Below are positions 1 to 32,803 of a stretch of DNA of 32,803 bases, in pieces; positions within the stretch are counted from its first letter, which is position 1; each line of letters starts with the position of its first letter. Both the position numbers and the translations under genes were made by a program. The DNA comes from Lachnospiraceae bacterium (GTDB taxonomy: Bacteria > Bacillota > Clostridia > Lachnospirales > Lachnospiraceae): positions 1 through 32,803 of the forward strand of contig JAGHER010000080.1 in NCBI GenBank assembly GCA_017889125.1. The letters run 5' to 3'. The notes beneath the pieces are model-generated. The model was not told where the DNA came from. It saw nothing but the letters and a program-made list of their open reading frames with translations, and did no database searches.

Positions 1-374
1 CAGACCATGGGGGTGAGGATGTTGATGGTGGTGTTTAGCAGGGTGGAGGCCCCCAGGGCCAGGAACATGGAAATCAGGATAAATATGTAGCTGTCGGTGA
101 AGAGATTCACGGCCAGGGCAGCCATCCAGATCCCCATCACCGCCAGGGTGACCTTTTTCCGGTCAAAGGTGTCCAGAAGCTTTCCGCCCAGACTTAAAAA
201 TAAAAGATTGCCCACGTAGCTGATGGTGACGATCAGGGACAGCTGGCTGTCGCTTAAGGCATACCGCTCCTGGAATACAGGGGCGAAGATCCCGCGGAGG
301 GCGTCATTGGAACCCAGTCCCAGCATCAGGATGGCAAAGCAGAGAACTGGAATAAGAATTCGTTTCCCTTTCAT
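1..374 (-). CDS. MFS transporter, N-terminal part (cut by window edge)
   Basis: Read on the minus strand from an ATG at 374, this frame stays open to the window edge and gives 124 residues. It begins MKGKRILIPVLCFAILMLG and contains about four hydrophobic segments. After the second segment is a short basic loop (GGKLLDTFDRKKV), which matches the loop 2-3 signature G-x-L-x-D-x-x-x-R-K-x that identifies the major facilitator superfamily. A ribosome binding site (AAGGAG) lies about 7 bases before the ATG. The gene diverges from the ABC sugar-transport operon that starts at 719, so it may share control with it and may carry a related sugar or product. The substrate cannot be told from this part, and the C-terminal eight or so helices lie outside the window. 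Confidence 0.85.
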   Translation of the reverse strand, partial: MKGKRILIPVLCFAILMLGLGSNDALRGIFAPVFQERYALSDSQLSLIVTISYVGNLLFLSLGGKLLDTFDRKKVTLAVMGIWMAALAVNLFTDSYIFILISMFLALGASTLLNTTINILTPMV

Positions 375-718
375 AAGTAGTCTCCTTTTGATTTCTTTTG
401 ATTTTTCTTTTTCTAAATATTTCTTTCCTTAAAAGTATACCCTTTTTCCCAGACAAAAACTATGCATAATTTGCACAATAGAAAAGAGAATATTGTACTT
501 TTTGCCCTTTTTGCTTTTTTACCCATACAGGATAAGAAAAAAAGCCTTTCTCAGCATAATACCGAATAGAAGCGCAAAAAATGCAATGTTTTTCCTTTCA
601 TACAAACAAAAAATGCATAGATTTATATGCCGCTGTTGTGTAATATATAGACATCCGAGGACATACAGCTGTATACGCAGCCTCACTGTGAAACGCGTAA
701 AAATAAGGAGAGGGCAAG
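375..718. promoter_or_regulatory. Divergent intergenic control region (344 bp)
   Basis: This AT-rich stretch separates the MFS gene from the ABC operon and must hold promoters for both. A perfect 12-bp palindrome, ATACAGCTGTAT, lies at 663-674, about 45 bases before the first permease, and could be an operator. A TATACT hexamer readable on the minus strand near 434-439 is a possible -10 for the MFS gene, but no good -35 accompanies it. I found no convincing sigma-A promoter for the operon and no clean CcpA (cre) site. No gene is supported in this stretch. Confidence 0.4.
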
Positions 719-1627
719 ATGAAAAAAATGAACAAAGCAGCAGCCGCAAATAGGGGAAAACGCTTTGATACACGTCAGGCCTGGGCATTCGCCTTCTGTC
801 TGCCGAATATCCTGTTTTTCCTGATCTTCTTTGTTGCGCCTGCAATCGTGGGAGTGTGGTACTCCCTGACAAACTACAACGGATTTAAACGGATGGATTT
901 TGTGGGACTGAGCAATTACCTGCGCCTTTTCCAGGATTCTGACTTTTACCGGACCCTGTGGCGGACCTTCCTGTACAGTATCGTCTCCGTACCCATCGGC
1001 TATGTGGCTTCTCTGGGCTTTGGACTGCTCTTATCGTCTGAGAGGATCAAGGGAATCACCATTCTTCGTATCCTGATTTACTGGCCGATTCTTTTGTCCA
1101 CCATCATGGTTGGTCTTACCTGGAGATGGATTTTCGGTGAGAGCTTCGGCCTCATTAATTTCCTTCTGGAAAGCGCCGGACTTCCCCAGATCCACTGGGC
1201 CACGGACTCCACGGCGGCTTTCATTACCACCATCATCGCGGGAACCTGGTCCGGATGCGGCACTAACATGCTGATCTTTATCGGCGCCTTAAAGCAGATC
1301 TCCACGGAGCTTGTGGAGGCGGCTACCTTAGACGGCGCAAATAAGTGGCAGGTATTCTGGAACATTACGATTCCCCACTTAAAGCCGGTTTCCTTCATGG
1401 TAATCATTCTGTCGATTATCAGCTCCTTTAAGGTCTTCGCCATGGTACAGACGCTGACCAACGGCGGACCAGGAACGGCCACCACCTACATGATTCAGTA
1501 CATCTACACCACTGGCTTTACCAAGAATCAGGTGGGCTACGCCAGCGCCGCTTCCATGGTGCTGTTTGTGATTCTTCTGATCCTGTCCTTTGTACAGACG
1601 AAGATCAGCGACAAGCAGAGCGATTAA
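719..1627 (+). CDS. ABC sugar transporter permease, LacF/UgpA (CUT1) type
   Basis: The 302-residue product is an inner-membrane permease of a carbohydrate ABC importer. A basic N-terminus is followed by six predicted helices, the first at about residues 22-45 (FAFCLPNILFFLIFFVAPAI). The cytoplasmic EAA loop that docks the ATPase is clear: EAATLDGANKWQVFWNITIP. The start has a strong AAGGAG site. A second permease follows 13 bases downstream and a binding protein after that, the usual layout for oligosaccharide importers of family CUT1. No ATPase gene is in the operon, so, as in many Firmicutes, the energising subunit is presumably a shared MsmX-like protein encoded elsewhere. The linked enzymes suggest pectin-derived oligosaccharides as substrate. 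Confidence 0.93.
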   Translation: MKKMNKAAAANRGKRFDTRQAWAFAFCLPNILFFLIFFVAPAIVGVWYSLTNYNGFKRMDFVGLSNYLRLFQDSDFYRTLWRTFLYSIVSVPIGYVASLGFGLLLSSERIKGITILRILIYWPILLSTIMVGLTWRWIFGESFGLINFLLESAGLPQIHWATDSTAAFITTIIAGTWSGCGTNMLIFIGALKQISTELVEAATLDGANKWQVFWNITIPHLKPVSFMVIILSIISSFKVFAMVQTLTNGGPGTATTYMIQYIYTTGFTKNQVGYASAASMVLFVILLILSFVQTKISDKQSD

Positions 1628-1640
1628 GGAGGGGAGAAGA

Positions 1641-2459
1641 ATGAAAAACGTAAAAAATATCGCAGTACATATTTGTCTCTTTGCGCTTGCGCTTATCTGG
1701 ATCTTCCCGGTAATCTGGCTGATCCTCAGCTCCTTCAAGGACGGCTCGGAGCTTTTCACCTATCCGCTGACCATCCTTCCAGAGCATTTTACCCTGGCAA
1801 ACTATGCTACTGCCTGGGAACAGTTCGACCTGATGCTTTATACCGGAAATACCGCATTTATCACCATCGTGGCTACGGTCATCACCGTAATTATGAGCAG
1901 CATGTGCGGCTACGCCCTGGCAAAATACAGCTACCGCTGGCTTAACCTGCTGTTTCTGTGCCTGCTGGCCACCACCATGCTTCCCACCGAGGTTATCATG
2001 AGTCCCAGCTTTACGGTGTTAAATGCTCTGGGCCTGTACAACAGCCTCTGGGGATGTATTATTCCTACGGTAGGTACCATGACCGGCGTATTCCTGATGC
2101 GGCAGTTCTTCATGTCCGTGCCCAACGAGCTGATGGAATCGGCCAGAATCGACGGCGCCACCGAGGGACAGATTTTTACCCGGATCATGTTCCCCATCTG
2201 TCGGCCGCAGATTGCCATCCTGGCTATCTTCAGCTTCCAGTGGAGATGGAACGATTACATCTGGCCGCTGCTTGCCTTAAGTGATCCCAAGAAGTACACC
2301 CTGCAGCTGGCGCTGCGCACCCTGTCCGGCGCCGAGGCAGTAAACTGGACGGTACTGCTGTCCACAGCGGTGCTGACCATGATTCCGATTTTGATTGTAT
2401 TTATTATTTTCAACAAGCAGATTATGAATGCAAACATGTCGTCCGGCGTTAAGGGCTGA
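1641..2459 (+). CDS. ABC sugar transporter permease, LacG/UgpE (CUT1) type
   Basis: This 272-residue permease pairs with the one encoded just upstream. I place the start at the ATG at 1641 (MKNVKNIAVHICLFALALIW) because an AAGGAGGGG site lies 8-10 bases before it; an upstream in-frame start would run into the previous gene. Six helices are predicted. The EAA loop reads ESARIDGATEGQIFTRIMFP, typical of the second permease of CUT1 systems. The protein ends with the usual short tail after a final helix (IPILIVFIIFNKQIM). Confidence 0.93.
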   Translation: MKNVKNIAVHICLFALALIWIFPVIWLILSSFKDGSELFTYPLTILPEHFTLANYATAWEQFDLMLYTGNTAFITIVATVITVIMSSMCGYALAKYSYRWLNLLFLCLLATTMLPTEVIMSPSFTVLNALGLYNSLWGCIIPTVGTMTGVFLMRQFFMSVPNELMESARIDGATEGQIFTRIMFPICRPQIAILAIFSFQWRWNDYIWPLLALSDPKKYTLQLALRTLSGAEAVNWTVLLSTAVLTMIPILIVFIIFNKQIMNANMSSGVKG

Positions 2460-2499
2460 TGTGGAGAACATTCATCAAAAATAAAGGAGGAAAAGAAAA

Positions 2500-3798
2500 A
2501 TGAAAAAAGAGGCTTATGGAAAAAAATGGAAAATGATGCTGGGAACAGCAGCAGTTGCAGCTATGGGAATGGCGGCACTGACCGGCTGCAGCGGCGGCAG
2601 CAGCTCTTCTTCCGGCGGCGGTGACGGGGAAACCGTAGAGCTGGAGATCCTGCTGGCAGATGACACCCTGGAGGGCGGCGCCATGCAGGCAGTTGTGGAG
2701 AAGTTCAACGAGGAGCATGCCGATCAGGGCGTGCAGGCCTTCGTCAATGAGATTGCTTACGCCGACATGGAGACCCAGATCAAGAACCGTGCACAGGCAG
2801 GAAACCTTCCGGCGCTCTGCAAGATGTCCAATTTCGACACCTACGCAGACTATGTTCTTCCGCTGGATGACACTTCCCTGGATCCGAACAATTTTAACCG
2901 CAATGGCGTGAGAGACGGAAAGCTGATGGGTACCGATATCAACGATACTGCCGTAGGTCTGATTATCAATAAGACCGCTTTTGACAATGCAGGCGTTTCC
3001 TATCCCACCACCGAGGAAGAGCGCTGGACCTGGGATGAGTTTGTGGAGGCCGTAAAAGAGGTTGACGAGAAGAATGAGCAGATCACCACGCCTTTCGTCA
3101 TCGACCACTCCCAGCAGCGTTCCGGATGCATCCTGTACCAGTTCGGCATGCAGTATTTTGATCCGGAAGATTCCAGCCACATTGTATTCCGCAGCGAGGA
3201 CACCAAGGCTGGCATCAACTTCTTCCTGGATATGTTCAAGGACGGCGGCATTTCCAAGCCTTCCATCGGAACCGGCGCAGAGAATGCACAGGACGTATTT
3301 AAGACCGGTACGGTAGCTGCCCACCTGGCAGGTAACTGGGTAATCACCGACTATACCGAAAACATCAAAGACTTTGAGTGGACTCCCGTTCTGATGCCTT
3401 ACGCAAAGGAAAAGTCCACATCCTTAGGCGGCAACTGGTTCTATGCTTTTGACGGCAGCGGCGTAGAGGAGCAGGCAAAGGACTTCCTGGAGTGGTTCTA
3501 CGAGCCGGAGAATTACAAGCTGTACTGCGAGACCGGAAACTATCTGCCCGGAACCAAGGATGTAGAAGTTACCTATGATATCCCCGGACTGGATATCTTC
3601 AACATGGAGATTGCCGCCAGCTGGGATCAGCCAAACTACGATACCTCCGTTACCGAGCAGGAGCACAGCGGCGAAAGCGCAGGCAATGCCCTTCGTGATG
3701 CTTTAGACCGTGCAATCGCCGGTGAGCTGGATGCAGACGGCGTTATGGATTACGTAGTGAAGCAGCATTTAGACAACCTGACCGGACTTCACGAATAA
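2500..3798 (+). CDS. Extracellular sugar-binding lipoprotein (family 1 SBP)
   Basis: The 432-residue product is the solute-binding component of the importer, anchored outside the membrane by a lipid. The signal peptide ends in a lipobox, LTGC, with the modified cysteine at residue 30, followed by a Gly/Ser linker (SGGSSSSSGGG). The mature part has the family 1 layout: an early hydrophobic strand (VELEILLADDT), a DEFVEAVKEV-type helix and an aromatic-rich C-terminal half (GGNWFYAFDGSG, FLEWFYEPENYKLY). The AAGGAGG site at 2484-2490 is strong. A terminator-like hairpin just after the gene would raise its transcript level over the enzymes. The ligand is inferred from neighbours to be an oligosaccharide from pectin. 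Confidence 0.93.
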   Translation: MKKEAYGKKWKMMLGTAAVAAMGMAALTGCSGGSSSSSGGGDGETVELEILLADDTLEGGAMQAVVEKFNEEHADQGVQAFVNEIAYADMETQIKNRAQAGNLPALCKMSNFDTYADYVLPLDDTSLDPNNFNRNGVRDGKLMGTDINDTAVGLIINKTAFDNAGVSYPTTEEERWTWDEFVEAVKEVDEKNEQITTPFVIDHSQQRSGCILYQFGMQYFDPEDSSHIVFRSEDTKAGINFFLDMFKDGGISKPSIGTGAENAQDVFKTGTVAAHLAGNWVITDYTENIKDFEWTPVLMPYAKEKSTSLGGNWFYAFDGSGVEEQAKDFLEWFYEPENYKLYCETGNYLPGTKDVEVTYDIPGLDIFNMEIAASWDQPNYDTSVTEQEHSGESAGNALRDALDRAIAGELDADGVMDYVVKQHLDNLTGLHE

Positions 3799-3857
3799 AA
3801 CCGGACATTTACCGGCAGGGATGGGTTTTACCAAAAAGGAATATTGACGGATGAACA

Positions 3858-3924
3858 GGGGGCGTGGCAGAAGGCTTTCACTCGGTTTCCATACCGGGCC
3901 GTAAGCTTCGCCATGCCCCCTTTT
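3858..3924 (+). terminator. Intra-operon terminator or attenuator hairpin
   Basis: The arms GGGGGCGTGGC (3858-3868) and GCCATGCCCCC (3910-3920) pair over 11 bp with one G-U, and TTTT follows at once. The stem continues inward through GAA/TTC and GCTT/AAGC with single-base bulges, and a small inner hairpin can form. It lies between the binding-protein gene and the enzyme genes. It is likely a leaky terminator that keeps the binding protein more abundant than the enzymes, or a processing or stability element. Confidence 0.65.
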
Positions 3925-3962
3925 GCACCAGAAAAACGGGAATGAAAAGAGGAAAAACGGAA

Positions 3963-6449
3963 ATGGAACTGACATATGCGATCGGAAAGGGAGAGACCAT
4001 AAGCCGCTGGAATCTGACGCCTATGGGACGGGAGCCCTTCCGGTCACCGAAAATGGCCTTTGATGCGCCGGTAAATATGGAGGAATCTTACGTGCAGGTG
4101 GTCTATCCGGTGCGTGAGGCTTTCTGGAAGGAGGAGCGCATCAAAAAGGCTGCCCTCTATAAAGGGGAATACCCGCTTTTGTATTTTCCCTTTGAAAATA
4201 ACCGCGTGGATCTGTCCACCTTTATTCACACGCCCCATTATCTTTATGTCCATGCCAGAGCTGGACTGCGGACAGAGCGGGAGGGGCTTTATCCCTTCCA
4301 GGTGTGCACCTGCGGCGGAATAAAGATCTGGGTAAACGGAGAAGAGCTGGCAGTTTTCGCTCCCTACACCCGCAATATCCCGGCCAGCACGCAGATTGCG
4401 CTGCCTCTTAAGGAAGGGGATAATGAGATTCAGGTGTATGCCGATGAGCTGGCGGAGCGGGATGTGTTCTTTTACTTTGAGCTTCGCTATGAGGGGGGTG
4501 AGCCCCTTTGGGGAAAGGCGGAGACGAAGGAGGATCCAGAAGAAATCCTTCAGGCAGAGGCATTTTTAAAAAGCTGCTATTTTGAGCAGGATATGTATAC
4601 GGAGGGACAGGTAAAGCTTTTCTATGACCCGTTGCTGCTTGCAGAGGATGTGCCGGTGTGGATCACCATGCGGCCCTTCGGCACCGGCATGGAGATTGGC
4701 GATGCAGAATATGTGGAGCGAAAGGCGGAGAAAGGCCGGAATTTCCTTGTGGCGGCAGAGGTAAAGGACAGTCCCATCCGCATATCCCGGGTGTCTGTAT
4801 GCCGGAAGGTGGGGGAGTATGTTATTCCCCGGAACCTTTTTGTGGGAATCATCCCCAGGGAGAAGATCTGTCTTACGCCGGCCGGTTCCATAGCCGGGCG
4901 GAAGCGCCAGGCCCTTCAGTTTCTTGCAGAGCATGGGGAGCCGGGATTTCCCAAGGTAATCAGCGTGCTGGAGCTTTCCGGCAGCTTTAACGAGGCGGCG
5001 GAGGAAAGCTTTGCCATGGCCTGCAGAAAGATTGAGGCCCATGAGGATTGTGCTGATTTCAGCCTGACGCCTTTTGTGCTGTTAAAGACCCGCTACAGCC
5101 ATCTGCTTTCGCCGGAGAAGGAAAAGCGGATTCGGGATATGGTGGTGAATTTCCGCTATTGGATTGACGAGCCGGGAGACGACGTGATGTGGTATTTCAG
5201 CGAGAACCACGCCTTTCTGTTTCACTGCTGTCAGTATTTGTGGGGATTTTTGTACCCGGATGAAGCGTTTTCGGCCAGCGGGTGCAGCGGAAGAGAGCAG
5301 TATGCCATAGGAAAAACGCGGGTGGAGCAGTGGTTTGACGCCTTTTTTGCTTACGGTTTTGCCGAGTGGAACTCTGCCACCTACATTCCCATTGACCTGA
5401 TTGGCTTCTTCACCCTGTATCTTGCTGCACCGGATGATTCCATAAAAGACATGGCGCGGCGGGCATTGGATGAGACCATGAAGCTGATTGCCTGGAATTC
5501 TTTCCAGGGGGTGATGAATACCACCTACGGCAGGACCTACGAGGAGAACATCAAGACCCGCATCCAGACGGAACCGAATTTCATCAGCTGGATTTCCAGC
5601 GGCGAAGGGTATGTAACCTTCTTTGGCAATGCCTCCTGCCTTTACGCGGTCAGCGATTATGAGCCGGAGGACTACGGGGCAGTCTGCAGGCTGGAAGAAG
5701 GGGAGGGGGCATCTCTGTCCTACTGCCAGGGCATGGGCCAGGTATCCATCGACGTATACCGCACCAGCCAGTATCTGACGGCAGGCCTTCAGGCCTTTAA
5801 GCCATTTTGCCACGGCCATCAGCAGCATCTGATGAATGTGGTCATCGGAAAGGAAAAGCCTGCGGTTTTCTACGTGAATCACCCGGGCGAGCGGCTGTTC
5901 AGTGGGGAGAACCGGCCCAGCTACTGGGCGGGAAACGGCACGATCCCCTGGATGTGGCGGTACAAAAATGTGACGGTAATGCTGTTTGACACGGATCCCC
6001 AAGAGCTGGTTCACTGGATTCACGCTTACGCGCCTCTTTATGAGTATGAGGAGTATCAGATCGACGGACAGTGGTTTTTTGCCCGGTCCGGCGACGGCTA
6101 TCTTGGTTGCTGGTTTTCCAATCACTACCAGCTTACCGGCCAGGGAGCCAATACCGGCAAGGAGCTGGTGAGCCAGGGCCTTTCCCATGGAGTGATGGTA
6201 AAATGCGGTTCCAGAGCAGAGTTTGGAAGCTTTGGGGCATTCTGCAGGGCCATGAAGGAGATGGAGATTTCCTGGTCGAGAGAAGAGGGCATTCATCTGG
6301 AGGACTGTCAGTACGGTGCCATATATGCCAGCCGGGAAAGGGGATTTCTGGTTAATGGGATCCTCCAGGAAAAGGAGACGAAAAAAGACCTGGTTCTTGC
6401 GAAAGAAAAACAGATAATTTATAATTTTAAAGGAGAAGCAAATGTATAA
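3963..6449 (+). CDS. Large uncharacterised protein, possible (alpha/alpha)-toroid polysaccharide-active enzyme
   Basis: I do not recognise the family with certainty. The start at 3963 (MELTYAIGKGETISRWNL) is chosen for an AGAGG site about 11 bases upstream; 3942 is an alternative. The 828-residue product has no signal peptide, so it should be cytoplasmic. Residues ~1-270 look beta-rich. Residues ~290-600 look helical and contain W-Y-F-S-E414-N415-H416 and Y-G-R524-T-Y526. Residues ~600-828 look beta-rich again (VNHPGERLFSGENRPSYWAG near 640-660). Helical toroid followed by beta-sandwich, with an Asn-His pair and a Tyr/Arg cluster, is the architecture of heparinase-like lyases and some hydrolases. 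With GH28 and GH105 next door it probably acts on a pectin oligosaccharide. A glycoside hydrolase is equally possible. Its end overlaps the GH28 gene by 8 bases, implying coupled translation. Confidence 0.6.
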   Translation: MELTYAIGKGETISRWNLTPMGREPFRSPKMAFDAPVNMEESYVQVVYPVREAFWKEERIKKAALYKGEYPLLYFPFENNRVDLSTFIHTPHYLYVHARAGLRTEREGLYPFQVCTCGGIKIWVNGEELAVFAPYTRNIPASTQIALPLKEGDNEIQVYADELAERDVFFYFELRYEGGEPLWGKAETKEDPEEILQAEAFLKSCYFEQDMYTEGQVKLFYDPLLLAEDVPVWITMRPFGTGMEIGDAEYVERKAEKGRNFLVAAEVKDSPIRISRVSVCRKVGEYVIPRNLFVGIIPREKICLTPAGSIAGRKRQALQFLAEHGEPGFPKVISVLELSGSFNEAAEESFAMACRKIEAHEDCADFSLTPFVLLKTRYSHLLSPEKEKRIRDMVVNFRYWIDEPGDDVMWYFSENHAFLFHCCQYLWGFLYPDEAFSASGCSGREQYAIGKTRVEQWFDAFFAYGFAEWNSATYIPIDLIGFFTLYLAAPDDSIKDMARRALDETMKLIAWNSFQGVMNTTYGRTYEENIKTRIQTEPNFISWISSGEGYVTFFGNASCLYAVSDYEPEDYGAVCRLEEGEGASLSYCQGMGQVSIDVYRTSQYLTAGLQAFKPFCHGHQQHLMNVVIGKEKPAVFYVNHPGERLFSGENRPSYWAGNGTIPWMWRYKNVTVMLFDTDPQELVHWIHAYAPLYEYEEYQIDGQWFFARSGDGYLGCWFSNHYQLTGQGANTGKELVSQGLSHGVMVKCGSRAEFGSFGAFCRAMKEMEISWSREEGIHLEDCQYGAIYASRERGFLVNGILQEKETKKDLVLAKEKQIIYNFKGEANV

Positions 6450-7773
6450 TATTCTGGATTACGGCGCTGTGGGAGACGGCGCTGCCAATGACGGACCGGC
6501 CATACAGCGGGCCATTGATGCCTGCAGCCAGGCAGGCGGCGGCCGCGTTTTATTCCCGGGCGGCCGGGTATATTCTTCCGGTCATGTAGCCCTCCGCTCC
6601 AATGTGGAGGTGCATCTGGAGATGGGCGCGGTGTGGAAGGCCAGCAGTGATCTGAAGGATTACTATTCCTTAAGAGAGCTTCCGGAAAGCCTGGAAAGAG
6701 AGGGCGGGGTGCCCTCCTACGTAAACTGCGAATACGCAGGACGGCCCTATCTGGTCTTTATCCACGCCTTTGACGTGGAAAACGCTGCCATTACCGGCTT
6801 CGGCGTCATTGATGGCAATGAGAGCATATTTTATGGAACAGATACGAAATACCATATCGAGGGGAGCTTTTATCCCCGGGTGCCGGTGCTCTTCCTTGAG
6901 GCGGTGCGCCACCTGACCATCCGGGATATCCGTATCCAGGGAAGCGCCTTCTGGACCCTTCATATGGTGGGCTGCGAGGATGTGCTGATAGACGGCATCC
7001 GCATATTAAACAACCTGCGCATGGCAAACTGCGACGGCATCGACCCGGATCACTGCCGGAATGTGCGCATCACCAACTGCCATGTGGAGTGCGGCGATGA
7101 TGCCATTGTGTTAAAAAATACCGCTGACCATATGCAGTACGGCCCTACGGAGAATGTGCTGATTTCCAACTGCACCCTGGTTTCCACCAGTGCAGGCATC
7201 AAGTTCGGCACCGAGGGAGAGGATGATTTCCGGAATGTATGCGTCACCAACTGCAGCATTTCCAATAGCAACCGGGGCATTTCCCTTCAGATCCGGGACA
7301 AGGGCAATGTGGAGAATGTGATGTTTTCCAATATTACCATCGAGACCCGGCGGTTTTCCTACCAGTGGTGGGGACGGGCCGAGGCCATCAGCCTGACGGC
7401 CGCCGACCGCAAGCCTGGGGTGAAGGCCGGAAAGATCCGGAATGTGACCTTCCGCGACATTCACTGCCGGGGAGAGAACGGCATCCTTCTTTTTGGAAGC
7501 CCGGACAACTGGATTGAAAATATTGCCTTTGAGAATGTGTCGGTGGAGCTTAAGAGAAGGTCAAAATGGGAGATTGAAGGATATGACCGGCGGCCCTGCC
7601 CTGATGTGACGGACGACGGGCTGATTAAGAGCAGGATTTCCGGCATTTACGCCGATTACGTAAAGGGGATTCATCTTAACCGCCTGCAGGTATCCTGCTC
7701 GGAGGAATTCCTTCCTTATTATCAAGAAGAAAAGACCTTCCTGCACGTACAGGACAGTTCAGACACCATATAA
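6442..7773 (+). CDS. GH28-like glycoside hydrolase (polygalacturonase superfamily beta-helix)
   Basis: The 443-residue protein has the GH28 parallel beta-helix pattern: an N-terminal strand (DYGAVGDGAANDGPAIQRAI) typical of pectin-active helices, then repeated N-V-x-I-x-N-C turns. The catalytic aspartates of the family are present in N196-C-D198-G and G218-D219-D220-A. The usual G-H-G segment is replaced by S250-A-G-I-K-F-G, so the conserved histidine is missing, and the R-I-K segment is Q-I-R-D near 283-286. No signal peptide is present, so it works on imported oligosaccharides, presumably trimming galacturonate- or rhamnose-containing chains. The start has AAGGAG 8 bases upstream and overlaps the previous gene. 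The exact sugar specificity cannot be set from sequence. Confidence 0.85.
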   Translation: MYNILDYGAVGDGAANDGPAIQRAIDACSQAGGGRVLFPGGRVYSSGHVALRSNVEVHLEMGAVWKASSDLKDYYSLRELPESLEREGGVPSYVNCEYAGRPYLVFIHAFDVENAAITGFGVIDGNESIFYGTDTKYHIEGSFYPRVPVLFLEAVRHLTIRDIRIQGSAFWTLHMVGCEDVLIDGIRILNNLRMANCDGIDPDHCRNVRITNCHVECGDDAIVLKNTADHMQYGPTENVLISNCTLVSTSAGIKFGTEGEDDFRNVCVTNCSISNSNRGISLQIRDKGNVENVMFSNITIETRRFSYQWWGRAEAISLTAADRKPGVKAGKIRNVTFRDIHCRGENGILLFGSPDNWIENIAFENVSVELKRRSKWEIEGYDRRPCPDVTDDGLIKSRISGIYADYVKGIHLNRLQVSCSEEFLPYYQEEKTFLHVQDSSDTI

Positions 7774-7797
7774 AGGCCCGCGAAAGGAGAGCATGAA

Positions 7798-8895
7798 ATG
7801 CAGCACACAGCAGCAGAAATCGATATGCAGATGAAGAAATATCTGGACAGCTTTGAAAAAGTATTATATGAGGAGGATTCCCAGTTTCTGGACGGCATGA
7901 AGACCAGGAGCCTGGCCAATGATGACATCCGCCGGTATCAGTTCTGGGAGTGGACCCAGGGCGTAGGCCTTTTCGGCGTGTGGAAGCTTTACCGGGAGAC
8001 GGGCGAGAAACGCTACATGGATATCCTGATTTCCTATTATGAGCGCCAGCTGAAGGTAGGCCTGCCTGCCAAAAATGTAAACACCGTAACCCCTCTTCTT
8101 GCCATGTCCTACGTGGCGGAGGAGCTGAAAAATGACACCTACATGGCCATCTGCCGGGAGTGGGCAGAGTGGATCTACAAGGATTTCCCCAGAACAAAAG
8201 AGGGCGGCCTGCAGCACATCACCTCCGATTCCATCAATGAGGGAGAGCTCTGGGACGATACTCTGTTTATGACGGTGCTTTTCCTGGCCAATATGGGCCG
8301 GATTCTGGGCGAGCAGAAATACATCGACGAGGCGGAATACCAGTTCCTCCTTCATGTCAAGTATCTGGCGGACAGAAAGACCGGGCTGTGGTACCACGGC
8401 TGGACCTTTAAGGGCGACCACAATTTCGCCGGGGCCTTCTGGGGCCGGGGCAACTGCTGGGTGACGGCAGCGATCCCCGAGTTTCTGGCCATGGTTTCCT
8501 GCTCGGCAGGGGTAAAGAAATTCCTGATCGGGGCGTGGCGCCGTCAGGTGGAGACGCTTGTTAGACTTCAGGAGGACAACGGCATGTGGCATACCCTGGT
8601 GGATGATCCCGATTCCTATCTGGAAGCCAGCGCCACCTGTGGCTTTGCCTACGGCATCTTAAAAGGCGTCCACATGGGCTTTGGCGAGAAGGCCTGGGCG
8701 GACAATGCCCTGAAGGCCATCGATGCCATCATGGAGGCCACCGATGAGGAGGGCGTGGTGCATCAGGTTTCCTATGGCACTCCCATGGGACGGGAGAGCA
8801 AGGATTTCTACAAGCAGATTGCCTTAAAGCCCATGCCTTACGGACAGGCCATGGCCATGCTCTTTTTCATGGAATGCCGGAAATTTGCTGAGTGA
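7798..8895 (+). CDS. GH105 unsaturated rhamnogalacturonyl hydrolase (YteR/RhiN-like)
   Basis: The 365-residue protein is a cytoplasmic (alpha/alpha)6-barrel hydrolase. Proteins of this family hydrate and split the unsaturated uronic acid that lyases leave on the non-reducing end of pectin fragments. The hallmark E-L-W-D153-D154-T-L-F-M-T is present and corresponds to the catalytic-aspartate segment of Bacillus YteR, as is the later W-G-R-G-N-C-W segment lining the site. Length agrees with the family (about 350-380). AAAGGAGA precedes the ATG by about 8 bases. Its presence implies that lyase-generated, unsaturated fragments reach the cytoplasm or are made there, which fits the two toroid proteins on either side. 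A 14-bp direct repeat of its 3' end lies just downstream. Confidence 0.9.
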   Translation: MQHTAAEIDMQMKKYLDSFEKVLYEEDSQFLDGMKTRSLANDDIRRYQFWEWTQGVGLFGVWKLYRETGEKRYMDILISYYERQLKVGLPAKNVNTVTPLLAMSYVAEELKNDTYMAICREWAEWIYKDFPRTKEGGLQHITSDSINEGELWDDTLFMTVLFLANMGRILGEQKYIDEAEYQFLLHVKYLADRKTGLWYHGWTFKGDHNFAGAFWGRGNCWVTAAIPEFLAMVSCSAGVKKFLIGAWRRQVETLVRLQEDNGMWHTLVDDPDSYLEASATCGFAYGILKGVHMGFGEKAWADNALKAIDAIMEATDEEGVVHQVSYGTPMGRESKDFYKQIALKPMPYGQAMAMLFFMECRKFAE

Positions 8896-8924
8896 TTGAA
8901 ATGAAAAAATGGAAATTTGCTGAG
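8879..8924 (+). repeat. 14-bp direct repeat at the GH105 3' end
   Basis: The sequence GGAAATTTGCTGAG occurs at 8879-8892, where it encodes the last residues of the GH105 protein, and again at 8911-8924, 32 bases later. The second copy falls in a 16-codon frame (8901-8951) whose stop overlaps the ATG of the next gene. The repeat looks like a small local duplication scar; no function is claimed. Confidence 0.6.
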
Positions 8925-8947
8925 ATAGGAAGGAATGGACATCCATT

Positions 8948-10591
8948 ATGAAACGATATATGCAGCATTTAATCCGCGGCGCAGAAAGCCGGACGGACGC
9001 ATTTTTAGCCAGTCAGGAAAAGGATGAAAAAAGCCTGCAGTACGGCGGAATCAAGGGTGATATCTGGGAGGCCAAGCCCACCATATACGCCCTGACCGCA
9101 GCTGTGGCTGTGTATTTAAACCCGGAGAGCCGGTACTATCACCAGGAAAGGCTTTTTGAAGCCATGGATCTGGCGCTGGATTTTGTGCGGCGCACCCAGC
9201 GGCTGGATGGAAGCTTTGATTATCCCTCCTGCAATTTCTGCTCGGCCCCGGATACCTCCTTCTGCTTTAAGCGTCTTTACGCCGCTTACCGCCTGCTGGC
9301 AAAGCGGGGGGATCAGGAGGATGAGCGCATCCGCCGCTTAGAGGAGAAATACCTGGCTATCATGCACCGGGCCCTTGAGGCCATCTGCGCAGGCGGCTTC
9401 CACACACCGAATCACCGCTGGGGCATTGCCGCCGCCCTCCTTCAGGGAGCTGCGCTCTTTGGCGGTGAGGAGAAATTTGCCGCCCGCTTAAAGGCCAGGG
9501 CCGGACAGTATCTGGCAGAGGGCATTGACGGGGATGAGTACGGAGAGTACGCTGAGCGCTCTACGGGAAATTACAATGCAGTAGTGAACAATGCCATGAT
9601 GGCCATGTACCAGGTCACCGGCGACGATTCCTTCTTAGGCTATGTCCGGCGGAATCTGTCCATGATGCTCACCTACATTGACCCGGACGATACCATCTTT
9701 ACCCAGAATTCCACCAGACAGGATAAGGGGAAGAAGGAATACCCGGACAAATATTTTTACCAGTACCTTTACCTGTGCAGCCATGAGGAAAATCCGGTTT
9801 TTGACGGAGCTGCCCACAAGATCATTAAGGACAATATGGACCGGGGAGACCTGGCTCCGGACTGCCTTCATATCGTGATGGCTCATGAGGAGATGGAAAA
9901 CCATGTCTTTACCCATTACGGGTTCTTAGATACCTACCGGAAGTTTTTCCGCCATTCCGGTGTGCTCAGGGTAAAGAAGGAGCGCTACGCCTACACGGCC
10001 ATCCAGGGAAAGAGCGCCTTCCTCTTTTTCCAGACCGGGGAGACACGGGTGTACTTTAAGATCGGGGAAAGCTACTGTGATATCCGCAACTTCATTCCCG
10101 CCCAGATTCAGGAGACGGAGGATGGCTGCATGATGACGGGAAAGGCTAATGGCTGGTACTATCTGCCCTTTGAACAGCCGCCAAAGACCAATGACTGGTG
10201 GGCCATGGATCATGGCAGCCGGGAGAAGCTGATTAATACCAGCCTGGACCTTACCTTCACCGTGCGGGAACTGGAGGATGGGCTGGAGCTTACGGTAAAG
10301 ACGGAAGGTCTTGACCGGCTTCCCCTTCGGGTGGAGGCCTGCATCCCCGCCGGTTCCGTTCTGGAAAATGATCATTTCTGGATGAAGGCGGCCGCCGGTG
10401 AGGGAATGATCCTGCGGGAAGGCCAGCTGAAAATCCGTGACGGCCAGACAAAGCTCTGCCTTGGGCCGGGCTTTGGAGAACACGAATTCCAGGGCCATTA
10501 TTCCGGAGAAGAGGTAAATACCGAGGGCTATACGGTTTACTTAAATGCGTATACACCGGTGGAAAAGACTATACGCCTGACCATCGAGTAA
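8948..10591 (+). CDS. Uncharacterised toroid plus beta-sandwich protein, heparinase/lyase-like
   Basis: The 547-residue protein lacks a signal peptide and is not a family I can name with certainty. Residues ~1-300 are helical with repeating pairs as in (alpha/alpha) toroids. They contain T-P-N155-H156-R157-W158 and, on the next turn, E-Y-A-E-R-S205-T-G-N208-Y209-N. An Asn-His pair followed by an Arg/Tyr pair is how several polysaccharide lyases of this fold arrange neutraliser, base and acid. Residues ~330-547 are beta-rich (YAYTAIQGKSAFLFFQTGET, then LELTVKTEG), as expected for the sandwich that closes the site. An AGGAAGGA site precedes the ATG by 13 bases. Function as a rhamnogalacturonan- or glucuronan-active lyase or hydrolase is inferred from fold and neighbours only. 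Confidence 0.6.
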   Translation: MKRYMQHLIRGAESRTDAFLASQEKDEKSLQYGGIKGDIWEAKPTIYALTAAVAVYLNPESRYYHQERLFEAMDLALDFVRRTQRLDGSFDYPSCNFCSAPDTSFCFKRLYAAYRLLAKRGDQEDERIRRLEEKYLAIMHRALEAICAGGFHTPNHRWGIAAALLQGAALFGGEEKFAARLKARAGQYLAEGIDGDEYGEYAERSTGNYNAVVNNAMMAMYQVTGDDSFLGYVRRNLSMMLTYIDPDDTIFTQNSTRQDKGKKEYPDKYFYQYLYLCSHEENPVFDGAAHKIIKDNMDRGDLAPDCLHIVMAHEEMENHVFTHYGFLDTYRKFFRHSGVLRVKKERYAYTAIQGKSAFLFFQTGETRVYFKIGESYCDIRNFIPAQIQETEDGCMMTGKANGWYYLPFEQPPKTNDWWAMDHGSREKLINTSLDLTFTVRELEDGLELTVKTEGLDRLPLRVEACIPAGSVLENDHFWMKAAAGEGMILREGQLKIRDGQTKLCLGPGFGEHEFQGHYSGEEVNTEGYTVYLNAYTPVEKTIRLTIE

Positions 10592-10705
10592 AAGCTGTCC
10601 GGACTGGTGAAAAAGTCCCCGGAAAAGGGGCTGCAAATCTGCGGCAGATAAGCACGAAAAAAGCAGTAAAACTTGCAGGTACAGAAAAACTAGGAGGAAA
10701 ACAGG

Positions 10706-11665
10706 ATGTATCGTATCGGAATCGATCTGGGAGGAACGAATATTGCGCTGGGAATTGTTGATGAAAAGAAAAGGATTCTCCACAAGGCATCGGAACCCAC
10801 AAACCTTCCACGCAGTGCGGAAAGCCTGACGGAAGCTATCGCTGAACTGGTGATGCGGGAGCTTGACCGCGCCGGGATTTCCGCAGAGGAGGTGGAGGCC
10901 GCCGGAATCGGCATTCCCGGTACGGTTAATCCTGTTGACGGCATCGTGGAGTATGCCAATAACTTTGGCTTCGTCAATGTGCCACTGAAAGCCCTGCTTC
11001 AGGAAAAGCTTCCCTTCCCCCTCCATGCGGCCAATGACGCCAAGGCCGCGGCCTGGGGCGAGTATCAGGCCGGAGCAGGGAAAGGCTGCCGCTCCATGCT
11101 GATGATTACCCTGGGCACCGGGGTAGGCGGGGCCATGATTATCAATGGCTCCTGCATTGAAGGTTATAACTATGCGGCGGGAGAGATCGGCCATATGGTG
11201 ATCCGCCAGGGGGGGAAGCCCTGCACCTGCGGCCGCCGGGGCTGCTTAGAGGCTTATGCGTCAGCCTCTGCATTGACGGAGCAGGCCAGGGAGGCGGCTG
11301 CAGAAAATCCCGATTCCCTTCTTCTGGCCCACGCCGGAGGAAATCTGGAAAAGATCAATGGAAAAGTAGTGATGGACTGCGTGGCGGCAGGAGATGAGAC
11401 GGCCAAAAGGGTCTTTGATCAGTATATGTCTTACCTGGCCGAGGGCACGGCCAACCTGATTAATATTCTCCAGCCGGAGCGGGTGGTAATCGGCGGCGGC
11501 TTAAGCGGCGCCGGGGAGGCTCTCCTTTCGCCCCTCCGGCAGCTGGTGAGCCCCATGCTCTACTCCCGGGATTCCAGCCGCAACGCCCAGATCGCGGCGG
11601 CAGAGCTTGGCAATGACGCCGGGATTATCGGGGCAGCCTTCTGGCAGCCTGCGGACTCTTTCTGA
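10706..11665 (+). CDS. ROK-family sugar kinase
   Basis: The 319-residue protein begins YRIGIDLGGTNIALGIVD, the phosphate-1 motif of the actin-like ATPase fold. It has the ROK zinc site C-T-C-G-R-R-G-C-L-E-A-Y and the preceding E-I-G-H-M that supplies the zinc histidine and the sugar contact. G-I-G-I-P-G-T and I-T-L-G-T-G-V-G-G match the remaining conserved segments. Such enzymes phosphorylate hexoses or aminosugars; some family members are repressors, but no N-terminal helix-turn-helix is present here, so it is a kinase. It follows the catabolic genes after 114 bases with its own AGGAGG site and probably phosphorylates a released monosaccharide. A 21-bp tandem duplication at its end repeats the codons for P-A-D-S-F after the stop. 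Confidence 0.9.
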   Translation: MYRIGIDLGGTNIALGIVDEKKRILHKASEPTNLPRSAESLTEAIAELVMRELDRAGISAEEVEAAGIGIPGTVNPVDGIVEYANNFGFVNVPLKALLQEKLPFPLHAANDAKAAAWGEYQAGAGKGCRSMLMITLGTGVGGAMIINGSCIEGYNYAAGEIGHMVIRQGGKPCTCGRRGCLEAYASASALTEQAREAAAENPDSLLLAHAGGNLEKINGKVVMDCVAAGDETAKRVFDQYMSYLAEGTANLINILQPERVVIGGGLSGAGEALLSPLRQLVSPMLYSRDSSRNAQIAAAELGNDAGIIGAAFWQPADSF

Positions 11666-11683
11666 TTGCCTGCAGATTCTTTC
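11647..11683 (+). repeat. Imperfect 16-bp tandem duplication across the ROK stop codon
   Basis: GCCTGCGGACTCTTTC (11647-11662) is repeated as GCCTGCAGATTCTTTC (11668-11683) with two changes and a period of 21 bases, which is seven codons. Both copies would read P-A-D-S-F, with the functional TGA between them. It is a small in-frame duplication scar. Confidence 0.6.
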
Positions 11684-11707
11684 CGGCAGTTTTCGATTTT
11701 TCCATTA

Positions 11708-11736
11708 GAGAAACGTTTGTTTAATCAGCGCTTCCC
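11708..11736. repeat. REP-like intergenic palindrome, copy A
   Basis: The arms GAGAAACG (11708-11715) and CGCTTCCC (11729-11736) enclose a centre that reads CTGATTAAACAAA on the minus strand. The arms pair with two G-U on that strand. It sits between the convergent ROK and AraC genes, next to the AraC stop codon, where a two-way terminator would be useful. Its arms and centre match three other intergenic palindromes in the window. Confidence 0.6.
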
Positions 11737-11740
11737 TAGA

Positions 11741-12682
11741 TTATTGATTGATAGAAGTGAGGGTCACATCGGTGCTGCTTTTCCGGGCCTCCGCCTTGTA
11801 GTCGGAGGGGGAGGCCTGACAGAGCTTCCGGAATACCCGGTTGAACTGGGAAAAGCTGGAGAAGCCGGTGGCCTCCGCGATGCGGGTGATCTTTTCGTTG
11901 GAATTTAACAGCAGGTACTGGGCATTCTTGATCCGGGTCTGCTGGATATACTGAACCACTGTGTAGCCGGTTACCTCCTTAAACTGATGGGAGAGGTAGT
12001 AGGGGCTGATGTAAAAGGCCTCCGCCAGGCTGGTCAGGGAGATATCCTCACTGTAATGCTGGTGGATGTAGCTGGTGATGGAGTAGATCTTCTCCTTCAT
12101 TCCCCCTTCCATACTGGGCGCATAGTGGTTCTTTTCCCTCAGGGAATAGAGGGTAAAGAGAAATTCCACGAATTTATTGTGGATCATCAGATTCCGCACG
12201 GAAGGGTTGGACACCCGCTGGCTGATGTCGGCGATCTCGTTGAGGCTGGCGAATAACAGGTTCTGTTCCTCCCGGTGAAAACGGAACACAGGGCAGCTGC
12301 TGCCAAAGATTGACAGAATCTCCCGGTAGCCGCCGGGAAAGGCCCACATTTTTTCCGGGAAAAGAAAGCCGATGATGATCCGGTCACTGGGGGCTCCTGG
12401 AAGATACTCGGACTGGTGCAGCACCGATGGGGCCAGAAGGACGATATCGTTGGCGGCCAGGTCATAGCGGGTGCCGTTGACAAAATGATAAGCCTTGGGG
12501 CTTAATAAAATCATCATCTCATAAAAGCTGTGAAAATGAGGGAAATCCATGTTTACCGAATGGCTCCGCTGGTCGTAATCAAAGTAATAACAGATGGAGG
12601 AGTCAAAGGAAAGAGAGTCATCATTAATGATAATGGAAAAGCCCTTCTCGTAAAGAAGAGGGGAATTTGGATAATAATTCAT
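11741..12682 (-). CDS. AraC-family transcriptional regulator
   Basis: The 313-residue protein has an N-terminal cupin-like sensor (D-F-P-H-F-H-S-F-Y-E at about residues 46-55, then YDLAANDIVLLAPSVLHQSE) and two C-terminal helix-turn-helix units from about residue 200. The second carries the family signature I-T-R-I-A-E-A-T-G-F-S-S-F-S-Q-F-N-R-V-F-R-K. AGGAGG precedes the ATG on the minus strand. It lies beside the pectin-type operon and diverges from the sugar isomerase at 12809, so it probably activates one or both when a sugar ligand binds the cupin. The ligand is unknown. Its 3' end abuts palindrome copy A. Confidence 0.93.
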   Translation of the reverse strand: MNYYPNSPLLYEKGFSIIINDDSLSFDSSICYYFDYDQRSHSVNMDFPHFHSFYEMMILLSPKAYHFVNGTRYDLAANDIVLLAPSVLHQSEYLPGAPSDRIIIGFLFPEKMWAFPGGYREILSIFGSSCPVFRFHREEQNLLFASLNEIADISQRVSNPSVRNLMIHNKFVEFLFTLYSLREKNHYAPSMEGGMKEKIYSITSYIHQHYSEDISLTSLAEAFYISPYYLSHQFKEVTGYTVVQYIQQTRIKNAQYLLLNSNEKITRIAEATGFSSFSQFNRVFRKLCQASPSDYKAEARKSSTDVTLTSINQ

Positions 12683-12729
12683 GGAAAAACCTCCTGTTTT
12701 GGCCGGCCGCCCTGCGGGACGGCTGCTAA

Positions 12730-12756
12730 GAAAACGCTGATTCAGTCAGCGTTTTC
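12730..12756. repeat. REP-like intergenic palindrome, copy D
   Basis: GAAAACGCTGA (12730-12740) and TCAGCGTTTTC (12746-12756) form a perfect 11-bp stem with a five-base loop. It is in the divergent AraC/isomerase spacer, so it cannot be a 3' terminator for either neighbour. It could be an operator or a repeat insertion. Arms and flanks (TTAGGAAAACGCTGA on the minus strand) resemble copies at 11708, 26913 and 30701. Confidence 0.65.
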
Positions 12757-12808
12757 CTAATTTAATCATAAAAAAGCAAAAAATGCAATAATATGGAGGA
12801 AAAAGCAT

Positions 12809-13657
12809 ATGATACAGTTTGGAATGCGTGCACATGATTTCTGCCAGCCGGCACCTATGGAGGAGGTGTTTAAGCGCTTTCGTCAGGGCGGGATCCGGCA
12901 TATTCAGCTGGCTCTGGAAAAATCCATCTCCGATTACGATTTTTCCTACGGCAATTATTCTGCCGGTCTGGGTCGTTACATTGGGGAGAAATTAAGGGAA
13001 AATCAGCTTCATGTGGCCGTGCTGGGCTGCTACATCAACCCGGTGATTCCCGATGAAACTCTGCGGATGGCGGAGGTAAACCGCTTTATCGAGCGCCTCC
13101 GCTATGCCAAGCGCATGGACGCGGACATGGTGGGGACGGAAACCGGCCGCTACAGCCTGGATATGTCTGTGACCCCAAAGACCGAATCGAGGGAATGCTA
13201 CCGCCTGCTTTTAGACAGCTTCACTCGGATTGCCGAGGCGGCAGAGGCCCTGGGGGTTACCGTAGGGGTGGAAGGCGTCTTTGACCACACCCTCTCAAGC
13301 CCCGAGAAGATGAAGGAGTTTCTGGATGATATTGCCTCCCCCTCCTTTGAGGTAATCCTGGATGCGGCTAATCTGATCGCTCCCTGGACCACGGAGCCGG
13401 ACAAGCAGAATGCCATCATTGATAAGGCCTTTTCCCTGTACGGCGACCGGATTTCCGTTCTCCACCTGAAGGACTGCGTATTTACGGAGGAGGGCGTCCA
13501 GTCCTGCACCCGCCCCGGCGAGGGCCTCATCGTCTATGACAGCCTGATGAAGCATATCCGCGGGGAGAAGAAGCAGATCATCGGCCTTCTGGAGGAGTCG
13601 GACCCGCAGCATTTTGCCAGCGACTGCCGTTTCTTTGCCGAGAAGTGCAAAAAATAA
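12809..13657 (+). CDS. Sugar phosphate isomerase/epimerase, TIM-barrel (AP endonuclease 2 superfamily)
   Basis: The 282-residue protein follows the xylose isomerase-like TIM-barrel pattern. A metal-binding glutamate lies in G-V-E-G-V (near residue 153), an aspartate in V-I-L-D-A-A-N (near 187), a histidine in V-L-H-L-K-D (near 220), and a last glutamate in G-L-L-E-E (near 262). Such enzymes interconvert ketoses, aldoses or inososes. A TGGAGGA site precedes the ATG. The gene is divergent from the AraC regulator and near the pectin-type operon, so it likely handles a monosaccharide or keto-uronate from that pathway. The specific reaction cannot be deduced. Confidence 0.82.
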   Translation: MIQFGMRAHDFCQPAPMEEVFKRFRQGGIRHIQLALEKSISDYDFSYGNYSAGLGRYIGEKLRENQLHVAVLGCYINPVIPDETLRMAEVNRFIERLRYAKRMDADMVGTETGRYSLDMSVTPKTESRECYRLLLDSFTRIAEAAEALGVTVGVEGVFDHTLSSPEKMKEFLDDIASPSFEVILDAANLIAPWTTEPDKQNAIIDKAFSLYGDRISVLHLKDCVFTEEGVQSCTRPGEGLIVYDSLMKHIRGEKKQIIGLLEESDPQHFASDCRFFAEKCKK

Positions 13658-13749
13658 TTCTGGCAGGGAAGATTTTGATAAAAATTCGGAAATTTTTGTA
13701 GCAAATTCCTCCGGCTCCTCGTTTTACGGGACAAAGGAGGAAGTAAGCG

Positions 13750-15156
13750 ATGAAAAAGCAGGAACAGAATCAGCAGCAGAATCAACAGCAAAATTCGGAA
13801 GAAAGCCGCGGCGTTTCCATAGAAGCACAGAAGGATGCGGAGTTTGACCAGGAGTTAGCCCGCCTGATGGCGCCGGAGCCAGGCGGAAAGCATGGAAAGA
13901 AAAAGAAGAAAAAAGAGAAAAAGCCCTGGAGCCGCAGGCGGAAGATCGTTACAGGCGTGGCTGTTATAGCAGCTTTCCTGGTGGTCAGGGGAATTTTCGG
14001 CGGAGGAGGAGAGATGGCGCCTCTGGTTTCCACCCAGGCCCTGGAGCGGGGCTCCGTCCAGAACCGCCTGTCTGTAAGCGGCCCGGTATCCGGTACAGAC
14101 AGTGTGGATGTGGTATCCAATCTTCACGCTGAGGTAACAGAGCTTCTGGTGAAGGAGGGCGACAAGGTAGAAAAGGATCAGCTGCTTGCAGTGATTGACA
14201 GCGAGGATTTGCAGCGGGAGGTAGAGATTGCCCGCAATTCCTACGATCTTGCCGCAGCAGAGAGAGACCAGAGCCAGAAGGATGCAGAAAGCGGCTATGC
14301 CAAGGCTCTGCAGGACTGCCAGGCGGCAAAGGCGGCGCTGGATCGGACGGCGGCCATGGTTCAGGCTGGAAGCGAGCCGCCCGTCAATCTGGAAAATGCA
14401 CAGAATGCCTATGCCGATGCCCTGCGCCAGGTCAATTCCTACACCGTGGAGAATGGAAAGGCAGTAGCTGGCCCGGCCTATGATCTTCGTGTCCAGAGCG
14501 CCGCCTATGAGCTGGAGAAGAAGCAGAAGGATCTGGAAAACGCCCAGGTAAAGAGCCCCATTTCCGGAACGGTAGTGCGGGTAAATACCAAGGTAGGCCA
14601 GTTTGCCGATAAGCCCGAGGATGATGAGCCCATGTTTATCATTGAAAATCTGGATCAGCTGGAGCTGGAGATCAAGATCAGCGAGTATTCCATCGGCAAG
14701 GTAGAGGTGGGGCAGACGGCGTCCATCACTGCCGATATTTTGGACGGGCGTGTGGTAGAGGGCCTGGTGACCTCCATATCCCCTACCGGTGAGGAGAAGG
14801 GAAATGGCTCTACCGAGCGGGTAATCCCTACCCTGATTTCCATTGACGATCCGGAAAGCGGACTGATTGCAGGAATCACGGCAAAGGCAGAGATTATCTT
14901 AGAGGAGGCTCAGGACGCCCTGATCGCCCCGGCGGCCGCTCTGCTGCAGAAGGAGGACGGAAGCCTGTACATACAGAAGGTGGAAGCAGGAAAGATTATC
15001 CAGGTTCCGGTGGATACCGGCGTGGAGGGAGATGTAAATGTGGAGATTCTGCCCAAGGAGGAAGGAAGCCTTAAGGAAGGCGACCATATCCTTTCCGCAG
15101 CAAATCCATCCCTTTCCGACGGCATGGCCGTGACGGAAATGCCGCCCCAGGCTTAG
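13750..15156 (+). CDS. Membrane-fusion adaptor of a MacAB-like exporter, with cytoplasmic extension
   Basis: The 468-residue protein is the HlyD/MacA-type partner of the ABC exporter encoded next. One membrane helix lies at about residues 65-83 (KIVTGVAVIAAFLVV). A biotinyl-lipoyl-like half follows (V-S-N-L-H-A-E-V-T-E-L-L-V-K-E-G-D-K-V), then a coiled hairpin of about 100 residues (YDLAAAERDQSQKDAE to AYELEKKQKDLENAQ), the second lipoyl half (VKSPISGTVVRVN) and beta-barrel domains. The unusual part is a 60-residue cytoplasmic leader, first Gln/Asn-rich (QEQNQQQNQQQN) and then Lys-rich (about 50-58), where family members usually have only a short basic end. AAAGGAGG precedes the start. The cargo is unknown. 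Confidence 0.88.
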   Translation: MKKQEQNQQQNQQQNSEESRGVSIEAQKDAEFDQELARLMAPEPGGKHGKKKKKKEKKPWSRRRKIVTGVAVIAAFLVVRGIFGGGGEMAPLVSTQALERGSVQNRLSVSGPVSGTDSVDVVSNLHAEVTELLVKEGDKVEKDQLLAVIDSEDLQREVEIARNSYDLAAAERDQSQKDAESGYAKALQDCQAAKAALDRTAAMVQAGSEPPVNLENAQNAYADALRQVNSYTVENGKAVAGPAYDLRVQSAAYELEKKQKDLENAQVKSPISGTVVRVNTKVGQFADKPEDDEPMFIIENLDQLELEIKISEYSIGKVEVGQTASITADILDGRVVEGLVTSISPTGEEKGNGSTERVIPTLISIDDPESGLIAGITAKAEIILEEAQDALIAPAAALLQKEDGSLYIQKVEAGKIIQVPVDTGVEGDVNVEILPKEEGSLKEGDHILSAANPSLSDGMAVTEMPPQA

Positions 15157-15176
15157 GGGAGAGAGGAAGGAATGCC

Positions 15177-15983
15177 ATGAAAAAGTGGAATCCGGGGCGG
15201 CTCTTTTCCAGAAAGAAGACACCGCCGCCCTATGTGACGGAGAATCTCAATGAGGAGCTGATCCGTCTGGAAAATCTGGTTAAAATTTACGATACCGGCG
15301 CCATCAAGGTGCTGGGCTTAAAGAAAATCAATCTGACCATCCGGCGGGGAGAATTTGTGGCCATCATGGGCCAGTCCGGCTCAGGAAAATCTACATTGAT
15401 GAATATCTTAGGCTGCCTTGACCGGCCCACCATGGGCCATTATTATCTGGACGGCATCGACACGGCCAGCCTTTCTCCAAATCAGCTGTCCGAGGTGCGA
15501 AACCGGAAGATTGGCTTCGTCTTCCAGTCCTTCAATCTGATTCCCAGGACCTCGGCTCTGCGGAATGTGGAGCTTCCCATGACCTACGCCCACCGGCTTT
15601 CCAAAAAGGAGCGGCGGGAGAGGGCCATGGCCCTTTTAGAGCGGGTAGGCTTAGGCGCCAGGGCAGAGCATATGCCAAATGAGCTTTCCGGCGGCCAGCG
15701 CCAGCGGGTGGCTATCGCCCGGGCCCTGTCCAATGAGCCGCCCTTAATTCTGGCTGACGAGCCTACAGGAAATCTGGATACAGCCTCCTCCATCGAAATC
15801 ATGGAGCTGTTTTCCCGCCTTCATGAAGAGGGGGCCACAGTGGTGGTGGTTACTCACGAGGAGGATATTGCCGCCTTTACGGAGCGGATCATCCGCTTTC
15901 GGGATGGCCAGATTATCAGCGATGAGTTGAACCGGCAGATTACCGGCGGTGAACGAAAGGGAGGGACGGAAACATGCTCTTAG
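15177..15983 (+). CDS. ABC exporter ATPase, MacB/LolD type
   Basis: The 268-residue ATPase has Walker A (G-Q-S-G-S-G-K-S-T), Q-loop (F-V-F-Q-S-F-N), signature L-S-G-G-Q-R-Q-R-V, Walker B ([12 protein letters not shown]) and the H-loop (V-V-T-H-E). The [15 protein letters not shown] stretch is typical of the MacB/LolD subgroup, which drives FtsX-like permeases. About 28 extra residues ([17 protein letters not shown]) precede the usual start, which agrees with the site and may be a linker. The gene starts 20 bases after the adaptor stop and overlaps the permease by 10 bases, so the three are one unit. Confidence 0.95.
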
Positions 15984-17188
15984 AAAATATGACCATGGCC
16001 TTTTCGGCTATCCGCGCCAACAAAATGCGGTCGATTCTCACCATGCTGGGCATCGTGATCGGCATCGGCTCCGTGATTTCCATCGTATCCATCGGCGACA
16101 CCATGCGCAATCTTTTCGCCGACCTTTATAAGGATGTGGGCGTGACCCAGGGCTATGTGCAGGTGATGCAGTGGATGGTGGATGATTATCGTCAGAGCGA
16201 TCTGTTTACTCTGGATGAGATGGAGCAGGTCCGCGAGGTCTTTCAGGAGGAGATCGCTTACATTGACAGCAGTGCCGGCACCAGCGGGGATGCGGTTTTC
16301 GGCAGGAAAACGGTGGCCTTTGATTACAGCGGCATTGACTGGAATTACCAGCAGGTGCAGCCGGTGACCATGGTGTACGGCCGCTACCTCAATGAAGGCG
16401 ATATTCTGGGCCGGCGAACGAATGCCGTCATGGATGTGGACAGCGCCATGAAGCTTTTTGGCACGGAGAACGCGGTAGGAAAGACATTCCGCACCACCAT
16501 ATACGGCGAGGTGCTGGACTTTACGGTGGTAGGAATTTACCGGAAGGAGATGAGTCCCTTCCAGAAGCTGATGATGGGCAATACCGGCGACAGCGGTTCG
16601 GCCTTTATTCCCTACACCCTGCTGACCTGGCCCAATGATTATTTTTCCATGCTCCATATTTACGCGGCGGCAGATGTAGATATCGCGGACTTTTACAGCC
16701 GCCTGACCAGCTATGTGGCCCGGATGAAGAACAGGACGGAAGACCAGATCTACACCTACACGGCCCAGGAGGAGATGGACGCAGTAGATCAGGTAATGGG
16801 CGGCCTTTCTGTGGCCGTTGGCGGTATCGCTGCGATTTCCCTGGTAGTAGGCGGCATCGGCATCATGAACATCATGCTGGTGTCGGTAACGGAGCGGACC
16901 AGAGAGATCGGCATCCGCAAGGCCCTAGGGGCAAAGACCAGGGATGTGATGCTGCAGTTTCTCACGGAATCTGCCATCTTGTCGGCCATGGGCGGCATCC
17001 TGGGAATCCTCATCGGCACTGGCCTGGTGAGCCTGGGAGCCATGGCTCTCCAGGTATCTGTGGTGGTAAAGCCCTCGGTGATTATCCTGGCGGTGGGATT
17101 TTCCGCCATGGTAGGAATCTTTTTCGGCCTTTACCCCGCCTCAAAGGCGGCAGGGGCAGACCCCATCGACGCGCTGCGGTACGAATAA
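15974..17188 (+). CDS. MacB/FtsX-type ABC permease
   Basis: The 404-residue permease has the four-helix FtsX layout. A first helix (R-S-I-L-T-M-L-G-I-V-I-G-I-G-S-V-I) follows the amphipathic start, then a large extracytoplasmic domain of about 220 residues, then three helices from about residue 278 onward. The conserved loop T-E-R-T-R-E-I-G-I-R-K-A-L-G-A lies between helices 2 and 3. The C-terminus ends P-A-S-K-A-A-G-A-D-P-I-D-A-L-R-Y-E, as in nearly all MacB proteins. It overlaps the ATPase gene by 10 bases. With adaptor and ATPase it would expel a peptide, drug or envelope component without an outer-membrane channel. Confidence 0.94.
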   Translation: MLLENMTMAFSAIRANKMRSILTMLGIVIGIGSVISIVSIGDTMRNLFADLYKDVGVTQGYVQVMQWMVDDYRQSDLFTLDEMEQVREVFQEEIAYIDSSAGTSGDAVFGRKTVAFDYSGIDWNYQQVQPVTMVYGRYLNEGDILGRRTNAVMDVDSAMKLFGTENAVGKTFRTTIYGEVLDFTVVGIYRKEMSPFQKLMMGNTGDSGSAFIPYTLLTWPNDYFSMLHIYAAADVDIADFYSRLTSYVARMKNRTEDQIYTYTAQEEMDAVDQVMGGLSVAVGGIAAISLVVGGIGIMNIMLVSVTERTREIGIRKALGAKTRDVMLQFLTESAILSAMGGILGILIGTGLVSLGAMALQVSVVVKPSVIILAVGFSAMVGIFFGLYPASKAAGADPIDALRYE

Positions 17189-17241
17189 GATCTGCTGATG
17201 AAGGATGATCAGCAATGCCATAAGATGATGCGCACAGGCGG

Positions 17242-17270
17242 GCGGCCGGGAATTTCCGGCCGCTCCCTTT
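17242..17270 (+). terminator. Probable terminator of the exporter operon
   Basis: GCGGCCGG (17242-17249) and CCGGCCGC (17256-17263) form a perfect 8-bp GC-rich stem with a six-base loop, followed by TCCCTTT. Another hairpin, TGCTGAT/ATCAGCA (17193-17199 and 17208-17214), lies just after the permease stop. The T tract is short, so efficiency is uncertain. Confidence 0.55.
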
Positions 17271-17367
17271 AGGATCAGGCAAAATTTTCGGCTCGTTTCT
17301 ATGATTTTCAGATTTCTAACAAATTTCATAAATTTTTTCCAGACCCCTCGCAAACTGCAGAAGAATA

Positions 17368-17376
17368 TGATATACT
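17368..17376 (+). promoter_or_regulatory. Candidate extended -10 promoter for the membrane protein-cdaA-ptsI run
   Basis: TGATATACT at 17368-17376 fits an extended -10 (TGnTATAAT-like), with the expected start point near 17383 and the first gene at 17425. The -35 region is poor, which is tolerated by extended -10 promoters. The upstream terminator makes a new promoter here necessary. Confidence 0.45.
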
Positions 17377-17424
17377 TAATTGATATGTTTTGGAAATAGT
17401 ATGGCTGCTGAAAGGAGCTTGACT

Positions 17425-17871
17425 ATGCTGAATGAAGAGAAAATCAGGCTTATGACAGGGATCGCCATGTTTGAAAAGAAGGAAGGGAAGCAGATTTTTC
17501 CCCAGAACCGTTTTTTTAAGCGGGATTATATCAGCTGGCATCTGTTCGGCGCCTTCTTTGGATATACTGTCTGCTGTCTTTTAGGGGTGGTTTTGTGGGC
17601 GCTGTACCATGCGGAGTCTCTGCTGGATGAGCTGGGCACGGACCTGATCTTTTCCCTGGTGCGCCGCTTTGGCCTTTTTTATGTGGCCGGGCTGATCCTT
17701 TATCTTCTTGTGGCGGCCTGGGTGGGCCGTAGGCGGTATGAGTATGCCAGAGGCGGCATGCGGGTCTATCTGGCGAAGCTTAAGCGCCTGGAAAAGCGGT
17801 ACGAGTACCAGAACAAAGCAAGGGAAATTGCAAAGGAGGACGCACAACATGATGGGGCTTCTGGTATTTAA
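17425..17871 (+). CDS. Uncharacterised small membrane protein with two helices
   Basis: I do not recognise the family. The start at 17425 (MLNEEKIRLMTGIAMFEKKE) has AAAGGAG 8 bases upstream; earlier in-frame starts do not. The 148-residue product has an amphipathic cytoplasmic N-terminus, helices at about 37-61 and 82-100, and a strongly basic C-terminal coil (115-140, KLKRLEKRYEYQNKAREIA). The stop lies 23 bases inside the next membrane-protein gene. Its place at the head of the cdaA run suggests a conserved partner protein for the membrane protein that follows. Confidence 0.7.
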   Translation: MLNEEKIRLMTGIAMFEKKEGKQIFPQNRFFKRDYISWHLFGAFFGYTVCCLLGVVLWALYHAESLLDELGTDLIFSLVRRFGLFYVAGLILYLLVAAWVGRRRYEYARGGMRVYLAKLKRLEKRYEYQNKAREIAKEDAQHDGASGI

Positions 17872-18784
17872 GGAACGGCTGCGGGCCTTCTATGGGAGAC
17901 ACAGCATGTGGATACAGCCGCTGTTGAAATTCGCGCTGTCCCTTACGGTGTTTTTGCTGTTGAATACAAATCTTGGATATATGACCAGGTTAAATCACCC
18001 ACTGGCGGTGATCGCTTTAAGCCTGGTATGCGCCTTTCTGCCGTTGGGGGTTCTTACCTTCCTTTCGGCGGCGGTGATGCTTCTGCATTTGTACGGGCTG
18101 AGTCTGGAGCTGGCTGTTACCTCCGGTATCCTGGTGCTGATTGTAGCCATCTTGTATGGAGGCTTCCAGCCGGGAAATTCCTATCTTATGGTACTCACTC
18201 CCGTGCTGTTTTTCCTGCGGGTTCCCTATGTGGTTCCCCTGGTGCTGGGCTTGTCCTGGGGGCTTTCCGCCATTATTCCCATGACTGTGGGGGTGTTTAT
18301 CTACCATCTGATTGTGTATGCCAATCAGAATGCCGGTGTGCTGGCGGGCTCTAATACGGTGGACATTGTACAGAAATATACGCAGATTTTAAACAGCCTT
18401 TTTACCAACAGCACCATGATTCTGATGGCGCTGGCGTTTGCTTTGGCTCTGCTGGTGGTATTTCTGCTGCGGAACCTGGCTATTGATTACGCCTGGACCA
18501 TCGCTACCGGAGCCGGTACGGTGGTGCTGCTGGCGGTGATTTTTATTGGAAACTCCGGTGCGGGCATGAATTTATCCATTGTCAGCCTGGCCCTGGAGAT
18601 GCTGTTTTCCGTGATTCTGGCCTTTATTTATCAGTTTTTTGCCTTTGCCGTGGATTACAGCAGGACAGAATATCTGCAGTTTGAGGATGACGATTACTAT
18701 TACTATGTGAAGGCTGTGCCGAAGATTGCAGTATCTGCGCCGGATGTGAAGGTGCAGAGGATTAATCGAAGGGAAGATTCCTGA
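17849..18784 (+). CDS. Uncharacterised polytopic membrane protein upstream of cdaA
   Basis: The 311-residue protein starts MMGLLVFKERLRAFYGRH, with AAAGGAGG 9 bases before the ATG at 17849, inside the end of the previous gene. About eight to nine hydrophobic helices span residues 22-275. The cytoplasmic tail contains an acidic-tyrosine stretch (F-E-D-D-D-Y-Y-Y-Y-V-K-A-V-P-K) and ends basic. I cannot assign a family from sequence alone. A role as transporter or envelope assembly protein is possible, and linkage to cdaA is the only contextual hint. Confidence 0.7.
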   Translation: MMGLLVFKERLRAFYGRHSMWIQPLLKFALSLTVFLLLNTNLGYMTRLNHPLAVIALSLVCAFLPLGVLTFLSAAVMLLHLYGLSLELAVTSGILVLIVAILYGGFQPGNSYLMVLTPVLFFLRVPYVVPLVLGLSWGLSAIIPMTVGVFIYHLIVYANQNAGVLAGSNTVDIVQKYTQILNSLFTNSTMILMALAFALALLVVFLLRNLAIDYAWTIATGAGTVVLLAVIFIGNSGAGMNLSIVSLALEMLFSVILAFIYQFFAFAVDYSRTEYLQFEDDDYYYYVKAVPKIAVSAPDVKVQRINRREDS

Positions 18785-18846
18785 CAGTGCGTCACGGAAG
18801 AGTTTGCCGGCGGCGCATGCAGGCTTAGGAAGGAGGAGATGGCGCC

Positions 18847-19722
18847 ATGGCGGAGCTGATGGATCGACTTGGTTCCTGGATATGGTTTCTGCCGCGGATC
18901 AGCCTTTCAAATCTGGTGGAGATTATCATTATCACCATCGTGATTTACGAGGTTCTTCTGTGGATCATGAATACCCGTGCCTGGACATTGCTGAAGGGCC
19001 TGGCTGTCATTTTGGCGTTTACGCTTTTTGCAGCGATTTTCGAGCTGCGCACCATATTGTGGATTCTGGAGAAGACGGCGACCATAGCTGCCACCGCTCT
19101 GCTGGTTATCTTTCAGCCGGAGCTTCGGAAGGCTTTAGAGCAGCTGGGAAGCCAGAAGATCATCACCAATATCCTTTCCTTTGATGACGGGAAAGAGAAC
19201 ACCGGTTTTTCTGAGCGGACGGTGAATGAAATCGTGCGGGCAACCTTTGAGATGGCTAAGGTGAAGACCGGAGCGCTGATGGTCATTGAGCAGAATGACT
19301 CCCTTAAGGAGATCGAGCGCACTGGCATTGAGATCAACGGACTGGTGTCCAGCCAGCTGTTAATTAATATATTCGAACATAATACGCCGCTTCATGACGG
19401 AGCGGTGGTGATCCGCGGAAACCGGGTGACTGCTGCCACCTGCTATCTTCCCTTGTCGGATAACATGAGCATCAGCAAGGAGCTGGGCACTCGCCACCGG
19501 GCAGCGGTGGGAATTTCCGAGGCCACTGACAGCCTGACCATCGTGGTTTCTGAGGAGACCGGCCGGGTTACCGTGGCGGAGGGCGGAAGGCTTACGCGAA
19601 TCAGCGACGGGGAGGCTCTTCGGGGTGTTCTCTCCAGAAAGAAGGCTGAGGAGACGGTTTCCGGCGGCAAGTTTAAATTATGGAAGGGAAGGCTGAAGAA
19701 TGAAAGAAAAAATCACTCATAA
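18847..19722 (+). CDS. cdaA: Diadenylate cyclase CdaA
   Basis: The 291-residue enzyme makes cyclic di-AMP from two ATP at the membrane. Three N-terminal helices (about residues 19-100, e.g. NLVEIIIITIVIYEVLLWIM) lead into the DAC domain, where D184-G185-A186 and R216-H217-R218 (GTRHRAA) are the two catalytic signatures. AAGGAGG precedes the ATG at 18847. It overlaps the regulator gene cdaR by 23 bases, the usual cdaA-cdaR pairing, but glmM, which commonly follows in Bacilli, is absent here and ptsH-ptsI follow instead. c-di-AMP governs potassium and osmolyte balance and wall integrity. Confidence 0.97.
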   Translation: MAELMDRLGSWIWFLPRISLSNLVEIIIITIVIYEVLLWIMNTRAWTLLKGLAVILAFTLFAAIFELRTILWILEKTATIAATALLVIFQPELRKALEQLGSQKIITNILSFDDGKENTGFSERTVNEIVRATFEMAKVKTGALMVIEQNDSLKEIERTGIEINGLVSSQLLINIFEHNTPLHDGAVVIRGNRVTAATCYLPLSDNMSISKELGTRHRAAVGISEATDSLTIVVSEETGRVTVAEGGRLTRISDGEALRGVLSRKKAEETVSGGKFKLWKGRLKNERKNHS

Positions 19723-21073
19723 TCTGGGCCTTAAAATACTTTCTGTGGTGATTGCCTTCCTGGTATGGCTGATTGTGGTCAACGTATCTAATCCAGATGT
19801 GGCAGGGACGGTGAATGTCCCCCTGGAGGTCCTGAACGGGGATGTGTTAACCGGCGCCGGCCTGTCTTACAAGATCGAAGGAAGCCGGTCAAGCGTTACC
19901 GTGGCCTACACGGCGAAGACCCAGGATTTAAACAGCATCACCAAGGCAGACTTCCGGGCTTATATTGATTTGGCGGATTATTATCCCGCTACGGGCACGG
20001 TTCCGGTTTATGTGGAGGTGCTGAACAATAAAGAAAGCCGGCTGATCTCCGTAACCTCCAGGCCATCGGTTCTTCGGGTGGAGACGGAGGAGATTCAGAA
20101 GAAGGACTTTGATCTGGCGGCCCATGAGGTGGGTACAGCAGCGCCTGGCTATGAATTGGATTCCATTACCATGTCTCCCTCCATGGTTACGGTGGAGGCG
20201 CCGGAGTCGGTGATCGGTCGGATCAGCTCCGTAGGCATTGAGGTGGATATCGAGGGCCTGAGTGCAGAGACAAGCGGCGTGGCCGTACCGATCTTCTATG
20301 ATGCCAATAACAATGAAATGAACCTTGGCGATCAGGTGGAGATCAATGTTTCGGAGATTGCCTATACCCTCACCTTTGTAGAAAAGAAGACTGTGCGTCT
20401 GGATTTCCAGGTGAGCGGCACCCCCGCAGAGGGATATCGTTACACTGGTCTGGAGGCTTCTGCGGACAGCATGCAGATCATGGGGCCCCACGAGGCCATC
20501 GCGCAGGTGGATGTGATCACCATTCCCGGACAGGTCTTAAGTCTGGACGGGGCTTCGGGCGATCAGATTTATACCGTGGATGTGGAGGAGTATCTTCCGG
20601 ATAAGCAGACCATGAGCATACCCTGGGACAGCCAGGTTACCATAACCTTAAAGGTGCAGCAGACAGAGCGCCGGACACTGGAGGTTTCCACCGACCGGAT
20701 CATTCGGGAGGGAAGCCTGGATGATTATCATTACACCTATGACCAGGATACCATTGCGGTGGTTCTGGAGGGTCTCAGTGAGGAGCTGGAGGGTCTGGAT
20801 GCGGCAGATTTGATTATGGAGATGGATGTATCCCAGATGGGAATCGGCTCCTACGCAGGTGTGCTTACCTTCGGCGGACTGGAGGATGGTGTAGAGGCAG
20901 TCAGCTATTCGGATTTCCATGTGCTGGTCAGCTCGAGAGAGCTGGGGCCTGGCGCAGCCATGACAGAGGAGAGCAGCGATGCCGAAAGCGCTTCATCCGA
21001 TGAGAGTATGCCGCAGGTAGAGGAAAGCAGTACAGAACAAACAGAGGGCAGCAGTGAAGCTGCTGCCCCGTAA
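19700..21073 (+). CDS. cdaR: YbbR-domain CdaA regulator (CdaR)
   Basis: The 457-residue protein has one membrane helix at about 11-29 (LKILSVVIAFLVWLIVVNVS) and then about four YbbR repeats outside the membrane, near 35-115, 125-205, 215-305 and 315-400. Each shows the repeat pattern ending in V-x-V-x-V strands. CdaR binds CdaA and adjusts its activity. The C-terminal ~50 residues form a low-complexity Ser/Glu tail (MTEESSDAESASSDESMPQ) that most family members lack. The start lies within the cdaA end, with a GGAAGG site. The tail may be an unstructured spacer in the wall. Confidence 0.93.
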   Translation: MKEKITHNLGLKILSVVIAFLVWLIVVNVSNPDVAGTVNVPLEVLNGDVLTGAGLSYKIEGSRSSVTVAYTAKTQDLNSITKADFRAYIDLADYYPATGTVPVYVEVLNNKESRLISVTSRPSVLRVETEEIQKKDFDLAAHEVGTAAPGYELDSITMSPSMVTVEAPESVIGRISSVGIEVDIEGLSAETSGVAVPIFYDANNNEMNLGDQVEINVSEIAYTLTFVEKKTVRLDFQVSGTPAEGYRYTGLEASADSMQIMGPHEAIAQVDVITIPGQVLSLDGASGDQIYTVDVEEYLPDKQTMSIPWDSQVTITLKVQQTERRTLEVSTDRIIREGSLDDYHYTYDQDTIAVVLEGLSEELEGLDAADLIMEMDVSQMGIGSYAGVLTFGGLEDGVEAVSYSDFHVLVSSRELGPGAAMTEESSDAESASSDESMPQVEESSTEQTEGSSEAAAP

Positions 21074-21086
21074 CGGAGGGATAAGC

Positions 21087-21350
21087 ATGGTTAGTGAAAA
21101 GGTAGTTATCAAAAATCCAAGCGGGCTGCATCTGCGCCCGGCAGGTCTTCTGTGCAAGGAGGCGATTAAATATAAATCATCCATTAACTTCCGCTTCCAG
21201 AGCACGACAGCCAACGCAAAAAGTGTGCTCAGCGTCCTTGGCGCATGCATCAAGAGCGGAAATGAGCTGGAATTTATCTGTGAGGGTGAAGATGAAAAGG
21301 AAGCCCTGGCGGCGATGATTAAGCTGGTCAATGAGGGGCTGGGTGAGTAA
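21087..21350 (+). CDS. ptsH: HPr phosphocarrier protein
   Basis: The 87-residue protein starts MVSEKVVIKNPSGLHLRP at 21087, with GGAGGG 6 bases upstream. His15 lies in G-L-H15-L-R-P-A and accepts phosphate from enzyme I. Ser46 lies in N-A-K-S46-V-L-S-V-L-G, the site of HPr kinase in Firmicutes, which would let CcpA sense catabolite state. Both residues are at the canonical positions. The gene is followed by ptsI after 55 bases and preceded by cdaR at 13 bases, so the PTS proteins appear transcribed with the c-di-AMP genes. Confidence 0.95.
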   Translation: MVSEKVVIKNPSGLHLRPAGLLCKEAIKYKSSINFRFQSTTANAKSVLSVLGACIKSGNELEFICEGEDEKEALAAMIKLVNEGLGE

Positions 21351-21405
21351 AGGAATTTCCGGGTAATCCCGAGAAATAGAATCAATAATGAGGAGGTAGT
21401 ATTTT

Positions 21406-23118
21406 ATGTACAAGGGTACAGGAGCTTCGGCCGGAATTGGAATTGGCCGGGCGGTAATTGTGGAGGAAAAGGAGCTGGTGATTAAGAGGGAGACGGTCAC
21501 TGACCCCGCAGCTGAGATTCAGCGTTTTAAGGGGGCGCTGGAAGTCAGCATGCAGCAGACCGAGGCTTTGGCTGAGGATCTGGGAAAGCGTGTCGGAGAG
21601 AAGGAGGCCGAGATTTTAAAGGGCCACATTATGCTGCTCTCTGACCCCATGCTGGTAGGCGAGATTGAGACGAATATTCAGAATGAAGGCATCAACGCAG
21701 AGTATGCCATTGAGAGCGTATGCACCATGTATGCAGATATGTTTGCTTCCATGGGCGATGAGCTGATGCAGCAGAGAGCGACGGACATGCGCGATATCAA
21801 GACCCGCATGCAGAAGGTGCTTTTAGGCGTCGCCTCTGTGGATATTGCTGCTCTTCCTGCGGGAAGCGTGATTGTGGCTAAGGATCTGACTCCTTCCATG
21901 ACTGCAGGAATCAATCCGGACAATGTTACGGGTATCGTGACGGAGCTTGGAGGACGTACCTCCCACAGCGCCATCCTGGCCAGAGCCCTGGAGATTCCGG
22001 CAGTAGTAGCTCTGGGCGGAATTCTGGAGCAGGTAAAGGACGGCGATATGGTGGTACTGGACGGCACCGACGGCGTGGTGATCGTAGATCCCGAGGAGGC
22101 TGTTCTTTCCGAGTACCAGACTAAGAGAGAGGCATTTTTAAAGGAAAAGAAGGATCTGGAGCAGTACATCGGAAAGCCCTCCATTACCAAGGACGGCGTT
22201 CAGGTGGAGCTGGTTGGCAATATCGGAAAGCCGGAGGATGTGGACAAGGTGCTGCAGTACGACGGCGAGGGCGTAGGCCTGTTCCGTACCGAGTTCCTGT
22301 TTATGGACCGGGATGCCATGCCTACCGAGGAGGAGCAGTTTGAGGCTTACCGGAAGGTAGCAGTGGCTCTGGACGGAAAGCCGGTGATCATCCGTACCCT
22401 GGATATCGGCGGTGACAAGGAGATCCCTTATATGGGCTTAGAGAAGGATGAGAATCCCTTCCTGGGATACCGCGCTGTTCGCTTCTGCCTGGATCGGAAG
22501 GATGATGTGTACCGTCCCCAGCTGCGGGCACTTCTGCGGGCAAGCGCCTACGGAAATATCAAGATCATGGTTCCCCTGGTGACCTGCATCGAGGAGTACC
22601 GCCAGGTGAAGGCTCTGGTGCATGAGATTATGGCAGAGCTTGACCGTGAGGGCATTGCTTACAATAAGAACATCCAGCTGGGCATCATGGTGGAGACCGC
22701 TGCCGCATCCCTGATTGCGGATATCTTTGCTAAGGAAGTGGATTTCTTCAGCATCGGCACCAATGACCTGACCCAGTATACCATGTCCGTAGACCGGGGC
22801 AATGATAAGGTTTCCTATCTGTACTCCACCTTCAATCCGGCAGTACTGCGCAGCATTAAGCGCATCATCACCTGCGCCAGAGAGGCTGGCATCATGGTAG
22901 GCATGTGCGGCGAGGCGGCCAGCGATCCCATGATGATTCCGCTGCTTCTTGCCTTCGGCCTGAATGAATTCAGCATGAGTCCTTCCGCAATCCTGCGGGC
23001 AAGGAAGATGGTGACCCAGTACAGCACTCAGGAGCTGCAGGCTGTGGCAGACAAGGCCATGAGCTTTGCCACCACTGCTGAGGTGGAAAACTATATGAAA
23101 GAGTTTGTAAATCAATGA
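21406..23118 (+). CDS. ptsI: PTS enzyme I (PEP-protein phosphotransferase)
   Basis: The 570-residue protein begins YKGTGASAGIGIGRAVI. It has the phosphohistidine swivel G-G-R-T-S-H187-S-A-I and the PEP-binding barrel signature (V-G-L-F-R-T-E-F-L-F, and G-I-M-V-E-T-A-A), and the acid cysteine C501 in G-M-C501-G-E-A. Length and all active-site segments are normal. It takes phosphate from phosphoenolpyruvate and passes it to His15 of HPr. AGGAGG lies upstream. Its stop overlaps the start of the membrane polymerase-like gene (ATGA). Confidence 0.97.
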   Translation: MYKGTGASAGIGIGRAVIVEEKELVIKRETVTDPAAEIQRFKGALEVSMQQTEALAEDLGKRVGEKEAEILKGHIMLLSDPMLVGEIETNIQNEGINAEYAIESVCTMYADMFASMGDELMQQRATDMRDIKTRMQKVLLGVASVDIAALPAGSVIVAKDLTPSMTAGINPDNVTGIVTELGGRTSHSAILARALEIPAVVALGGILEQVKDGDMVVLDGTDGVVIVDPEEAVLSEYQTKREAFLKEKKDLEQYIGKPSITKDGVQVELVGNIGKPEDVDKVLQYDGEGVGLFRTEFLFMDRDAMPTEEEQFEAYRKVAVALDGKPVIIRTLDIGGDKEIPYMGLEKDENPFLGYRAVRFCLDRKDDVYRPQLRALLRASAYGNIKIMVPLVTCIEEYRQVKALVHEIMAELDREGIAYNKNIQLGIMVETAAASLIADIFAKEVDFFSIGTNDLTQYTMSVDRGNDKVSYLYSTFNPAVLRSIKRIITCAREAGIMVGMCGEAASDPMMIPLLLAFGLNEFSMSPSAILRARKMVTQYSTQELQAVADKAMSFATTAEVENYMKEFVNQ

Positions 23119-24443
23119 TTATTTATCTGATCAGCTATGTGCTGTGCTTTTGTTTGGCCAGGCTCGGATGGTTTATTCCATCCGGCCTGGTTTTAATTGC
23201 CGGTGGGATCTGGCTGTACTGGAGAGATTACCGGGCTTTCGGGAATCTGATCCATCTGCGGGGGCTGTTCTGCCTCTTTTTTGTGGGAGGCCAGGGCATC
23301 TCCTGCTTTAAGCTGAGCCGGCTGCAGGAGCCATGGAGCCTGATGACCTGGGCCTGCTTTCTGGCGGCGGTGGTTTTCTTTTATCTGGCCTTTGCCCTGG
23401 TGATGGCCTGGCTTGGCGAGCCCAGACAGCCCCACTGGATGAAGAAGCAGGCCAGAGGCAGCAGGGAGATCCTTCCCCAGGAGCGGAGCCGTGCCCTGCG
23501 CCTGTACAAGAAGCCACTGTTTTATTCCATGGGGATTGTGGCCGGAGTTTCCAGCGCGGCCTTTCTTTTGGAGGCGGTGGTTTTGGGGTATGTGCCCTTC
23601 TTTCTTCGGGGAGTTCCCCACGCTTATTCCTATTTCCATATCAGCGGTGTCCACTATTTTACGGTATCCTGTGTGCTGGAGCCGTCGCTGGCGGTGCTGT
23701 ACTATATGGCAGGAGAGGAGCGGAGCCGCCTGCGCCGGGTGCTGGCAGTGGTCTTTACCGCAATCTGCCTGGCCAATCCCATCCTCTGTGTGTCCCGTTT
23801 CCAGCTGATTCTGGCGGTGGGGATGGCGGTCTTTACCTTTATTGCGGTAAATCACCGGATCCGCGTTTATCAGGCGGCCATCCTGGTGTGCCTGATGATT
23901 CCCGCTTATGTGGTGCTGACCATTGCCCGCAGCCATGATGTGGCTTACTTAAACGGCATTTTTGAGATGAGGAACGAGGCCACGCCCATCTTCATCACCC
24001 AGCCCTATATGTACATTGCCAATAATTATGACAATTTTGACTGTCTGGTGCGGGAGCTTCCCGCCCATGCCATGGGTCTTAGGATGCTCTTTCCCCTGTG
24101 GGCGCTGACAGGACTTAAATTCCTGGTTCCCAGCCTGGTGAATTTTCCGATTTACGTCAATAAGGAGGAGCTGACCACCCTGACGCTGATTTATGACGCT
24201 TATTATGATTTTGGGATTGTGGGCGTTGCGCTGTTTTGCGCCCTGCTGGGGGCGGCCTGTGCTTTTCTTGTGTGGAAGCTTTCCCAGGTGAAGAATCCGG
24301 TGGGGTATGTGATCTATGCGCAGATTGCCATGTACATGACGCTCTCCTTTTTTACTACCTGGTTTTCCAATCCGGCCACCTGGTTTTATCTGGCGGCCAC
24401 TTTGGCGGTGTATCTCTTCTGCCGGTACAGGCAGGGGCTGTGA
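23115..24443 (+). CDS. Wzy-like O-antigen/oligosaccharide repeat polymerase
   Basis: The 442-residue protein has about ten to twelve hydrophobic helices and a long extracytoplasmic loop in the C-terminal half (ARSHDVAYLNGIFEMRNEAT to FPIYVNKEELTTL). Wzy-type polymerases, which join undecaprenyl-linked sugar repeats outside the membrane, show this pattern. Two segments, F-L-R-G-V-P-H-A-Y-S-Y-F and V-S-R-F-Q-L-I-L, resemble the family. The start overlaps the ptsI stop by four bases (ATGA), so translation is coupled, and this is a surprising neighbour for ptsI. The call rests on topology and weak motifs, so other membrane roles are possible. Confidence 0.7.
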   Translation: MIIYLISYVLCFCLARLGWFIPSGLVLIAGGIWLYWRDYRAFGNLIHLRGLFCLFFVGGQGISCFKLSRLQEPWSLMTWACFLAAVVFFYLAFALVMAWLGEPRQPHWMKKQARGSREILPQERSRALRLYKKPLFYSMGIVAGVSSAAFLLEAVVLGYVPFFLRGVPHAYSYFHISGVHYFTVSCVLEPSLAVLYYMAGEERSRLRRVLAVVFTAICLANPILCVSRFQLILAVGMAVFTFIAVNHRIRVYQAAILVCLMIPAYVVLTIARSHDVAYLNGIFEMRNEATPIFITQPYMYIANNYDNFDCLVRELPAHAMGLRMLFPLWALTGLKFLVPSLVNFPIYVNKEELTTLTLIYDAYYDFGIVGVALFCALLGAACAFLVWKLSQVKNPVGYVIYAQIAMYMTLSFFTTWFSNPATWFYLAATLAVYLFCRYRQGL

Positions 24444-24501
24444 GAGGGCGGCAGGCGCGCGGCGAGAGAAAAATTCTCATTAAGCGCAAATGTGCGCATT
24501 A

Positions 24502-24519
24502 TTGATAATTGTTTCACAA
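24502..24519. promoter_or_regulatory. Candidate Rex redox-repressor operator
   Basis: TTGATAATTGTTTCACAA differs from the Clostridia Rex consensus TTGTTAA-n4-TTAACAA by one base in each arm. It lies 18 bases before the -35 of the pflB promoter. Rex senses NADH/NAD and often controls fermentation genes. Confidence 0.55.
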
Positions 24520-24537
24520 TAAGTGCAGAACATACCA

Positions 24538-24566
24538 TTGACGAAAAGAGAAACACTTGGTATATT
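24538..24566 (+). promoter_or_regulatory. Sigma-A promoter of pflB
   Basis: TTGACG (24538-24543) and TATATT (24561-24566) are separated by exactly 17 bases and lie 53 bases before the pflB start, close to a consensus vegetative promoter. A short leader with the AGGAGG site follows. Confidence 0.8.
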
Positions 24567-24618
24567 GTATACATGCAAAACGCAACAATTGTTTTTTCTG
24601 AATAGGAGGAAATACTTT

Positions 24619-26871
24619 ATGGTACAAAAGGAACAATGGGGTGGATTTAAGGGAAGGCTCTGGAAGGAAGAGATCAATACGCGGGATTTCATTCAGAGTA
24701 ATTACACGCCTTATGACGGCGACGCTTCCTTCCTGGCAGAGCCGACCAAGGCCACAGAGACCCTCTGGGGGATTCTGCAGGGACTGCAGAAGGAAGAGCG
24801 GGCTAAGGGCGGCGTGCTGGATATGGATACCCATATCGTTTCCGGGATTAATTCCCATGCACCTGGATATATCAGCGAGGAGCACAAGGATCTGGAGAAG
24901 GTTGTGGGCCTGCAGACCGACAAGCCCTTAAAGCGCGCCTTTATGCCCTTCGGCGGAATCAAGATGGCTGAGGAGGCCTGCCGTACCCACGGCTATGAGC
25001 CGGATCCGGAGCTTCATAAGATTTTTACCGAATATCACAAGACCCACAATCAGGGTGTGTTTGATGCCTATACACCGGAGATGAAGAAGGCCCGTCACAA
25101 CAAGATCATCACCGGACTTCCCGATACCTACGGCCGCGGCCGCATCGTGGGCGACTACCGGAGAGTGGCCCTTTACGGAATTGATTTCCTGATGGAAAAG
25201 AAGAAGGAAGATTTTGCAAACTGCGGCAATGGGACCATGACTGATGAGGTGATCCGCCAGCGGGAGGAGATCTCCATGCAGTACCGGGCACTGGGCGAGA
25301 TGAAGCAGATGGCTGCATCCTATGGCTATGATATTTCCCAGCCGGCAAAGGATGCCAGAGAGGCCGTGCAGTGGCTGTACTTTGGATACCTGGCTGCCAT
25401 CAAGACCCAGAACGGCGCTGCCATGAGCGTAGGCCGTGTGTCCACCTTCCTGGATATCTATATTCAGCGGGATTTAAAGGCCGGAACCCTCACCGAGGCA
25501 GAGGCGCAGGAGCTGATCGACCACTTTGTGATGAAGTGCCGTATGGTGAAGTTTGCCAGAATCACCTCCTATACCCAGCTGTTCTCCGGCGACCCCGTAT
25601 GGGCGACCCTGGAAGTCGGCGGACTGGGACAGGACGGCCGTTCTATGGTAACCAAGACGGACTATCGTTTCCTGCACACCCTGGAGAACATGGGCCCCAG
25701 CCCGGAGCCTAACATGACGGTGCTTTACTCCTCCAGGCTGCCGGAGAATTTTAAGTCCTATGCAGCTTACATTTCCATTAAGACCAGTTCCGTTCAGTAT
25801 GAGAACGATGATGTGATGCGTCCGGTATGGGGTGATGATTACTCCATCTGCTGCTGTGTATCCGCTACCCAGACTGGTAAGGAGATGCAGTTCTTCGGCG
25901 CCCGGGCAAATCTGGCCAAGTGCCTCTTATACGCCATCAACGGCGGTGTGGACTGCAAGACCAGAGAGCAGGTAGGCCCGGCATACCGGCCCATCACCTC
26001 TGAGTATCTGGAGTATGACGAGGTTATTGAAAAGTACGATGCCATGATGGACTGGCTGGCAGGACTGTATGTGAATACCCTGAATGTGATTCAGTACATG
26101 CATGATAAGTACTATTATGAGGCGGCAGAGATGGCCCTGATCGACACCGATGTGCGGAGAACCTTTGCTACCGGTATCGCCGGATTCTCCCATGTTATCG
26201 ACTCCTTAAGCGCAATTAAGTACGCAAAGGTAAAGGTGATCCGCGATGAGACGGGCCTTGCGGTGGACTATGAGACTACCGGCGAATTCCCCAAATACGG
26301 AAATGACGATGACCGCGCCGATGAGATCGGTGTGTGGCTGTTAAAGACCTTCTTAGATAAGATCAAGAAGCATCATACCTACCGGGATTCCGAGGCCACC
26401 ACCTCCATCCTGACCATTACCTCCAATGTGGTTTACGGCAAGGCTACCGGTTCCATGCCTGACGGAAGAAAGGCCGGCGAGCCTTTATCCCCCGGTGCAA
26501 ACCCAAGCTACGGCGCGGAGAAGAACGGCCTTCTGGCTTCCTTAAATTCCGTGGCAAAGCTTCCTTACGAGTGGGCGCTGGATGGTATTTCCAATACCCA
26601 GACCATCAGCCCCGGCGCTCTGGGACACAATGATGATGAGCGTGTGGAAAACCTGGTTCGTGTCATGGACGGCTACTTCGATCAGGGTGCTCACCACTTA
26701 AATGTAAACGTCTTCGGCATAGAGAAGCTGATTGACGCCATGGAGCATCCGGAGAAGGAGGAGTACGCAAACTTTACCATCCGTGTATCCGGTTATGCGG
26801 TGAAGTTTATCGACCTGACTAGGGAGCAGCAGCTGGATGTAATTGCCAGAAGCGCCCATGAGAGAATGTAA
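24619..26871 (+). CDS. pflB: Pyruvate formate-lyase (formate C-acetyltransferase)
   Basis: The 750-residue glycyl-radical enzyme converts pyruvate and CoA to formate and acetyl-CoA. The start at 24619 ([20 protein letters not shown]) has TAGGAGGA 9 bases upstream. The catalytic cysteines are C412-C413 in C-C-C-V-S, with one extra cysteine (C411) where E. coli has alanine. The radical glycine is G725 in R-V-S-G-Y-A-V-K-F near the C-terminus. [15 protein letters not shown] and [14 protein letters not shown] agree with true PFL rather than diol dehydratase relatives. Its activating enzyme is encoded downstream after a 275-base spacer with two hairpins. Confidence 0.97.
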
Positions 26872-26912
26872 GGTTTTAAGCATGTAAGCTTTTTGGTGCG
26901 TGCAGACTTTTA

Positions 26913-26940
26913 AAGGAAACACTGATTAAAGCGTTTCCTT
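26913..26940. repeat. REP-like intergenic palindrome, copy B
   Basis: AAGGAAAC (26913-26920) and GTTTCCTT (26933-26940) pair perfectly around a 12-base loop containing CTGATTAAA, the same core seen in copies A and C. It is 41 bases after the pflB stop. Confidence 0.65.
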
Positions 26941-26966
26941 AGAGAACGCAGGCTTTTAACAGAGAG

Positions 26967-26993
26967 GAGACTGTACAGAAATTGTGCAGTCTC
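26967..26993 (+). terminator. Hairpin between pflB and pflA, possible terminator
   Basis: GAGACTG (26967-26973) and CAGTCTC (26987-26993) form a 7-bp stem, extended inward by ACA/TGT after one mismatch. Only GCTTATG follows, with no T tract, so it may reduce read-through or protect the pflB message instead of acting as a full terminator. Confidence 0.4.
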
Positions 26994-27078
26994 TGCTTAT
27001 GTGCGGAAATACAGTCATGGAAGAGCCTGCTTTGGCGGCTGGCGTGGAAAGGAAGGCAGGAAAAGTCGCGCTTTGGAC

Positions 27079-27108
27079 TTGACGAAAATGGGCTGGCTGT
27101 ATTATAGT
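27079..27108 (+). promoter_or_regulatory. Sigma-A promoter of pflA
   Basis: TTGACG (27079-27084) and TATAGT (27103-27108) with 18-base spacing lie 38 bases before the pflA start. This would allow the activating enzyme to be made separately from pflB. Confidence 0.7.
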
Positions 27109-27146
27109 AGGGCAGTAGGATTTGCGCAAAGGAGAAGGAGTGGCAG

Positions 27147-27917
27147 ATGGAAGCAGGGAAGAAGAGTGCAGTTGGTTTTATCCATTCGGTAGAAAGCTTT
27201 GGCTCTGTGGATGGGCCGGGGGTGCGGTACGTGATTTTTATGCAGGGCTGCCGTCTTCGGTGCCAGTTCTGTCATAATCCGGATACCTGGAACCGTCACG
27301 GAGGCGAGCCGGTGACGGCAGAAGAGCTTTTTGAGCAGGCGATGAAATATAAAACCTACTGGGGGAAAAAGGGCGGGATTACCGTCAGCGGAGGCGAGCC
27401 TCTGCTGCAGATGGATTTCCTTATGGAATTGTTTTCCCGGGCAAAGGAGGAAGGGGTGCACACCTGCATTGATACGGCAGGACAGCCTTTTTCCAGGCAG
27501 GAGCCCTTTTTCGGAAAGTTTCGGAAGCTGATGGATATGACGGATCTATTCCTTCTGGATATCAAGCATATGGATGCGGAGCAGCATAAGATTCTCACCG
27601 GCGCGCCTAATGAGAATATTCTGGACCTGGCCCGCTATCTGGCGGAGCAGGAAAAGCCGGTATGGATCCGTCATGTGCTGGTACCGGAGCGAAGTGATTA
27701 TGACGAGTATCTGCTTCGGCTGGATGAATTTGTCCGCTCTCTGGGCAATGTGCGCCGCTTCGAGGTGCTTCCCTACCACACGCTGGGGATTTATAAGTGG
27801 GAGGAGCTGCGGATTCCTTATCCGCTGGCCGGCATTGACCCTCCGGCAAAGGAGCGGGTGGCGTATGTGAATAAGCTGCTGCACACGGATGCGTATAGAG
27901 GGTATCTGGAGGATTAA
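27147..27917 (+). CDS. pflA: Pyruvate formate-lyase activating enzyme (radical SAM)
   Basis: The 256-residue enzyme uses S-adenosylmethionine and a 4Fe-4S cluster to make the glycyl radical on PflB. The cluster motif is C35-R-L-R-C39-Q-F-C42-H. T-V-S-G-G-E-P-L-L is the SAM-binding segment, and D-L-F-L-L-D-I-K-H and V-L-P-Y-H-T-L-G also match the family. Length is typical (about 245-260), with no extra ferredoxin domain, which separates it from diol-dehydratase activases. AAGGAG precedes the ATG. A strong terminator follows. Confidence 0.97.
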   Translation: MEAGKKSAVGFIHSVESFGSVDGPGVRYVIFMQGCRLRCQFCHNPDTWNRHGGEPVTAEELFEQAMKYKTYWGKKGGITVSGGEPLLQMDFLMELFSRAKEEGVHTCIDTAGQPFSRQEPFFGKFRKLMDMTDLFLLDIKHMDAEQHKILTGAPNENILDLARYLAEQEKPVWIRHVLVPERSDYDEYLLRLDEFVRSLGNVRRFEVLPYHTLGIYKWEELRIPYPLAGIDPPAKERVAYVNKLLHTDAYRGYLED

Positions 27918-27962
27918 GGTGGCTGAACCCCAAAACCGCTGTTACCATAATGACAAAGGTAT

Positions 27963-28016
27963 GGCTGATGACTTCTGCAGGATATTGCTGCGGGGGTTAT
28001 CAGCCTTTTTGTTTTT
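27963..28016 (+). terminator. Intrinsic terminator of pflA
   Basis: GGCTGAT (27963-27969) and ATCAGCC (27999-28005) form the stem, and TTTTTGTTTTT follows at once. The loop is long (29 bases) but can fold further around TGCAG/CTGCG. Confidence 0.75.
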
Positions 28017-28067
28017 GGGCGTTTTGTTTTTGCGCTGCTTGTGCCGTGGATTTAATAGAATAAGGAC

Positions 28068-28096
28068 TTGACATATAATATTATATGATATATAGT
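28068..28096 (+). promoter_or_regulatory. Promoter of the PadR operon with embedded palindrome
   Basis: TTGACA (28068-28073) and TATAGT (28091-28096) have 17-base spacing, nearly the sigma-A consensus. A perfect 16-bp palindrome, CATATAATATTATATG, occupies 28072-28087, overlapping the -35 and most of the spacer. A repressor bound there would block polymerase, and PadR, encoded first in the operon, is the obvious candidate. Confidence 0.8.
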
Positions 28097-28109
28097 ATTG
28101 ATAAAGAAA

Positions 28110-28132
28110 TATATTATACAAAATATAATATA
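28110..28132 (+). promoter_or_regulatory. Second candidate PadR operator
   Basis: TATATTATA (28110-28118) and TATAATATA (28124-28132) are a perfect 9-bp inverted repeat with a five-base spacer, just downstream of the expected transcription start. The pair of palindromes on both sides of the start suits autoregulation by a PadR dimer. Confidence 0.55.
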
Positions 28133-28205
28133 GAGAGTCAAATAATATTGCTCTAAGGCAAAGATGCTAAGGGCAAAAGGCGTTTTGGAAAGAAGAGGTG
28201 AGGAT

Positions 28206-28526
28206 ATGGTCTTTAACACGGGAGCAGCCCTTTTGGATGCGGTGGTTCTGGCGATTGTGTCCAGAGACGCGGAGGGGACTTACGGGTATCGAATTACCCA
28301 GGATGTGCGGGCTGTGATTGAGATTTCCGAGTCCACACTGTATCCGGTGCTGCGGAGGCTGCAGAAGGATGAATGTCTGGAGGTTTACGATCAGGCCATA
28401 GACGGAAGGAACCGGCGCTACTATAAGATCACCGAGCGCGGCAGAGTGCAGCTGAATCTGTACCGCAGCGAATGGGGAAATTATTCACGGAAGATATCCC
28501 GAATTTTCGAGGAGGCCAGGGTATGA
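28206..28526 (+). CDS. PadR-family transcriptional regulator
   Basis: The 106-residue protein begins MVFNTGAALLDAVVLAIVS. It is a short PadR: a winged helix whose core is G-T-Y-G-Y-R-I-T-Q-D, then S-E-S-T-L-Y-P-V-L-R-R-L-Q-K, and a wing containing D-G-R-N-R-R-Y-Y-K-I-T-E-R-G. These are diagnostic for the family. The ATG at 28206 follows GAGGTGAGG; an upstream in-frame start would add 14 residues but lacks a site. It ends in an ATGA overlap with the DUF1700 gene. Members of this layout repress their own operon and let go under envelope stress or antimicrobial signals. The inducer is unknown here. Confidence 0.93.
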   Translation: MVFNTGAALLDAVVLAIVSRDAEGTYGYRITQDVRAVIEISESTLYPVLRRLQKDECLEVYDQAIDGRNRRYYKITERGRVQLNLYRSEWGNYSRKISRIFEEARV

Positions 28527-29533
28527 GAAAAGAGGAATTTATGAGAGAGCTGGAATATCTTCTGCAGGATATTCCAGATGAGGAAAAGGAGGATGCCGTG
28601 GCCTACTACCGGGACTACTTAGAGGAGGCAGGCCCGGAGAATGAGGAGGCGGTAATCCGGGATTTTGGAAGCCCGGAGCGGATTGCGGCGATGATCCGGT
28701 GTGATATCAATGGGACGCTGGAGGAAGGCGGAAGCTTCACTGATCAGGGATATGAGGATGAGCGGTTCAGAGATCCTAATTATCAGATTGTAAAGCGGAT
28801 GGATCTGCCGGAGGAGAATGGCGGAAATGCTGCTGGCGGTCAGGCTGGTACTGGCGGAGTCTATGGCAGCGAAGGGGAAAATGGCGGCGGCTGGAGCCAG
28901 CAGCAGAGCGGTTCGGGAAGGGGCCATGGCAGCAGTGGATATGGAAGCGGCTATGGAGCCAGCCGTGGCACCAATGGAAACTCCAGCGGGTATCGCGGCA
29001 CCAATGGAAACTCTAGTAGGAGCAGCAGCGGAAATGGCCAGGGCAGCAATTATGGCGGCGGCTACAGCAGCGGCTACGGCACAGGCTGGACCAATACTGC
29101 TGGTTCTGCTGCCCAGGGAAATCAGGGAAAACCTGCAGGCCGCAAATGGGAGTGGTGGCAGATTGCCGGTATTGCGATTTTAATCTGCCTGGCAGCGCCC
29201 ATGGCGCTTACTGCGGCCCTGGGAATCGGAGGCGGTCTTGTGGGAATTCTGGCGGCCCTTCTGGGGGTGCTGGCGGCAGTGACCATTGCTCTGGCGGCCT
29301 GTGTCTTTGCGCTGATTTTAATGGGAATTGCGTTTATCGGCGTGGGGATCGCCCATATGACCGTTCCTCTTCAGGGATTTATGTTCCTGGGGGCGGGGAT
29401 TGGCGTCCTGGGCCTGGGAATCCTTGGCCTGTCCCTCTGCGGGCTTTATTACGGCCGGTTTCTGCCCTGGCTTTGCCGCAGTGTGGTAAACAGCATCAGC
29501 AAGGCGCTGCATAGAGGAGGGAAGAAGGCATGA
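28523..29533 (+). CDS. DUF1700 (HAAS) membrane protein with long Gly/Ser/Asn linker
   Basis: The 336-residue protein has an N-terminal HAAS domain at about 1-75 (MRKEEFMRELEYLLQDIPDE, then YYRDYLEEAG and RDFGSPERIAAMI). A Gly/Ser/Asn/Tyr-rich segment follows at about 95-205, with a 10-residue repeat containing G-T-N-G-N-S-S twice. From 209 on there are four hydrophobic, glycine-rich helices. HAAS proteins pair with PadR regulators and are thought to pass an envelope state to them. The linker is much longer than usual and is coded by near-identical DNA repeats (17 identical bases at 28967 and 28997). The start overlaps the padR stop. Confidence 0.88.
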   Translation: MRKEEFMRELEYLLQDIPDEEKEDAVAYYRDYLEEAGPENEEAVIRDFGSPERIAAMIRCDINGTLEEGGSFTDQGYEDERFRDPNYQIVKRMDLPEENGGNAAGGQAGTGGVYGSEGENGGGWSQQQSGSGRGHGSSGYGSGYGASRGTNGNSSGYRGTNGNSSRSSSGNGQGSNYGGGYSSGYGTGWTNTAGSAAQGNQGKPAGRKWEWWQIAGIAILICLAAPMALTAALGIGGGLVGILAALLGVLAAVTIALAACVFALILMGIAFIGVGIAHMTVPLQGFMFLGAGIGVLGLGILGLSLCGLYYGRFLPWLCRSVVNSISKALHRGGKKA

Positions 29534-30366
29534 AGCATTTTGTACGGAATACCGCAGCTTTAGGAGCGGTTCTCACCATTGTCGGCTTTGGCATGGCTAT
29601 GGGCGCCCAGGCCATGGGCGGAAGATGGGACAATTCATGGTACTGGAAGAAGCCTGTGTTTCTGGGCGTGAGTTGGGGTGAAGATTGGGATTCCATACCG
29701 GCAGATGCTTACCAGGGTGAGGCGGAAGGTGCGGATACGGTGAGCTTTTCCGATGTGGAGGATGTGAAAATTTCCCTGGGAGCAGGTGAGATTATCTGGA
29801 AAACTGGAGAGGGGGATTCCATCCTGGTTAAGGTGGATGGCCGGGCAGAACTGCCGAACCGGTGCCAGGTTTATGAAGAGGATAAAGAACTGGTAATCCG
29901 GCTGAAGGGCCGGAATAACCGGGGCGTTAAGGCAGAGATTACAGTGCCTGAGGGAAGCCGGTTTTCGGATGTGGAGATTGAAGTGGGGGCAGGTACCATC
30001 CAGGCGGCGGAGCTGCTCTGCGGCAGTCTGGATGTGGAACTGGCGGCCGGAAGCGCGGAATTTTTCCAGTGCGAGGCAGAGGAGAGCACATTTTCCTGTG
30101 CCGCAGGAGAGATCCGCTATCAGGGAAAACTTGCCGGAGGCACAGAGGCTAACTGTGCCGCAGGATCCATCGAATTTATCCTGGATCAGAAAAAAGAGGA
30201 TTTTAACTATGAAATTGACGCTGCCGGTGGTATGATTGAAATTGGCGGAGTGGAATATTCCGGCATTGCCGCAAGAGATACGGTGAGCAGCGGTGCTCCC
30301 TATTCGCTGGATCTGAGCACGGCAGCCGGAAGTATTCAGGTAGAATTTTTAGGAGGTGACCTGTGA
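29530..30366 (+). CDS. DUF4097 beta-helix envelope protein
   Basis: The 278-residue protein has one N-terminal helix (about 8-28) and then a repetitive beta-rich domain. Strands V-K-I-S-L-G-A-G-E-I, V-E-I-E-V-G-A-G-T-I, V-E-L-A-A-G-S-A-E-F and S-C-A-A-G-E-I succeed one another, each with G/A-A-G at the turn. This is the DUF4097 pattern found beside PadR/DUF1700 genes. The start overlaps the previous stop (ATGA) and its stop overlaps the pspC ATG (TGATG). The function is not settled; a surface sensor or adhesin-like scaffold is possible. Confidence 0.88.
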   Translation: MKHFVRNTAALGAVLTIVGFGMAMGAQAMGGRWDNSWYWKKPVFLGVSWGEDWDSIPADAYQGEAEGADTVSFSDVEDVKISLGAGEIIWKTGEGDSILVKVDGRAELPNRCQVYEEDKELVIRLKGRNNRGVKAEITVPEGSRFSDVEIEVGAGTIQAAELLCGSLDVELAAGSAEFFQCEAEESTFSCAAGEIRYQGKLAGGTEANCAAGSIEFILDQKKEDFNYEIDAAGGMIEIGGVEYSGIAARDTVSSGAPYSLDLSTAAGSIQVEFLGGDL

Positions 30367-30563
30367 TGAATGGAAAAAAGCTGTACCGTTCCAACCGGGA
30401 TAAGATGCTCTTAGGCGTGTGCGGAGGAATGGGTGAATATTTTGAGGTGGACCCGACGCTGATCCGTCTGGGTGTGGCTCTGTTGACCATGTTCAGCTGC
30501 GGAACTATGCTTTTGGCCTACTTTATTGCGGCGATTATTATTCCCCAGGACCCGGTGCTGTAG
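30366..30563 (+). CDS. PspC-domain membrane protein
   Basis: The 65-residue protein is a minimal PspC domain: K-L-Y-R-S-N-R-D-K-M-L-L-G-V-C-G-G-M-G-E-Y-F, then D-P-T-L-I-R-L and one to two hydrophobic helices ending in I-I-I-P-Q-D-P. AGGAGGTG lies 7 bases before the ATG at 30366; a GTG three bases earlier is in frame. PspC proteins act in envelope stress responses. It closes the four-gene operon. Confidence 0.92.
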   Translation: MNGKKLYRSNRDKMLLGVCGGMGEYFEVDPTLIRLGVALLTMFSCGTMLLAYFIAAIIIPQDPVL

Positions 30564-30580
30564 GAATGCTGCTGAGACGC

Positions 30581-30632
30581 CTGGGATTTAGGATGCCTTG
30601 TATTGGGAAGCCTCGGGTTTAGGATGCCTTGT
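30581..30632 (+). repeat. Two tandem copies of a 31-bp unit
   Basis: TTTAGGATGCCTTGT occurs at 30587-30601 and at 30618-30632, and the similarity reaches back six bases with two changes, giving a 31-base period. It lies just after the pspC stop and has no evident coding role. Confidence 0.6.
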
Positions 30633-30700
30633 GCGGAGATATCTTAAAGAAGGCGGAAAAGCAGGCCTGGGGTATAAGGGGCAGAAAAAGGGGCACACTC

Positions 30701-30734
30701 TTAAGGAAAGCGGATTAAATCACCGTTTCCTTAA
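30701..30734. repeat. REP-like intergenic palindrome, copy C
   Basis: TTAAGGAAA (30701-30709), a one-base bulge, and CGG (30711-30713) pair with CCGTTTCCTTAA (30723-30734) around ATTAAATCA. It is the longest stem of the family in this window and lies between pspC and the spore-protein gene. Confidence 0.65.
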
Positions 30735-30781
30735 TCGATGATGATCTGACGGGATTTTGCAAAAAGGAGTGTGCGAGAGTA

Positions 30782-31006
30782 ATGCCGAAAAGTAAGAAGA
30801 AGGAAAAGGATTCCTTCGACCCTACAAATATGAAGCCGGAAGAGGTTTTGAAGTTTGAGATTGCCTCGGAGCTGGGGCTGGCGGATAAAGTGATAAACGG
30901 AGGCTGGCGGAGCCTGACGGCCAAGGAGAGCGGAAGGATCGGCGGGCTGATTACCAAGAGGAAGAAGGAATTGAAGAAAGAAGCTTTCAGGATGGAAGGA
31001 CAGTGA
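30782..31006 (+). CDS. Alpha/beta-type small acid-soluble spore protein
   Basis: The 74-residue basic protein carries the SASP core: V-L-K-F-E-I-A-S-E-L-G-L, which includes the germination-protease site (cut after Glu before Ile-Ala-Ser-Glu), then G-W-R-S-L-T-A-K-E-S-G-R-I-G-G-L-I-T-K-R. These proteins coat spore DNA and feed germination. A Lys-rich start (MPKSKKKEKDSF) differs from the Bacillus forms but agrees with the Clostridia variants I know. AAAGGAG is 12 bases from the ATG, slightly far. No clear sigma-G promoter was found. A strong terminator follows. Confidence 0.88.
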   Translation: MPKSKKKEKDSFDPTNMKPEEVLKFEIASELGLADKVINGGWRSLTAKESGRIGGLITKRKKELKKEAFRMEGQ

Positions 31007-31027
31007 CCGTTCCTTTATTCTGGCGGG

Positions 31028-31080
31028 AAAAGACGGGAAGGCGGCAGGCTTTACAGCAGGCGCGCATGTCCCGTCTTTTT
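31028..31080. terminator. Terminator after the spore-protein gene
   Basis: AAAAGACGGGA (31028-31038) and TCCCGTCTTTT (31069-31079) pair perfectly and a T run follows, giving a long intrinsic terminator. The A-rich left arm could serve the opposite strand, where the chimeric gene ends at 31142. Confidence 0.7.
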
Positions 31081-31141
31081 CTATAGGTTTCCTTTTTTTA
31101 TGGATTCCGCTGCAAACCCGTGGATGTTCGCAGGAGGGAGT

Positions 31142-31897
31142 TTACTTCGGCACAGCCATAAAGGGATATACCGGCCCTCTTAATTCAAATTCGTAGGTAT
31201 CCCGGTTTACTTTCCCTACAATAGAATCGCTGTCATACAGCTCCATAAGGAATCCGGCCATTTGCCGGGCAGTGTGGTATTTGGGGATGTTCGTCTGATA
31301 ATCAAATTCATTTATGCCCAGGTAATGCAGCTTAAACTCCGTTTCGGTTTCTGCGGGGGCGAGGACCTTTGCCCGAAGCTTTGCGCCGCTTCGGATCAGC
31401 TCCTGGGCTAATCCTTCGGTAAATGCATTGACAAAAAACTTTGTGGAGGTATAGATTACGCCGCGTTCCCCGATAAAATACCCTCCGATAGAGGAAACAT
31501 TGATAATCTGCGCCCCCTCTGTCATCAGATGGTCTTTGGCAAAAAGCGTAGATAAAATGGCCAGGGCTTCCATGTTTACCCGTATCAGGTCGGCGCACTG
31601 TGACCGGGGAAGTTCCCTGGGGATGGCAAGCACGAACCGCCGGGCAAGCTGGGAGTTCCATTGTTTCTCTGCGGCCTCGGCGGCGTTCCATAAGGTGTTG
31701 CGGTCGGCGTACTCCGGCGGGGCGTGAGGGGGAAGCAGGATTTCGGTATGGACGATTTCGCTTTTATGGGAGTAGTATTTCTGCTTCTGGTCGTATTGGG
31801 AAAACAGCCGTTCCCCGCTCTGATAGGCGGCGGACGCAACGGCTGACTGGCGTTTGCTTCGTTGGATAATCTTCACGTCAAAATGCGGGCATGGCAA
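31142..31897 (-). CDS. Chimeric ORF: MobA/MobL relaxase N-terminus fused to short-chain dehydrogenase C-terminus
   Basis: The 251-residue frame joins two unrelated proteins. Residues 1-~105 match the start of MobA/MobL (MOBQ) relaxases: R-S-K-R-Q-S-A-V-A-S-A-A-Y25, where Tyr25 aligns with the nicking tyrosine of IncQ MobA, then Y-Y-S-H-K-S-E-I-V-H-T-E-I. The metal-binding H-x-H segment that should come next is missing. From ~107 on it is a short-chain dehydrogenase: V-N-M-E-A-L, I-I-N-V-S-S-I-G-G, then catalytic Y149-T-S-T-K153. The Rossmann T-G-x-x-x-G-x-G that binds NAD(P) is missing. A TTG start follows AAAGGAGG. Neither half should be active alone in its usual role; the protein may be a dead fusion. 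The junction lies near 31577-31605. Confidence 0.75.
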   Translation of the reverse strand: MPCPHFDVKIIQRSKRQSAVASAAYQSGERLFSQYDQKQKYYSHKSEIVHTEILLPPHAPPEYADRNTLWNAAEAAEKQWNSQLARRFVLAIPRELPRSQCADLIRVNMEALAILSTLFAKDHLMTEGAQIINVSSIGGYFIGERGVIYTSTKFFVNAFTEGLAQELIRSGAKLRAKVLAPAETETEFKLHYLGINEFDYQTNIPKYHTARQMAGFLMELYDSDSIVGKVNRDTYEFELRGPVYPFMAVPK

Positions 31898-32003
31898 GAA
31901 AAAATCCTCCTTTCTCCCGGCGTCCGGGCAAAGAAAAAGCAGGGAACCTAATCAAAGATTTCCTGCTTGGTGGTGCCGCCGGTGGACGGCTGGTATTCAG
32001 TTG

Positions 32004-32029
32004 TAAAAGTTCGGGCCAACGTGGCCCGA
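32004..32029 (-). terminator. Terminator of the small AT-rich gene
   Basis: TCGGGCCA and TGGCCCGA (32011-32018 and 32022-32029) form a perfect 8-bp stem with a three-base loop. On the minus strand it is followed by ACTTTTAC. It lies about 42 bases after the stop of the gene that ends at 32071. Confidence 0.6.
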
Positions 32030-32070
32030 AGGGGGATAACGAAAAAATTCTAATTGCTAATTCCAGATAA

Positions 32071-32388
32071 TCATGGCTCCACAACTATTACAGGTTCTGC
32101 TATAAACACATATTCTTCCTTCATAATCTGGAAACTTATTTCTTTTAATTCTCGTTCGGATTTGTGAGAAAATATTAGTAATACTTGACGCGGAAAGTCA
32201 TTGTATACCTCATCGGCACTGTCACTGTATCGGTCTATAACAGCTTGCACGGCTTGTATAGGCGTATCTTTTTCAAAAGTTATAGAAATTCCATTATAAT
32301 AAGTCTTATTAGACGTTGAAATTACTGCTATGATAAGAATAAACAAAATAGCCACTCCTGCTATGCCTAATATATATTGCTTCTTCAT
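32071..32388 (-). CDS. Uncharacterised small membrane-anchored protein (AT-rich cargo)
   Basis: The 105-residue protein has one N-terminal helix (YILGIAGVAILFILIIAVIST) and then a ~80-residue domain outside the membrane (TYYNGISITFEKDTPIQAVQ and so on). I do not recognise it. It has a good AGGAGGG site on the minus strand. Its bases are much richer in A and T than the genes to its left, which points to recent transfer as cargo of the mobile element. It sits between the relaxase start and the oriT-like cluster, on the relaxase strand. Confidence 0.7.
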   Translation of the reverse strand: MKKQYILGIAGVAILFILIIAVISTSNKTYYNGISITFEKDTPIQAVQAVIDRYSDSADEVYNDFPRQVLLIFSHKSERELKEISFQIMKEEYVFIAEPVIVVEP

Positions 32389-32689
32389 TAACAGCCCTCC
32401 TAATCTAAGTTATTGTTTTTCTTATTATATCTTATTTAATAAAGAAAATATAGCTGGCTTTTCTTAAAACTTGCTGACCGAAAACAGCTTGCAGCGCAAG
32501 GTGTTTCCGGGCGGCAAGTCCACAAAGGGGTAGCTGGCGCAAGCCAGCGCAGGGGTGCAAAACGTCCAGTGGACGTTTGCCCTGCACCGACCGAAGCGGA
32601 GCGGAGACGGGGTAGCTTCTCCTGTGGGGATTTGGCGCGGATTGAAAATCGGCGGAAAATCCTTAGCCGTCTGCAAGACGCCCCCGGCA
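32389..32689. other. Non-coding hairpin-rich region before oriT
   Basis: No gene is supported here. GCTGGC-gcaa-GCCAGC (32533-32548) is a perfect tetraloop hairpin. Next, GGTGCA (32554-32559), ACGTCC (32562-32567), GGACGT (32571-32576) and TGCACC (32583-32588) build a second, nested hairpin. Such structures commonly flank the transfer origins and replication genes of mobile elements. AT-rich sequence before 32460 likely holds the promoter for the small gene. Confidence 0.5.
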
Positions 32690-32780
32690 GGGCGCAACGC
32701 ACCGGCTCGACCGGTGTATAGTTGCGCCCTATCCGAGTTCTGGGATAGGGCGCATTATCCGAGATATTCAACTATCCGAG
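32690..32780. other. Putative oriT: nested inverted repeats and iterated TATCCGAG
   Basis: GGGCGCAAC (32690-32698) pairs with GTTGCGCCC (32721-32729). Inside it, CACCGG (32700-32705) pairs with CCGGTG (32711-32716). TGCGCCCTATCC (32723-32734) pairs with GGATAGGGCGCA (32743-32754), a perfect 12-bp repeat. TATCCGAG recurs at 32730, 32756 and 32773. The stretch ACCGGTG-TATA-GTTGCGCCCT resembles the IncQ/MOBQ nick region, where an inverted repeat is followed by TAAGTGCGCCCT. The relaxase fragment nearby belongs to the same family, which supports the call. Confidence 0.6.
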
Positions 32781-32803
32781 GAAATTTTCAAATAGTGGCT
32801 ATA

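Follow-up and report, generated by a model that had tools for sequence, protein, structure and literature searches.

A relaxase–dehydrogenase reading frame as a probable deletion scar of a decaying integrative mobilizable element in a Lachnospiraceae genome

The window analysed here, by which we mean the whole stretch of 32,803 bases that makes up one complete contig (C132) of a Lachnospiraceae genome, contains an uninterrupted frame of 251 codons with a TTG start (251 aa; 31142-31897, minus strand, in the ORF list), which begins as a MOBQ relaxase and ends as a short-chain dehydrogenase (SDR). This hybrid is most likely an ordinary deletion scar, not a new working protein; in our judgement it was, with high probability, left in a decaying integrative mobilizable element (IME) by one deletion that followed insertion. 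The initial annotation had proposed that a deletion brought a mobile element and a dehydrogenase gene together, and this reading is now well supported; the flanks show the other end of the element on a second contig, C184. The features on which the argument draws are as follows.

30782-31006, plus strand: SASP gene (PF00269), a conserved neighbour on the chromosome by which the site of insertion is recognised (Pfam, genus relatives).
31142-31897, minus strand: fusion reading frame (ORF list and Pfam).
31142-31579, minus strand: 3' half of an SDR gene, Ser-Tyr-Lys kept, N-terminal nucleotide-binding part missing (Pfam, relatives).
31579-31588, minus strand: junction, with the break in the relaxase at 31579/31580 and that in the SDR uncertain within a few bases of possible microhomology (alignment to relatives).
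31580-31897, minus strand: first 106 codons of mobA, a gene for a MOBQ relaxase, with Tyr25 but no HxH (Pfam, NCBIfam, relatives).
31898-32803, minus strand: DNA of the mobile element upstream of mobA, running to the end of the contig (DNA matches to relatives).
31906-31913, minus strand: ribosome-binding sequence of the relaxase, AAAGGAGG (sequence inspection).
32071-32388, minus strand: ORF of 105 codons within the element, for which Pfam gave nothing at E 0.01 (ORF list, Pfam).
32700-32754, no strand assigned: oriT-like sequence, comprising the hairpin CACCGG-CTCGA-CCGGTG, TATAGTTGCGCCCTA and an inverted repeat.

The dual nature of the frame, first read as about 105 residues of MOBQ relaxase followed by SDR, is borne out by a MobA_MobL match over residues 17-107 (profile positions 1-91 of 224, E 2e-33) and an adh_short match over residues 95-188 (profile positions 95-186 of 195, E 3.4e-13), and judged on these profiles the two matches cannot be products of chance. 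The best NCBIfam match for the first part is MobQ (NF041496), residues 1-107 aligning with positions 1-107 of 197; at 134 bits the hybrid scores below the curated cut-off of 200 bits, and an intact relative (L004) passes at 251.8 bits, so that the MOBQ assignment is right for the parent gene. The N-terminal tyrosine region of the relaxase is present, with Tyr25, which we take to be the nicking tyrosine, lying within AAYQSGE, as is the SDR active site Ser-Tyr-x3-Lys (Ser136, Tyr149, Lys153). A motif check upheld the earlier observation that both halves lack a core element of their fold: the 251-codon frame has neither an HxH metal-binding motif, which L004 carries as NPHAHIL, nor the TGxxxGxG nucleotide-binding motif, which reads TGASSGIG in all 12 SDR relatives aligned. 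With two orientations and three frames, we estimate that roughly one in six random junctions would give a same-strand, in-frame join; an in-frame result needs no selection.

The position of the relaxase-side break is fixed by comparison with relatives. After the ...DLIR of the window, all 10 mobA relatives compared go on as DYCREFFVSKG, and all 10 read GACTA(C/T)TGC (Asp-Tyr-Cys) at the position of GTAAACATG in the window. The break thus falls after ...CTG ATA CGG (31580), the next G (31579) being shared. At the DNA level, the alignment to Candidatus Eisenbergiella merdavium, whose relaxase (L045) is 92% identical in protein to the relaxase part of the hybrid, holds 91.5% identity over 457 bases and stops at 31579; among the matches listed from 98 genomes (own included), the closest proteins over residues 1-108 are 94% (G042) and 83% identical (G007, same genus). 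On the dehydrogenase side, SDR relatives at this point read MLHLN, MIRLN, MLNLN, MLRLN or MLRVN; in the window, D-L-I-R suits the relaxase and R-V-N suits the SDR. Because relatives fit R-V-N here, a microhomology of a few bases is possible, reaching about 6 bases if the SDR gene once read (T)TA CGG GTA. The earlier suggestion that similar sequence was used at the join is therefore plausible, some relatives reading MLRVN, MLRLN or MIRLN and others MLHLN or MLNLN.

Intact close copies of mobA run to about 530 codons, of which 106 remain in the window. Shortened copies also occur elsewhere. Of the relaxase matches listed outside the own genome, 37 begin no later than residue 13 and extend to residue 81 or beyond; by our count 5 of these lie in frames of fewer than 450 codons, some of which may simply be cut off by the end of a contig. 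In three other loci compared in detail, the alignment to intact relaxase ends at residue 215 (L045), 166 (L005) or 264 (L047). In the Ca. Eisenbergiella merdavium locus (L045, 5001-6064), the relaxase cut at codon ~215 is followed by a 99-codon frame that by eye resembles the C-terminus of a serine recombinase, with no Pfam match at E 1e-4. The window's own genome carries a second, smaller relaxase remnant on contig C208 (L092, 1481-1596), in which mobA codons ~16-31 adjoin residues ~266-297, apparently through an internal deletion.

Element DNA in the window matches L045 over 31579-32035 and 32423-32730, and the match to L047 reaches 32792. Upstream of mobA lie TATAGTTGCGCCCTA (32717-32731) and a 15-nt inverted repeat (32723-32754); TATAGTTGCGCCCTA recurs exactly in L047 and L053, and the complete oriT-like hairpin sequence was found in no other locus compared. 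In sequence this region has the look of a MOBQ origin of transfer, presumably resembling the nic region of MOBQ systems. The 105-codon ORF between the two matched stretches has an N-terminal hydrophobic stretch, and L045, L046, L047 and L049 have other frames there. Elements of this type in relatives carry mobA and a CHC2 primase-like gene, and in L049 mobA, primase and a Tn916-type integrase stand in succession. At the locus itself, what was observed of an IME is a truncated relaxase, the oriT-like sequence and a right end on C184; a left end and an integrase were not seen, and an assembly gap lies between the two contigs. That the entire window derives from a plasmid or a phage was considered and rejected, as 7 plasmid and 3 phage records cover parts only, with matches spanning no more than 33% of the query at identities of up to 76% (plasmid) and 85% (phage).

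The insertion site can be located from the chromosomal neighbourhood. All 11 genus genomes, the own one among them, match the stretch 28100-31141, and in the relatives this match goes no further than about 30985. A cbiG-like frame comes directly after SASP in 8 of 10 genus relatives (called by Pfam CbiG in L083 and the own copy, by eye in the other seven), with other genes in G001 and G008. The genome's own cbiG starts at 2351 on C184, where it is fused with cbiD into one 810-codon frame (2351-4783; L094), an arrangement seen by eye also in G006, the other seven genus relatives with cbiG having separate frames. Since SASP and cbiG adjoin in 8 of 10 genus relatives, the SASP and scar side of C132 and the cbiG side of C184 are very likely the two flanks of one insertion, to judge from gene order.

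Upstream of cbiG, C184 carries a gene for a MerR regulator (1853-2230), an interrupted MATE gene at about 850-1652, and two HTH genes. Its segment 498-849 (L094) matches DNA of mobA-carrying genomes at 79-81%. Among the 12 C184 matches listed, five stop at 848/849, two break off sooner, at 772 and 641, and the remaining five are short and confined to 207-276. Past 848/849, the five matches pass into five different sequences, which identifies this point as a terminus of the element. The right terminus of the IME family, for example ...TTAGCCATGAACTG in L102 and L103, was seen at 5 places in 3 genomes (G444, G445 and G448). G444 and G445 hold 4 of these 5 copies, and because their mobA regions (L046 and L047) are near-identical, the copies are not all independent. 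In two of the five, the mobA start lies 5.84 and 5.03 kb downstream of the terminus (contigs matched by equal size); given the 906 element bases assembled on C132 and the 849 on C184, we expect some 3.3-4.1 kb of unassembled element between the contigs.

The terminus meets the MATE gene directly. Pieces of the latter, in an interrupted frame, align to residues ~1-104 and ~242-354 of relatives of 461-483 residues, and the last piece ends at the element terminus; in the three relatives whose alignment runs to the end, this corresponds to about residue 343-354. Neither the SDR nor either MerR type was found in 9 MATE loci within ~1.5 kb each side of the match (one of them, L109, yielding no MATE frame), and the idea that MATE and SDR once formed an old operon found no support in these loci within about 1.5 kb. 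By eye, the MerR of C184 differs from the type that stands beside SDR relatives; its own relatives occur in 2 of 397 family genomes, own included (E 1e-20), and in the other of the two neither MATE nor an SDR of the hybrid's type was seen by eye among the adjoining frames.

These flanks bear on whether the join is real. A chimera, in which assembly joined two unlinked sequences near the end of a metagenome-like contig, might be suspected in a genome of 266 contigs where the join lies 1.2 kb from the end of a whole-contig window, where several relatives have more than one copy of such a relaxase gene, and given that the contig of relative L051 ends at mobA codon 105. C184, however, separately places the same kind of element beside cbiG, the usual partner of SASP, and the sequence common to both sides of the join comes to only a few bases; an assembly error is for the first of these reasons unlikely on the sequences at hand, and we give the chimera little credence. 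A real join might also have arisen had the element, or its circular form, entered the SDR gene by illegitimate recombination inside mobA, with no deletion of an element end. The same join would result, and the 3' part of mobA could then sit in the unassembled gap; yet a search of the own assembly with that part (433 residues) returned only a 32-residue remnant, on C208, and a right end matching the terminus of other copies is present, which makes integration via the element's own end the simpler course. Such direct entry is accordingly rather improbable.

Under the deletion reading, the element would have inserted in the MATE gene, next to the SDR gene. A single later deletion would have run from mobA codon 107 outward, removing the 3' four fifths of mobA together with the element's left end (the primase and integrase end in relatives) and perhaps the rest of MATE, and would have ended at about SDR codon 107, taking the 5' half of that gene, possibly helped by a microhomology of a few bases. 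The relaxase start and ribosome-binding site would have survived, with the frame continuing into the SDR by chance. Of this history, the scar and the right end are observed, whereas a single deletion, and its place in this order, we infer. Against this reading it can be said that C132 and C184 are not physically joined, that none of the MATE loci compared above has the SDR close by, and that the fusion frame itself shows no decay, its mobA part having few amino-acid changes and its SDR part looking normal. The latter suggests that the deletion may be recent.

The dehydrogenase half belongs to a sparsely distributed group. In an SDR-only search (E 1e-20), relatives occur in 7 of 397 family genomes, own included, and in two named loci in genome_contigs; a further 42 were found among plasmid records (E 1e-5), the best on a Bacillus licheniformis plasmid (58%). 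Relatives of 48-58% identity come from genomes of the same family, from MAGs of Clostridium and Fusobacteriaceae, and from Bacillus, Priestia and Cytobacillus plasmids. By eye, a divergent MerR gene stands beside the intact SDR in 6 of 8 loci compared, L013, one of the other two, having only 48 bases upstream; of four plasmid loci, an annotated MerR adjoins the SDR in one (L116) and in none of the other three. Of 41 columns that do not vary in 12 relatives, 38 are unchanged in the SDR half (93%, versus 93-100% for the relatives), which by this measure looks like a normal member of its wider family. A lower count, 51 of 76 columns invariant in 8 clostridial and fusobacterial relatives (themselves 93-100%), had raised relaxed constraint as a candidate; with 4 Bacillus, Priestia and Cytobacillus relatives added, the figure becomes 38 of 41, so that the lower count reflects subfamily, not decay, and relaxed constraint was rejected. 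When the own genome was searched with an intact SDR, the missing 5' half did not turn up elsewhere: the ten matches beyond the window are all paralogues of 23-34% identity.

On the relaxase side, comparison with 5 relatives gives 9 silent and 2 replacing private codons, and pairwise dN/dS between window and relatives is 0.04-0.15. As the divergence may predate the join, we set this ratio aside as a sign of function; the pattern of private codons would reflect either selection that acted before the two genes were joined or a join of recent date.

Whether the hybrid could itself be under selection, as a small protein with a relaxase N-terminus and an SDR tail in a regulatory or interfering role, has to be weighed against its distribution. 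The open frame, its ribosome-binding sequence, the retained Tyr25 and the near-complete set of invariant SDR columns speak for such a role. The junction, however, occurs in one genome only among those searched, the core motifs are gone on both sides, the neighbouring MATE gene is broken, and the mean pLDDT is 35.8 versus 72.3 for a control, all of which make selection very unlikely. No match spanning both halves was found, except in the own genome, in the 98 genomes searched (among matches listed) or in the 11 genus genomes; a genome_contigs scan with 6 patterns, including the junction peptide DLIRVNME, gave 17 loci, none covering both halves (own genome perhaps excluded); and viral_contigs held no exact match to the 27-base junction. 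The look through related genomes proposed in the initial annotation thus brought up no second genome with the junction, nor this layout in many genomes, and on these searches a conserved fusion family is rejected.

Of the residues in the AlphaFold2 model of the hybrid, 238 of 251 fall below a pLDDT of 50. The contrast with the intact SDR control (72.3 in the best of five models, ranging 72.3, 69.9 ... 42.9) is a weak one, because that single control drew on relatives of 63-78% identity, versus 48-55% for the SDR rows of the hybrid, its models spread so widely, and a relaxase control was absent; the alignments, similarly shallow, had 17 rows for the hybrid (itself, 8 relaxase pieces and 8 SDR pieces) and 8 for the control. 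The model of the hybrid shows no confident fold. Deprived of the relaxase's metal-binding HxH and of the SDR's nucleotide-binding part, the product, if translated at all, should be inert, and nothing found suggests that the protein works or is used. That an expressed hybrid might contact oriT through its relaxase N-terminus, or block incoming intact relaxases, and so protect its host as a resident against related elements, is a conjecture to which we assign next to no probability.

As a deletion scar, the locus offers a snapshot of how a mobilizable element may decay, losing an end, cutting a neighbouring gene in half and leaving a chimeric frame that stays open. Such a frame may be labelled as SDR or relaxase by annotation pipelines; most likely it would work as neither. 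Were the hybrid expressed and kept, it would exemplify a new gene born at the deletion scar of an element, a case for which we found no evidence.

Set against known systems, the locus resembles the MOBQ relaxases of IMEs (NF041496, MobA_MobL) in its start region, its matching upstream DNA and the oriT-like repeat nearby, and differs from them in having 106 of about 530 codons, in the loss of the HxH half of the nicking domain and in its score below the cut-off. With classical SDR oxidoreductases it shares Ser-Tyr-Lys and 38 of the 41 invariant columns of the retained part, but the first ~107 residues, including TGxxxGxG, are missing, and no MerR gene stands beside it in the window. It also resembles the decayed ICEs and IMEs mentioned in the IME review PMC5704250, in that a broken mobile element has been left in the chromosome; what sets it apart is that the truncation in the window happens to yield an open chimeric frame.
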